From Methyloversatilis sp. (GTDB lineage: Bacteria; Pseudomonadota; Gammaproteobacteria; Burkholderiales; Rhodocyclaceae): 64,000 nucleotides of DNA. The stretch is from NCBI RefSeq assembly GCF_030696805.1, contig NZ_JAUYRO010000112.1:60707-124706 (forward strand). Reading direction: 5' to 3'. Position 1 is the first letter of the stretch; the number at the start of each line of letters is the position of its first letter. Both the position numbers and the translations under genes were made by a program. Under the pieces are notes generated by a model. That model was given only the letters and a program-made list of their open reading frames with translations, was not told the origin of the DNA and did no database searches. This document shows, piece by piece, positions 1 through 64,000 of the stretch.

Positions 1-1449
1 GGCGCGCAAGGCCACCACCCACTCGTTGGTGCGGCCGTCGCCCTTGACGCCGACCGACTTCACCGGCAGGAACACGGCGAAGGCCTGGCTGGTGAGGTCG
101 TACCAGCTCTTGCCGCTGGCCGGGTCGAGGGTGTTGCGCAGTTCTTCGATGAAGATGGCGTCGGCGCGGCGCAGCAGGTCGGCGTACTCGCGGTGGATTT
201 CGCCAAGGATGCGCACGCCCAGGCCCGGGCCGGGGAAGGGGTGGCGATAAACCATGTCGCGCGGCAGGCCGAGCGCCACGCCCAGTTCGCGCACTTCGTC
301 CTTGAACAGTTCGCGCAGCGGCTCGAGCAGCTTGAGGCCGAGCTTTTCCGGCAGGCCGCCGACGTTGTGGTGCGACTTGATCACCGTCGCCTTCTTGCTC
401 TTGGCGCCACCGGACTCGATCACGTCCGGGTAGATGGTGCCCTGGGCCAGGAAGGACGCCCCCTTGTGTCCCTCACCGCCCGCCTTCAGCCTGGCCGCCT
501 CGGCCTTGAACACCTCGACGAATTCGCGGCCAATGATCTTGCGCTTGGCTTCCGGATCGCTGACGCCCTTCAGGTGACCGAGGAACTGGTCGGACGCATC
601 GACGTGGATCACCCGTGCGTGCAGCCGGCCGACGAACATGTCCATCACCATTTGCCCCTCGTTCAGGCGCAGCAGGCCGTGATCGACGAACACACAGGTG
701 AGCTGGTCGCCGATGGCGCGGTGGATCAGCGCGGCGGCGACCGATGAATCGACGCCGCCGGACAGGCCGAGGATGACCTCTTCGTCACCGACCTGTTCGC
801 GGATGCGCGCGACCGCCTCCTGGATGTAGTCGCCCATGATCCAGTCGGCGGCGCAGCCGCAGACGTCGATGACGAACTTGCGCAGGATGTCGGCGCCGCG
901 TGCGGTGTGCGTCACTTCGGGGTGGAACTGCAGGCCGTAGAAGCGGCGCGTCTCGTCGGCCATGCCGGCGATCGGGCAGCTGTCGGTCGACGCCATCAGC
1001 TTGAAGCCGGGCGGCAGTTCGGTCACCTTGTCGCCGTGGCTCATCCACACCTTGAGCATGCCGTGGCCCTGCTCGGTGCGGAAATCCTCGATGCCGTCCA
1101 GCAACTTCGTGTGGCCGCGCGCGCGCACTTCGGCGTAGCCGAATTCGCGCACCGTACCGGCTTCCACCTTGCCGCCCAGCTGCTGCGCCATCGTCTGCAT
1201 GCCGTAGCAGATGCCCAGCACCGGCACGCCCAGTTCGAACACCGCCCGCGGCGCGCGGTCGGTTTCTTCCTCGTACGCCGACATGTGGCTGCCGGACAGG
1301 ATGACGCCCTGCGCGCCGAAGCCGCGCACGAAGTCGTCACTCACATCGGCCGGATGGATTTCGCAAAAGACATGCGCCTCGCGCACACGGCGCGCGATGA
1401 GCTGGGTGACCTGGGAGCCGAAATCGAGGATGAGGATCTTGTTGTGCAT
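1..1449 (-). CDS. guaA: GMP synthase (glutamine-hydrolysing), 3' end beyond window
   Basis: Cytosolic enzyme that amidates XMP to GMP using glutamine and ATP, the last step of GMP synthesis. 483 codons are present; the family is about 520 residues, so roughly the last 40 lie beyond the left edge. The N-terminal class I glutamine amidotransferase domain has the nucleophile motif GICYGM (Cys81) and the FHPEV histidine motif near residue 170. The ATP-pyrophosphatase P-loop GLSGGVDSS follows near residue 230, then the dimerisation region with the [11 protein letters not shown] motif. The ATG at 1449 gives the family start [13 protein letters not shown]. No clear Shine-Dalgarno precedes it, because C-rich heptad repeats begin 6 nt upstream. 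It lies downstream of guaB in the same direction, so a guaBA operon interrupted by a small element is likely. Confidence 0.97.
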
Positions 1450-1455
1450 GGGATA

Positions 1456-1490
1456 TTCAGGAATCAGGGGACAGGGGCTGGGGTCTAGGG
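1456..1490. repeat. Heptad repeat array, left arm (G-rich on plus strand)
   Basis: Five consecutive 7-bp units in perfect register with consensus NNYRGGG; examples are ATCAGGG, GACAGGG and TCTAGGG. Read on the minus strand it is a C-rich tract just after the four-helix-bundle gene and just before the guaA start; it also supplies the stop codon of that gene. It is the inverted counterpart of the array at 1868-1910. The decamer GGGTCTAGGG recurs exactly in the array at 37017-37051. Confidence 0.8.
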
Positions 1491-1866
1491 TGAGTCCGCG
1501 AGGCGCGACGATAGGGACGCTTGCAGACCTCTGATCATCCGGCCGAGTTCATCGGCGTCCTTCAGCGTGACGTTCATTCGTTGCGCATCCACGTAATCAA
1601 GGCGATGCGAGAGAAGGAGCCGGGTTTCGATCTCGGCAAGAGAGCCGGCTGCGATCGACAGAAAACGCAGGAAATCACGCGTGGAGCTTCTTGCATGGCC
1701 TTCGGCGATATTTGAAGGGACCGAAACAGCGGCGCGTCGCAACTGGCTCACCAGTGCGAAGCGCTCGCCCTCGGGGAAACACCGGCTCAGGGCATAGACA
1801 GGCAAGGGCGAGATCCATTGCTCGTTGCCAGACCAGCAAATCGCGATAGCTGCGCACCTCGCTCAT
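1485..1866 (-). pseudogene. Four-helix-bundle (S23/IVP-like) protein gene with a 1-nt frameshift
   Basis: The 5' part, from ATG at 1866, reads MSEVRSYRDLLVWQRAMDLA, the hallmark start of the four-helix-bundle family (23S rRNA intervening-sequence proteins, distantly related to Avd of diversity-generating retroelements). The rest, with VYALSRCFPEGERFALVSQ and VPSNIAEGHARSS, continues in another frame to a stop at 1485. Removing one T near 1807 restores a continuous frame of about 125 residues, the family's usual size. The gene is therefore a recent pseudogene, or there is an assembly error. Its start and stop both touch inverted heptad arrays, and a GGAGGG within the upstream array could serve as its ribosome binding site. 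The biochemical role of the family is unknown. Confidence 0.85.
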
Positions 1867-1867
1867 C

Positions 1868-1910
1868 CAGCCCCGGTCCCTCCAGCCCCTAGCCCCTGTT
1901 CCCCAGCCCC
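1868..1910. repeat. Heptad repeat array, right arm (C-rich on plus strand)
   Basis: Six 7-bp units, one with a 1-nt insertion, with plus-strand forms such as CAGCCCC, TAGCCCC and TGTTCCC. It lies between the guaB stop codon and the four-helix-bundle start codon. Its reverse complement nearly matches the left arm at 1456-1490, so the two arms form an inverted pair around the gene. Confidence 0.8.
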
Positions 1911-3928
<2,018 letters not shown>

Positions 3929-3968
3929 CGCTACGGGTCATGCGGCGTGCCGAAGGCGTCGCTCAGGC

Positions 3969-4304
3969 TCAGGCAACCGGTTCTGCCTCGCCGCCCCGCT
4001 CGCCACCGCCCTTCTTCAGCACCTTGCCTTCGGCTGCGCGCTGACGGCGCACTTCCTTCGGATCGGCGATCAGCGCGCGGTAGATTTCCACCCGGTCACG
4101 GTCGCGCAGTACCTGATCTGCTTTCACCAGCTTTGCGAACACGCCCAGCTTGTTTCGCGCGAGATCGATGTCCGGATACTTCTGCAGCAGGCCGGACGCT
4201 TCGACTGCCTGCACGGCCGTGGCACCTTCGGGCAATTCGATGGTCACGATGTCCTGCCGCTCGGGCAGGGCGTAAATGACCTGGACGCAGATGCTTGCAC
4301 TCAC
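3969..4304 (-). CDS. rnfH: RnfH family ubiquitin-like protein
   Basis: 111-residue member of the RnfH/RatB family, which has a beta-grasp ubiquitin-like fold. The core, VQVIYALPERQDIVTIELP through VEIYRALIADPKEVRRQRA, is typical; the tail from about residue 95 is Gly-, Glu- and Lys-rich and low in complexity. Its ATG at 4304 follows the ratA stop by 1 nt, so the two are translationally linked. The ratA-rnfH pair next to divergent smpB is a conserved proteobacterial arrangement. Proposed links to toxin-antitoxin or Rnf function are not established, and no rnf genes occur here. Confidence 0.88.
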   Translation of the reverse strand: MSASICVQVIYALPERQDIVTIELPEGATAVQAVEASGLLQKYPDIDLARNKLGVFAKLVKADQVLRDRDRVEIYRALIADPKEVRRQRAAEGKVLKKGGGERGGEAEPVA

Positions 4305-4305
4305 G

Positions 4306-4746
4306 TCAGCCCACCTTTCCGTAGATGCGGTCGGCCTGCTTCACGAAAGCCTCGACGAACGTGTTGGCGATGTGACTGAACACCGGGCCGACCACCTTTT
4401 CGATCAGACGACTGGAAAATTCGTAGCGCAGGTTGAATTCGATCTTGCACGCCACATCTCCCAGCTGCCTGAAGGCCCAGGTGCCGTCGAGCGACTTGAA
4501 CGGGCCTTCGACCAGTCGTATGGTCATGCTGTGCGGAAAGGACTTGGCGTTGGCGGTTGCGAAATGCGCCTTCACGCCGTGGTAGTTGATGTCGATGCGC
4601 GCGCGCGTCAGTGTGTCAGTGCGCTCGATGACTTCACTGCCGCCGCACCAGGGCAGGAACTCCGGGTAATGCTCGACACCGTCGACCAGCCTGAACATCT
4701 GTTCCGCGCTGCGCTCGATGAGCACGGTTTTTCGGACTTCGGCCAT
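4306..4746 (-). CDS. ratA: RatA family START-domain protein (COQ10-like)
   Basis: 146 residues forming one polyketide-cyclase/START fold. Signatures include FRLVDGVEHYPEFLPWCGGS near residues 19-38 and the C-terminal helix with HIANTFVEAFVKQADRIYG. The family includes mitochondrial Coq10, a ubiquinone-binding protein, and E. coli RatA, reported to block 70S ribosome association. Which role applies here cannot be told from sequence; a quinone-chaperone role is plausible in a respiring bacterium with complex I. Divergent from smpB, with a shared 102-bp promoter region (4747-4848). Confidence 0.88.
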   Translation of the reverse strand: MAEVRKTVLIERSAEQMFRLVDGVEHYPEFLPWCGGSEVIERTDTLTRARIDINYHGVKAHFATANAKSFPHSMTIRLVEGPFKSLDGTWAFRQLGDVACKIEFNLRYEFSSRLIEKVVGPVFSHIANTFVEAFVKQADRIYGKVG

Positions 4747-4848
4747 GTCTTCAGAAGGTAAAATCGCAATTCTAGCTGCGCAGCGACTTCTCGCGCAGCC
4801 TCTCGTTCAAGCTACAGAAGCAATTCCCCCGGTCAACGGTTACCCGAC

Positions 4849-5295
4849 ATGAGCATCGCCGAAAACAAGAAAGCGTTTCACGACTATTTCATCGAAGAAC
4901 GCTTCGAGGCAGGATTGGTGCTGGAAGGCTGGGAGGTAAAGGCCATCCGCGCCGGCCGCACCCAGTTGAAGGAAGCCTATGTTGTGCTGAAGGGCGAAGA
5001 GGTCTTCGTGATCGGCATGCATGTGTCGCCGCTGCTGTCAGCCTCGACCCACATCCATCCGGACGCGACGCGCAGCCGCAAGCTTTTGCTGCACGCCGAA
5101 CAGATCAGCAAGCTGATCGGCTCGGTCGAGCGCGCCGGCTATACGCTGGTGCCGCTGAACCTGCATTACACGCGGGGCCGCATCAAGCTGGAGATTGGTC
5201 TGGCCAAGGGCAAGAAGCAGTTCGACAAGCGCGAAACCGAGAAGGAACGCGACTGGGAGCGCGAAAAGGCGCGCCTGATGCGCTCGCGTGTGTGA
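4849..5295 (+). CDS. smpB: SsrA-binding protein SmpB
   Basis: 148 residues, the usual SmpB length. It binds tmRNA and is needed for trans-translation, which rescues stalled ribosomes and tags the nascent peptides. It starts [22 protein letters not shown]; the motif [13 protein letters not shown] lies near residues 25-37, and the basic tail [14 protein letters not shown] mimics the anticodon arm. No tmRNA gene is seen in the window. The next 164 bp before folK (5296-5459) contain no gene I can support. Confidence 0.97.
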
Positions 5296-5459
5296 CACGC
5301 ATCGCGCCGGTGCGCCCGTTCGGTGGCAGGCTGATCCGCACGATGACGGCAACGCCCCGGTGTCGGAGCAGCCTGATGTCGCCACGGGTGAGCCAACCGG
5401 GCTGCCGCAAGCAGCGGTGCTAAAGTCCGCCGACCCGTTGAACCTGAAAAGAACATGCC

Positions 5460-6008
5460 ATGAGCCGTGACAGCATTGCCCACATCGGTCTGGGCAGCAA
5501 TCTCGCCGATCCGGAAGCGCAGGTGCTCGCCGCCTTCGATGAAATCGCCGCCACGCCGGGCATTACGCTTGAGCGTCGCTCCTCGCTGTACCGCACGGCG
5601 CCGATCGGCTACGACAACCAGCCCGATTTCATCAACGCCATTGCGCGCGTGCGCACCACGCTCGAACCGCAGGCGCTGCTCGACGCGCTGCTCGGTATCG
5701 AACGCACGCACGGTCGCGTGCGCGAATTCCAGAACGCGCCGCGCACCCTGGATCTGGACGTGCTGCTGTACGACGACCGGCAGATCAGCACCGACACGCT
5801 GAACGTGCCGCATCCGCGCGCGCACCTGCGTGCATTCGTATTGCTGCCACTGCTGGAAGTGTCACCGGACCTGGACATTCCAGGGCTCGGCGCGGCAAGC
5901 GCCTTTCTGGCACATTGTCAGGACCAGCCGATTTCGCGAATTGCCGATGCGATGATGGTGCGGCTTGCCGTCGGCAGCGTGGTGCCGGCGCCCGCTGCGG
6001 GGATCTGA
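5460..6008 (+). CDS. folK: 6-hydroxymethyl-7,8-dihydropterin pyrophosphokinase
   Basis: 182 residues. Transfers pyrophosphate from ATP to 6-hydroxymethyl-dihydropterin, the substrate used by FolP (encoded at 29 kb). The start IAHIGLGSNLADPEAQV is the pterin/ATP site signature, and the HPPK motif RTLDLDVLLYDDR with its two Mg-binding aspartates lies near residues 98-110. The NVPHPRAHLRAFVLLPL segment follows. Convergent with nudF, the two stop codons being 2 nt apart, with no visible terminator between them. Confidence 0.95.
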   Translation: MSRDSIAHIGLGSNLADPEAQVLAAFDEIAATPGITLERRSSLYRTAPIGYDNQPDFINAIARVRTTLEPQALLDALLGIERTHGRVREFQNAPRTLDLDVLLYDDRQISTDTLNVPHPRAHLRAFVLLPLLEVSPDLDIPGLGAASAFLAHCQDQPISRIADAMMVRLAVGSVVPAPAAGI

Positions 6009-6010
6009 GT

Positions 6011-6559
6011 TCAGAACCCCTGGCGGAACACCCGCTGCGCCCAGATCAGGGCCGACAGCGTCTTGGCATCCGTCAGTTCGCCGCGCCAGACGGCAGACAT
6101 CGCGGCTTCAAGCGACAGCGGAATCACTTCGAGGAACTCGCCTGCGTCCAGATTGGCGCCGACATGGCTCAGACCGCGCGCGAGGAAGATTTCTATCCGT
6201 TCGTCCGAGTAGCCAATGCACGGATGCATCGTGCCCAGATGCGTCCATTCGTCGGCTTCGTGGCCGGTTTCCTCGCGCAGCTCGCGCACGGCCGTCTGCT
6301 CCGGCGGCTCGCCCGGATCGATCTTGCCGGCGGGAAATTCGATGAAGGTGCGGCGCGGGCCGTAGCGGAACTGACGTTCGAACAACATATTGCCGTCCGG
6401 CAGCACGGCAATGATGACCACCGCCCCGGGATGGCGGATGTACTCGCGCACCGCCTGCGTGCCGTCTGGCAGCGCCACCTGATCCTGATAAACCTTCAGC
6501 AGTACGCCGTCGTACACCTGACGACTGTCTACCGTGGTTTCGATCAGGGGATCCTTCAT
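6011..6559 (-). CDS. nudF: NUDIX hydrolase, ADP-ribose pyrophosphatase type
   Basis: 182 residues. The Nudix box is read as GX5EX7REUXEEXGU and matches residues ending RELREETGHEAD near residues 90-110. The upstream VVIIAVLPDGNMLFERQFRYG strand and the FIEFPAGKID segment are characteristic of ADP-ribose/sugar pyrophosphatases that give AMP and ribose 5-phosphate. The ATG at 6559 shares one base with the nuoN stop (TAATG), so it looks like the last gene of the nuo operon. It may help clear ADP-ribose formed from NAD+ turnover. Confidence 0.9.
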   Translation of the reverse strand: MKDPLIETTVDSRQVYDGVLLKVYQDQVALPDGTQAVREYIRHPGAVVIIAVLPDGNMLFERQFRYGPRRTFIEFPAGKIDPGEPPEQTAVRELREETGHEADEWTHLGTMHPCIGYSDERIEIFLARGLSHVGANLDAGEFLEVIPLSLEAAMSAVWRGELTDAKTLSALIWAQRVFRQGF

Positions 6560-8040
6560 TACTTCAGCGTCTGCCCCAGTGCAGAGGCGCACAGCGACAA
6601 CAGGGATTGCGGCATCAGGCCAATCAGTGCGATCGCCAGCGCATTGACCGACAGCAGCGCACGCATTTCGGTCGATGCAACGATGGGGGCTTCGTCCTGC
6701 GGCGCGTCGAAATACATCAGCTTGACGACCCGAAGGTAGAAGTAGGCGCCGATCAGCGACATCATCACCGCGAACACGGCAACGTACAGATAACCCGCGG
6801 CAACCACCGCCTGCAGCACAGCCAGCTTGGCGAAGAAGCCGATGAAGAACGGGATGCCGGCCATCGAGAACATGACCATCATCATCACCGCGGCAAACCA
6901 CGGGCTGCGCTTGTTCAGCCCCTTCAGGTCGTCCAGTTCCTCGGCTTCGACGCCGGCGCGGGTCAGCAGCAGCAGCACGCCGAATGCGGCGGCACTCATC
7001 AGCACGTAGGCGATGGTGTAGAACATCGCGCTGCCGAAGGCGTACGAAAGGTGGATGTCGCCGGACGCGCGCAGCTCGATGACGCCGCTGACCAGACCGA
7101 GCAGCATGAAGCCCATGTGCGAAATGGTCGAATAGGCCAGCATGCGCTTCAGATTGGTCTGCGCAATGGCGACGATGTTGCCGAGCGCGATCGACAGCAC
7201 CGCCAGCAGCATCAGCATCTGCTGCCATTCATCGGCCAGCGTCGGCAGGCCGTCGACCAGCAGGCGGATCGCCATCGCGAAACCGGCCAGCTTCGGTGCC
7301 GAACCGATGAGCAGCGTGATCGGCGTCGGCGCGCCGTGATAGACGTCGGGAATCCACATGTGGAACGGCACGGCGCCGATCTTGAATGCCAGCCCGGCGA
7401 CCAGGAACACGAGGCCGAAGCGCAGCACTTCCATATTGGTGGTCGGGTCGGACAGCTTGCGTGCGATGGCCGAAATTTCGAGCGTGCCGGTCGCTCCATA
7501 CACCATCGACATGCCGTACAGCAGCAGGCCGGATGCCAGCGCACCGAGCACGAAGTACTTCATCGCCGCTTCGGTCGACCGCGCGGAGTCGCGGTCAAGC
7601 GCGACCAGTGCATACAGCGCGAGCGACAGAAGTTCCAGGCCGAGGTAAAGCGTCAGGAAGTGATTGGCGGAAATCATCACCTGCATGCCCAGCGTGGCGA
7701 ACAGCACGAGCAGGTAGTACTCGCCGCGCTCCATGCCGCGCACTTCGAGGTAGCCGCGGCTGTAGATGACGACTGCGAACACCGTCAGATACAGGCAGCT
7801 CTTGAGCACGTCGGACAGGCGGTCATCGACGAACATGCCGCTGAAGGTGAGCGTCGTGTCGGGCCCGGCCGTTGCGACCTGGATGACGAAGGCGCCGACC
7901 AGCGTGCTCAGCGTGAGGATGTAGGGCAGCCAGTTCTGGCGCTCGGACTTGAACAGGTCGGCGAGCAGCACGACGCAGGCCATCACCAGCACGAAGATTT
8001 CGGCCGATGCGGGATAAAGGTCAGGCAGTGGGAAGTTCAT
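6559..8040 (-). CDS. nuoN: NADH-quinone oxidoreductase subunit N
   Basis: 493 residues, one of three antiporter-like proton-pumping membrane subunits of complex I. The Proton_antipo_M domain occupies about residues 120-420. Conserved features are the broken-helix and lysine region ([21 protein letters not shown] near 225-245) and the [15 protein letters not shown] motif near 300. About 14 transmembrane helices are apparent. Start ATG 8040 ([18 protein letters not shown]). Twelve bases separate it from nuoM. Confidence 0.97.
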
Positions 8041-8052
8041 TCTGTGTGTCCG

Positions 8053-9531
8053 TCAGAGCTTGCCAACGGCAACGTGTCCCAGCAGCTGGTTCACGGTCGC
8101 GTGCATGATTTCAGTCACCGGTTGCGGCCAGATGCCCATGGCCAGGGTGCATGCGGCAAGAACGCCGAGGATCAGCATTTCGCGGGCGTTGATGTCCTTC
8201 AACTCGGCAACATGGCTGTTGGCGACAGCGCCAAAGATGACACGCTTGTACATCCACAGCGTGTAGGCCGCACCCAGGATGAGCGTGGTCGCGGCAGCGA
8301 AACCGGTCCAGAAGTTGAACTGCAGCGCGCCAAGCACAACCATGAATTCGCCGACGAAACCGGACGTCGCCGGCAGGCCGGCGTTGGCCATCGCGAACAG
8401 CAGGAAGAAGGCGGCAAACTTGGGCATGGTGTTCACCACGCCGCCGTAGTCACCGATGTTGCGGGTGTGCATGCGGTCGTACAGCACGCCGATACACAGG
8501 AACATCGCGGCCGATACGAAGCCGTGCGAAATCATCTGCACCAGCGCGCCTTCGACACCGAGCGGATTGAAGATGAAAAAGCCCAGCGTGACGAAACCCA
8601 TGTGCGAAATCGACGAATACGCGACGAGCTTCTTCATGTCGGTCTGCGCCAGCGCGACCAGGCCGATGTAGATCACCGCAATCAGTGACAGGCCGATGAC
8701 GATGGGCGCGAAATGGGTCGCTGCATCCGGCACGATGGGCAGCGAGAACCGCAGGAAACCGTAGGCACCGAGCTTCAGGCCGATCGCCGCAAGCACCGCC
8801 GAGCCGCCGGTCGGCGCTTCGACGTGAGCGTCCGGCAGCCAGGTATGCACCGGCCACATCGGCACCTTCACCGCAAAACTCGCGAAGAAGGCCCAGAAGA
8901 TCAGTGACTGCGCCGCCATTGCAAGCGGCTCGCGGTGCCAGTCGAGGATGCCGAAGCTGCCGCTCTTGTGAAACAGGTAGAGCAGTGCGATCAGCATCAG
9001 CAGCGAGCCGAGCAGCGTGTAGAGGAAGAACTTGAACGCCGCATAGACGCGGTTCTTGCCGCCCCAGATGCCGATCACCAGATAGAGCGGAATCAGCGAC
9101 GATTCGAAGAAGACGTAGAACAGGATGCCGTCGAGCGACGAGAAGATGCCGTTGAGCAGGCCCGACATGATCAGGAACGCTGCGTTGTATTGCGACACCT
9201 TGGTTTCGATCACCTGCCAGCCGGCCATGATCACCAGCAGCGTGATGAAGCTGTTCAGGATGACGAAAGGCATCGAAATGCCATCTACACCGAGGTGGTA
9301 GTTGATGTTGTAGTCGCGCACCCACGGCATCAGCTCCACGAACTGCATCGACGCACTCGATGGATCGAAACCGGTGTAGAGCGGAATCGTGATCAGGAAG
9401 CCGAAGATCGCGGTCACCAGCGCAATCAGCTTCGAGAACGCGACGTTGCGGCCATCGCCGCTGGCCAGCACCAGCAGGCCGCCGGCGATCGGCAACCAGA
9501 TGGCGAGACTGAGAAGGGGAATATCGGTCAT
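8053..9531 (-). CDS. nuoM: NADH-quinone oxidoreductase subunit M
   Basis: 492 residues, with about 14 transmembrane helices; second antiporter-like subunit of complex I. It shows the glutamate helix VFFESSLIPLYLVIGIWGG near residues 140-158 and the lysine helix (FAVKVPMWPVHTWLPDAHVE) near 220-238. The TDMKKLVAYSSISHMGFV motif lies near 295-312. It is followed by nuoN after 12 nt; a 103-bp gap separates it from nuoL upstream. Confidence 0.97.
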   Translation of the reverse strand: MTDIPLLSLAIWLPIAGGLLVLASGDGRNVAFSKLIALVTAIFGFLITIPLYTGFDPSSASMQFVELMPWVRDYNINYHLGVDGISMPFVILNSFITLLVIMAGWQVIETKVSQYNAAFLIMSGLLNGIFSSLDGILFYVFFESSLIPLYLVIGIWGGKNRVYAAFKFFLYTLLGSLLMLIALLYLFHKSGSFGILDWHREPLAMAAQSLIFWAFFASFAVKVPMWPVHTWLPDAHVEAPTGGSAVLAAIGLKLGAYGFLRFSLPIVPDAATHFAPIVIGLSLIAVIYIGLVALAQTDMKKLVAYSSISHMGFVTLGFFIFNPLGVEGALVQMISHGFVSAAMFLCIGVLYDRMHTRNIGDYGGVVNTMPKFAAFFLLFAMANAGLPATSGFVGEFMVVLGALQFNFWTGFAAATTLILGAAYTLWMYKRVIFGAVANSHVAELKDINAREMLILGVLAACTLAMGIWPQPVTEIMHATVNQLLGHVAVGKL

Positions 9532-9634
9532 TTCTTTAATTGTCTGGCTTGCTCACCGACCGGTCCGGCCCGCTGTGCAGAAGCACTCCCTTGAATCACA
9601 CGCCGCAGGCGGCAGCTGCACCGCCCGCACCCCA

Positions 9635-11734
9635 TCACTTGAAGCCCAGCCTCCACAGCAGCAACAGGCAGACGCCGATCACCATTGCAAAAGCGTAGCG
9701 GTAGATGTAACCAGTCTGGATACCGCGCGCCAGGCGCGCAAACGCGCCGACCGCTGAAGCCGAGCCATTGACCAGTACGCCGTCGATCACTGCGCGATCA
9801 CCGGCCGACCACAGACCACGGCCGAGCGCACGCGCGCCGCCGGCAAACACCACTTCATTGAACTTGTCGAAGTAGTACTTGTTCTCGAGCAGCGTATTGA
9901 TCGGGCGGAAGATCGGCGCGATGCGACCCGGCAGCGACGGCATCGCGATGTACATGATCCAGGCCAGCACCACGCCGCCCACCGCCAGCCAGAACGGCAG
10001 CACCATCAAGCCGTGCAGCGCCATGCCGGTTGCAGACGTGAAGGTCTTGCCGAATTCGGCCAGCGTGTCGTGCTGCGGCAGCACTTCGATGACGCCAGCG
10101 AACCAGTCACCGAACAGCATGGGCTGCACCGTCCAGAAACCGATGCCGACCGACGGGATCGCAAGAAGAACGAGCGGCAGCCAGACCACCCAGGGCGACT
10201 CGCGCGGCTTTTCGCCCGGTGCCAGACCATGATGTTCATCGGCGTGGTCGTCGTCATGCGCTGCATGATCGTCACCGTGTGCCGCATGGGCGTGGTCATC
10301 GTGCGCCGCGTGAGCCGCCTTCGCGTCGTGGGCGGGCGCATCGTGATGGTCGTGGTGCGCCTTGCCGAAGTTCTCCGGACCGTGGAACACGCGGAAGTAC
10401 ATCCGGAACGAATAGAAGGCGGTCACGAACACACCGGCCACGACGCAGAAGTAGGCATAGCCGGCGCCGGGGATGGTCGAGAAATGCACCGCCTCGATGA
10501 TCGAATCCTTCGAGTAGAAGCCGGACAGGAAGGGCACGCCGATCAGGGCGAGCGAACCGAGCAGCGACGTGAACCAGGTGATCGGCATGTACTTCCACAG
10601 GCCGCCCATGTTGCGCATGTCCTGGTCGTGGTGCATGCCCATGATGACCGAGCCGGCGCCGAGGAACAGCAGCGCCTTGAAGAAGGCATGCGTCATCAGG
10701 TGGAACACCGCCGCCGAGTAGGCCGACACGCCGAGCGCCACTGTCATGTAGCCGAGCTGCGACAGCGTCGAGTAGGCGACGACGCGCTTGATGTCGTTCT
10801 GGATGATGCCAAGGAAGCCCATGAACAGCGCCGTCGTCGCGCCGATCACCAGCACGAAGGACAGCGCGGTCTCGGACAGCTCGAACAGCGGCGACATGCG
10901 GGTCACCATGAAGATGCCGGCAGTCACCATCGTCGCTGCGTGGATCAGCGCGGAAATCGGCGTCGGGCCTTCCATCGAATCGGGCAGCCAGACGTGCAGC
11001 GGCACCTGGGCCGACTTGCCCATGGCGCCGATGAACAGGCAGATGCACACCGCGGTCAGCAGCGGCCAGTCGGTGCCGGCCACCGTCATCGCCACCAGTT
11101 CTTCGCGCTTGGCGAACACTTCGGCGTAGTTGAGCGTGCCGGCGTACGCGGCAATCAGGCCGATGCCCAGCAGGAAGCCAAAATCGCCGACGCGATTGAC
11201 GAGGAAAGCCTTCAGGTTGGCGTAGATCGCGGTCGGGCGCTTGTACCAGAAACCGATCAGGAGGTAGGACACCAGACCGACCGCTTCCCAGCCGAAGAAC
11301 AACTGCACGAAGTTGTTGCTCATGACGAGCATCAGCATCGAGAAGGTGAACAGCGAAATGTAGGAGAAGAAACGGTTGTAGCCGGGGTCTTCCGCCATGT
11401 AGCCGATGGTGTAGAGGTGCACCATCAGCGACACGAAATTGACGACCAGCATCATCATCACGGTGAGCTTGTCGATCTGGAAACCGATTTCCATGGTCAG
11501 CCGGCCGTCGCCCACTCCGCTGGTCGCCCAGGTGTAGAGCGCACCGTTGAAGGTGTTGCCGGCCTGCACGTCCTGGAAGATGACCCACGATGCGACCAGC
11601 GACACCGCGACGCCGAGGATGGTGACGCTGTGCGCCACCCAGCGCGGTATGACGCGGCAGAACAGGCCGGCGATGATCGCGCCGATCAGCGGTGCGAGCG
11701 GGACGAGCAGATAGAGCTTTTGCATCGAGGTCAT
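9635..11734 (-). CDS. nuoL: NADH-quinone oxidoreductase subunit L with His-rich insert
   Basis: About 700 residues (E. coli NuoL 613); the distal proton-pumping subunit with the long lateral helix. N- and M-domain antiporter motifs are present, including MGKSAQVPLHVWLPDSMEG and IKRVVAYSTLSQLGYM. The excess length is largely a His/Asp-rich low-complexity loop, encoded at about 10225-10364, with 15 histidines in about 45 residues, lying between predicted membrane segments. ATG 11734 (MTSMQKLYLLVPLAPL) is preferred: AAAGG lies 9 nt upstream, whereas the in-frame TTG at 11743 has no spaced Shine-Dalgarno. Confidence 0.96.
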   Translation of the reverse strand: MTSMQKLYLLVPLAPLIGAIIAGLFCRVIPRWVAHSVTILGVAVSLVASWVIFQDVQAGNTFNGALYTWATSGVGDGRLTMEIGFQIDKLTVMMMLVVNFVSLMVHLYTIGYMAEDPGYNRFFSYISLFTFSMLMLVMSNNFVQLFFGWEAVGLVSYLLIGFWYKRPTAIYANLKAFLVNRVGDFGFLLGIGLIAAYAGTLNYAEVFAKREELVAMTVAGTDWPLLTAVCICLFIGAMGKSAQVPLHVWLPDSMEGPTPISALIHAATMVTAGIFMVTRMSPLFELSETALSFVLVIGATTALFMGFLGIIQNDIKRVVAYSTLSQLGYMTVALGVSAYSAAVFHLMTHAFFKALLFLGAGSVIMGMHHDQDMRNMGGLWKYMPITWFTSLLGSLALIGVPFLSGFYSKDSIIEAVHFSTIPGAGYAYFCVVAGVFVTAFYSFRMYFRVFHGPENFGKAHHDHHDAPAHDAKAAHAAHDDHAHAAHGDDHAAHDDDHADEHHGLAPGEKPRESPWVVWLPLVLLAIPSVGIGFWTVQPMLFGDWFAGVIEVLPQHDTLAEFGKTFTSATGMALHGLMVLPFWLAVGGVVLAWIMYIAMPSLPGRIAPIFRPINTLLENKYYFDKFNEVVFAGGARALGRGLWSAGDRAVIDGVLVNGSASAVGAFARLARGIQTGYIYRYAFAMVIGVCLLLLWRLGFK

Positions 11735-11739
11735 GTCGC

Positions 11740-12060
11740 TCAACCTTTCAGGCTGTCGAGATCATCGACATGGATGGTGTTCAGATTGCGGAACAGCACC
11801 ACGAGGATGGCCAGCCCGATCGCGGATTCCGCGGCGGCTACGGTGAGGATGAAGAAAACGAATATCTGGCCTGACGGGTCGCCCAGGTAATGCAAGAAGG
11901 CGACGAAATTCATGTTCACCGCCAGCAGCATCAGTTCGATCGCCATCAGCAGCACGATGAGGTTTTTCCGGTTCAGGAAGATGCCGACGATGCTGATCGC
12001 GAACAGCAGCGCGCCCAGCACCAGGAAGTGGGACAGCGATAGGGAGAGCAGTGATGTCAT
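11740..12060 (-). CDS. nuoK: NADH-quinone oxidoreductase subunit K
   Basis: 106 residues with three transmembrane helices; homologous to MrpC. Conserved acidic residues of the proton path lie in the [14 protein letters not shown] and [11 protein letters not shown] segments. Start ATG 12060 ([20 protein letters not shown]). Its TGA stop lies 5 nt before the nuoL ATG, and the AAAGG of its last codons probably serves as the nuoL ribosome binding site. Confidence 0.96.
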
Positions 12061-12077
12061 GTCGTGCGCTTCTTTTC

Positions 12078-12683
12078 TCAGTCTTTTTCGGCCGGCATCG
12101 ACACCAGGCGCACGCGGTCTTCGCGACGCACCGCGATCTGCTTCGCCGGATCCTGGAACTTGGTGTCCTTGCGCTTGCGCATCGTCAGAGCGATGGCGGC
12201 AATGATGGCCACCAGCAGGATGACTGCCGCCAGTTCGAACGGATACACGTACTCGGTATAGATCAGTCGGCCCAGTTCCTTGGTATTGCTGTAGCCGGCC
12301 GCAGGTGCTTCCGGCGCCGGCGCACCGGCCGCCGAGAAGTAGCGCGCACCGAGCACTGCCACCATTTCGGCCAGCATCAGGCCGGCAACGATCAGGCCGG
12401 GCACCAGATTCGCCCAGAAGCCTTCGCGCAGACGCTCGATGTTGATGTCCAGCATCATCACGACGAACAGGAACAGCACCATCACCGCGCCGACATAGAC
12501 CAGCACCAGCGTGATGGCGAGAAACTCGGCGCGCAGCAGCATCCACACGCCCCCCGCCGTGAAGAAGGCCAGCACGAGATAGAGCGCCGCGTGCACCGGG
12601 TTGCGCGCGGTGATCACGCGCAGCGACGCCAGCACCAGAATCGTGGCGAGAAAGTAGAAGACTGCAGTATGGAAATCCATCAT
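12078..12683 (-). CDS. nuoJ: NADH-quinone oxidoreductase subunit J
   Basis: 201 residues, five transmembrane helices. It carries the pi-bulge helix segment [20 protein letters not shown] near residues 60-80, typical of NuoJ. The tail is charged ([22 protein letters not shown]). Two consecutive ATGs (12683 and 12680) are possible starts, and neither has a strong Shine-Dalgarno. Between NuoJ and NuoI is a 65-bp spacer with a TA-rich stretch. Confidence 0.95.
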
Positions 12684-12748
12684 CTATATATATCGTTCTT
12701 GTCCATTCCCTGAAGTACCGCCCGCGCACCAGCGCGGACCGGCACCCG

Positions 12749-13237
12749 TCAGCGGTACTTCGAGTCCGCTTCCCTGTCGCTGGCGATCTGGCCTTCATAG
12801 CGGTCACCGACCGCGAGCAGCATCTGCTTGGTGTAGTACAGGTCGCCGCGCTTCTCGCCGTGGTACTCGAGCACGCGCGTTTCGACGATGGCGTCGACCG
12901 GACAGGCTTCTTCGCAGAAACCGCAGAAGATGCACTTGGTGAGGTCGATGTCGTAGCGTGTGGTACGACGCGTGCCGTCGTCGCGCTGGTCGGATTCGAT
13001 CGTGATGGCCATCGCCGGGCACACCGCCTCGCACAGTTTGCATGCGATGCAGCGCTCTTCACCGTTCGGGTAGCGGCGAAGTGCGTGCAGGCCGCGGAAA
13101 CGCGGCGACTGCGGCGTCTTCTCTTCCGGAAACTGGATGGTGATCTTGCGTGCGAACAGGTGACGGCCGGTCAGTGCCATGCCCTTCAGCAGTTCGGTCA
13201 GCATCAGACCGCCAAACATGTCTTTCATCGATCCCAT
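12749..13237 (-). CDS. nuoI: NADH-quinone oxidoreductase subunit I
   Basis: 162 residues. Peripheral-arm subunit carrying two [4Fe-4S] clusters (N6a, N6b) that pass electrons to NuoB. Two ferredoxin motifs are visible: [16 protein letters not shown] near residues 71-86 and [16 protein letters not shown] near 110-125. An amphipathic N-terminal helix lies near residues 7-25. Located 10 nt downstream of nuoH. Confidence 0.98.
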
Positions 13238-13247
13238 GACGCGTCCT

Positions 13248-14315
13248 TCACTTCCAGATCGACAGCGGAGACATCATCCAGCCGCCGATGAACACGAGCC
13301 ACACGATGGTGACGGGAATGAACACCTTCCAGCCCAGACGCATGATCTGGTCGTAGCGATAGCGCGGAAAGGTCGCACGCAGCCACAGGAAGAAGAACAG
13401 GCAGAACGAGGTCTTGGCGGCGAGCCAGAGGAAGCCGTCAGGCAGGAAACCCACCGGCGACAGCCAGCCACCGAGAAACATGATCGACGTGAGGCAGGCG
13501 ATCAGGATCATGTTCGCGTATTCGGCCAGGAAGAACAGCGCGAACGCCATGCCCGAATATTCGATCATGTGACCGGCGACGATTTCCGACTCGCCCTCGA
13601 CGACGTCGAACGGCGAGCGATTCGTTTCCGCCACGCCGGCGATGAAATAGACGACGAACATCGGCAGCAGCGGCAGCCAGTTCCAGGACAGCACGCCGAC
13701 CCCCATGTCGGCGAACATGCCCTCGCCCTGCCCGCGTACGATGTCCGACAGGTTCAGGCTCTGCGACACCATCAGCACGGTCACCAGTGCGAAGCCCATC
13801 GCGATTTCATAGCTGACGATCTGCGCGGCGGAACGCAGGCTGCCGAGGAAAGCGTACTTCGAATTCGACGCCCAGCCGGCGATGATGACGCCGTACACGC
13901 CCATCGACGTGATGGCCATGATGTAGAGCAGGCCCGCGTTGATGTCGGCCAGCACCATGCCTTCGCTGAACGGGATCACTGCCCAGGCCGCGAGCGACGG
14001 CGCAAGGGCCAGCACCGGTGCAAGCACGAACAGCATCTTGCTCGATGCCGACGGCAGCACGATTTCCTTGAACAGCAGCTTCAGGCCGTCGGCGATCGGC
14101 TGCGCCAGACCGCCGAGAAACTTGATGCCGAAGAAGGTGACGCGGTTCGGACCGATGCGCACCTGCATCCAGCCGATGATCTTGCGCTCGGCCAGCGTCA
14201 GGTAGGCGACGCAGCCAAGCAGCGGCAGGATGATCGCGAAGATCTTGACCACCGTCCAGACCGGCAGCCAGGCGGCGCCGAGCAGGTCCTGCACGGGTTG
14301 CAGCAGCGCATCCAT
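13248..14315 (-). CDS. nuoH: NADH-quinone oxidoreductase subunit H
   Basis: 355 residues, eight transmembrane helices. It forms part of the quinone chamber and links the peripheral and membrane arms. Signatures include [11 protein letters not shown] near residues 50-60, the long acidic loop [20 protein letters not shown] near 230-249, and [15 protein letters not shown] after it. ATG 14315 ([13 protein letters not shown]) overlaps the nuoG stop by one base (TAATG), implying coupled translation. A longer frame to 14396 exists but has no family support. Confidence 0.97.
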
Positions 14316-16642
14316 TACACCGCCTCCGCTGTAAGGGTGCCGGTCAGGCTGCCCAGTGTTGCCGTCTGCGGCCAGCCGGCCGCGACGCGGACACAATCCG
14401 CCGGCACCGTGTCATCGAGTGCCAGATCCAGTTCGCAGGACGACGCTGCTCCGCGCAGGCGGACCCGCTTTCCGGCCACCAGACCGAATTGCGCAGCCGT
14501 CGTGCTGTGCATGCGGGCAACCGGTGCCGCCGAGTCGCGGGCGGCAGCCAGTGCCGGGGCACGACGCACCGTGGCGTCAGTGCGGTAGATCGGGAAGTCG
14601 GCAACGCGCTGCAGCCCGGTCGCAGGCGCCGCGTTCGTCACGCTGATACCGGACGCTTCATTGCCCAGTGCCGCGTCGGGCAGCCAGCCGGTTGCACCGG
14701 ACAGCGCCTTGTCACGCACGGCTTCCGACGTGTCGAAATCGAAGCCCGGCAATTCGAGCAGGCTGCCCAGCACACGCAGCACCTTCCAGGCCGGACGGGT
14801 GTCGCCCCTGGGGCGCACGACGGCATGGAAGCTCTGGATGCGGCCTTCGCAACTCACATAGGTGCCGGAGGTTTCGGTGAAGGGCGAAATCGGCAGCAGG
14901 CAGTCGGCGTAATCCAGACCTGTCCTGAACGGCGACATCACGATCACCGTATCGGCTGCCTGCAGCGCCGCAAGTGCCGCAGGCGGATTCGCCGAATCCA
15001 CTTCCGGTTCGGTATTGAGCAACACGACGGCGTGCAGCCCGGCCGCGAGCATGTCGTGCGCACTCAGGCCCGACTGTGCCCCCACCACCTGCGCGCCCAC
15101 GCTGTTGGCCGCCTCGACCAGATAGCCGAACCGTGCGCCGGTGATATCGGCAAGTGCCTGCGCCAGTGCATGCAATTCGGCGGCGTTGGTCGCCTGCTGC
15201 ACGACCGAGCCGAGGAAAATCGCGCGACCGCCCTCGCCTTCATCGATGAGGCTTTGCGCAATGCGCAGCCCGACTTCCGTCACCGGGCCGGCTTCGACAC
15301 CACCTGGCACGGCGACGCTGCGGATCTGCGCTGCGGCCCGCACCAGGGCGGCCAATTCCGCCGCCAGCGCAGCCGGCGCCACGGTGATGCGTTCGTGCAG
15401 CGTCATCAACCATTCGCTGCCATCAACCCCCAGCGCGCTGACTTTGGTGCCGTGGCGCGCGGCCTGACGCAGACGCTGGGCAATCAACGGATGGTCCTTG
15501 CGCAGGAAGCTGCCGACCACCAGTGCTGCGTCGAGCTTCGACACGTCGGCGATCTTCATGCCCAGCCACGGTGCGCCGGACAGCTTGCCGTCGAGCGAAA
15601 AATCGCTCTGGCGCAAGCGGTGATCGATGTTGCCACCCAGCCCGCGTGCCAGCTGGCCGGCGAGGTAAAGCTCTTCGGTGGTCGAGTACGGCGCCGCGAG
15701 CACGCCAATCTTGCCGGCGCCGTGGTCACGCGCCACGCGGCGCAAACCGTTGGCGACGTATTCGAGTGCAGTCTGCCAGTCAACTTCCAACCACTGGCCA
15801 TCCTGCTTGATCATCGGTTTCGTCAGACGCTGATCGCCGTTCAAGGCTTCATACGAGAAGCGGTCGCGATCCGAAATCCAGCACTCATTGACCTCTTCGT
15901 TCTCAAGCGGCAGCACGCGCATGACCTGGTCGTGCTTGACCTGCACCACCAGATTGGTGCCGAGGCTGTCATGCGGGCTCACGGTCTTGCGACGGGACAG
16001 TTCCCAGGTGCGGGCCGAGTAGCGGAACGGCTTGGATGTGAGCGCGCCGACCGGGCACAGATCGATCATGTTGCCGGACAGTTCGGAATCAACCGTGTGG
16101 CCGACGAAGGCCATGATTTCCGAATGCTCGCCGCGATTCACCATGCCCAGTTCCATGACACCGGCAATTTCCTGACCGAAGCGCACACACCGCGTGCAGT
16201 GGATGCAGCGCGTCATGTCGGTCGAAATGAGCGGGCCGAGATTCTTGTTGAACACGACGCGCTTTTCTTCCTGATAGCGCGACGTCGACGCACCGTAGCC
16301 GACCGCCAGATCCTGCAGCTGGCACTCGCCGCCCTGATCGCAGATCGGGCAGTCGAGCGGGTGGTTGATCAGCAGGAACTCCATGACGCCCTTCTGGGCG
16401 GTGATGGCCTGATCCGAATGCGTCTGCACCTTCATGCCATTGGTGACCGGCGTGGCACATGCCGGCAGCGGCTTGGGCGCGCGCTCGACCTGCACCAGGC
16501 ACATGCGGCAATTGGCCGCGATGGACAGTTTCTTGTGATAGCAGAAATGCGGAATGTGCACGCCGAGACGGTTGGCGGCGTCCATCACCGTGCTGCCGTC
16601 CGGTACTTCCAGTTTCTGGCCGTCGATTTCGATCTCTAGCAT
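14315..16642 (-). CDS. nuoG: NADH-quinone oxidoreductase subunit G
   Basis: 775 residues. Largest peripheral-arm subunit, carrying several Fe-S clusters on the path from FMN. The 2Fe-2S ferredoxin domain shows [17 protein letters not shown] near residues 34-50; the His-Cys-ligated cluster region contains [18 protein letters not shown] near 95-112, then [13 protein letters not shown] near 145. The C-terminal molybdopterin-oxidoreductase-like domain covers about 220-775. It starts at ATG 16642 ([16 protein letters not shown]), 7 nt inside the end of nuoF. Confidence 0.97.
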
Positions 16643-17970
16643 GCTGCGTGGTCCACGTAGATACGGCTGCCTTCGCGCTGCACGTCGACCGGAACGAGGC
16701 AGCGCTTGTGTTCGATGTGATATTCGAACTCGGAGCGGAAGTGCTTGATGAAGCTCTTGACCGGCAGCGCCGCCGCGTCGCCCAGCGCACAGATGGTGCG
16801 GCCGGCGATATTGGTGGCGACGTTGTCGAGTACATCGAGGTCGTCCGGACGGCCCTGACCGTGCTCGATGCGATGCACCATGCGGTACAGCCAGCCGGTG
16901 CCTTCGCGGCACGGCGTGCACTGACCGCACGATTCCTCGAAATAGAAATAGGACAGGCGCTCGAGCGACTTCACCATGCATGCGCTTTCGTCGATCACGA
17001 TGACCGCGCCTGACCCAAGCATCGAGCCGGCCTTGGCGATGGCGTCGTAGTCCATCGTGCAGTCCATCATGACGTCGGCCGGCAGCACCGGTGCCGATGA
17101 GCCGCCCGGAATGACCGCCTTGAGCTTGCGCCCGCCGCGCATGCCGCCGCACATGTCGAGCAATGTGGCGAACGGCGTGCCGAGCGGAATCTCGTACACG
17201 CCCGGACGATTGACGTGTCCGGACACCGAAAAGATTTTGGTGCCGCCGTTGTTCGGCTTGCCCAGCGCGAGGAACTGTTCGCCGCCATTGGCGATGATCC
17301 ACGGGATGGCCGCGAAGGTTTCGGTGTTGTTGATCGTCGTCGGCTTGCCGTACAGGCCGTGACTGGCGGGGAACGGCGGCTTGAAGCGCGGCTGGCCCTT
17401 CTTGCCTTCGATCGATTCGAGCAGCGCGGTTTCTTCGCCGCAGATGTAGGCACCCCAGCCGTGGTGGGCGAACAGCTCGAAATCGAAGCCCTTGCCCATG
17501 ATGTCCTTGCCAAGGAAACCTGCGGCGCGCGCTTCGGCCAGCGCCTCTTCGAAGCGGGTGTACAAGGTCCACACTTCGCCGTGAATGTAGTTGTAGCCGC
17601 GGCTGCAACCCATCGCGTAACCGGCGATGATCATGCCCTCGATGACCATGTGCGGGTTGTAGCGCAGCAGGTCGCGATCCTTGAACGTGCCCGGTTCGCC
17701 TTCGTCGGAATTGCACACGACGTATTTGTCCATCGGGAACTGGCGCGGCATGAAGCTCCACTTCAGTCCGGTCGGGAAACCTGCGCCACCGCGGCCGCGC
17801 AGGTCGGACTTCTTGACCTCGGCAATGACCTGTTCCTGCGTCATGCCGGTTTCGAGGATCTTGCGCAGGGCGGCGTAACCGCCACGCCTCACGTAGTCGG
17901 CCAGACCCCAGGTCCGGTCGCCATCCAGGCCGGCAAGCAAAATCACGGGCAGTTCGGTCGCGGCGTTCAT
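16636..17970 (-). CDS. nuoF: NADH-quinone oxidoreductase subunit F
   Basis: 444 residues. Binds NADH and FMN and the N3 [4Fe-4S] cluster; entry point for electrons. The glycine-rich [17 protein letters not shown] motif lies near residues 62-78, the FMN/NADH segment [19 protein letters not shown] near 180-198, and the cluster motif [15 protein letters not shown] near 350-364. ATG 17970 ([17 protein letters not shown]) overlaps the nuoE stop as ATGA. Confidence 0.98.
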
Positions 17971-18464
17971 TTCAGTTCGTCCAGCAGGGCGTCGATGCGT
18001 TCGCAGGTCATCCAGCTGCACAGGCGCGTGTTGTTGACGATGATGGCCGGCGCGTCACCACAGACGCCCATGCACTCGCCTTCCTTCAGCGTGAAACGGC
18101 CATCAGGCGTGGTTTCGTTGAAGCCGATGCCGAGCTTTTCCTTCACGTACTCGGCCGCCTGCTCGCCGCCGGACAGCGCACAGGGCAGATTGGTGCAAAC
18201 GGTGACCTTCCAGCGGCCGACCGGCTTCACGTCATACATGTTGTAGAAGGTCGCCACTTCCATCGCCGCCATCGGCGGGATGCGCAGATGCTGCGCCACC
18301 GCTTCGATCGCGTCCGGCGACAGCCAGCCGTTCTGTTCCTGCGCAATGCGCAGGCCGGCCATGACGGCCGAAATGGCCTGGCCTTCGGGATACTTCGCGA
18401 CCTCGCGGTCTATTGCCGCGCACGACGCTTCAGTCAGCGTGAAAGTCATTCTGTCCATGCTCAT
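17967..18464 (-). CDS. nuoE: NADH-quinone oxidoreductase subunit E
   Basis: 165 residues with a thioredoxin-like fold carrying the N1a [2Fe-2S] cluster. Ligand cysteines are in [11 protein letters not shown] near residues 88-98 and [12 protein letters not shown] near 126-137. An N-terminal four-helix segment contains [18 protein letters not shown]. The start at 18464 ([15 protein letters not shown]) or the internal ATG at 18449 are both possible. It overlaps nuoF by 4 nt. Confidence 0.97.
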
Positions 18465-18482
18465 CGATCACTCATCGATCTC

Positions 18483-19736
18483 TTACCGGTCAATCTCGCC
18501 GAACACGATGTCCATCGTGCCGATGATGGCGACCACGTCGGAAATCATGTGGCCGCGCGACATTTCGTCCATCGCTGCCAGATGCGCGAAGCCGGGGGCG
18601 CGAATCTTCAGCCGGTAGGGCTTGTTCGCACCGTCGGACACCGCGTAGATGCCGAACTCGCCCTTCGGGTGTTCCACCGCCGCATAGCATTCGCCTTCCG
18701 GCACATGGATGCCTTCGGTGAACAACTTGAAGTGGTGGATCAGTTCTTCCATGTTGCCCTTCATCGCTTCGCGCGACGGCGGCGCCACTTTGTGGTTGTC
18801 AGTGATGACCGGGCCGGGATTGACGCGCAGCCAGTCGATGCACTGACGAATGATGCGGTTCGACTGACGCATTTCCTCGATGCGCACCAGGTAGCGGTCA
18901 TAGCTGTCGCCATTGGTGCCGATGGGGATGTCGAAGTCCATCCGGTCATACACTTCATACGGCTGCTTCTTGCGCAGATCCCAGGCGATGCCCGAACCGC
19001 GCAGCATCGGGCCGGTGAAGCCAAGCGCCTTGGCACGTTCCGGCGTCACGATGCCGATGTCGACCAGGCGCTGCTTCCAGATGCGGTTGTCGGTCAGCAG
19101 GGTTTCGTACTCGTCGACGTAGCGCGGGAAGCGGTCGGTGAAATCCTGCAGGAAGTCGAGCATCGAACCGCTGCGGTTCTCGTTCAGTCGCTTGATGGCG
19201 TCAGCATTCTTGAACTTGTTCAGTTCATATTGCGGCATCGAATCCGGCAGATCGCGATAGACGCCACCCGGCCGGTAGTAGGCAGCATGCAGACGCGCGC
19301 CGGACACGGCCTCGTAGGCGTCCATCAGGTCTTCGCGCTCGCGGAACGCGTACAGGAACACCGTCATGGCGCCGACGTCGAGTGCGTGCGCGCCCAGCCA
19401 CAGCAGGTGGTTCAGGATGCGCGTGACTTCGTCGAACATGACGCGGATGTACTGCGCACGTTCCGGCACTTCGATCTGCAGCAGCTTCTCGATCGCCATG
19501 CAGTACGCATGCTCGTTGCACATCATCGACACGTAGTCGAGCCGGTCCATGTACGGCACGCTCTGGATCCAGGTGCGCGTTTCGGCCAGCTTTTCGGTAC
19601 CGCGATGCAACAGGCCAATATGCGGATCGGCACGCTGCACGACTTCGCCGTCGAGTTCCAGCACCAGGCGCAGCACGCCGTGGGCCGCCGGATGCTGCGG
19701 TCCGAAATTCATCGTGTAGTTGCGGATTTCAGCCAT
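18483..19736 (-). CDS. nuoD: NADH-quinone oxidoreductase subunit D
   Basis: 417 residues; 49-kDa subunit lining the quinone-binding site. Starts [20 protein letters not shown], the family hallmark; the [13 protein letters not shown] and [20 protein letters not shown] segments follow. The C-terminal DIVFGEIDR ending is typical. A separate subunit here, not fused to NuoC as in E. coli. It overlaps the end of nuoC by 8 nt. Confidence 0.98.
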
Positions 19737-20331
19737 GACCGACGTCCCCGTAATTTTCTTCGCGCACGACGCGCGGCGTGACTTCGCGCGGCGCGATACT
19801 GACCGGCTGATAGATGACGCGCTTCTGGTCCGGGTCGTAGCGCATTTCGACGTGACCGGAAATCGGGAAATCCTTGCGGAACGGATGGCCGACGAAACCG
19901 TAATCGGTCAGCAGGCGGCGCAGGTCGCCGTGGCCGGTGAACATGATGCCGAACAAGTCGAACGCTTCACGTTCGAACCAGTTGGCCGCGGGCCAGACGT
20001 CGTTGACCGACGCGATCACCGGGAAATCTTCGTCCTGAATCAGCGCGCGCAGGCGCAGGCGCAGGTTGGAGGTCACCGACATCAGGTGGCACACCACTGC
20101 ATAGCGCGTACCGGACGAGCGCGTCGCATGCGTCGAATAGTCGATGCCGCACAGGTCGATCAGTTGTTCGAACGGCACGTCCGCGTTGTCGCGCAGCGCG
20201 AGCGCCATGTCGTGATAGTCGGCGGAACCGACCTCCAGTGTGAGTTCGCCGAGCGCGGACGTCGTTGTCCGGATGCGTTCGCCGTACTGCGCGAGCAAAG
20301 ACTCGCGCAGGGATTCAAGCCGTGAGCTCAT
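19729..20331 (-). CDS. nuoC: NADH-quinone oxidoreductase subunit C
   Basis: 200 residues; 30-kDa subunit of the peripheral arm. The signature ERE-type segment appears as [29 protein letters not shown] (split: [12 protein letters not shown] near residue 122, then [11 protein letters not shown] near 153). I prefer ATG 20331 ([15 protein letters not shown]); a TTG at 20340 is in frame but overlaps the nuoB stop. Translation is probably coupled to nuoB. Confidence 0.96.
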
Positions 20332-20336
20332 GATGT

Positions 20337-20813
20337 TCAACGCGCGATCGTGCTGGTGCGACGAATCTTGTTCTGCAGTTGCACCAGACCGTAAATCAAC
20401 GCCTCGGCTGTCGGAGGACAGCCCGGCACATAGACATCCACCGGCACGATGCGATCACAGCCGCGCACCACGGAATACGAGTAATGGTAGTAGCCGCCGC
20501 CGTTGGCGCAGGAGCCCATCGACAGAACCCAGCGCGGCTCGGGCATCTGGTCATACACACGGCGCAGCGCCGGAGCCATCTTGTTGCACAGCGTGCCGGC
20601 AACGATCATCAGATCGGACTGGCGCGGGCTGGGACGGAACACGATGCCGAAACGGTCAAGGTCGTAACGCGACGCACCGGCCTGCATCATTTCGACGGCG
20701 CAGCAGGCCAGACCGAAAGTCATCGGCCACAGCGAACCTGTGCGCGTCCAGTTGATCAGCTTGTCCAGCTGCGTCGTGACGAAGCCTTCCTGCAGTACAC
20801 CTTCAATGCTCAT
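20337..20813 (-). CDS. nuoB: NADH-quinone oxidoreductase subunit B
   Basis: 158 residues. Holds the terminal cluster N2, which reduces quinone. Cluster ligands are visible as the tandem Cys in [12 protein letters not shown] near residues 33-44, [10 protein letters not shown] near 97, and [11 protein letters not shown] near 131. Start [22 protein letters not shown]. It lies 50 nt downstream of nuoA. Confidence 0.98.
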
Positions 20814-20863
20814 CGCTCAATCCGTCGAAAAAACTGCAAGTACCGGGAGAACAGCCAGCGCGT

Positions 20864-21220
20864 TCATTCCCAGTCTAGTGCGCCCTTCTTCCATTCATAG
20901 ACAAACCCCACAACGAGGATGCCGAGAAAGATCATCATCGCCACGAAACCGAACATGCCGATCTCTTCGAGCACGATGGCCCACGGGAAGAGGAAGGCGA
21001 TTTCAAGGTCAAACAGGATGAACAGAATGGCCACGAGGTAATAGCGGACGTCGAACTTCATCCGCGTATCTTCGAACGCCTCGAAGCCACATTCGTAGGG
21101 GGACAGCTTTTCGGGGTCGGGACGACTGGGCCCGACGAGCTTGCCGGCGAGCATCGGCACGAAACCGAAGGCGACACCGATCAGGATGAACAGAAGGACC
21201 GGGAAATATTCGATCAACAT
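20864..21220 (-). CDS. nuoA: NADH-quinone oxidoreductase subunit A
   Basis: 118 residues, three transmembrane helices. First gene of the 14-gene nuo cluster. Family features: [20 protein letters not shown] near residues 41-60, whose Cys lies in the loop above the quinone site, and [20 protein letters not shown] near 62-81. Start ATG 21220 ([19 protein letters not shown]). Confidence 0.98.
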
Positions 21221-21324
21221 GACGGGTTGTTCATGCGTAAAAACTGTTCCGGCGACACGGTGAGTAGTCCGGGGCCGGCATCGACGCAGGGGCGGATGGA
21301 CCCTGCATCACGTTGCACTGCAGC

Positions 21325-21354
21325 GTGAAACGCGCGGAGTATAGCGCGTTTCAC
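21325..21354 (-). promoter_or_regulatory. Perfect inverted repeat with embedded -10-like box between secG and nuoA
   Basis: Ten-base arms (GTGAAACGCG and its complement) flank a 10-nt centre. On the minus strand the centre reads CTATACTCCG, which contains TATACT, a good -10 hexamer; no clear -35 is seen. It could be the secG terminator, a regulated start of the nuo operon, or both. It has no U-run. The rest of 21221-21366 shows no tRNA or other gene. Confidence 0.45.
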
Positions 21355-21366
21355 ATCAGCCGAAAC

Positions 21367-21735
21367 CTACTTGGGGATATCGGCAGCCTTCGAATCGGGA
21401 TTCTGCGCTTCGGGCGCCTGAGGCGCAGCCGGCACGGCAGGAACCGTCACACCTTTGGCTGCATCGATGACCGAACTGGCACCGGAGCGCGGCTGATTCG
21501 ACGCAATGTAGCTCAACCCCAGGCTGGTGCAGAAAAACACTGCCGCCAGCGCGCCGGTGGCACGGCTGAGGAAGTTGGCCGAACCGGACGACCCGAACAG
21601 GCTGCCCGACGCACCACCGCCGAACGCAGCCCCCATGTCGGCGCCCTTTCCATGCTGCAACAGCACAAGAACGATCACGGCGATTCCGACCAGAACGTGG
21701 ACCGAAAGTACGACTGAAAAAACGATGCCCATCAA
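21367..21735 (-). CDS. secG: Preprotein translocase subunit SecG
   Basis: 122 residues. Accessory subunit of the SecYEG channel; two transmembrane helices at about residues 4-24 and 55-75, with the cytoplasmic loop LQHGKGADMGAAFGGGAS near 27-44 and FGSSGSANFLSRATG after it, both hallmarks of SecG. The C-terminal tail is Ala/Pro-rich and variable. It follows tpiA by 6 nt and precedes nuoA, the common proteobacterial order. Confidence 0.96.
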   Translation of the reverse strand: MMGIVFSVVLSVHVLVGIAVIVLVLLQHGKGADMGAAFGGGASGSLFGSSGSANFLSRATGALAAVFFCTSLGLSYIASNQPRSGASSVIDAAKGVTVPAVPAAPQAPEAQNPDSKAADIPK

Positions 21736-21741
21736 ATCACC

Positions 21742-22497
21742 TCAGGATGCAGCAGCAGCTGCAACGATGGCGAGGAAGTCCCCCGCCACCAGCGCCGCGC
21801 CGCCAATAAGACCGCCGTCAATATCAGGCTGGCTGAAAAGTTCGGCTGCGTTTTGCGGCTTGACACTGCCGCCGTAAAGAATCGATGTGCGCGCTGCGAC
21901 CGCCGCACCGCACAGTGCGTCAAGGCGCGCACGAATGAAGGCATGCACCGCCTGCGCCTGCGCCGGGGTGGCCGTCACGCCAGTGCCGATGGCCCATACG
22001 GGTTCATAGGCAATCACGCAGCGCGCCAGTGCTTCGCTTCCGATGCGCTGATGGACTGCAGTGAGCTGCCGCTCGACCACTGACTCGGTCACGGCACACT
22101 CGCGCTCTTCCAGCGTTTCGCCGACACACAGGATCGGAACCAGCCCGGATGCCAGCGCGGCTTCTGTCTTGACGGCGACGAGCGCGTCGCTCTCACCATA
22201 CAACGCACGCCGTTCGGAATGGCCGACCAGCACGTATCGGCAGTCGAAATCCTTCAACATTGCACCAGACACTTCGCCTGTATAGGCGCCGTACTGTGCA
22301 TGTTCGCTCAGATTCTGGGCGCCCCAGCCAACCGAGGAACCCTCAAGCAAGTTACCCGCCTGATGCAGATAGGGAAACGGCACGCAGACCGCCACCGGGA
22401 AGCCCGGGTCGGGCGCATCGCTCAAGGCCTTGAGCAGGTCGGCGTTCGCCGCCTGCGAGCCATGCATCTTCCAGTTGCCTACGACCAGTGTTCGCAT
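21742..22497 (-). CDS. tpiA: Triosephosphate isomerase
   Basis: 251 residues; interconverts dihydroxyacetone phosphate and glyceraldehyde 3-phosphate. Substrate lysine in GNWKMHG near residue 11, catalytic histidine in VLVGHSERR near 95, catalytic glutamate in AYEPVWAIGTG near 167, phosphate loop ILYGGSV near 210. ATG 22497 (MRTLVVGNWKMHG) matches family starts and has AGGTGA upstream; an in-frame GTG at 22512 is less likely. Heads the tpiA-secG-nuo run. Confidence 0.97.
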   Translation of the reverse strand: MRTLVVGNWKMHGSQAANADLLKALSDAPDPGFPVAVCVPFPYLHQAGNLLEGSSVGWGAQNLSEHAQYGAYTGEVSGAMLKDFDCRYVLVGHSERRALYGESDALVAVKTEAALASGLVPILCVGETLEERECAVTESVVERQLTAVHQRIGSEALARCVIAYEPVWAIGTGVTATPAQAQAVHAFIRARLDALCGAAVAARTSILYGGSVKPQNAAELFSQPDIDGGLIGGAALVAGDFLAIVAAAAAS

Positions 22498-22525
22498 CGC
22501 CGCCACAGTCACCTGCCAAAAGCAA

Positions 22526-22567
22526 AACCCCGGATTCTAGCGCATGGCCGCGCAAAAATCCGGGGTT
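22526..22567 (-). terminator. Terminator after pstB
   Basis: Ten-base arms (AACCCCGGAT and its complement) around a 22-nt loop, followed on the minus strand by GTTTTGCTTTT. It lies between the pstB stop and the tpiA start, so it separates the phosphate operon from tpiA. Confidence 0.7.
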
Positions 22568-22588
22568 CGCACGTCGGAAGACTGCAGG

Positions 22589-23374
22589 TCAGCCGAATCG
22601 ACCGGTGATGTAGTCCTCGGTTTCCTTGCGCTGCGGTTTGATGAAGATCTGGTCGGTCAGTCCGAATTCCATCAGCTCGCCCATGAACATGTAGGCGGTG
22701 TAGTCGCTGACGCGCGCCGCCTGCTGCATGTTGTGCGTCACGATCAGGATGGTCACCTTGTCCTTCAATTCGGTCACCAGTTCCTCGATGCTCGCGGTAG
22801 CAATCGGATCGAGCGCCGATGTGGGCTCATCGAACAGGATGATTTCCGGATCGGTCGCCAGTGCGCGCGCAATGCACAGCCTCTGCTGCTGCCCGCCGGA
22901 CAGATTGGCGCCCATCTCATTCAGACGATTCTTCACTTCGTCCCACAATGCTGCGTCGTGCAGCGCCTGCTCGACGCGCTCATCGATCACCGAACGCCGT
23001 GTTTCCCCGCGGACACGCAGGCCGTAGGCCACGTTTTCATAGATCGACTTCGGAAAAGGATTCGGCTTCTGGAACACCATGCTGATGCGCATGCGCACCT
23101 CGATCGGATCGACGTCGGCGTCGAGCAGATTGGTGTTGTCCGGATTCAATACGATGGCGCCCTCGTAACGATTGCCAGCGTAAAGGTCATGCATGCGGTT
23201 GAAGCAACGCAGCAACGTGGACTTGCCGCATCCGGACGGGCCGATCAGGGCGGTGACCTTCTTGTCATGCACCGGCATGTTGATGCCCTTGAGGGCATTG
23301 AACGCGCCATAGTGGAAACTGAGGTCGCGCACTTCCGCCTTGATGGCCGTTTTTGCTTCGGTCACTGTATTCAT
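22589..23374 (-). CDS. pstB: Phosphate ABC transporter ATP-binding protein
   Basis: 261 residues; ATPase of the high-affinity PstSCAB phosphate importer. Walker [10 protein letters not shown] near residue 42, ABC signature LSGGQQQR near 155, Walker B/D-loop [13 protein letters not shown] near 174, and the switch histidine ILIVTHNM. Start ATG 23374 ([17 protein letters not shown]). No phoU follows: the operon ends here with a terminator, whereas in many relatives phoU or phoB is adjacent. Confidence 0.97.
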
Positions 23375-23411
23375 GTTCGGGTCTCGTTCTTGAATGGAAG
23401 GCGGGCAGCGC

Positions 23412-24344
23412 TTACCACTTGATGTTCCGGCGGAGCCGGTAGCGCAGCCATATGGCCAGTCCGTTCATCGCAAGCGTCATGAACACCAGGATGAAACCGG
23501 CTGCGGCCGCGTTGTAATGGAAGGTGGGATCCGGACGCGATACCCAGTTGAACATCTGGATGGGCATCACGGTAAAGGGCGCAAAGAGCCAATCGAACAA
23601 ACCGGCCGGCGGATCACCCGTGAAGGGTGCTGTCGGCAGGAAGGCAATGAACGTGAGCGCTCCGATCGTAATGATGGGCGCAGTCTCTCCGATAGCGCGA
23701 GCCATACCGATGATCACGCCGGTCAGGATGCCCGAACCGGAATAAGGAATGATGTGGTCGCGCACCAGTTGCCACGTCGTGCAGCCGCAGGCGTAGGCCC
23801 CCTCCCGAATATGTATGGGAATCGAGCGAATCGCCTCACGGGTGGCGACGATGACGACCGGCAGAATGAGCAACCCGAGCGTGAGCCCTGCAGACAGAAT
23901 GCTCTGCCCGAAACCGAAACCGTACACAAAGATGCCCAGCGCAAGCAGCCCATAGATGATGGACGGCACGCCGGCAAGATTGGTCACATTGATTTCTATG
24001 ATGTCGGTCACCCAGTTCTTGCGTGCGTACTCCTCCAGATAGACGCCCGCCGCAACGCCGACGGGCACGGCAGAGACCAGCGTCACCAGCATGACCAGCG
24101 AGGTCCCCACCCAGGCCGACAATATGCCGGCCTCGCCGGAGCGCCTCGACGGGAAGTTGGTCAGGAACTCCCACGACAGTCTCGGAGCGCCGTCGATGGT
24201 CATCTGCGCGAACAGGGCGACCAGGGTCAGTACGCACAGCATCATGGCCGAAAGACCCACCACACCGAAGAGCATGTCCCAGCGCTTGTGCCGACGGATG
24301 ATGGCCCGGATGTGAGCAAGCTTGTCCGTGTTTGTATTGTTCAT
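23412..24344 (-). CDS. pstA: Phosphate ABC transporter permease PstA
   Basis: 310 residues, about six transmembrane helices. The BPD_transp_1 domain spans about residues 85-300, with the EAA loop [20 protein letters not shown] near 185-204 that contacts PstB. I chose ATG 24344 ([20 protein letters not shown]), right after the pstC stop (TGACATG); an upstream extension has no family support. Imports phosphate across the inner membrane together with PstC. Confidence 0.95.
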
Positions 24345-24345
24345 G

Positions 24346-25296
24346 TCAGTAGGCCTCGCGGTACTTCTTGCGCATCCAGTAGCCAAGCACATTGAACAGC
24401 AATGTCAGCAGCACCAGCGTAAGACCGGCTGCGAAAATGGTCTGATAGCCGATCGATCCATGCGGCAGATCACCCAGTGCCACCTGCACGATGTAGGCGG
24501 TGATGGTGGCCGCCGGCTCCATCGGATTGAAGGTCAGGGTCGGCTGCATGCCGGCCGCAACGGCAACCACCATGGTTTCGCCCACTGCGCGAGACACACC
24601 GAGAATGTAGGCTGCGGCGATACCGGAAATGGCCGCTGGCGTCACCACCCGGACTGCGGTCTGGAAACGCGTTGCACCCATCGCGTAGGAGCCTTCCCGC
24701 AGGGCCATCGGCACTGCGCGCATCGCATCTTCGGTCACCGAACTGATATAGGGCACGATCATGATGCCGATCACGATGCCGGGAGACAGCATGTTGAACC
24801 CCGGCAACCCGGGAAATATTTTCTGCAGGAGCGGCGTCACGAAAAGCAGCGCAAAGTAGCCATAGACGATGGTCGGCACGCCCTCGAGCATTTCGAGGAA
24901 GGGCTTCACCGTCTCGCGCACCGTGACCGACGCGAATTCAGACAGGTAGATTGCGATGATGGTACCGAGAGGAATGGCCACCAGAAGACCTACGCCAGCC
25001 ACTGTCAGCGTACCTGACAACAGCGGCAGGATGCCGTAGTGGGCGTCCTCGAACAGAGGCGTCCATTGCGTATCCGTCAGGAAGTCGATCAGTGGAACTG
25101 TTTCGAAAAACGCGATCGATTCCGAAATGAGCACGTAAAGAATGGCCACTGTAGTGAAAACGGAAACGAACGCTGCAAACAGCAGGATCGCCTCGATCAC
25201 CTGTTCCTTCAGGTGGCGGGATCGCTTTCTCTTGAGCCGATCGCTGACCACCAGCGGGGCCTGTGGCATGCCAGCCATGGCGACACTTGAATTCAT
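24346..25296 (-). CDS. pstC: Phosphate ABC transporter permease PstC
   Basis: 316 residues, six transmembrane helices. BPD_transp_1 domain at about 95-300; EAA loop EDAMRAVPMALREGSYAMGA near residues 190-209. The N terminus is basic (RLKRKRSRHLKEQ) ahead of the first helix. ATG 25296 (MNSSVAMAGMPQAPLVV) matches related proteins. The in-frame extension up to 25350 runs into the hairpin after pstS and is probably not translated. Confidence 0.95.
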   Translation of the reverse strand: MNSSVAMAGMPQAPLVVSDRLKRKRSRHLKEQVIEAILLFAAFVSVFTTVAILYVLISESIAFFETVPLIDFLTDTQWTPLFEDAHYGILPLLSGTLTVAGVGLLVAIPLGTIIAIYLSEFASVTVRETVKPFLEMLEGVPTIVYGYFALLFVTPLLQKIFPGLPGFNMLSPGIVIGIMIVPYISSVTEDAMRAVPMALREGSYAMGATRFQTAVRVVTPAAISGIAAAYILGVSRAVGETMVVAVAAGMQPTLTFNPMEPAATITAYIVQVALGDLPHGSIGYQTIFAAGLTLVLLTLLFNVLGYWMRKKYREAY

Positions 25297-25334
25297 CGAA
25301 ACTTCCTTGGACGCAACCTGAATGGAAACGACGA

Positions 25335-25362
25335 AGGCCCCGAAGATCAATCTCCGGGGCCT
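25335..25362 (-). terminator. Intercistronic hairpin between pstS and pstC
   Basis: Arms AGGCCCCG and CGGGGCCT with a further 3-bp inner stem, 13 nt after the pstS stop. No U-run on the minus strand, so it more probably stabilises or partly attenuates the abundant pstS transcript than ends it fully. Confidence 0.6.
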
Positions 25363-25375
25363 GCTACATCCGCTG

Positions 25376-26374
25376 TTACTTGGCTTCGAGCGCCATCAAC
25401 TGCTCGATCGTGATGCCCACCTTGTTCTCGCCTCCGAACTTGGTGCCCTTGACGCCCTTGGCAACCTGCTGAAGGTTGTATTCATACGCCTTGGCCGGGA
25501 GCGGCACGTACTTGACTTCGCGGATCAGCTTGGAGCCTTCCTTGTTGTAGAAATCCACGAACTCGCGAACTTCCGGCTTGGCCAGCGATTTTGCGCTGAT
25601 GTAGATCATGATCGGGCGGGACAGCGGCGTGTAGGAGCCATCGAGCACGGTTTCCATCGACGGGCCGACCGCTTCCTTGCCGCCGTCGGCAATGATCTTC
25701 ACCGCCTTGAGCTTGTCCTTGTTTTCTTCGTAATACGCATAACCGAAGAAACCCAACGCATTGATGTCGCGCGAAACGCCCTGCACCAGGATGTTGTCGT
25801 CTTCCGACGCCGTGAAATCGCCGCGGCTGGACTTCGCCTTGCCGGTCACCGCTTCGGTGAAATAGTCAAAAGTACCGGAATCTGCACCGGCGCCGAACAG
25901 CTTGAGCGCGCGATCGGGATATGCCGCATTCACCTGGTTCCACTTGGTGATCTTGCCCTGGGCAGCCGGCTCCCACATTGCCTTCAATTCCTTGACGGTA
26001 ACGCCCTTGTCAACCCAGTCATTCTTCGGATTCACCACCACGGTCAGCGCATCGAAGGCAATCGGCAGTTCGATGAACTCGACGCCATTTGCCTTGCAAT
26101 CATCAATCTCCTTCTGCAGGATCGGACGCGAGGCGTTCGAAATATCGGTTTCGCCGCGGCAGAATTTCTTGAAGCCGCCGCCCGTACCGGACACACCCAC
26201 GGTCACGCGGATCTTGCCCTTCTGGGCCTTCTGGAATTCTTCGGCGACTGCTTCAGACACCGGAAACACCGTGCTGGACCCGTCGATCTTCACCAGGGAT
26301 TGGGCCAGCACCGAGCTGGATGCGAACAGGGCGCCAATGGCGGCGGTCAGGGTGGCGATCTTGCGTACGTTCAT
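25376..26374 (-). CDS. pstS: Periplasmic phosphate-binding protein
   Basis: 332 residues. Signal peptide 1-24 (MNVRKIATLTAAIGALFASS then SVLAQ). Phosphate-binding signatures: KIDGSSTVFPVSEAV near residues 29-43, VSGTGGGFKKFCRGETDISN near 60-79, and the GAGADSGTFDYF loop near 162-173. Delivers phosphate to PstCAB. First gene of the operon, about 50 nt downstream of two Pho boxes. Confidence 0.97.
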   Translation of the reverse strand: MNVRKIATLTAAIGALFASSSVLAQSLVKIDGSSTVFPVSEAVAEEFQKAQKGKIRVTVGVSGTGGGFKKFCRGETDISNASRPILQKEIDDCKANGVEFIELPIAFDALTVVVNPKNDWVDKGVTVKELKAMWEPAAQGKITKWNQVNAAYPDRALKLFGAGADSGTFDYFTEAVTGKAKSSRGDFTASEDDNILVQGVSRDINALGFFGYAYYEENKDKLKAVKIIADGGKEAVGPSMETVLDGSYTPLSRPIMIYISAKSLAKPEVREFVDFYNKEGSKLIREVKYVPLPAKAYEYNLQQVAKGVKGTKFGGENKVGITIEQLMALEAK

Positions 26375-26423
26375 CAGTAATCTCCGTAAGGTGTCATCGA
26401 TTTCGATGCGACCCGCGCAGTCT

Positions 26424-26460
26424 ATGAAGGCTTTGTTACAGCCATGTGAAGGTGTAACAA
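26424..26460 (-). promoter_or_regulatory. Two tandem Pho boxes upstream of pstS
   Basis: Minus strand CTGTAACAAAGCCTTCAT (proximal, 26424-26441) and TTGTTACACCTTCACATG (distal, 26443-26460). Each resembles the 18-bp PhoB site with two 7-bp half-sites separated by 4 bp. A TAGACT -10-like hexamer follows the proximal box closely, the arrangement expected for PhoB-activated promoters lacking a -35. Implies induction by phosphate starvation. Confidence 0.75.
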
Positions 26461-26487
26461 TTGATCGAACCGCCCTTTCGCCGATCG

Positions 26488-27759
26488 TCAAACGTTCTGG
26501 AGCGCCTGTTGCAGATCGTCCACGATGTCGTCGATGTGCTCGATGCCGATCGACAGGCGGACCATGTCTTCCGACACGCCGGCCCGCTTCAGCTCGTCCG
26601 GCGACAGCTGGCGGTGGGTGGTCGATGCCGGATGGCAGGCCAGTGATTTGGCGTCGCCGATATTGACCAGCCGGGTGATCAGCTTCAGCGCGTCCTGGAA
26701 GCGCGCTCCCGCCTCTCGACCGCCCTTGACGCCGAAGGTGAGCAGACCGGACGCCTTGCCGCCGAAATAGCGCCGCACCAGACCATGGCTCGGGTGCTCC
26801 GGCAGGCCGGCGTAATTCACCCATTCGACCTTGGGATGCGACTGGAGGTGACGGGCGACTGCGGTCGCGTTTTCGCAGTGGCGGTCCATGCGCAGCCCCA
26901 GTGTTTCGAGTCCCTGCAGTATCAGGAAGCTGTTGAACGGCGAAATCGCGGCGCCCATATTGCGCAGCGGCACCGTGCGTGCCCGGCCGATGTAGGCCGC
27001 CGGCCCCAGCGCCTCGGTGTAGATCACGCCGTGATAGCTCACTTCCGGCTCGTTAAGCCGGCGAAAGCGCGCCTTGTGTTCGGTCCATGGGAAACGGCCA
27101 CCGTCGACGATGATGCCGCCGAGGCTGGTGCCGTGACCGCCCATGTACTTGGTCAGTGAATGCACGACGATGTCGGCGCCGTGCTCGATCGGCCGTGTCA
27201 GCCAGGGCGACGGCACGGTGTTGTCGACGATCAGCGGCACACCAGCGCCGTGCGCAACGTCGGCGAAGGCAGCGAAGTCGACCACATTGCCGAGTGGATT
27301 GCCGATCGACTCACAGAACACCGCTTTCGTACGCGCATCGATCTTCGCCGCCACCGAGGCCGGATCGGCCGCATCGACGAAGCGCACCTCGATGCCGTAC
27401 TGCGGCAGCGTGTGCGCGAACAGGTTGTAGGTGCCGCCATACAGCGCCGACGTGGCGACGATGTTGTCGCCGGCCTCGGCGATGGTCATGATCGCGTAGG
27501 TGATCGCCGCCTGGCCGGAAGCCAGCGCCAGTGCTCCGATGCCGCCTTCGAGTGCGGCAACGCGCTGCTCCAGCACGTCGCTGGTCGGGTTCATGATGCG
27601 GGTGTAGATATTGCCCTTGACCTTGAGATCGAACAGGTCGGCCCCGTGCTGGGTGTCGTCGAAGGCGTAGCTGGTGGTCTGATAGATCGGCACCGCCACC
27701 GCCTTGGTGGTCGGATCCGGCGAATACCCGGCGTGGATTGCGAGCGTGTCGAAGCGCAT
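26488..27759 (-). CDS. metY: O-acetylhomoserine sulfhydrylase (MetY type)
   Basis: 423 residues, PLP enzyme of the Cys/Met metabolism family (fold type I). Makes homocysteine from O-acetylhomoserine and sulfide. Start MRFDTLAIHAGYSPDPTTKA is typical. Tyr/Arg of the active site in NIYTRIMNPTSDVLEQR near residues 50-66; the PLP-binding lysine is in VHSLTKYMGGHG near 205; HPASTTHRQLSPDEL near 375 fits the MetY subgroup. Monocistronic between the glmM terminator and the pst promoter. No SAM riboswitch fold is evident in the 130-bp leader region. Confidence 0.9.
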   Translation of the reverse strand: MRFDTLAIHAGYSPDPTTKAVAVPIYQTTSYAFDDTQHGADLFDLKVKGNIYTRIMNPTSDVLEQRVAALEGGIGALALASGQAAITYAIMTIAEAGDNIVATSALYGGTYNLFAHTLPQYGIEVRFVDAADPASVAAKIDARTKAVFCESIGNPLGNVVDFAAFADVAHGAGVPLIVDNTVPSPWLTRPIEHGADIVVHSLTKYMGGHGTSLGGIIVDGGRFPWTEHKARFRRLNEPEVSYHGVIYTEALGPAAYIGRARTVPLRNMGAAISPFNSFLILQGLETLGLRMDRHCENATAVARHLQSHPKVEWVNYAGLPEHPSHGLVRRYFGGKASGLLTFGVKGGREAGARFQDALKLITRLVNIGDAKSLACHPASTTHRQLSPDELKRAGVSEDMVRLSIGIEHIDDIVDDLQQALQNV

Positions 27760-27836
27760 GGTCGTGCCCTCCCTGAGGTGAAGGGCGGAAATCTACACGC
27801 GACAGGCATCGCGCACAAAAGCGGTGCAGCAAAAGA

Positions 27837-27869
27837 AAATGCCGCCCCGCAGGTGCGGAGGCGGCATTT
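27837..27869 (-). terminator. Terminator after glmM
   Basis: Ten-base arms AAATGCCGCC and GGCGGCATTT with an additional inner CCGC/GCGG stem, followed on the minus strand by a T-rich run (TTTTCTTTT). It ends the rlmE-ftsH-folP-glmM run ahead of the metY gene. Confidence 0.85.
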
Positions 27870-27890
27870 CGAATGAAAACCGCTGTGCCG

Positions 27891-29246
27891 TCAGGCAGCC
27901 ATCGCCGACTTGACGACTTCGGCCAGTCGCGTCGCAAGCCGACCGACCTCCGCCGCATCCTGCCCCTCGACCATGACGCGCAACAACGGCTCGGTGCCCG
28001 ACGGACGCAACAGCACACGACCTCGCTGGGCCAGTTCACCTTCGACTTCGATGCGCGTCTGATCGATGATGGGTGCCTTGGACCAGTCGAATCCCGGGCG
28101 CAGCTTCACATTGACGAGTTTTTGCGGGTAGAGCGTCAGCCTGGAGCAGGCCTGATCCAGACTCATGTCCTGCGAGCGCAGCGCCGCGAGCACCTGCAGT
28201 GCAGCGACGATGCCATCACCGGTCGTATGGCGATCAAGGTCGATGATGTGCCCCGAATTCTCGCCACCCAGACGCCAGCCCTGCCGGTGCAGGGTTTCCA
28301 GCACGTAGCGATCGCCGACCTTGGCACGCGCAAGCCCGACGCCCATTTCGTTCAGTGCGTGTTCCAGCGCCAGATTGGTCATCAGCGTGCCGACCACACC
28401 GTTCAACCGGCCTTCGCGCAGCCGCTGGCCGGCGATCACGTACAACAGTTCGTCGCCGTCGTAGATGCGGCCGGAGGCGTCGCACATCATCAGGCGATCG
28501 GCGTCACCATCCAGCGCGATGCCGATGTCCGCGCCGTAGGTGCGTACCGCCTCGGACAACGATGCCGGCGCCGTGGCCCCCACACCATCATTGATGTTCA
28601 TGCCGTTCGGGCTGCACCCCACACAGACGACTTCGGCACCCAGTTCGTGGAAAACCTTGGGCGCGATCGAATACGCAGCACCGTGGGCGCAGTCGAGCGC
28701 AATCTTCAGGCCGCGCAGGTCGAGTTCGGTCGGGAAAGTGCTTTTGCAGAATTCGATGTAGCGACCCGGTGCATCCTCGATACGGCGCGCCTTGCCCAGT
28801 CGCGACGACTCCATGCAACCCATCGGCTCGTCGAGCAGTGCCTCGATCTGCAGTTCGACCTCGTCGGGCAACTTGGTGCCGCGCGCGGAGAAGAACTTGA
28901 TCCCGTTATCTTCGAACGGGTTGTGCGACGCGCTGATCACGACGCCCGCCTGCAGGCGCAGCGCGCGCGTCAGATAGGCGACCGCTGGCGTCGGCACCAC
29001 CTTGGCAAGCATGGTATCGACGCCGGCTGCCGCAAAACCTGCTTCAAGTGCCGCTTCGAGCATGTAGCCCGACACCCGCGTGTCCTTGCCGATCAGCACG
29101 GCAGGGTGTTCGCCGGCCGGCAGATGTTCGGTCGCCACCAGCACGCGTCCGGCCGCATAGCCCAACCGCATCACGAAATCGGGGGTGATCGGCGCATGAC
29201 CGACACGGCCACGCACGCCATCGGTACCGAAATAACGTCTCGACAT
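27891..29246 (-). CDS. glmM: Phosphoglucosamine mutase
   Basis: 451 residues. Converts glucosamine 6-phosphate to glucosamine 1-phosphate for UDP-GlcNAc, hence for peptidoglycan and LPS. Catalytic phosphoserine in [18 protein letters not shown] near residues 97-114, metal site DGDADRLMM near 243-251, sugar loop GGENSGHI near 327, phosphate site [15 protein letters not shown] near 410. Start [16 protein letters not shown] is typical. It begins 1 nt after folP ends. Confidence 0.97.
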
Positions 29247-30116
29247 CTAGTTTTCTCCTGAGGGGCGCGCCGGGAACACCCCGGCGACCTGCCAGACGGC
29301 CAGCGCATCGCGCGTCGCCGCCACATCGTGTACCCGCACCATCCATGCACCCCGTGCAACGGAAGCCAGCGCCGCCGCCACACTGGCAGCCACTCGATCC
29401 GTGACCGGGCGACCGGTCAGCCGCCCGAGCACGGACTTGCGCGACAGACCGACCAGCAACGGGTAACCGCATCGGGAAAGTTCGGTCAGTCCCTGGAGCA
29501 ACGCCAGGTTGTGCTCAGAGGTCTTGCCGAAACCGAAACCCGGATCGAGCATGATCCGTGACCGGTCGACGCCTGCATCCTGCGCCCGCTGGGCGCTTTG
29601 CAGAAGGAAATCAGTCACTTCACGGCATACATCGGCATAACTCGGCGAAACCTGCATGGTTTGTGGAGTGCCCTGCATGTGCATGATGCACACGCCTGCA
29701 TGGGTCGCCGCGACGACGTCAAGCGCGCCGGGAGCGCGCAGGCCATTGATGTCATTGACCAGCGACGCACCCGCCGCCAGTGCGGCCCGCATCACCTCCG
29801 GTTTCCAGCTGTCGATCGACAGTGGCACGCCCAGACCGGACAGCGCTTCGATGACCGGAACGACACGCCGCAACTCTTCCTCCAGCGACACGGGATCGGA
29901 CCCCGGACGGGTCGACTCGCCCCCGATGTCGAGCACGTCTGCCCCATCGGCGATGAATTGCTCCGCCTGGGCAATGGCCCGCCCGACGTCGAAGGCCACG
30001 CCATCGCCCGAGAAGGAATCCGGTGTGGCGTTGATGATGCCCATGATCAACGGACGGTCGAGAGGTAGGCGGTAGTCACCGCAAAGGAAGCTTCGGGCGG
30101 TGGAAGGTAGGTTCAT
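29247..30116 (-). CDS. folP: Dihydropteroate synthase
   Basis: 289 residues, TIM barrel. Joins dihydropterin pyrophosphate (made by FolK, encoded at 5.5 kb) with p-aminobenzoate; the sulfonamide target. Motifs: IMGIINATPDSFSGDG near residues 24-39, DIGGESTRPG near 61-70, IMLDPGFGFGKT near 194-205, and VGLSRKSVLG near 222. The ATG at 30116 (MNLPSTARSFLC) is chosen; a GTG at 30125 is in frame, and neither has a clear Shine-Dalgarno. The C-terminal codons abut glmM. Confidence 0.96.
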   Translation of the reverse strand: MNLPSTARSFLCGDYRLPLDRPLIMGIINATPDSFSGDGVAFDVGRAIAQAEQFIADGADVLDIGGESTRPGSDPVSLEEELRRVVPVIEALSGLGVPLSIDSWKPEVMRAALAAGASLVNDINGLRAPGALDVVAATHAGVCIMHMQGTPQTMQVSPSYADVCREVTDFLLQSAQRAQDAGVDRSRIMLDPGFGFGKTSEHNLALLQGLTELSRCGYPLLVGLSRKSVLGRLTGRPVTDRVAASVAAALASVARGAWMVRVHDVAATRDALAVWQVAGVFPARPSGEN

Positions 30117-30133
30117 GGCGCTCACAAAAGAAA

Positions 30134-30156
30134 ACCGGAGGCATCAAGCCTCCGGT
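30134..30156 (-). terminator. Terminator between ftsH and folP
   Basis: Nine-base perfect stem (ACCGGAGGC / GCCTCCGGT) with a 5-nt loop and then TTTTCTTTT on the minus strand: a canonical intrinsic terminator 25 nt after the ftsH stop. It lies within the ftsH-folP gap, so folP-glmM expression may depend on readthrough. Confidence 0.85.
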
Positions 30157-30180
30157 CGGGATTCCAGCAATCAGCGTCGA

Positions 30181-32067
<1,887 letters not shown>

Positions 32068-32169
32068 GGCAGTTCCTCAGTATCACGATGGCCGGGGAAC
32101 CGGCCGGATCAATGCAGCAACAGACAGACCAGACAAGGCGCTTTATGTTCCGGGTTTGGGTACGACTTT

Positions 32170-32802
32170 TCAGGCAGATGGCTCGCCTCGCCTGCCGCGA
32201 CACAGAAGATACACCTCTGCACTGCGGTCGCGCGAACTGTCGGGTTTTCGCACGGACACCGTTTCGAAAAGCTGCTCCATGTCACGCCGCAGCGCGTCGA
32301 AGCCGGTGCCCTGGAACACCTTGACGAGCATGTCACCGCCGCTCTTCAGGTATTCACGGGAAAACTCCAGCGCCAGTTCCAGCAGATGGATCGATCGGGC
32401 CTGGTCGGTCAACGCTATACCGGTCAGGTTGGGGGCCATATCCGACAATACAAGCCCGACCGGCCGACCGTCCAGCGCCGAAACCAACTGGCCGAGCGTG
32501 TCGTCCTCGCGGAAATCGCCCTGGATGAAATGAACACCGGTCACCGGCTCCATCGGCAGGAGGTCGAGCGCGATGACGCGTCCGCCGGGCAGGACCTTCT
32601 TTGCGGCGACCTGCGACCAGCCGCCGGGCGTGCTGCCCAGATCGACCACCACCTTGCCGGAGCCGAGCAAGCGGTCGCGCTCGTCGATCTGCAGCAGCTT
32701 GAAGGCGGCGCGCGAACGATAGCCCTGCGCCTGCGCCTGCTTGACGTAAGGGTCGTTGATGTGGTCGTGCACCCACTGGCGGCTGGTTTTGTTCTTTGCC
32801 AT
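32170..32802 (-). CDS. rlmE: 23S rRNA 2'-O-ribose U2552 methyltransferase
   Basis: 210 residues, FtsJ/RrmJ family. Methylates U2552 of 23S rRNA late in 50S assembly. The N terminus [18 protein letters not shown] is typical. SAM motif [15 protein letters not shown] near residues 52-66 and the catalytic K-D-K-E set, including [11 protein letters not shown] near 137 and [15 protein letters not shown] near 175. Divergent from yhbY with a 34-bp gap; ftsH lies 102 bp downstream. Confidence 0.97.
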
Positions 32803-32836
32803 GACTTAAACTTGCGCGCCTTTACGGATCAAGTAC

Positions 32837-33292
32837 ATGTTGACTCTTTCGCCTGACGAACGCCGCGCCCTGCGCGCAAGCGCCCACCCGCTCAAACCGG
32901 TCGTGATGATTGCCCAGAACGGGCTGACGGACGCCGTGCTGAAGGAAATCGAGCTCGCGCTGACTTCGCACGAACTGATCAAGGTGAGGGTGTTCGACGC
33001 CGAGCGCGAACAACGTGACGCGTGGCTGGCAGCAGCCTGCGAGGCACTCGGCGCCGCACCGATCCAGCGCATCGGAAACATTCTCGTGCTGTACCGTCCG
33101 AACCCTGCGCTACATGTGGTGGCTGCACCGCCTGCCGCACCGGTGCGCAAGACGCGCGCCAACGCGGGCGACAAGCCATCGGCCGGCAAACCGGTACCGA
33201 CCCGCAGCAAACCAGCCAAGCCGGTGGCCGGCCGACGCGGTGTGGCGCGCAACGCCAAACCCGCAAGCACCTTCAAGGCGCGCGGCCGGTAG
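32837..33292 (+). CDS. yhbY: YhbY/CRS1 ribosome-assembly RNA-binding protein
   Basis: 151 residues. The CRM domain covers about residues 1-95: LSPDERRALRASAHPLKPVV, IAQNGLTDAVLKEIELALTS, HELIKVRV and LYRPNP match the YhbY fold. The remaining 55 residues form a very basic, Pro/Ala/Lys/Arg-rich tail, longer than in E. coli YhbY (97 residues), likely adding nonspecific rRNA contacts. The family binds pre-50S particles; divergence from rlmE, also a 50S-maturation gene, fits. Confidence 0.92.
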   Translation: MLTLSPDERRALRASAHPLKPVVMIAQNGLTDAVLKEIELALTSHELIKVRVFDAEREQRDAWLAAACEALGAAPIQRIGNILVLYRPNPALHVVAAPPAAPVRKTRANAGDKPSAGKPVPTRSKPAKPVAGRRGVARNAKPASTFKARGR

Positions 33293-33305
33293 TCACCCGG
33301 CCGCG
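33281..33305. terminator. GC-rich hairpin at the yhbY 3' end
   Basis: Perfect nine-base arms (CGCGGCCGG and CCGGCCGCG) with a 7-nt loop, overlapping the yhbY stop codon. No U-run. It lies between the convergent ends of yhbY and greA and may act on either transcript. Confidence 0.5.
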
Positions 33306-33316
33306 ACGGCGGTCGT

Positions 33317-33790
33317 TCAGACGTAGCGCACATCCACGATTTCATACTCGCGCACGCCGCCCGGTGCCTGCACCTCGGCCATATCGCCGGCGTACTTTCC
33401 GATCAGCGCACGGGCAATCGGCGAATTCACCGAAATCATGCCTGCCTTCAGGTCGGCTTCATCGTCCCCGACGATCTGGTAGCTGACCGGCTTGCCGGCT
33501 TCGACATCTTCCAGATCGACGGTTGCGCCGAACACCACACGGCCTTCCGCGTCCAGCGTCTTCGGATCGATGACCAGCGCATTGGCCAGTTTGCCTTCGA
33601 TTTCCTGAATGCGCCCCTCGACAAAGCCCTGACGTTCCTTCGCCGCGTCGTATTCGGCATTTTCGGACAGGTCGCCATGCGAGCGCGCTTCGGCAATCGC
33701 GGCGATGACGCCCGGACGATCGACGGTTTTCAGGCGGTGCAACTCCTGCTTCAGCTTTTCGGCACCCGCCACGGTAAGAGGTACGCTCAT
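33317..33790 (-). CDS. greA: Transcription elongation factor GreA
   Basis: 157 residues. Stimulates RNA-polymerase transcript cleavage to rescue backtracked complexes. N-terminal coiled coil ([18 protein letters not shown] through [17 protein letters not shown]) with the tip acidic residues, then the FKBP-like C-terminal domain. ATG 33790 begins MSVPLTVAG; an in-frame extension would cover the end of carB. It follows carB by 1 nt, giving a carA-carB-greA order common in this group. Confidence 0.97.
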
Positions 33791-33791
33791 G

Positions 33792-37007
<3,216 letters not shown>

Positions 37008-37016
37008 TTGTCTTTG

Positions 37017-37112
37017 AGGGACCAGGGGCGAGGGTTCAGGGTCTAGGGGAAACGTCGGGGCGGCATCGCCGCCGCATGCTCTCCAGTCCCTAGCTCCTCT
37101 TCGCTGACCCCT
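37017..37112. repeat. Paired inverted heptad arrays between carA and carB (no cargo gene)
   Basis: Left arm 37017-37051: five perfect 7-bp units on the plus strand of form AGGGNNN (for example AGGGACC, AGGGTCT). Right arm 37078-37112: units of the complementary form NNNCCCT, more degenerate (AGTCCCT, AGCTCCT, GACCCCT). The 26-bp centre holds a small GGCGGC/GCCGCC palindrome. Orientation (G-rich left, C-rich right) is the same as in the 1456-1910 element, but no gene lies between the arms. The right arm overlaps the last codons of carA. Confidence 0.75.
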
Positions 37113-38232
37113 CCTCCATCATCTTTACGAAACGGTCGAACAGATACGCAACATCATGCGGCCCCGGGCTCGCTTCCGGGTGGCCCTGAAAGCAGAACGC
37201 CGGGCGGTCGGTCCAGGCCATGCCCTGCAGGCTGCCGTCGAACAGCGATACATGGGTGACCCGCACGTTGGCCGGCAGCGTCGCTGGATCCACTGCAAAG
37301 CCGTGATTCTGGCTGGTGATCAGCACACGGCCGGAATCGTTGTCCTTCACCGGATGGTTCGCACCATGGTGGCCGAATTTCATCTTCGACGTTCTGGCAC
37401 CGGCGGCGAGGCCCATCAGCTGATGGCCGAGGCAGATGCCGAAGGTCGGAATCTTGCGATCAAGGAAGGTCCGGATGGCAGATATCGCGTAATCGCAGGG
37501 TTCCGGGTCTCCCGGGCCGTTCGACAGGAACACGCCGTCCGGTTGCATCGCCAGTACCACCGCGGCTGGCGTTTGCGCCGGCACCACGGTCAGCCGACAG
37601 CCGCGGCTGGCAAGCATGCGCAGTATGTTCCGCTTGACGCCGAAATCGTAGGCCACGACATGGCGCGGGGTGGCAACCGGCTTCACGAAACCCCGACCGA
37701 GCTGCCACTCGCCCTCGGTCCATTCGTAAGGCTCGGTGGCGCTGACGACTTTCGCCAGATCCATGCCGGACAGGCCGGCGAACGCCCTCGCCTGGGCGAC
37801 CGCCTCGGCCGCATCGACCTTGCCGGCCATCAGACAGCCGCTCTGCGCGCCCTTTTCGCGCAGCACGCGGGTCAGCTTGCGGGTGTCGATGTTGGCGATG
37901 CCGGGAATGCCCTGCTCCCGCAGATAGGCATCCAGGGTCTGGTGACTGCGGAAATTGGACGAACGCAGCGGCAGGTCGCGGATGACCAGACCGGCGGCAA
38001 ATACGCGGCTTGCTTCAACGTCTTCATGGTTGATGCCGGTGTTTCCGATATGCGGATAGGTCAGCGTGACGATCTGGCGGGTGTAACTCGGGTCGGTCAG
38101 GATTTCCTGATAGCCGGTCATCGCGGTGTTGAACACCACCTCGCCCGTGGTGACCGTTTCCGCTCCGATGCTTTTGCCGTGAAAGACGGATCCATCGGCG
38201 AGTGCGAGCAGCGCGGGCGCATGGGCGGACAC
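37090..38232 (-). CDS. carA: Carbamoyl-phosphate synthase small subunit
   Basis: 380 residues (E. coli 382). Glutaminase that releases ammonia for CarB. N-terminal CPSase domain ([20 protein letters not shown] near residues 16-35), then class I amidotransferase with GICLGHQ (nucleophile Cys near 265) and a [12 protein letters not shown] histidine motif near 350. The start is GTG 38232 (read [15 protein letters not shown]), with AGGAG 7 nt upstream; a longer in-frame extension crosses the promoter. The last codons (GSAKRS) and the stop lie within heptad repeats, so the native C terminus may have been replaced. Confidence 0.96.
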
Positions 38233-38292
38233 GTAAAAACTCCTGAAATCTGTTCGGGGGACGGCGGCGCACGCAAGCGCCACATATGCGAA

Positions 38293-38321
38293 GCGGGAGA
38301 CGCCGGTTTGGGCGCTCCCGC
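38293..38321 (-). promoter_or_regulatory. Hairpin in the carA leader
   Basis: Stem GCGGGAG/CTCCCGC with an inner GCGCC/GGCGT-type stem, just downstream of the carA promoter and about 60 nt before the carA start. No long U-run, so it is not a standard terminator; it could be a leader structure affecting carAB expression. Function is not shown by sequence. Confidence 0.4.
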
Positions 38322-38331
38322 TGATTTCCGA

Positions 38332-38361
38332 ATTATACCTTGCCGGTGGTGCGCCGCGCAA
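38332..38361 (-). promoter_or_regulatory. carA promoter
   Basis: Minus strand TATAAT (38332-38337) with TTGCGC 18 nt upstream (38356-38361). A perfect -10 with a partial -35, located about 100 nt before the carA GTG. It lies immediately beside the inverted-repeat element at 38382-38650. Confidence 0.6.
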
Positions 38362-38381
38362 TTTCGCGGCCGCTGCCCGCC

Positions 38382-38650
38382 AGGGTCTGTTCTCATCAGG
38401 TTCGTACATCACGCGAGCAGCCAGCGCATCCAAGGGCAAGGCGCACCGACGCCGCCTGACTGGCCGTCAGGCCAGACGGTGCAACGCGGCCATGTGGCGC
38501 TCTGGCTGCGCGCCCTGCGGGTTGCCCCCGGGCTGGCCGCGCCCTGCGTTGCACGCCTTGTCGCGACAGCCCCTCTCGACCGCGTTGTGCGCCTTGTTCG
38601 CGGCCAACCCAAGGGCAACGTGACGCACGAATCTAATGGGACCAGACCCT
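38382..38650. mobile_element. 269-bp non-coding element with 32-bp imperfect terminal inverted repeats (MITE-like)
   Basis: The ends 38382-38413 and 38619-38650 are inverted repeats matching at 26 of 32 positions, both beginning AGGGTCTG. Inside are nested inverted repeats (GTGCAACGC at about 38480 and 38547) and a small CCTGAC/GTCAGG hairpin at 38456-38472. No open frame encodes a recognisable protein. It fills most of the 416-bp gap between carA and the histidine kinase, and its right end supplies the kinase TAG stop. Likely a non-autonomous transposon or a dispersed palindromic repeat. Confidence 0.65.
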
Positions 38651-41234
38651 AGGCGGCGGGCGCCATCACCGCATCGCGCGCGTCGAGCAGCGCTTCGGAC
38701 AGCCGGGCGAGTTGGACATCCACCCGCCCATGCTGGCTGACCAGAGCCGGCACGTCGCCTACGCGGGCGCTGTCCTCGAGCTTCGCTACGACGGCTTCTG
38801 CCCGCGCGGCGCCGAATACCGACAGGGAGCCCCGCAGGCGGTGACAGATGCGGGCGACGCCGGCACCGTCCTTGAGCTGGATGCACACACTGAGGCCGCT
38901 GCGCAGTTCCGGCAGTTCGCCGAGGAACACATCGATCACGCGCAAGACCATCGCGCGGTCACCTTCAAGGGTTTCCAGCGTGTGTGAAATGTCGATCACG
39001 GGCGGTTCGGCCGGCTCCGCATCGAGCACCGCACCGTTGAAATCGGTACTGACCGGCGCGCCGTCGGGTTCGCAGCGCGACAGCACGCGCTCCAGCGTCG
39101 CCAGTAGTTCGTCCGCCTTGACCGGCTTGCTGATGTAGTCGTCCATGCCTTCTTCCAGGCACAGTTCGCGGTCACCCTTCATCGCATTGGCGGTCATCGC
39201 GATGATGGGCATATGCTGCACATTCTCGGTATCCACCACCCAGGACCGTCGCTGCTCGCGCGCACGGATGGCGCGCGTGGCTTCGATGCCACCCATGACC
39301 GGCATCTGCACGTCCATCAGCACGACCTCGAAGTGGTCACGTTCCAGAAGATCCAGCGCTTCCTGACCATTGGACGCAACCGTTACTACATATCCCGCGC
39401 GCTCAAGCGTACGCACGGCCACCAGCTGATTGACCGGATTGTCCTCGGCCAGCAGCACGCGCCGCTTGCGCGCATTGCCGATGCCTTCGTGCGCCAGCGA
39501 GCGCTCGATGTCGATATCCCCGATGGCAAATGCGAAGTCGTCCATGTCCGGCGCAGCGTCGTCCGGATGCGTGGCCAGTGCCTCGGCCAGCGCGCCGGCC
39601 AGCTCATTCGCCGAAAACGGCTTGTGCAGGCGCCCGCGCACACCGAGCGAACGGGCATGCGCGTTGTCGGCTGCCTGGTTGGAGCCGCTGAACATCATCA
39701 CCACGCGGTTGAGCCGGTTCGGCCCCTCGCAGAAGGCAGAAATGAAATCGAAGGCGTCGGCATCCGGCAGGGTGCGGTCGACCAGCAGGATGTCAAAGGG
39801 GCGTCCTGATTCGTGGGCCTGCTTGAGTGCCTGGCGCGCTGCCTGCACCGAGCTGACCGCCAGCGCGGAAGCGCCCATGTCGCCCAGCATCGCCGCCACG
39901 ACGCCGCGCGACGGCAGGTGGTCTTCGATCAGCAGCACGTGGCGCCCCGCAAAGCGACGGAAGTGCGCCGGCAACGTGGCCTGTTCGATCACCGTGCCGC
40001 GCAGCGTGAAATGAAAGGTCGAGCCCTGCCCGGGCACGCTGTCCAGCCACAAGCGGCCACCCATCAGGGACACGAGCCGGTTGCAGATGGCCAGGCCGAG
40101 GCCGGTGCCACCGAAGCGCCGCGTTGTTGACGTGTCGGCCTGCGCGAACGCTTCGAACACGACGGCCTGCTTTGCGGTGTCGATGCCGATCCCGGTGTCG
40201 CGCACCCAGACATGCAGTTCGACCTCGCTGCCGCTGCCGACCGGCGTGCCTGTTGTCTCGCAGCCGATCTCGATTTCACCGCGCGCAGTGAATTTGACGG
40301 CATTGCCTATCAGATTGACCAGAATCTGCCGCAGGCGCCCGGGGTCGCCCAGCATGCGCACCGGCAGATCGGGTGACAGGCGACAGTACAACTCCAGCCC
40401 CTTGTGTTGCGCGGCGATGGCCAGCCCGCGCGCAGCGTCGCCGACCACTTCCCCGACCGAATGCTCGACCTGTTCGATTGCGAGCTTTCCCGCTTCGATC
40501 TTCGAAAAGTCGAGGATGTCGTTGATGATGACCAGCAGCGCATCGGCCGATGTCTTGATGGCACGCACGTACTCGAGCTGTTCGCTGTCGAGCGTGGTGT
40601 CGAGCATCAGTTCGGACATGCCCATGATGCCGTTCATCGGGGTACGGATTTCGTGGCTCATGTTGGCCAGGAAGTCGCTTTTGGCCCGGCTGGCCGCCTC
40701 CGCCTTTTCCTTGGCCAGCAGCAGTTCGATTTCGGCCTGCCGGCGCGCATCAAGCTGGCCGAGATGACCCGATACCCGGATAACGCGGCCGCGTTCGTCG
40801 CGCTCGGTTGAACCGGCTTCCAGCCTGACCCAGACCGTACGGCCATCGGCATGCCGGACCCGGCAGTCCAGCGAGGCGTCGTCCGCCATGCTCGCCAACC
40901 TGTCTTCAAGCCACTGGTCGAAGGCGGTGGTTTCGTCTGCATGCACGATGTCGCGCCATACCGGAAGGGAGTCCGGCAGATCGGTCGGGCCGTAACCCAG
41001 TGCCGCCTTGAACTCCGCCGACACCTCGAAGCGCGAACTCGAAGGTGCCCACTGCCAGCGGTGGCGCGATGCATCGGTCGTGTCGCCCGCTTCGAGTAAT
41101 TGATCGATGCGCTGCAGCGACTCGGCCAGCGCCGCCGCGGACGGCCCGCTGGCAAGCCATTGCGCGATTTCGCCCTCATTGATCGACGGCAGGCCGAGGT
41201 GCTGCAGCAACAGGGAGGACAGTGCTGGATGCAT
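38649..41234 (-). CDS. Hybrid sensor histidine kinase with two receivers and Hpt
   Basis: About 861 residues, apparently cytosolic: no transmembrane helix is seen. Order: PAS-type sensor at about 60-165 ([15 protein letters not shown] to [15 protein letters not shown]), HisKA with [13 protein letters not shown] (His194), HATPase with [10 protein letters not shown] near 305 and GGTGLGLAI near 375. A first receiver near 430-545 has the aspartate in [11 protein letters not shown]. The second receiver near 590-710 has [12 protein letters not shown]. Hpt near 760-830 has the histidine in [11 protein letters not shown] 41234 ([14 protein letters not shown]) is chosen over a longer frame. No partner regulator is adjacent. 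Signal unknown. Confidence 0.9.
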
Positions 41235-41323
41235 GGAATCCGGGACAGGTAGGACCTGTTGAATTAACGGCCGTACAACGTCGGGCTGAAGAACCGGGGC
41301 GCGCGCGGCTCCATACCCGCCAC

Positions 41324-42139
<816 letters not shown>

Positions 42140-42176
42140 TCAAACGTGAAATGTGCCGCGAGGATCCTGCGTCGCA

Positions 42177-42623
42177 TCACTTCGGCGCGACAACCTCGCC
42201 CAGATCGATCGTGCGGGTACGCGGCACCTCGGGCTGGTTCAGCTCGGCTTCTTCCGCCCCAACCACGTCGCCACCAAGGCTGACCAGCTTGTCATCCTCG
42301 AAAAAGACAATGAGGCGGCGCTGCTGGGTATCTTGCGGCTTGTTGCCCGGCTTGAAGTAGTACAGGTAGTCCCAGCGGTCCGGATGGAATACGTCGGCCA
42401 GCATCGGCGACCCCAGCACGAAACGCACCTGGTCGCGCGACATGCCTGGCTTGAGCTGGAAAGCCATTTCCTGCGTCACCAGGTTGCCCTGGCGGATATC
42501 GATGCGGAACGGATTCAGACGATTGGTCACGTCGAGCGCCGAAGGCACATTGGAGCATCCCGCGAGCAGCGGAATCAGGGCCGCAAGGGCGTAGCGGACA
42601 ACTACCACGGGGGCGAAGGACAT
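42177..42623 (-). CDS. bamE: Outer-membrane assembly lipoprotein BamE
   Basis: 148 residues. Lipoprotein signal peptide with lipobox LLAGC (Cys about 23), then the SmpA/OmlA domain: [20 protein letters not shown] and [20 protein letters not shown], ending in the YLYYFKPG and [13 protein letters not shown] strands. Component of the BAM complex inserting outer-membrane beta-barrels. The ATG at 42623 gives a proper signal peptide; an upstream TTG frame to 42656 does not. Divergent from fur, the classic arrangement in proteobacteria. Confidence 0.93.
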
Positions 42624-42699
42624 CGCTGGACGGGACTCGGTTAGGGCTTCTGGCAAATCTGCCCGCTCGCGGCGCGACGCCGGACGGGAGACGAAAGTC

Positions 42700-42708
42700 T
42701 ATATTATA
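42700..42708. promoter_or_regulatory. Overlapping divergent -10 boxes for bamE and fur
   Basis: The sequence TATATTATA reads TATAAT on the minus strand (bamE) and TATATT or TATTAT on the plus strand (fur, ATG at 42739). Opposing -10 elements share the same bases, so the two promoters may compete. No clear Fur box is seen nearby. Confidence 0.5.
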
Positions 42709-42738
42709 GCGACCTTGATATCGCCGTCAGCCTTGCCC

Positions 42739-43203
42739 ATGAGCGCAAACTCGCACAACCTGAAGAACATCGGCCTTAAGGCCACCCTGCCGCGATTGAA
42801 AATCCTCGAGCTGTTCCAGCGCGCGGATGTGCGCCACATGAGCGCGGAAGACGTCTACAAGGCGCTGCTGCAGGAAGACATGGACATCGGTCTGGCCACT
42901 GTCTATCGGGTGCTCACCCAGTTCGAGCATGCCGGTCTGCTGGAACGCCACTTCTTCGAATCCGGCAAGGCGATGTTCGAACTGAACGAAGGGCACCACC
43001 ACGATCACCTCGTCTGCATCCAGTGCGGCAAGGTGGAAGAGTTCTACGACGCGGAAATCGAGCGCCGCCAGATCAAGGTCGCCAAGGACCACGGCTTCGC
43101 GATGCATGACCACGCCCTGACGATTTTCGCCAATTGCACGACCGAAGCCTGCCCGAACAAGAAGAAGCCGCAGCGCGACCCGGGCCGATCCGAGCCGGGT
43201 TGA
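42739..43203 (+). CDS. fur: Ferric uptake regulator Fur
   Basis: 154 residues. Winged-helix DNA-binding domain ([17 protein letters not shown] to [19 protein letters not shown]) and a metal-binding dimerisation domain with the [12 protein letters not shown] motif near residues 85-97 and a second CTTEAC pair near 138. Represses iron uptake when Fe2+ is bound. Start ATG 42739 ([14 protein letters not shown]). The stop abuts the recN stop (TGATCA), so the two genes converge with no spacer. Confidence 0.97.
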
Positions 43204-44871
43204 TCAGCCCGCCGGGCGCTCGCCCAGCATTTCCTTCGCATGCGCGCGCGTCGTGTCGGTGATGACTTCACCGCCCAGCATGCGCGCGATTTCCTCGATC
43301 CGCGCCGCCGCATCAAGCGCACTCACCGTACTGACCGTCTGACCCGCCTGACTGCGCTTGGCGATAGACCACTGCCAGTCGGCGCGGGCCGCGACCTGGG
43401 GCAGATGAGTGACACACAGCACCTGACGCGCCTTGCCCAGCCGCGCCAGTTGGCGCCCCACCACCTCGGCCACCCGGCCACCGATGCCGACATCCACTTC
43501 GTCGAATACCAGCGTCGGCGTTCCGCTGCGTGCGCTGGCGATCACCTGGATCGCCAGTCCGATGCGCGACAATTCACCACCCGACGCGACTTTTGCCAGC
43601 GGTGCCAGCGGCTGCCCCGGATTGGCAGAAACACGGAACTCGATTTCTTCCAGTCCGGTGGCGGACGGTTCTGCGAGAGGCTGCAGGGCGACTTCGAAGC
43701 GGCCACCCTGCATCGCCAGTTCAGCCATGGCCGCAGTCACTTCGGTCGACAGGCGCGCAGCCACCGGCTTGCGCGCACTGGACAGATGCGTCGCCGCATG
43801 CAGACAGGCGGTGCGCGCTTCATCGCGCGCCTGCTCGAGCCGCGCCGGATCGGCGTCGGCGGCCAGTCTGTCGAGCTGCAGCTGGCTGTCGGCCAGAAGC
43901 GCCGGCAGGTCGTCCGGCTCGCAGCGGTACTTGCGCGCCGCGCCGAGCACGGCGGCGATACGATCATCGGCACGCGCCAGCGCGGCCGGGTCCGCATCGA
44001 GTCGATGTGCGTAGGCGCGCAGCGCGCGTGCGGCTTCACCGACCTGGGCCGACGCCGAATCAATCAGGCTGCAGCATTCGCCCAACGCAGCATCGAAACC
44101 CTGCAATCGGCCGAGCACGGCAGCGATGTGGGCGAGCTGCGCGTCGAGCGCCACCTCACCATCCTCCAGCAACGCGAGCGCCTCGGCGCTGCCTTCGAGC
44201 AGCTGCGTGACATGTGCGAGCCGACTGTGCTCCTGCTGCAGCGCTGCCCAGGCAGCGGGCTCGAAAGCCAGCGTGGTGAGCTCCTCGACCCGCCACTGCA
44301 CGCGTTCGCGCTCGCGCAGGGCGGCATCACTGTCCTGCACGGCGCGCAGCAGCGCCTGCTCGCGGGCCTGCCATTCCCGATAAAGCTTCGTGACCTCCGT
44401 GACCTCAGCCTGCAGGCCGGCATGCTGGTCGAACAGCTCGCGCTGCGCCGATTCGCGCATCAGGGCCTGGTGCGCGTGCTGGCCGTGGACGTCGACCAGC
44501 AGCCCGCCCAGCTCGCGCAGTTGTGCAATGCCGGCCGGCACGCCGCCTATCCATGCGCGCGAGCGGCTGCCGCTGTCGATCACCCGCCGCACGATGACCC
44601 GGTCGCCGTCGCATTCGAAATCCTGCGCAACCAGCCAGTCGCGCGCCGGACTGTCCGGCGCCAGCACGAATTCGGCCGACAGCTCCGCGCGCTCCCGCCC
44701 GAGTCGTACGACCGGCGCGTCCGCACGCGCGCCGAGCAGCAGCCCGAGCGCATCGACGAGGATCGACTTGCCGGCCCCGGTTTCACCAGTCAGCGCGCCG
44801 AAGCCGGCCGAAAAGTCGAGTTCGAGCTGGTCGACGAGGATGAAATCGCGGATGAAAAGGCGTTCGAGCAT
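43204..44871 (-). CDS. recN: DNA repair protein RecN
   Basis: 555 residues, SMC-like ATPase acting in double-strand-break repair. Walker A GETGAGKSILVDAL near residues 29-42, central coiled coils at about 150-360, ABC signature VASGGELSRIGLAIQ near 432-446, Walker B LVFDEVDVGIGG near 460. It is downstream of nadK in the same direction (65-bp gap), a common pairing with hrcA divergent. Confidence 0.97.
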   Translation of the reverse strand: MLERLFIRDFILVDQLELDFSAGFGALTGETGAGKSILVDALGLLLGARADAPVVRLGRERAELSAEFVLAPDSPARDWLVAQDFECDGDRVIVRRVIDSGSRSRAWIGGVPAGIAQLRELGGLLVDVHGQHAHQALMRESAQRELFDQHAGLQAEVTEVTKLYREWQAREQALLRAVQDSDAALRERERVQWRVEELTTLAFEPAAWAALQQEHSRLAHVTQLLEGSAEALALLEDGEVALDAQLAHIAAVLGRLQGFDAALGECCSLIDSASAQVGEAARALRAYAHRLDADPAALARADDRIAAVLGAARKYRCEPDDLPALLADSQLQLDRLAADADPARLEQARDEARTACLHAATHLSSARKPVAARLSTEVTAAMAELAMQGGRFEVALQPLAEPSATGLEEIEFRVSANPGQPLAPLAKVASGGELSRIGLAIQVIASARSGTPTLVFDEVDVGIGGRVAEVVGRQLARLGKARQVLCVTHLPQVAARADWQWSIAKRSQAGQTVSTVSALDAAARIEEIARMLGGEVITDTTRAHAKEMLGERPAG

Positions 44872-44936
44872 GCAGCGCAGTGAGGATTCGGTTCAGTGGT
44901 GAATCGGTGATGTAAATCGGGCGGAACGGGAAAAAT

Positions 44937-45827
44937 TCAGGCCTCCTTCGGCGCCTCGCTCCAGCGGAGCTTTTCACGCAGCATGGCAAAGTAGCTGTAG
45001 CCGGGAGGATGCATCAGGGTCACGCAATAGGGCGAGCGCTCGATGCGCAGGCAGTCGCCACCCTGCAGATTGAAATGTTCCTGACCGTCGAAATGGGCAC
45101 GCGCGTCATGCCGCAGAAACAGCCGGACATCGAGTACCGAACTGTCGCTCAACGCAATCGGCCGCGACGACAATGCATGCGGACACAGCGGAACGATGAG
45201 CATGCTTCCGAGCGACGGATGCACGATGGGCCCGTTGGCCGACAACGAATACGCAGTCGAGCCGGTCGGCGTGGAAATGATCAGCCCGTCGGAGCGCTGG
45301 CTGTATACGAATTCGTCGTCCACCCGGACTTCGAATTCGATCATGCGGCCCAGGTCGCCCTTGGACAGTACGACATCATTCAGCGCAAGCGCCGAAAACA
45401 TCGACTCGCCGTCACGCAGCACGCCCGCCTGCAGCAGCGCACGGCGCTCTCGGGTGAATTGCCCGGCCATCAGGGCTTCCATCGCCGACAGCATGTTGGA
45501 ACGGGCGACGTCGGTCAGAAAACCCAGCCGCCCCTGATTGACGCCAACCAGCGGCACGTCGTGCGGCGCCATCTTGCGGGCCGCGCTGATCAACGAACCA
45601 TCGCCACCAATGACCACCGCCAGCGCGGCGCGACGGCCGATCCCGTCGAATGAAGCCGGCTCGAAATCATTGCCGGCCAAGGCGTCTGCCGAATCCTGCT
45701 CGATCAGCACCTCGCGGCCGGAATCGCGCAGCCAGTGCGCGAGCGTGCGCATCGATTCGCCCACTTCCGCGCTCTGGTACTTGCCAATCAGGGCGACGCA
45801 GCCGAACGACGGTGGGGTTTTATCCAT
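44937..45827 (-). CDS. nadK: NAD kinase
   Basis: 296 residues. Phosphorylates NAD+ to NADP+. GGDGSLISAARKM near residues 64-76 is the family signature; NQGRLGFLTD near 89-98, then the TPTGSTAYSLSANGPIVHP substrate-binding segment near 178-196. ATG 45827 (MDKTPPSFGCVALIG) is preferred to an upstream in-frame ATG at 45845. Divergent from hrcA across a 146-bp region containing a TAGAAT box at 45935-45940 facing hrcA. Confidence 0.96.
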   Translation of the reverse strand: MDKTPPSFGCVALIGKYQSAEVGESMRTLAHWLRDSGREVLIEQDSADALAGNDFEPASFDGIGRRAALAVVIGGDGSLISAARKMAPHDVPLVGVNQGRLGFLTDVARSNMLSAMEALMAGQFTRERRALLQAGVLRDGESMFSALALNDVVLSKGDLGRMIEFEVRVDDEFVYSQRSDGLIISTPTGSTAYSLSANGPIVHPSLGSMLIVPLCPHALSSRPIALSDSSVLDVRLFLRHDARAHFDGQEHFNLQGGDCLRIERSPYCVTLMHPPGYSYFAMLREKLRWSEAPKEA

Positions 45828-45973
45828 CGCCGAATTAAACCACAAAGCCCGCGATCGACCGCGAAGCCGACCTCAGCTGGCCCCGGCCTGTGTCAATATC
45901 CGGGCGTGACGCCGTCGCACCCGCGGCGACGTTCTAGAATCTGAAGCCGGAAGCGTACCCAAACCGCGAAGTC

Positions 45974-46993
45974 ATGCTCGAAGACCGCTCCAGACTGCTG
46001 CTCAAAACCCTGGTCGAACGCTACATCGCCGACGGTCAGCCGGTCGGCTCCCGCACGCTTTCAAAGTATTCGGGGCTGGATCTGTCGCCGGCCACGATAC
46101 GCAACGTGATGTCGGATCTCGAAGAACTGGGTTTCATCACCAGCCCGCACACCTCGGCCGGACGCGTTCCGACGCCACGCGGCTATCGGTTCTTCGTGGA
46201 CAGCCTGCTGTCGGTTCAGCCATTGGAGCCCGGCCAGATCAGTGAACTGAAGGGCGAACTGCGCCCGGCGGACCCGCGCGTGCTGGTCGGTCAGGCCTCG
46301 CAACTGCTGTCGCAGTTGACCCACTTCGCGGGCATCGTGGTGGCACCGCGCCGCCAGCTGGTGCGCATCCGCCAGATCGAATTCCTCAGCCTGTCCGACA
46401 AACGCATCCTGCTCATCATCGTGACCGATCAGGGCGAGGTGCAGAACCGCATCCTGCTGACGGAGCGCAATTTCTCGCCGGCGGAGCTGGTCAGCGCGGC
46501 CAATTTCCTGAATCAGAACTATGTCGGTTTCGATTTCGAGGAGATCCGCGGCCGGCTGCAGGCGGAACTGAAAAAGCTGCACGGTGATCTGACGTCACTG
46601 ATGGCGGCTGCGCTGCAGGCGGGCAACGAGGCCTTTTCCGGCGACAAGGGCCAATACGTCATTTCCGGCGAACGCAACCTGCTCGCGGTGGATGATCTGG
46701 CATCGAACATGTCCCGTCTGCGCGAGCTTTTTTCGCTGTTCGACCAGCGCACCCAGCTGGCCAGCCTGCTCGATCTGTCACAGCAGGCGGAAGGTGTGCA
46801 GCTGTTCATCGGCGGCGAATCCGGCCTGGCACCGCTGGATGAATGCAGCGTGGTCACCGCGCCCTACGAAATTCAGGGTCAGGTGGTCGGCAGCGTCGGC
46901 GTGATCGGCCCGACCCGCATGGCGTACGAGCGCGTCATTCCGATTGTCGATGTCACCGCCAAGCTGCTTTCGAGCGCGCTCAGCCAGACCTGA
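45974..46993 (+). CDS. hrcA: Heat-inducible transcription repressor HrcA
   Basis: 339 residues. N-terminal winged helix ([20 protein letters not shown] and [20 protein letters not shown]), then the GAF-like and dimerisation domains; [19 protein letters not shown] and [20 protein letters not shown] are typical. In other bacteria it represses chaperone operons at CIRCE sites. No CIRCE inverted repeat is visible upstream of hrcA, grpE or dnaK here, while grpE and dnaK have sigma-32 promoters; its targets (often groESL) may lie elsewhere. Confidence 0.96.
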
Positions 46994-47051
46994 CCCGAAC
47001 CACCCGAACCGGGCGCGCCATGAATGTGCGCGCCGTAACCCCAACGAGCCC

Positions 47052-48149
47052 ATGTCACGATTCAACGCCGAACCGTCCTACACCCATGGCCAGCCCGCAC
47101 GCACCGGCGTGTTGCTGGTGAACCTCGGCACGCCAGACAAGCCGGACGCCCCTTCGCTGAGACGCTACCTGAAGCAGTTCCTGTCGGACGACCGGGTGGT
47201 CGAGATTCCGAAGGCCGTGTGGTGGTTCATCCTGAACGTCATCATCCTGAATGTGCGGCCGAAACAGTCGGCAGAGAAGTACGCCTCGGTGTGGACCGAT
47301 GAAGGTTCGCCGCTGCGCGTGCATACCGAACGCCAGGCGAAGCTGCTGCGCGGCTGGATGATTGCCGAAGGTCAGCCCGACATCGAATTGCGATTTGCCA
47401 TGCGCTACGGCAGTCCGGCCATCGGCGACGTACTGCAGCAGATGAAGATGGACGGCTGCACGCGCATCCTGATGCTTCCGATGTATCCGCAGGCGGCGTC
47501 GAGCACGACCGGATCGATGATCGACGAACTGGCGCATACGCTGCTGCGCTGGCGCAATCTGCCGGAGCTGCGCTATCTGCGTGCCTTCGCGGCGGACGCT
47601 GGTTACATCGGCGCACTCGCTGCCAGCGTGCGCGAACACTGGGCGAAGAACGGCCGTGCGGACAAGCTGGTCATGTCCTTCCACGGTGTGCCGCACTTCC
47701 ATCTGGAACAGGGCGACCCCTACCATTGCGAATGTCACAAGACCGGGCGCTTGCTGGCCGAGGCGCTCGGACTGGCAAAGGATCAGTATCTGGTCACCTT
47801 CCAGTCGCGCTTCGGCAAGGCGCGCTGGCTCGAGCCCTATACCCAGCCGACGCTTGAAAAACTCGCCGCGGAAGGCCTGCAGAGCGTGGACGTCATCTGC
47901 CCGGGATTCGTCGCCGACTGCCTCGAAACGCTGGAGGAGATCGCGGTGGAAAACCGCGAAGCCTTCATCGGCAAGGGTGGCAAGACCTTCCAGTACATTG
48001 CCTGCCTGAACGAGCGCGCCGACTGGATCGACGCACTGGGCCGCATCGTGCGACGCGAACTGGGTCACTGGTGGGACGAGGCGAGCCCGCTCGCCGATCA
48101 GCTGGCCCTGCAGGCCGAACGCGCGAAGGCTTTCGGTTCGCCGAAGTAG
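47052..48149 (+). CDS. hemH: Ferrochelatase
   Basis: 365 residues. Inserts Fe2+ into protoporphyrin IX, final step of protoheme synthesis. Start GVLLVNLGTPDKPDAPSLR near residues 19-37; PMYPQAASSTTGSM near 148; catalytic histidine in SFHGVPHFH near 211-219; second metal-site region FVADCLETLEEIAVENRE near 283-300. ATG 47052 (MSRFNAEPSYTHG) is chosen. It follows hrcA after 58 bp with a GGCGCGC/GCGCGCC hairpin (47012-47034) between them. Confidence 0.97.
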   Translation: MSRFNAEPSYTHGQPARTGVLLVNLGTPDKPDAPSLRRYLKQFLSDDRVVEIPKAVWWFILNVIILNVRPKQSAEKYASVWTDEGSPLRVHTERQAKLLRGWMIAEGQPDIELRFAMRYGSPAIGDVLQQMKMDGCTRILMLPMYPQAASSTTGSMIDELAHTLLRWRNLPELRYLRAFAADAGYIGALAASVREHWAKNGRADKLVMSFHGVPHFHLEQGDPYHCECHKTGRLLAEALGLAKDQYLVTFQSRFGKARWLEPYTQPTLEKLAAEGLQSVDVICPGFVADCLETLEEIAVENREAFIGKGGKTFQYIACLNERADWIDALGRIVRRELGHWWDEASPLADQLALQAERAKAFGSPK

Positions 48150-48177
48150 CAGCGTGATGCCAGGGCTTGCCACAAAC

Positions 48178-48205
48178 AAAAAGGCGACCGGAGGGTCGCC
48201 TTTTT
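48178..48205. terminator. Bidirectional terminator
   Basis: Eleven-base stem (AAAAGGCGACC / GGTCGCCTTTT) with a 4-nt GGAG loop and T-runs on both strands. It separates the convergent hemH and AP2-like genes. Confidence 0.9.
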
Positions 48206-48221
48206 CAATGCCGACCGGCGG

Positions 48222-48755
48222 TCACGCAGCGCGTGCTTCGGCCACCGGCGTTTCATCGTTCTTGGCCCGACGCGGGCGGCCGCGGCGCGATGCACCCGGA
48301 TCGAACTGCCCGTCGAGCTTCTTCAGTGCGTCCTTGCGCGCCTTCAGTGCCATCTTGAACGCGCCTTCCTCGCCGTACTTGTTGACCGAGAATTTCACCC
48401 GCTTGCGCCGGCCCGACGGCAGTGGCCAGGAAGCCACCCAGAACCAACGCTGCTTCTCTTCCGGCATGTCGCGCGTTTCCGACGCACAGTAGCGACATAC
48501 CCCGACGACGCCGGAGCGGTTGTTCTTCTTGACGATGCTCGAATACTCGCGCAGTGAAAACGGCGGAAACTTTGCAATGATGTCGTCCCGGAACTGCTTG
48601 GCGGCAGTGAACGCCTTCTGCTTGCCGCCGAACACGCCATCGCTGAAGTGCTTGCGGTGTATCACGCCGCGTCGCTGGATGGTCACCAGCCAGCCGTGCG
48701 TCCGGCTGGCTTCGTTATCCACGCGGCTGATGCCATAAACTGAATTGCGGCTCAA
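48222..48755 (-). CDS. AP2-like DNA-binding protein with two AP2-type repeats and AT-hook-like tail
   Basis: 177 residues. Two AP2-like units: residues about 6-60 (VYGISRVDNE to GWLVTIQRRGVIHRKHFSD and AFTAAKQFRDD) and about 78-147 (NNRSGVVGVCRYC to WFWVASWPLPSGRRKRVKFS and GAFKMALKARKDALK). The tail has SRRGRPRRAK at 157-166, resembling an AT-hook. Cys87 and Cys90 form a CxxC. I chose TTG 48755, because GGAG lies 7-8 nt upstream; a GTG at 48779 lacks a Shine-Dalgarno. Bacterial AP2 domains often occur in mobile-element endonucleases, but no nuclease domain is visible here. Function unknown, probably a DNA-binding regulator. Confidence 0.7.
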   Translation of the reverse strand: MSRNSVYGISRVDNEASRTHGWLVTIQRRGVIHRKHFSDGVFGGKQKAFTAAKQFRDDIIAKFPPFSLREYSSIVKKNNRSGVVGVCRYCASETRDMPEEKQRWFWVASWPLPSGRRKRVKFSVNKYGEEGAFKMALKARKDALKKLDGQFDPGASRRGRPRRAKNDETPVAEARAA

Positions 48756-48907
48756 GGTCGGTCTCCTTCCGATCAGCACCCAGTTGGCCGGGTGCCTGTG
48801 AGGAGAGTTTCGGCCTGCAGGATCGAAACTTTAGCGGCCTGAGCGGCTGCGTTTCACGATGAAACAGACGGTTCGTGACGTGGGTCCGGACCGGGAATCG
48901 GCATCGT

Positions 48908-50290
48908 TCAACGACGGAGCGGCGGATCGGGTGCCAGTTCGAGATCAAGCCCGACGCCAGCGACGCAGAAACCTGACTCCGTGGGCAGCATGACTTCTTC
49001 GCCCTGGGCAGCGAGCGCCGCGTTGGCGCGGATCAAGCGCTGCACGACGGTGCCGATCAGCTGGCCGCGGAAATGTTCGAGACATTCCTCGGACGCGAGC
49101 GTCAGCGCCGACGGATTGATTTCCAGGAAGGTGATCTGGGTGGTGGCGATCACCGTGGCCGACCGGCTGACGTGCTTCGGATCCAGATAGCCCATCTCGC
49201 CCACCACGTCACCGGTGCCCAGTTCGGCCAGCAGGCGACCGCCTACGCTGACCTGAGCCTGTCCCGACACGATGAGGCCGAACCGGTTGTCGGTGTCGCC
49301 CTCGCGCATCATCACGGCGTTCTCGGCAAACTGGCGCCAGCCGGAAAAGCGGAGCACCTCCCACACCTCGACATCGTCGAATTCGGTGAAGAAGGCCATC
49401 TTGCGCAGGATGGTGAAACGGGTGGTGTCCGGCGGCCTGTAGCTGTCGTCAAGCAGTTTGAAGCGCACCGACGACAGGTCCTTCGCGAACTCGGCGCCGT
49501 TCTTGTAGCGCGAGTACAGATCCTTCTCGAGCGCCTTGCGGATCACCCGGTCCATCCCTTCGGGCACTTCCGGATTCAGCTGCGACGCGGACGGCGGATC
49601 GGCATTGATGATCTTGTAGATGAGCTGGGCTGGATGCTTGGCGCGAAAGGGCAGCCGTCCGGTCAGCAGGTGGAACAGCACCACGCCGAGCGAATACAGA
49701 TCGGTTTTCTGGTTCAGCGGATAGCCCTTGACCTGTTCCGGGCTCATGTAGGCCGGCGAGCCCACGCCCATGATGAAGGTCGAATCCTTGTCGTTTTCCT
49801 TCGCGACATTCAGCGCCAGCCCGAAATCGGTCACCTTCACGAGGTCGTTGGCGCCGATCAGGATGTTGGCCGGCTTGATGTCGCGGTGCACGACGCCCTG
49901 CTTGAACGCGTAGTCGAGCGCCATGCAGCACTTGAACACGATGCTGACGGCGCGTGGCAGCGGCAGCATCTTGTTGAATTCGCAGTAGTGATCGAGTGCT
50001 TCGCCCTCGATGTACTCCATCACGAGATAGGCGCGCCCCTCTTCCACCTGGGCGTCGAAGATGCGGATGATGTTCGGGTGATTGAGTTTGGCAGCGATCG
50101 CCGCTTCGGTCAGGAACAGCTTGCGCATGCGGCGCGACCATTTGCCCTGATCACGGTTCTTGTCGCCGAAATCGACCAGCTTCACGGCGACCAGCTCTTC
50201 GATGTCATCGGCCTTGCATAGGTAAACGGTGGCGGTTGCGCCCTTGCCTATTTCCCGGAGAACCCTGTATTTGCCGATGCGATCAAGCAT
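48908..50290 (-). CDS. Serine/threonine protein kinase fused to cyclic-nucleotide-binding domain
   Basis: 460 residues, soluble. The Hanks-type kinase domain spans about 8-270: glycine loop GKGATATVY, Lys37 in VAVKLVDF, catalytic loop HRDIKPAN (Asp137), DFG at 155-157, activation segment ending GSPAYMSPEQ, and DLYSLGVVLFHLLTG. A cNMP-binding/Crp-like beta-roll follows at about 305-420 (MREGDTDNRFGLIVSGQAQV, LAELGTGDVVGEMGYL). No transmembrane or PASTA region. The architecture resembles a bacterial PKG-like kinase. It lies between the AP2-like gene and the grpE operon, divergent from grpE. Confidence 0.9.
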   Translation of the reverse strand: MLDRIGKYRVLREIGKGATATVYLCKADDIEELVAVKLVDFGDKNRDQGKWSRRMRKLFLTEAAIAAKLNHPNIIRIFDAQVEEGRAYLVMEYIEGEALDHYCEFNKMLPLPRAVSIVFKCCMALDYAFKQGVVHRDIKPANILIGANDLVKVTDFGLALNVAKENDKDSTFIMGVGSPAYMSPEQVKGYPLNQKTDLYSLGVVLFHLLTGRLPFRAKHPAQLIYKIINADPPSASQLNPEVPEGMDRVIRKALEKDLYSRYKNGAEFAKDLSSVRFKLLDDSYRPPDTTRFTILRKMAFFTEFDDVEVWEVLRFSGWRQFAENAVMMREGDTDNRFGLIVSGQAQVSVGGRLLAELGTGDVVGEMGYLDPKHVSRSATVIATTQITFLEINPSALTLASEECLEHFRGQLIGTVVQRLIRANAALAAQGEEVMLPTESGFCVAGVGLDLELAPDPPLRR

Positions 50291-50444
50291 GCTTGCAGTG
50301 CGATGGAGGCGTCATGAACAGCCGCAATGATAGGGCATCGGCCGTAAACGAACAAAAGCACTTCCCGTGGCTGGCCCGAACCTGTCCCCGGTCTGCGACT
50401 TGATGCAACAGACGCCAGGGCAAAAACCATACGGGTCGGCAGGG

Positions 50445-50473
50445 CTTGAAATCGGCTGGCAACGGCCCCAAGT
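50445..50473 (+). promoter_or_regulatory. Sigma-32 promoter of grpE
   Basis: CTTGAAA (50445-50451), 14-nt spacer, then CCCCAAGT (50466-50473), close to the heat-shock consensus CTTGAAA-N(11-16)-CCCCATNT. It ends about 33 nt before the grpE ATG. Confidence 0.8.
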
Positions 50474-50506
50474 GCATCGGGTCCGAAAGCCAGAGGAAAT
50501 CGCTGT

Positions 50507-51040
50507 ATGACCGATCAGACCCCGCAAGACCTGTCGAACGAGTTGCCGGCCGATGCCGCCGCGACCGCCGACACGCAGACCCCCGTTGCCGATCAGGCGC
50601 TTGCCGCTGCCGAACTCAAGGTGGCCGAGCTGCAGGACGCCCTCCTGCGCGCCAAGGCCGAAACCGAAAACATGCGTCGCCGCGCGGCCGAGGATGTACT
50701 GAAGGCCGGAAAGTTCGGGGCCGAGAAGTTCGCCAACGCCATGGTGCCGGTGAAGGACAGCCTCGAAGCCGCGCTCGCCGACCATTCGTCCGACGTGGCC
50801 ACGCTGCGCGCCGGAGTCGAACTGACGCTCAAGCAGCTGCACCAGGCATTCAGCGGCGCCGGCATCGAGGAAACCGATCCGCTGGGCGAAAAGTTCGATC
50901 CGCACCGTCATCAGGCAATCAGCCAGATCGAAGCGCCGGGCGAACCGAACCATGTGGTTCAGGTGCTGCAGAAAGGGTATCTGCTGCACGAACGCGTGCT
51001 GCGCCCCGCCCTCGTGATCGTTTCCAGGGCGGCCAGCTGA
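50507..51040 (+). CDS. grpE: Nucleotide exchange factor GrpE
   Basis: 177 residues. Exchanges ADP for ATP on DnaK. Acidic, disordered N terminus; long coiled coil (LKVAELQDALLRAKAETENM then RRRAAEDVLKAGKFG) at about 38-85; C-terminal beta domain with GEKFDPHRHQAISQIE near 126-141 and VLQKGYLLHERVLRPALVIV near 155-174. First gene of grpE-dnaK-dnaJ. RBS AGAGGAA. Confidence 0.97.
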   Translation: MTDQTPQDLSNELPADAAATADTQTPVADQALAAAELKVAELQDALLRAKAETENMRRRAAEDVLKAGKFGAEKFANAMVPVKDSLEAALADHSSDVATLRAGVELTLKQLHQAFSGAGIEETDPLGEKFDPHRHQAISQIEAPGEPNHVVQVLQKGYLLHERVLRPALVIVSRAAS

Positions 51041-51047
51041 ATGACCC

Positions 51048-51077
51048 CTTGAAATGAGGGCGAATGCGCCCACATCT
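51048..51077 (+). promoter_or_regulatory. Sigma-32 promoter of dnaK
   Basis: CTTGAAA (51048-51054), 14-nt spacer, CCCACATCT (51069-51077). It begins 8 nt after the grpE stop and lies about 57 nt upstream of dnaK, so dnaK can be induced separately from grpE. Confidence 0.8.
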
Positions 51078-51133
51078 GACGCCAAGCGGTCATTTCGCTC
51101 CCGACACACACTTATATATAGAGGACCCCGAAC

Positions 51134-53053
51134 ATGGGAAAAATCATCGGCATCGATCTGGGCACCACCAATAGCTGCGTGTCCGTCATGGAAGGCGGCA
51201 AGCCCAAGGTGATCGAGAATTCGGAAGGCGCACGCACCACGCCGTCCATCGTGGCCTACACCGAAGATGGCGAAATCCTGGTCGGCGCCTCGGCCAAGCG
51301 TCAGGCGGTCACCAATGCCGCGAACACGCTGTTCGCGGTCAAACGCCTGATTGGTCGCCGCTTCGAAGAAAAGGAAGTGCAGAAGGACATCGCGCTGATG
51401 CCCTACAAGATTTCCAAGGCCGACAACGGCGACGCCTGGGTGGAAGTGCGCGGCAAGAAGATTGCACCGCCGCAGGTGTCGGCCGAAGTGCTGCGCAAGA
51501 TGAAGAAGACCGCTGAGGACTACCTCGGCGAAGAAGTGACCGAAGCCGTCATCACTGTGCCGGCGTATTTCAACGACAGCCAGCGCCAAGCGACGAAGGA
51601 CGCGGGACGCATCGCCGGTCTGGACGTCAAGCGCATCATCAACGAGCCGACTGCAGCAGCGCTCGCCTTCGGCATGGACAAGAAGCCGGGTGATTCGAAG
51701 ATCGCCGTGTATGACCTCGGCGGCGGCACGTTCGACGTGTCCATCATCGAAATCGCCGACGTCGATGGCGAACACCAGTTCGAAGTGCTGGCCACCAATG
51801 GCGACACTTTCCTCGGCGGCGAAGACTTCGACCAGCGCATCATCGATTATGTGATCGACGAGTTCAGGAAGGATCAGGGCGTCGACCTGAAGAAGGACAT
51901 CCTCGCGCTGCAGCGCCTGAAGGAAGCGGCCGAAAAAGCCAAGATCGAACTGTCGTCGGGTGCGCAGACCGAAATCAACCTGCCCTACATCACCGCCGAT
52001 TCGAACGGCCCGAAGCATCTGGCGATCAAGATCACGCGTGCCAAGTTCGAGTCGCTGGTGGAAGAGCTGATCGAACGTTCGATCGAGCCCTGCCGCATCG
52101 CGATCAAGGATTCGGGCGTCAAGGTGAGCGACATCGACGACGTGATTCTGGTCGGTGGCATGACCCGTATGCCCAAGGTGCAAGAGCGGGTGAAGGAATT
52201 CTTCGGCCGCGAGCCGCGCAAGGACGTGAATCCGGACGAAGCCGTCGCAGTCGGTGCTTCGATCCAGGGTGGCGTGCTGCAGGGCGACGTGAAGGACGTG
52301 CTGCTGCTTGACGTGACCCCGCTTTCGCTGGGCATCGAAACGCTGGGCGGCGTCATGACCAAGATGATCCAGAAGAACACGACGGTGCCGACCAAGTTCT
52401 CGCAGACCTTCTCGACCGCCGACGACAACCAGCCGGCGGTGACCATCAAGGTCTATCAGGGCGAGCGTGAAATGGCGACCGGCAACAAGTCGCTCGGCGA
52501 GTTCAATCTGGAAGGCATCGCGCCGGCACCGCGCGGGCTGCCGCAGATCGAGGTGACCTTCGACATCGACGCCAACGGCATCCTTCACGTCGGCGCAAAG
52601 GACAAGGCGACCGGCAAGGAAAACAAGATCACCATCAAGGCGAATTCCGGCCTGTCGGAAGACGAAATCCAGAAGATGGTGAAGGACGCCGAGCTGCACG
52701 CCGAAGATGACCGCCGGGCGCGCGAACTGGCCGACACCCGCAACCAGGCCGACGCGCTCGTGCATTCGACGCGCAAGGCGCTGACCGAGCACGGCGACAA
52801 GGTGGATGCCGGCGAAAAGGAAGCGATCGAAGCGGCCATCAAGGAGACCGAGGACGCCATCCGTTCCGGTGACAAGGAAGCGATCGAGGCCAAGAGCGCC
52901 GCATTGTCGACCGCAGCGCAGAAGCTGGGCGAAGCGATGTACGCGCAGCAGCAGGCAGCTTCCGGTGAAGCTGGCGCCGCACCGGGCGGCTCGGGCAAGG
53001 ACGACGGTGACGTGGTCGATGCCGAGTACACCGAAGTGAACGACAAGAAGTAA
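51134..53053 (+). CDS. dnaK: Chaperone DnaK (Hsp70)
   Basis: 639 residues. ATPase domain (1-385): [20 protein letters not shown] at the start, [16 protein letters not shown] near 195, [17 protein letters not shown] near 337. Linker [19 protein letters not shown] near 388, then the substrate-binding beta-domain and helical lid. The C terminus [13 protein letters not shown] is close to the conserved acidic tail. RBS AGAGGA. Works with GrpE and DnaJ and, in related bacteria, controls sigma-32 stability. Confidence 0.99.
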
Positions 53054-53094
53054 GCTGCGCGACTTCCGGTTGCCAATGGCGACCTGACCGCCGG

Positions 53095-53133
53095 GGCACA
53101 GAGAGGCAGGGTCGCACCCTGCTCCTCTGTGCC
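53095..53133 (+). promoter_or_regulatory. Strong hairpin between dnaK and dnaJ
   Basis: Arms GGCACAGAG and CTCTGTGCC with an inner GCAGGG/CCCTGC stem and 5-nt loop, in a 104-bp spacer. No U-run follows. Probably an mRNA-stability or partial-attenuation structure lowering dnaJ relative to dnaK. Confidence 0.55.
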
Positions 53134-53157
53134 TCGGCGTATCTGTGGTGACAACGA

Positions 53158-54291
53158 ATGGCAAAACGCGATTTTTACGACATTCTCGGCGTCAATCGGG
53201 ACGCATCCGACGACGAGATCAAGAAGTCCTACCGCAAGCTGGCGATGAAGTACCACCCGGACCGCAATCCGGACAGCAAGGAAGCGGAAGACAAGTTCAA
53301 GGAAGCCAAGGAAGCCTACGAAATCCTGTCGGACGGGCAGAAGCGCGCCGCCTATGACCAGTACGGCCACGCCGGCGTCGACCCCAATATGGGTGGCGGC
53401 GGTGGTGCAGGCCCCGGTTTCGGTGATGCCTTCGGCGACATTTTCGGGGAAATCTTCGGCAACGCCGCCGGACGCGGCCGGGCCGGCGGCGGGCGCAGCG
53501 GCATCTATCGCGGCGCCGACCTGCGCTACAACCTGGAAATCACACTCGAAGAAGCGGCTCGCGGCACCGATACGCGCATCCGCATTCCGACCATGGACGA
53601 GTGCGGTACCTGCGATGGCAGCGGTGCGAAGCCGGGCACCAAGCCGGTCACCTGCACGACCTGCAATGGCGCGGGGCAAGTGCGCATGCAGCAGGGCTTC
53701 TTCTCGATCCAGCAGACCTGCCCGAAATGCCATGGCACCGGCAAGATGGTGAAGGACCCGTGCGGCACCTGCCATGGCGCAGGCCGCGTGAAGTCGAGCA
53801 AGACGCTGCAGGTGAAGATTCCTTCCGGCATCGACGAAGGCGACCGCATCCGGCTGGCCGGCGAAGGCGAACATGGTCAGGGCGGCGGCCCGGCCGGCGA
53901 CCTGTATGTGCAGATCCACATCAAGCCGCACAGCGTATTCCAGCGCGAGGGCGACGACCTGCACTGCGAAATGCCGATCGGCTTCGCCACCGCGGCATTG
54001 GGCGGCGAAATCGAGATTCCGACGCTGGAGGGCGCAGCCAAGATCAAGATTCCGTCGGAAACCCAGTCCGGCAAGGTGTTCCGCCTGCGCGGCAAGGGCA
54101 TCAAGGGTGTGCGCAGCAGCACCCCCGGTGACCTGATGTGCCACGTGGTGGTCGAAACGCCGGTCAACCTGACCGCGCGCCAGAAGGAACTGCTGAAGGA
54201 ATTCGACGACATCAACCTGAGCGACGAAGCGAGCCACAGCCCGCGTGCCAAGTCGTGGATGGACAAGATGAAGAACTTCTTCGCCAGCTGA
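53158..54291 (+). CDS. dnaJ: Chaperone DnaJ (Hsp40)
   Basis: 377 residues. J-domain 1-70 with HPD in [17 protein letters not shown] near residues 31-47; Gly/Phe-rich region 75-115; four CxxCxGxG zinc repeats ([32 protein letters not shown]) at about 148-212; C-terminal substrate domains. The zinc centre is complete. Stimulates DnaK ATPase and delivers clients. Followed by a strong terminator. Confidence 0.98.
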
Positions 54292-54321
54292 ACCCCGGCG
54301 CTGCCGTTTCGGCAGACCGGA

Positions 54322-54356
54322 AATGAAAACGCCCGCATCAAGCGGGCGTTTTCATT
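54322..54356. terminator. Bidirectional terminator between dnaJ and pckG
   Basis: Fifteen-base perfect stem (AATGAAAACGCCCGC and its complement) with loop ATCAA. T-tracts lie within the stem on both strands, so it can end both the dnaJ and pckG transcripts. Confidence 0.9.
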
Positions 54357-54373
54357 CAGCGGTGCGACTTTGA

Positions 54374-56239
54374 TCAGGTCACCAGCTTCTTCTCGATTCT
54401 GTCCTTGACCGCCGACAGGGCCGGCGGCAGCCGGTTCTGCAGGCGCGAGAACAGCTCGTTATGCAGTTCGATCTCGAGTTGCCAGGCCGCATGGTCGATC
54501 GACGTGATGCGCTCGAACAGTTCGCGGCTGAAATCGACCCCGGCCCAGCTCAGGTCGTCATAACGCGGCGTGGTGCCGAACAGGTGTTCGATGCCGTTCG
54601 CCTGGCCAGCCACGCGGTCGAGCATCCACTTCAGCACACGCATGTTCTCGCCAAAGCCCGGCCACACGAACTTGCCGTTCTCGTCGGTACGGAACCAGTT
54701 CACGCAGAAAATATGCGGCAGCCTCTGGCCGCTGGCTTCGATGCTCTGACCGAGCTTGAGCCAGTGGCTGAAGTAGTCGCTCATGTTGTAGCCGCAGAAC
54801 GGCAACATGGCGAACGGGTCTCGCCGCACCACGCCTTGCTGGCCAGCCGCCGCAGCGGTCGTTTCCGATCCCATCGTGGCGGCCATGTAGACGCCCTCGA
54901 CCCAGTTGCGTGCCTCGGTCACCAGCGGCACCGTGGTGGAACGGCGGCCACCGAAGATGAAGGCCGAAATCGGCACGCCCGCCGGATTGTCCCAGGCCGG
55001 ATCGATGACCGGATTCTGCGTCGCCGCGACGGTGAAACGCGCATTCGGGTGCGCCGCCTTGGCACCGGTTTCCTTCGCGATGGCGGGCGTCCAGTCACGA
55101 CCCTGCCAGTCGATCAGGTGTGCCGGCGGCTCCTTGGTCATGCCTTCCCACCACACGTCGCCGTCATCGGTCAGCGCGACATTGGTGAAGATGGTGTCCG
55201 ACGCCAGGGACGCCATGCAGTTCGCATTGGTGTTGTGGTTGGTGCCCGGCGCCACGCCGAAATAGCCGGCTTCCGGATTGATCGCGTACAAACGGCCGTC
55301 CTTGCCCGGCTTGATCCAGGCAATGTCGTCGCCGATGGTGGTGACCTTCCAGCCCTCGAAACCCTTGGGCGGAATCAGCATCGCGAAATTGGTCTTGCCG
55401 CAGGCGGACGGAAAAGCGGCCGCGACATAGTGCTTCTCACCCTGCGGGTTTTCCACGCCGAGGATGAGCATATGTTCGGCCAGCCAGCCCTGGTCGCGGC
55501 CCATGGTCGATGCGATGCGCAACGCAAAACACTTCTTGCCGAGCAGTGCATTGCCGCCGTAACCCGAGCCGAAGCTCCAGATTTCTCGCGTTTCCGGGTA
55601 ATGAACGATGTATTTGGTGGCATTGCACGGCCACGGCACATCCTTCTCACCCGCCGTCAGAGGCTTGCCGACCGTGTGCACGCAGGGCACGAAGTCGCCG
55701 TCGCTGCCCAGCACGTCGTACACCGCCTTGCCCATGCGGGTCATGATGCGCATGTTGACCGCCACATACGGCGAATCCGACAGTTCGATGCCGATCTGTG
55801 AAATGTGCGAACCAAGCGGGCCCATCGAGAACGGCACGACATACATCGTGCGCCCGCGCATGCAGCCGCGGAACAGGCCGGTGAGCGTTTCGCGCATCTG
55901 CGCCGGCGCCATCCAGTTGTTGGTCGGGCCGGCATCTTCCTCACGCGCCGAGCAGATGTAGGTGCGGTCTTCGACGCGCGCAACGTCGGACGGGTCGGAC
56001 AGTGCGAGATAGGAATTCGGGCGCTTGACCGGATCAAGGCGCTTCATCGTGCCCGACGCGACCATGTCGGCGCACAGACGATCATATTCTTCTTCCGAAC
56101 CGTCGCACCAGAAGATGGCATCGGGTTGGGTGAGCGCCGCCACTTCGGCGACCCATGTGACCAGCTTGCGGCTCTTGACCCATGCCGGAACGGGTATTTC
56201 GCCGGAGCGGATCTGCTCGGGCGACAAGACGACTTTCAT
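54374..56239 (-). CDS. pckG: Phosphoenolpyruvate carboxykinase (GTP)
   Basis: 621 residues; GTP-type enzyme converting oxaloacetate to phosphoenolpyruvate, first committed step of gluconeogenesis. Kinase P-loop [14 protein letters not shown] near residues 279-292; metal and substrate loops around [20 protein letters not shown]; active-site [10 protein letters not shown] and [12 protein letters not shown] near 430. ATG 56239 ([17 protein letters not shown]) has GGAGAG 6 nt upstream; a longer frame lacks support. Suggests growth on organic acids or C1/C2 substrates, although the window alone does not show this. Confidence 0.97.
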
Positions 56240-56400
56240 GCGACGCTCTCCATAAACCACACTGGGCGGGACGCGGCCGCTGCCACGTGCCGTCCGGTTC
56301 AACCGTTTGAACGAAACCCGCATCAGGCCGGGTAGGCCCATGCATCGGACAGGTACTGACGCAGACGGGGTAGCCGGCGCCTTCCTTTCGGAGGTCGCAC

Positions 56401-56456
56401 TTTATAGATAACGGCGTCTTATGTCTGCTATAAGAATCACGAATGATGCGATTCTT
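56401..56456 (-). promoter_or_regulatory. Candidate pckG control region with two palindromes
   Basis: Minus strand TATAAA-type -10 (56401-56406), preceded by an inverted repeat TCTTAT/ATAAGA with 7-nt spacing (56417-56435) and a partly overlapping AGAATC/GATTCT repeat with 11-nt spacing (56434-56456). Placement directly upstream of the presumed -10 suggests an operator; the regulator is not identified. Confidence 0.4.
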
Positions 56457-56499
56457 CATGCGCCTGATGGTGCGCAGCAGCGAGGCGAAGCGGCGTGGA

Positions 56500-57228
56500 T
56501 CAGTACTCGGCGGGTGGCGCGACCAGCGCCTTCAGTCCCGCCCGATCGATCAACCAGTGATAGCGGCTGTCAGGCGCATCGGACAGCAGATTGCTGCGGC
56601 GCAGGATGCCGAGCGCGCGGCTTGCCGACTCCGGCGCCGCCCCAAGTATGGCGCCGATGTCTTCCAGACTCAGACGGATCGCCCGACCCGGTTCGACGTC
56701 ATCGACAAGCCGGAGCAGCAGGCGCGCGACACGGGTTTTCACATCGGCGTGACCGGCCGTCAGTTCGGCCAGCCAGGCGTCGGCTTCAGCCAGCGCGGCA
56801 TGCCAGTGTTCGAGCAGCGGTTTCTGCAGACGCGGCGTATCGCGGTTCAGCCGCTCGACCAGCACACGCGGAATGCGGCAAAGCGAGACCGGTGAAAGTG
56901 TAATCGAGGTGTGGTCATAGGCCGGACTGACCAGTGCCTCGAGACCGAATACGTCACCGCGACCCAGAATGCGCAGAATGCGCTGGGTGCCGTCGGCCCC
57001 GTAGCGCACCAGCTTGACGGCCCCGCTGCGCACCGTGAACAGCCATTCTCCGTGCGCACCGGCGTGATAGATGACTGCGCCGGACGGATAGTCGAAGTCG
57101 TCGATCTGATCGTGCAGAAGCGCAAAATCGGACTCGACCAGATCGGCAAACAATGCGCTGCGCCGCACGCCGCATTTCTGGCAGTCGCTGTGCCCGTGCC
57201 AGGCCGACTTGATCGTGATCGCGCGCAC
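56500..57228 (-). CDS. Crp/Fnr family transcriptional regulator
   Basis: 242 residues, GTG start. Cyclic-nucleotide-binding-like domain at about 25-145 (YPSGAVIYHAGAHGEWLFTV, RILGRGDVFGLEALV) and helix-turn-helix at about 160-225 (LSLEDIGAILGAAPESASRALG). An FNR-like N terminus carries Cys16 and Cys19, and Cys117 aligns with the FNR core cysteine, but Ala25 replaces the other N-terminal ligand. A normal [4Fe-4S] cluster is therefore doubtful. Lies between pckG and cysS, same strand; targets unknown, with pckG a candidate. Confidence 0.85.
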   Translation of the reverse strand: MRAITIKSAWHGHSDCQKCGVRRSALFADLVESDFALLHDQIDDFDYPSGAVIYHAGAHGEWLFTVRSGAVKLVRYGADGTQRILRILGRGDVFGLEALVSPAYDHTSITLSPVSLCRIPRVLVERLNRDTPRLQKPLLEHWHAALAEADAWLAELTAGHADVKTRVARLLLRLVDDVEPGRAIRLSLEDIGAILGAAPESASRALGILRRSNLLSDAPDSRYHWLIDRAGLKALVAPPAEY

Positions 57229-57249
57229 CCTGCCCCCGGTGAAAGTCCG

Positions 57250-58629
57250 CTAAACCCGCCGCCAGGTGGTGCCGGCGGCAGAATCTTCCAGTATGACGCC
57301 CTGTTGCTTCAATTCGTCCCGTACGCGGTCGGCGGTCGCGAAATCGCGCGCCTTCTTGGCCGCGATGCGCTGTTCGATGAGTGCATCGATCTGCGCATCG
57401 TCCAGTCCGCCAGCCTGCGCACGTCCTTGGAGGAATTCTTCGGCAGATCGTTCCAGCAGGCCGAGTACGCCGGCCAGCGCACGCAGTTCGCCCGAAACGG
57501 CCGGATCGCCACTGCGGTTGGCTTCATTCGACAACTCGAACAGCACCGCCATCGCCTCCGGCGTATTGAAATCGTCGTCCATCGCATTGCGCAGACGCTG
57601 CCCTGCCGGCGTTGTCCAGTCCGGACGGACATCGCCCGGCGGCACGTTCTTCAGCGTTGTATACAGGCGGCTCAGTGCGCCGCGGGCGTCGTCGAGGTGG
57701 GCGTCGGAGTAATTGAGCGGGCTGCGGTAATGCGCGCGCAGGATGAAGAAGCGCACCACTTCCGGGTCGTACTGCTTCAGTACTTCGCGGATGGTGAAGA
57801 AATTGCCCAGCGACTTCGACATCTTTTCGTCGTCGACGCGTACGAAACCGTTGTGCATCCAGTAATTGACGAAGGTGTGACCGTGCGCCCCCTCGCTCTG
57901 GGCAATTTCGTTCTCGTGGTGCGGAAACTGCAGGTCTGCACCGCCTCCGTGGATGTCGAAGTGATCGCCCAGCAGCTGGGAACTCATGGCGGAGCATTCG
58001 ATGTGCCAGCCCGGCCGGCCGTCGCCCCACGGCGAAGACCATTTCGCATCGGCGGGTTCCGCCGGCTTGGCGTGCTTCCACAGCACGAAGTCGAGCGGGT
58101 CCTGCTTGCCGTCGATCACATCCACGCGTTCGCCGGCGCGCAATTCGTCGAGCGACTTGCCGGACAGCTTTCCGTAGCCATCGAACTTTCGGACGCTGTA
58201 ATTCACGTCGCCGCTCGCCGCGCGGTACGCCAGCCCCTTTTCCTGCAGCCGCTCGATCAGCGACTGCATCTGCGGCACGAACTCCGTGGCACGCGGCTCG
58301 TGATCGGGGCGCAGCACGCCGAGCGCATCGGCGTCCTCGTGCATCGCCGCGATGAAGCGGTCGGTCAGCGCGCGCATCGATTCGCCGTTTTCGGCCGCGC
58401 GCTTGATGATCTTGTCGTCGATGTCGGTGATGTTGCGGACATAGGTCACCGCATAGTCCGACGCGCGCAGCCAGCGCGCCACCATGTCGAACACCACCAT
58501 CACCCGGGCATGACCCAGATGGCAGAAGTCATAAACGGTCATGCCGCACACGTACATGCGCACGCGACCCGGCTCGATCGGATGGAATGCCTGCTTTTCG
58601 CGGCCTATCGTGTTGTAGATCTTGAGCAT
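57250..58629 (-). CDS. cysS: Cysteinyl-tRNA synthetase
   Basis: 459 residues, class Ia. HIGH-like motif [13 protein letters not shown] near residues 36-48; zinc site including Cys28 (YVCGMTVYD), Cys209 (HIECSAM) and His234/His238 region ([10 protein letters not shown]); KMSKS loop [12 protein letters not shown] near 266. ATG 58629 ([15 protein letters not shown]) matches the family. A further region, EELLQG to RRV, forms the anticodon-binding C terminus. 21 nt upstream of the Crp/Fnr gene. Confidence 0.98.
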
Positions 58630-58780
58630 TGGTGAGGGCCAAACGGAGGGTGCTTGCGGTACGCGCCGACCCGGCAGGCAGGTCGGTTCGGCATTCAGGC
58701 GTAACAACAGGACGTCGGCACGCCTTCTTGATAAGATTCGGGTCTGTCAAACGACTGTTTCACGCCAAAAAGTCTAACAC

Positions 58781-59884
58781 ATGGCCTCCACGACACGTTT
58801 TCGTCTGCCGCTCCTCTCGCCGCTTGTCTCGCGCCTCGCAGCCGCCCTGATCATGCTCGGCGTATCGCTCCAGCCGGCCTTCGCCAACAGCGTGCAGGAA
58901 GCCGAAAAGCTGCTGCGACAAAAGCAGCCGCAGCAGGCACTGGAACAGATCGACCTGTTTCTTGCAAAAGTGCCGCGCGATCCGCAGGGCCGTTTTTTCA
59001 AGGGACTGATCCTGACCGAACTGGGTCGCGTGCCGGAGGCGACTTCGGTATTCCAGAAACTGACCGAGGACTACCCTGAACTGCCGGAGCCCTATAACAA
59101 TCTGGCCGTGCTCTACGCCCAGCAGAAGCAGTTCGACAAGGCCAAGACAGCGCTCGAAATGGCCATCCGCACCCACCCGAGTTATGCGGTGGCGCACGAG
59201 AATCTGGGCGACATCTACGCCCGCATGGCCACACAGGCATACGACCGGGCATTGCAGCTCGATTCGTCGAACATCGGTGCGCAGAGCAAACTGAACCTGA
59301 TCCGCGAAATGGTCGGCAACACCCCGCGCAGTGGCAGCAAACCGACGACAACCGGCACGCTGGCGGCCACGCCGCCGGCGACGACTGTCGCAGCAGTCAC
59401 GCCGCCGGTCGTTGTCCCGCCCAAGCCGCCGGAGCCCGCCAAGGCTGCACCACCCGTCGCGACTGCAACGCCCGCTCCGGCAGTCACGCCGCCCGCTGCG
59501 CCTGCGGCTCCGGTGACGCCGGCCGCCGACGCCGCCAGCCTGCCGGTGGCCGACATCGTACGAGCGGTCGAGCGCTGGGCAGCCGCCTGGGCGCGCAAGG
59601 ACGTGAACGCCTACCTCGCGCAGTACGACAGCACTTTCGAAGTCCCCGGCAAGAAATCCCGCAAGGCGTGGGAGGCAGAACGCCGGGCACGCATCGACAA
59701 ACCGGGCGCGATCGAGGTACGGGTCGAGGAAGTAAAGGTCGCCCGTGACGGCGCCGCTCGCGTCAAAGCCACTTTCCGCCAGCATTACAAGGCCGTGGGC
59801 CTGAAAAGCTCCACCACCAAGACGCTCGTGCTGGTCAGCCGCGACGGTCGCTGGCTGATCCAGCGGGAGCGCGTCGGCGGATGA
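58781..59884 (+). CDS. TPR protein with C-terminal SnoaL-like (Cds6-type) domain
   Basis: 367 residues. Signal peptide about 1-35 (LAAALIMLGVSLQPAFA). Three TPR units at about 38-170 (EAEKLLRQKQPQQALEQIDL, RFFKGLILTELGRVPEATSV, PYNNLAVLYAQQKQFDKAKT). A low-complexity Pro/Ala/Val/Thr linker covers about 185-250, then a SnoaL/NTF2-like domain at about 258-367 (VERWAAAWARKDVNAYLAQY to VLVSRDGRWLIQRE). The same C-terminal domain type occurs in the next gene, which overlaps it by 4 nt (ATGA). Probably a periplasmic partner of that L,D-transpeptidase. Confidence 0.85.
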   Translation: MASTTRFRLPLLSPLVSRLAAALIMLGVSLQPAFANSVQEAEKLLRQKQPQQALEQIDLFLAKVPRDPQGRFFKGLILTELGRVPEATSVFQKLTEDYPELPEPYNNLAVLYAQQKQFDKAKTALEMAIRTHPSYAVAHENLGDIYARMATQAYDRALQLDSSNIGAQSKLNLIREMVGNTPRSGSKPTTTGTLAATPPATTVAAVTPPVVVPPKPPEPAKAAPPVATATPAPAVTPPAAPAAPVTPAADAASLPVADIVRAVERWAAAWARKDVNAYLAQYDSTFEVPGKKSRKAWEAERRARIDKPGAIEVRVEEVKVARDGAARVKATFRQHYKAVGLKSSTTKTLVLVSRDGRWLIQRERVGG

Positions 59885-61110
59885 CGGCGATGCGGTATTT
59901 CTCCGGGCGCGCCCTCGCGCGCGTCCTGCGCAACGCGCTGTGCCTGTCGTCGTTGATCGTCCCGCTTGCCATCGGCTCGGGTCAGTCAGGCGACGCCGTG
60001 CGCTATTCCGACAGCGGTCCGGAACCCATGCTCGAACAGGTATTCCGCCAGATCGAGCGCAACAAGCTCGGGCTTGCGCTCGAACAGGTCGATGCCCTGC
60101 TGCAGATATGGCCCAATTTCCGGCTTGGCCACCTGATTCGAGGTGACCTGCTGATGGCCCGATCGAGCGCGCTGACCACGATAGGCAACGCGCCGAATGC
60201 CCCGGAAGACCGGCTGGCCGACCTGCGCGACGAGGCGGTGGCGCGCATCCGCGCTTACCGCGACAAACCACCGGTCGACCGCGTGCCGCGCTATCTGCTG
60301 CAGCTGCAGGCATCGCAGCGCCATGCGGTGGTGGTCGACACCCGCCGCTCTAGGCTTTATCTGTACGAGAACGTCGATGGCCAGCCCCGCTTCGTTGCCG
60401 ACTATTACGTGTCGCATGGCCGGCTGGGCATCGAAAAGATGCGCGAGGGCGACAAGAAGACGCCGCTCGGTGTCTATCAGGTCACCGGTTTCCTGCCGCC
60501 GGAACGGCTGACCGATTTCTATGGTGCCGGTGCGCTGCCGATCAATTACCCGAACGCGTGGGACCGCAAGCAGGGCCGCAAGGGCCACGGCATCTGGCTT
60601 CATGGCACGCCCTCCGACACCTTCTCGCGCCCGCCGCGTGCATCCGACGGTTGCGTCGTGCTGGCCAATTCCGATTTCCTTGCGCTGAACAACCACCTGC
60701 AGGGCGCGTCAGTGCCGGTCATCATCAGCGACTCGGTGGAATGGCTGACGCTGGACGACTGGCAGTCCGAACGCAGCGAATTCAACAAGGCGCACGAACT
60801 GTGGCGAACCGATTGGGAAAGCCGTGACGTCGAGCGCTTCCTTTCGCACTATTCGGCGCGGTTCAGCGCCGGCAAGAAGGATCTGGCGGCGTTTGCCGCA
60901 CAGAAGCGCGCCGTGAACGCGGGCAAGAAATGGATCAAGGTCGGTGTGGACAAGTTGAGCACCTTCCGTAATCCCGGCCGTGAAGACCTGGTCGTCGTCA
61001 CCTTCGAACAGGACTACCGCAGTGACAATCTGTCGAACCGGATGCTCAAGCAGCAGTACTGGCAAAAAGAAAACGGCCGCTGGCGCATCGTGTTCGAAGG
61101 CGAGGGCTGA
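59881..61110 (+). CDS. L,D-transpeptidase (YkuD) with SnoaL-like domain
   Basis: 409 residues. Signal/anchor segment about 12-34. An N-terminal TPR-like helix pair (LEQVFRQIERNKLGLALEQV, LGHLIRGDLLMA) at about 51-95. YkuD catalytic domain about 147-275 (AVVVDTRRSRLYLYENVDG), with His241 and the SDGCVV motif giving Ser255 and Cys258. C-terminal SnoaL/Cds6-like domain about 300-409, ending GRWRIVFEGEG. Likely cross-links peptidoglycan or attaches proteins to it in the periplasm. Translationally coupled to the upstream TPR protein. Confidence 0.9.
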   Translation: MTAMRYFSGRALARVLRNALCLSSLIVPLAIGSGQSGDAVRYSDSGPEPMLEQVFRQIERNKLGLALEQVDALLQIWPNFRLGHLIRGDLLMARSSALTTIGNAPNAPEDRLADLRDEAVARIRAYRDKPPVDRVPRYLLQLQASQRHAVVVDTRRSRLYLYENVDGQPRFVADYYVSHGRLGIEKMREGDKKTPLGVYQVTGFLPPERLTDFYGAGALPINYPNAWDRKQGRKGHGIWLHGTPSDTFSRPPRASDGCVVLANSDFLALNNHLQGASVPVIISDSVEWLTLDDWQSERSEFNKAHELWRTDWESRDVERFLSHYSARFSAGKKDLAAFAAQKRAVNAGKKWIKVGVDKLSTFRNPGREDLVVVTFEQDYRSDNLSNRMLKQQYWQKENGRWRIVFEGEG

Positions 61111-61199
61111 ACCCGGACGCCCTTCATGGGTCTGTCCGGCTGATCTGTCCGCTTGAATGCCCGCATCACCCCCCGATCACCCAACCCGGAGTCATCCTC

Positions 61200-61772
61200 A
61201 TGAAGAAGTTTCTGCTTGCGCTGCTCGCCAGCCTTGTCCCGCTGGTCTCCATCGCTGCCAACCCGCAGGTCGAACTCAAGACCAGTCAGGGTCCGATACT
61301 GATCGAGCTTTTCCCGGAGGCCGCGCCGGCCACCGTTGCCAACTTCCTGCAGTACGCAAAATCCGGCTTCTACGACGGTCTGATCTTTCACCGCGTGATC
61401 AACGGTTTCATGATCCAGGGTGGCGGTTTTGACGCCCAGATGAATCAGAAGGCAGCCGGCGCTCCGATCCGCAATGAAGCCGAAAAGGCCATGAGCAAGG
61501 GTGTGCGCAACGCACCGGGCTATTTATCGATGGCGCGCACCAACGATCCGCATTCGGCCAGCGCCCAGTTCTTCATCAATCTGGTCGACAACCGCACGCT
61601 CGACTACCCGTCGCGCGACGGCTTCGGCTATGCCGCTTTCGCCAAGGTGATCAAGGGCATGGAAGTGGTCAACGGCATCGCGAACGTCCGCACAGGCGAC
61701 AACGGCTCGCACCAGAACGTCCCGCTGACGCCGGTGGTCATCCAGTCCGTCCGCGTCGTCGAAGCACCCTGA
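61200..61772 (+). CDS. ppiA: Periplasmic peptidyl-prolyl isomerase (cyclophilin)
   Basis: 190 residues. Signal peptide 1-20 (MKKFLLALLASLVPLVSIAA). Cyclophilin fold with FHRVINGFMIQGGGF near residues 62-76 (catalytic Arg) and [18 protein letters not shown] near 105-122. It isomerises prolyl bonds in exported proteins. Start ATG 61200 follows GGAG. It lies in tandem with the cytosolic paralogue. Confidence 0.95.
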   Translation: MKKFLLALLASLVPLVSIAANPQVELKTSQGPILIELFPEAAPATVANFLQYAKSGFYDGLIFHRVINGFMIQGGGFDAQMNQKAAGAPIRNEAEKAMSKGVRNAPGYLSMARTNDPHSASAQFFINLVDNRTLDYPSRDGFGYAAFAKVIKGMEVVNGIANVRTGDNGSHQNVPLTPVVIQSVRVVEAP

Positions 61773-61855
61773 ACCCGGGCGCGTAGTTGCCACGACTCGC
61801 TCCCACCCGTCCCAACCCACGGCCGCCCCGCGCGGCCCCGCTTACGGAGATTCAC

Positions 61856-62344
61856 ATGGTCAAGCTGCACACCAACCACGGCGTCATCACGCTCGAACTC
61901 GACGCTGAAAAGGCACCGCAGACGGTCGCCAACTTCCTCGCCTATGTCGAGGCCGGTCATTACAACAACACCGTTTTCCACCGCGTGATCGGCAACTTCA
62001 TGGTCCAGGGCGGCGGTTTCGAGCCCGGCATGAAGCAGAAGGACACCCTGGCGCCGATCAAGAACGAGTCGGCCAACGGTCTTTCGAACACGGTCGGCAC
62101 CGTCGCCATGGCACGCACGTCGGACCCGCATTCGGCCAGCGCGCAGTTCTTCATCAATGTCGGCAACAACCTCTTTCTCGACAAGGATCAGGCACAGGAC
62201 GGTTGGGGCTACTGTGTGTTCGGCCGGGTCAGTGACGGCATGGACGTGGTGGAAAAGATCAAGGCCGTGCGCACCGGTCGTTCGGGCTTCCACCAGGACG
62301 TGCCGGTCGAGGATGTGCTGATCGAACGCGCCGAAGTGGCCTGA
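61856..62344 (+). CDS. ppiB: Cytoplasmic peptidyl-prolyl isomerase (cyclophilin)
   Basis: 162 residues with no signal peptide. Starts [20 protein letters not shown]; catalytic [19 protein letters not shown] near residues 41-59; [20 protein letters not shown] near 84-103. RBS ACGGAG. Closely similar to the preceding gene but retained in the cytosol. An in-frame upstream ATG at 61787 has no family support. Confidence 0.97.
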
Positions 62345-62364
62345 GCGCTGAGGCGCGACGACGC

Positions 62365-63120
62365 ATGGACCTCTTTGCTTCCGATCTCCACCTGTCGTCC
62401 GCCACGCCAGACCTCAACGCGGCCTTCCTGCATCTGCTCGGAGGCCGCGCGCGCGGCGCCCGGCGGCTGTTCCTGCTGGGCGACATTTTCGAGGTGTGGG
62501 TCGGCGACGAAGACGCTGATCTGCCCGAGCACCGCGCGATCATCGACGCGCTGCGCGCACTGAGCGACGCCGGCACCGACGTCCATGTGCTGCCGGGCAA
62601 CCGCGACTTCCTGCTCGGCGCCGGATTCACCGCCGCCACCGGCGCCACGCTGCATGGCGACTGGCTGCTGTGCGACATCGCAGGTCGGCAGGCGCTGCTT
62701 ATGCATGGCGACACGCTGTGCACCGACGACCTGCCGTATCAGCAGTTCCGCCGCATGGTGCGTCATGCCGATTGGCAAGCCGCCTTTCTCGCCCGCCCGC
62801 TCGCCGAGCGCCACGCGATTGCCGCAGACCTGCGCCAGCGCAGCCAGCAGGCCGTCGCCGGCAAGACCGAACAACTGATGGATGCCAACGGCGAGGCCAT
62901 CGCCGCCGTGCTGCGCCACCATGAATGCACGCTGCTGATCCACGGCCACACGCACCGGCCGGCCCATCACGCGCTCAAGGTGGATGCCGTTGCCTGCGAC
63001 CGCTGGGTGATCGCCGACTGGCGCGACCGCGCCTGCTGGCTGGAAGCCGACGACCACGATCTGCGCGCCTTTACGACGGCCGACGACGGCTGCATCGTGT
63101 CAGACCCGCGCCACGCCTGA
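62365..63120 (+). CDS. lpxH: UDP-2,3-diacylglucosamine diphosphatase
   Basis: 251 residues, calcineurin-like metallophosphatase. Hydrolyses UDP-2,3-diacylglucosamine to lipid X in lipid A synthesis. Metal motifs: FASDLHLS near residues 4-11, LLGDIFEVWVGDE near 39-51, LPGNRDF near 78-84, LMHGDTLCTDD near 113-123, and IHGHTHRP near 193-200. The frequent neighbour of ppiB in proteobacteria. Confidence 0.97.
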   Translation: MDLFASDLHLSSATPDLNAAFLHLLGGRARGARRLFLLGDIFEVWVGDEDADLPEHRAIIDALRALSDAGTDVHVLPGNRDFLLGAGFTAATGATLHGDWLLCDIAGRQALLMHGDTLCTDDLPYQQFRRMVRHADWQAAFLARPLAERHAIAADLRQRSQQAVAGKTEQLMDANGEAIAAVLRHHECTLLIHGHTHRPAHHALKVDAVACDRWVIADWRDRACWLEADDHDLRAFTTADDGCIVSDPRHA

Positions 63121-63132
63121 AGGATGACCCCC

Positions 63133-63570
63133 ATGAGCCTGCCCGACAACAAGGATGAACTTACGCTGCGCCTCGACGCCGATGGCCGCGTCGAATGCCG
63201 CCGTGGCACCGACACGGAAGCGCCCGCGATCCGGTTCGACCCTGCATTCTTCGGCCAACCCGAATCCGCCGACGCCCAACGCGCGCTCGGCCGTTTCGTG
63301 TTTTCGCTGCTGCAGGGCATGGCCCCGGCGACGAACGCCGAGGTCGGCCCTGTCGTCGACGGCCCGGCCGCGCTGTACGACGACTTCGTCACCCTGCAGA
63401 ACCGGGCGATGAAGGAATACTCCGCCAGCCTGCTCGAAATGGCCGAAAAGTCCCTGCAGCAATCCGCCGCCGCCGGTTTCGGCCAGGCCATCGAAGCGAT
63501 GAAGGACTGGCCGTCGGTCCGGACCGTCGCCGACATGCTGATCGCCCGCGGGCCCGAGCACCCGCGCTGA
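63133..63570 (+). CDS. Small hypothetical protein
   Basis: 145 residues from ATG 63133, which has AAGGA 8-9 nt upstream; another ATG at 63124 lacks one. No recognisable family. The N-terminal half is beta-like (LTLRLDADGRVECRRG); the C-terminal half is helical (LYDDFVTLQNRAMKEYSASL, then LEMAEKSLQQSAAAGFGQAI). No signal peptide or membrane segment. Follows lpxH by 12 nt in the same direction, so probably co-transcribed. Third-position GC is as high as in its neighbours, supporting a real gene. Confidence 0.7.
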   Translation: MSLPDNKDELTLRLDADGRVECRRGTDTEAPAIRFDPAFFGQPESADAQRALGRFVFSLLQGMAPATNAEVGPVVDGPAALYDDFVTLQNRAMKEYSASLLEMAEKSLQQSAAAGFGQAIEAMKDWPSVRTVADMLIARGPEHPR

Positions 63571-63744
63571 GCGGCTCCGCATTCATCCTGAGGTCTGGCC
63601 ACGTGCCGGTTGCACACAGCACCGGGCTAGACGAAACGCTCCGTTGCAACACCCGCTTGCAACTGGCAACAGCCGCTCGGCCGTGAGTCGCGTAGTGTCG
63701 GGTTGTCGCGACTGCTCCCGGGCGGTCAGGCCCTCTCCTTCCGC
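63571..63744 (+). other. Spacer without a recognisable gene
   Basis: About 170 bp between the last coding gene and a strong terminator. It contains several GTTGCAA/TTGCAAC-type inverted repeats near 63650-63670 but no open frame or RNA family that I recognise. It is either the 3' untranslated region of the lpxH operon or a short non-coding RNA. Confidence 0.35.
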
Positions 63745-63771
63745 AAGCCCGCCTAGTGCGGGCTTTTTTTT
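63745..63771 (+). terminator. Intrinsic terminator
   Basis: Stem AAGCCCGC/GCGGGCTT with loop CTAGT, followed by eight T residues. It ends plus-strand transcription from the lpxH region. Confidence 0.9.
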
Positions 63772-63839
63772 GCGGTCCGTCACGCGGGCCCGGGCGTTCA
63801 AGCATCGTCCCCAGCCGCTGGACAACGCTCCGAAAAGAA

Positions 63840-63865
63840 AAAGCCAGCTCGTGAGAGTTGGCTTT
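63840..63865 (-). terminator. Terminator of the (interrupted) tRNA-Thr gene
   Basis: Minus strand AAAGCCA/TGGCTTT stem with a 12-nt loop, followed by TTTTCTTTT. It lies 15 nt downstream of the tRNA fragment's CCA end, as expected for the native tRNA terminator. This supports the left side being original chromosome. Confidence 0.7.
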
Positions 63866-63880
63866 GACGACTGCATTTAT

Positions 63881-63925
63881 TGGTGCCGCTTGTCGGAATC
63901 GAACTGACGACCTACCGCTTACAAG
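63881..63925 (-). tRNA. 3' fragment of tRNA-Thr(TGT): probable island attachment site
   Basis: 45 bp matching the 3' portion of tRNA-Thr: anticodon loop CTTGTAA, 3' half of the anticodon stem, variable loop, T-arm with TTCGATT, acceptor strand and encoded CCA. The D-arm and 5' acceptor strand are missing; the match ends exactly at the 5' edge of the anticodon loop. One T-stem pair is A-C mismatched, suggesting it is not functional. Integrase crossover sites commonly lie in the anticodon loop, leaving such a fragment at one end of the island and an intact tRNA at the other. Confidence 0.75.
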
Positions 63926-64000
63926 ACGGCAAAATTTGGCATTTATCGGCATTACTCTACGAATACAAGAATCCACAATCTATTGTTTTTTTGAGTCATT
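63926..64000. other. AT-rich sequence beyond the tRNA breakpoint (likely island end)
   Basis: About one-third GC by count, against the high-GC chromosome to the left. No gene is visible in these 75 bp. GGCATT occurs twice close together (near 63939 and 63949). Interpreted as the first bases of an integrated element. Confidence 0.55.

Follow-up and report, generated by a model that had tools for sequence, protein, structure and literature searches.

An S23 gene between inverted heptad arrays in the guaB-guaA gap of Methyloversatilis, a candidate gene-bearing form of a heptad-hairpin family

Results

An S23 gene fills the gap between guaB and guaA

The window (the whole 64-kb stretch of Methyloversatilis DNA that was analysed) carries on its minus strand guaB, then an S23 gene, then guaA. 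The gap between the guaB stop codon (1911-1913) and the guaA start codon (1447-1449) is filled by the S23 gene and two arrays of 7-bp units, or heptads. The features discussed here are as follows.

1..1449, minus strand: guaA, GMP synthase, the downstream neighbour, cut by the window end (PF00117, PF00958)
1450..1910, minus strand: whole element (array, S23 gene, array), delimited from the guaA start to the guaB stop and by orthologous gaps in sister genomes
1457..1491, plus strand: heptad array on the left, at the 3' side of the S23 gene; units of the CAGGGGC/TAGGGTG type, with G runs on the plus strand; lag-7 segment, score 10.4
1485..1805, minus strand: frame of the S23/23S rRNA intervening-sequence protein (four-helix bundle), 106 aa (PF05635, 106.3 bits)
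1675..1866, minus strand: 5' part of the S23 gene (MSEVRSYRDLLVWQRAMDLALA...), out of frame with the remainder; a frameshift, by comparison with intact sister copies
1871..1910, minus strand: heptad array on the right, at the 5' side of the S23 gene; units inverted, G-rich on the minus strand, spaced 6 to 8, seen as C runs
1911..3467, minus strand: guaB, IMP dehydrogenase, the upstream neighbour (PF00478)
37014..37112, no strand assigned: a second heptad hairpin, lacking S23, between carA and carB (both identified by Pfam) and enclosing a GC-rich hairpin

A first-pass annotation had placed the gene in the S23/IVP four-helix-bundle family, and a profile search confirms this, PF05635 matching well above its curated cut-off of 33.8 bits. 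It had also described the start and stop of the gene as touching the arrays. This is true of the two codons, in that the stop (1485-1487) lies inside the left array and the likely ATG (1864-1866) directly adjoins the right one, but the gene between them is broken. The frame from the likely ATG stops after 63 residues and has no Pfam match, and the S23 domain sits in another frame, which ends within the left array. Thus the window copy is predicted to make no intact S23. Sister genomes have intact S23 copies at the same guaB-guaA place, and the S23 of one of these, from a Methyloversatilis discipulorum MAG (L035), is 95% identical to that of the window.

The window arrays are inverted but not in strict register

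The unit types CAGGGGC, TAGGGGC and TGGGGTC are common to both window arrays, in opposite orientation and pointing inward. Heptad arrays of opposed orientation, as first described, are therefore present; the strict register that was ascribed to them is not, since the G runs of the left array fall at 1467, 1474, 1480 and 1488 (steps of 7, 6 and 8) and the C runs of the right array at 1871, 1878, 1886, 1893, 1901 and 1907 (steps of 7, 8, 7, 8 and 6). Taken alone, the right array gives a lag-7 segment at 1879-1897 with a score of 7.6, under the cut-off of 10 applied elsewhere.

GGG or CCC repeated three times in 7-bp register is found seven times in the window, against a mean of 0.77 in shuffled sequence, and none of 200 first-order Markov shuffles reached seven. 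Four of these matches are in the S23-flanking arrays and three in the second array at 37018. The two arms at the S23 gene match each other inverted over ∼22 bases (score 15, mean of shuffles 9.3, with 11 of 2000 shuffles reaching 15), and the earlier suggestion that they could pair in RNA agrees with a predicted fold in which both arms are paired (z −3.42; 0 of 100 shuffles as good). In the carA-carB hairpin, GGG recurs in 7-bp register from position 37018 onward; its units, compared by eye, lead us to place it in this same family.

Heptad arrays accompany S23 genes in several phyla

Two samples of S23 genes were picked without regard to their flanks. The first holds 49 places from a PF05635 search of 395 genomes of the window's family, after exclusion of the G152 place and of those scoring below the family cut-off. 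Named genomes supplied the second, which began from the 80 best relatives of the protein in the window; 75 of these loci were used, the other five having less than 100 bp on one side, and the groups represented include Pseudomonadota, Planctomycetota, Acidobacteriota, Bacteroidota, Verrucomicrobiota and Clostridia. The samples overlap by one, as L008 and L035 are apparently the same contig. Strand-corrected flanks of ∼165 bp were scanned, an array being a lag-7 segment with a score of at least 10, and control windows were taken 500 to 1000 bp from the S23 loci.

Without clustering, a lag-7 array is found on at least one side of 99 of the 124 S23 loci (41/49 and 58/75) and on both sides of 71 (32/49 and 39/75), compared with 13 of 476 control windows (6/186 and 7/290). 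Lags of 5, 6 and 9 to 12 each account for at most two S23 loci. Because the control windows are largely coding, we also scored gaps between long open reading frames: the array score is reached by 3 of the 41 other gaps present in these loci and by 1 of 141 in a 400-kb portion of G182. When the loci are clustered at 70% protein identity, 74 of 95 have an array on either side and 52 on both, and five more have octads only. The 25 unclustered loci that lack a lag-7 array at threshold include five (L045, L064, L067, L084 and L102) whose arrays have units of 8 bp, in four cases on both sides, so the period is able to change.

Nine acidobacterial genomes have 1 to 13 S23 matches each. In the 30 loci read there, out of 56 listed S23 places and with some already in the second sample, a lag-7 array is present in 23 and on both sides in 15. 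Where neighbouring genes could be scored, both lie on the S23 strand at 51 of 88 loci.

The arrays are inverted, locus-specific, and related to the S23 protein

At 67 of the 71 two-sided loci (unclustered), inverting the downstream array improves its fit to the unit of the upstream one. The mean inverted match is 0.78, against 0.52 with partners permuted among loci (maximum 0.555 of 500). Inverted heptad flanks at other family members, which the first-pass annotation had proposed as a test, are thus found across phyla. The remaining four two-sided loci (L014, L018, L042 and L066) match better direct than inverted. The units vary widely by locus: AGTGGTC, GAGTGGC, AGTTTTC, CAAGATT, CAGAGGA and CGTGAAT are examples, alongside GGGGCTA in the window.

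For a comparison of S23 proteins with their heptads, removal of duplicates brought 159 loci to 147, and the 119 with a lag-7 array were kept. Pairs of loci were split by whether they share a neighbouring gene, although at a contig end a locus may have no neighbour that could be shared. Among pairs with no shared neighbour, heptad similarity is 0.464 at S23 identity below 0.4 (2534 pairs), 0.486 at 0.4-0.5 (3161 pairs), 0.523 at 0.5-0.6 (1101 pairs), 0.673 at 0.6-0.7 (30 pairs) and 0.720 at 0.7 or above (5 pairs). For pairs at an identity of at least 0.5, the difference was reached in 0 of 1000 permutations, with base composition and kinship uncontrolled. One acidobacterial locus (L318) and one from the window's family (L006) have S23 proteins that are 68% identical and a heptad similarity of 0.92, and among the acidobacterial copies read within one genome the units mostly differ from copy to copy. 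Given similar S23-heptad pairs at unrelated sites and differing units within genomes, we read the S23 gene and its arrays as probably travelling together.

Occupied, hairpin-only and empty sites

Within Methyloversatilis, the guaB-guaA gap holds an S23 gene in five genomes (G000, G226, G206, G243 and G152), a hairpin without S23 in six (G283, G257, G005, G295, G271 and G182), and neither in two (G118 and G070). The same S23 position is also seen in other genera (L010, L037 and L042), a recurrence that fits vertical inheritance there.

A second gap lies between genes that, from their protein sequences, we take to be gmd and fcl. It holds an S23 gene in G257, G283, G226 and G182. G226 and G182 each have a second copy of the gap, which is without the element, as are the gaps of G206, G070 and G118. 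One copy in G271 has other sequence and one is masked, and five genomes gave no full match in this survey. In the G226 pair, ∼25 bp of target has been replaced, and the junctions share AGATGC and CTGC. No target-site duplication, as used to recognise insertion sequences and MITEs, was seen at this gap, where one insertion was read closely; with ∼25 bp missing and a few junction bases shared, the insertion is not a clean one with target duplication. Of the occupied and precise empty sites that had been looked to as support for mobility, both occupied and empty sites thus exist, but the one empty site read closely is not a precise one. In G182 the array now supplies the fcl start, giving MNLESCIYVAG where the other copy has MDKHARIYVAG (L177:968-1954 and L185:974-1954), so that a heptad array has turned into a neighbour's first codons.

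Six further gaps have a hairpin (a single array at one of them) in some species and not in others, and the guaB-guaA gap and two further gaps have CAAG heptads in one species and GGGGCTA in another. Since the same gaps hold differing contents and heptad families across species, we read them as places of probable repeated arrival or conversion. One gap can be viewed side by side in L132:16600-16780 (G182) and L238 (G295), with hairpins of two heptad families.

Gene-less hairpins elsewhere in the genomes

Overlapping matches to CAAGRTK, those at S23 loci included, number 207, 69, 48, 19, 15, 10, 8, 2, 2, 1, 1, 0 and 0 in 13 Methyloversatilis genomes, and the reversed control gives 0 in all 13. 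GGGGCTR has 1 to 49 matches per genome and its control 0 to 6. Twenty CAAG array regions were fetched, chosen partly for visible pairs, and the 16 of them that are convergent pairs with a loop between therefore give no frequency; the other four (L231, L232, L233 and L241) have one arm only. CAAG hairpins often stand directly after a stop codon, with ends of (G)GCAGATKCAAG and its complement (by eye). At L224 (G283:C5), a heptad hairpin with part of its flank, ∼200 bp in all, occurs twice in tandem.

Beyond this genus, TGAGAAC has 252, 100 and 75 matches in three acidobacterial genomes whose S23 gene carries it, and 0, 12, 0, 10, 0 and 1 in six others. A 50-kb stretch of a Nostoc plasmid has 11 lag-7 arrays against 0 to 4 at other lags, and inverted heptads are present at all three cyanobacterial plasmid S23 genes that were read (20 records had a match).

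In Methyloversatilis, dispersed copies of the CAAG type are more numerous where an S23 gene carries that heptad (one-sided p 0.018), and the same excess is not clear for the GGGGCTA type (p 0.053), the genomes being non-independent in both comparisons. No S23 was found in G295 (93% complete), which has 48 matches of the CAAG type, or in G118, which has 37 of the GGGGCTA type; absence of S23 thus fails as a predictor of absence of hairpins. G182 has 46 GGGGCTA-type matches, yet the only S23 gene found there carries another heptad. We also considered, and rejected, a uniform rule by which acidobacterial genomes are rich in the heptad of their own S23 gene, as TGAGAAC fits it but AGTTTCR and CACTAGC do not. 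AGTTTCR is abundant in G396 and G397 (93 and 121 matches), and the prediction that it would be found at their S23 places failed, as it is absent from all the places that could be read (4 of 6 in G396 and 3 of 4 in G397). Three other acidobacterial genomes have more CACTAGC than the one with this heptad at its S23 gene.

The S23 protein is conserved and lacks a known catalytic domain

A search with L035, an intact relative, gives 2gsc (XCC0516) and 2rld as the nearest solved chains; the solved Xanthomonas S23 relative is a homopentamer, as cited in the available part of PMC4990558. Eight close intact S23 pairs have dN/dS values of 0.04 to 0.21, distant pairs being saturated, and such low values point to purifying selection and so to a protein that matters. 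The G152 S23 gives 0.47, and both this copy and that of the window look to be decaying. Across 127 S23 sequences (L035 positions), E39 is invariant, and R28 and E62 (97%), N36 and S59 (95%) and S32 (94%) are nearly so, which hints at a functional site. A Pfam scan of the window gene returned PF05635 only, with no known nuclease, polymerase or transposase domain, HUH/Y1 tyrosine transposases included. A four-helix-bundle gene appears in a table of phage elements in the available part of PMC5524665; a phage origin was considered and set aside, the S23 protein of L091 having no tblastn match in the phage collection.

Most S23 genes found inside 23S rRNA have the same flanks

Five of 32 loci scanned with Rfam, from three genomes, lie inside 23S rRNA (L019, L172, L159, L160 and L161), and four of the five have inverted heptads on both sides. 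Those of G195 have GACAGAT-like heptads on both sides. According to the available part of PMC4990558, the Coxiella S23 gene has tandem GACAGAT heptamers upstream of its start, the stem of this intervening sequence (IVS) is cleaved and excised by RNase III, and a transposition remnant is cited as one older hypothesis for IVSs. The 23S rRNA IVSs of Coxiella, Leptospira and others carry the same protein family in a stem loop. The window copy shares with them an S23 reading frame in the loop of a stem made by complementary ends (arms inverted, fold paired) but lies outside 23S rRNA, in a protein-gene operon. Since rRNA-embedded S23 genes have inverted heptads, and since the G195 unit resembles the Coxiella GACAGAT, the rRNA inserts and the operon inserts look like one element type. 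The available text of PMC4990558 has no report of heptads as a general, inverted and locus-specific trait of S23 genes, and among the matches listed from the open-access literature S23 genes occur with heptad arrays only in the Coxiella IVS.

Discussion

We consider it probable that the S23 gene and its two inverted arrays constitute one mobile element, the gene-bearing form of a heptad-hairpin family, in which S23 is predicted to recognise its own heptad. What the genomes themselves display is the layout, its recurrence, the link between S23 and heptad, the gene-less hairpins, the occupied and empty gaps, and purifying selection. We infer that the element moves and that S23 binds the heptad; mobilisation would then be the work of some enzyme. 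S23 would bind a single-stranded or RNA form of its own heptad hairpin, and copies of that hairpin would be placed in short gaps, at stop-codon boundaries and in rRNA loops. Such copying could be primed on a few matching bases and replace a short stretch of target, gene-less hairpins could be copied in trans, and the enzyme that does the copying could be one of the host's own. Within operons, insertion could be made tolerable by pairing of the RNA arms, possibly followed by RNase III cleavage like that of the rRNA inserts. Several results weigh against this reading: neither movement nor a target duplication was observed, S23 has no known catalytic domain, many hairpins occur in genomes without a matching S23, the AGTTTCR prediction failed and CACTAGC is more frequent elsewhere, the correlation of dispersal with S23 is weak and uncorrected for phylogeny, some S23 loci have no arrays or direct ones, and the guaB-guaA position recurs.

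The main rival is that host replication slippage and template switching between the arms of a pre-existing hairpin grow and homogenise the heptads, with S23 a passenger captured in the loop. Several observations suit it: by eye, both arms appear to draw on a common set of unit variants and not to be position-by-position complements, 4 of the 20 fetched arrays are one-armed, many hairpins have no S23, and the same gap has different heptad families in different species. We nevertheless think it unlikely, because arrays are much more frequent at S23 genes than in control windows or other gaps, and because the S23 sequence predicts the heptad at unrelated sites, when a passenger should not track the repeat around it. 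Perfect compensatory pairing of the arms was looked for by eye and was not seen.

Alternatively, the arms could be an RNA stem that selection maintains for regulation or processing, enclosing an S23 gene that is inherited vertically, has an RNA-binding role in the operon and does not move. Purifying selection on S23, neighbours that both lie on its strand at 51 of 88 loci, the predicted pairing of the RNA ends, and the recurrence of the guaB-guaA position in other genera are all in keeping with this. What makes it decidedly improbable is the patchy presence of the element in one genus, with empty second copies in the same genome, together with the resemblance of S23-heptad pairs between unrelated sites, also in different phyla, and signs of decay in two of the five guaB-guaA copies (the G000 frameshift, and the dN/dS of 0.47 in G152).

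The first-pass annotation had also raised G-rich structures, and quadruplex or telomere-like elements, in which the G-rich heptads themselves do the work, would suit the window, several other G-rich loci, and the GGGAATC repeats presented as quadruplex-forming in the available part of PMC4692102; this we regard as very improbable, since many heptads (AGTTTTC, AGTTTCA, CAAGATT and CGTGAAT) have no G runs and quadruplexes therefore cannot be what the loci have in common. Terminators of the ordinary intergenic kind, or low-complexity sequence next to a gene unrelated to it, would fit the terminator-like GC hairpin that some of the hairpins enclose, but period 7 is specific, with other periods near zero, and arrays are rare in control windows (13/476) and other gaps (3/41), which refutes this as a sole explanation and leaves it hardly credible.

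If the mobile-element reading of the S23 gene and its arrays is extended, S23 proteins may be the repeat-recognising factors of a bacteria-wide class of selfish elements that end in tandem heptads or sometimes octads, with cyanobacterial STRRs, the GGGAATC repeats of Xanthomonas, the TAACTGA repeats of Beggiatoa and rRNA IVSs all members or products, and each S23 lineage spreading its cognate heptad. We advance this tentatively, with slightly more doubt than belief. Were it true, the core of a mobile-element class present in several phyla would be a small protein in which no catalytic domain is known, and one answer would be offered both to the role of the widespread, unexplained S23/IVP family and to the origin of intergenic heptad repeats and 23S rRNA intervening sequences.

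Among known systems, REPIN/RAYT has a gene flanked by its own inverted repeats, together with dispersed gene-less hairpins of that repeat, the gene being defined as an HUH/Y1 transposase. S23 genes likewise have their own flanking inverted repeats, and hairpins of the repeat that flanks the gene are dispersed without it; they differ in that S23 is not an HUH/Y1 transposase and that its repeats are tandem heptads, not REP palindromes. Avd, of diversity-generating retroelements, has a related four-helix-bundle pentamer fold but works with a reverse transcriptase.

For Xanthomonas, the link to S23 elements rests on the part of PMC4692102 that was available. GGGAATC/GGGGATT heptads form 70 and 75 convergent inverted pairs in two genomes, and the arrays lie in gaps, close to stop codons; inverted pairs are few in Nostoc. 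The Xanthomonas heptads are not tied to insertion sequences, and the heptad regions are more stable than controls and mostly kept between two species, a stability that counts against the mobile-element reading. The heptads of both groups are treated there as G4-forming simple repeats, and the terms S23 and four helix do not occur in that text. S23 loci resemble the heptanucleotide STRRs of cyanobacteria in having 7-bp units in tandem between genes; the same part of PMC4692102 also cites the heptanucleotides of Calothrix, and a title on STRRs in RNase P RNA is cited in the available part of PMC4046671. The TAACTGA repeats of Beggiatoaceae are dispersed intergenic heptads that, unlike S23 arrays, are direct and not inverted, with one exception, and neither S23 nor four helix occurs in the available text of PMC4679880. 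Its author suggests that the mobile element might be a repeat-binding protein (PMC4679880).
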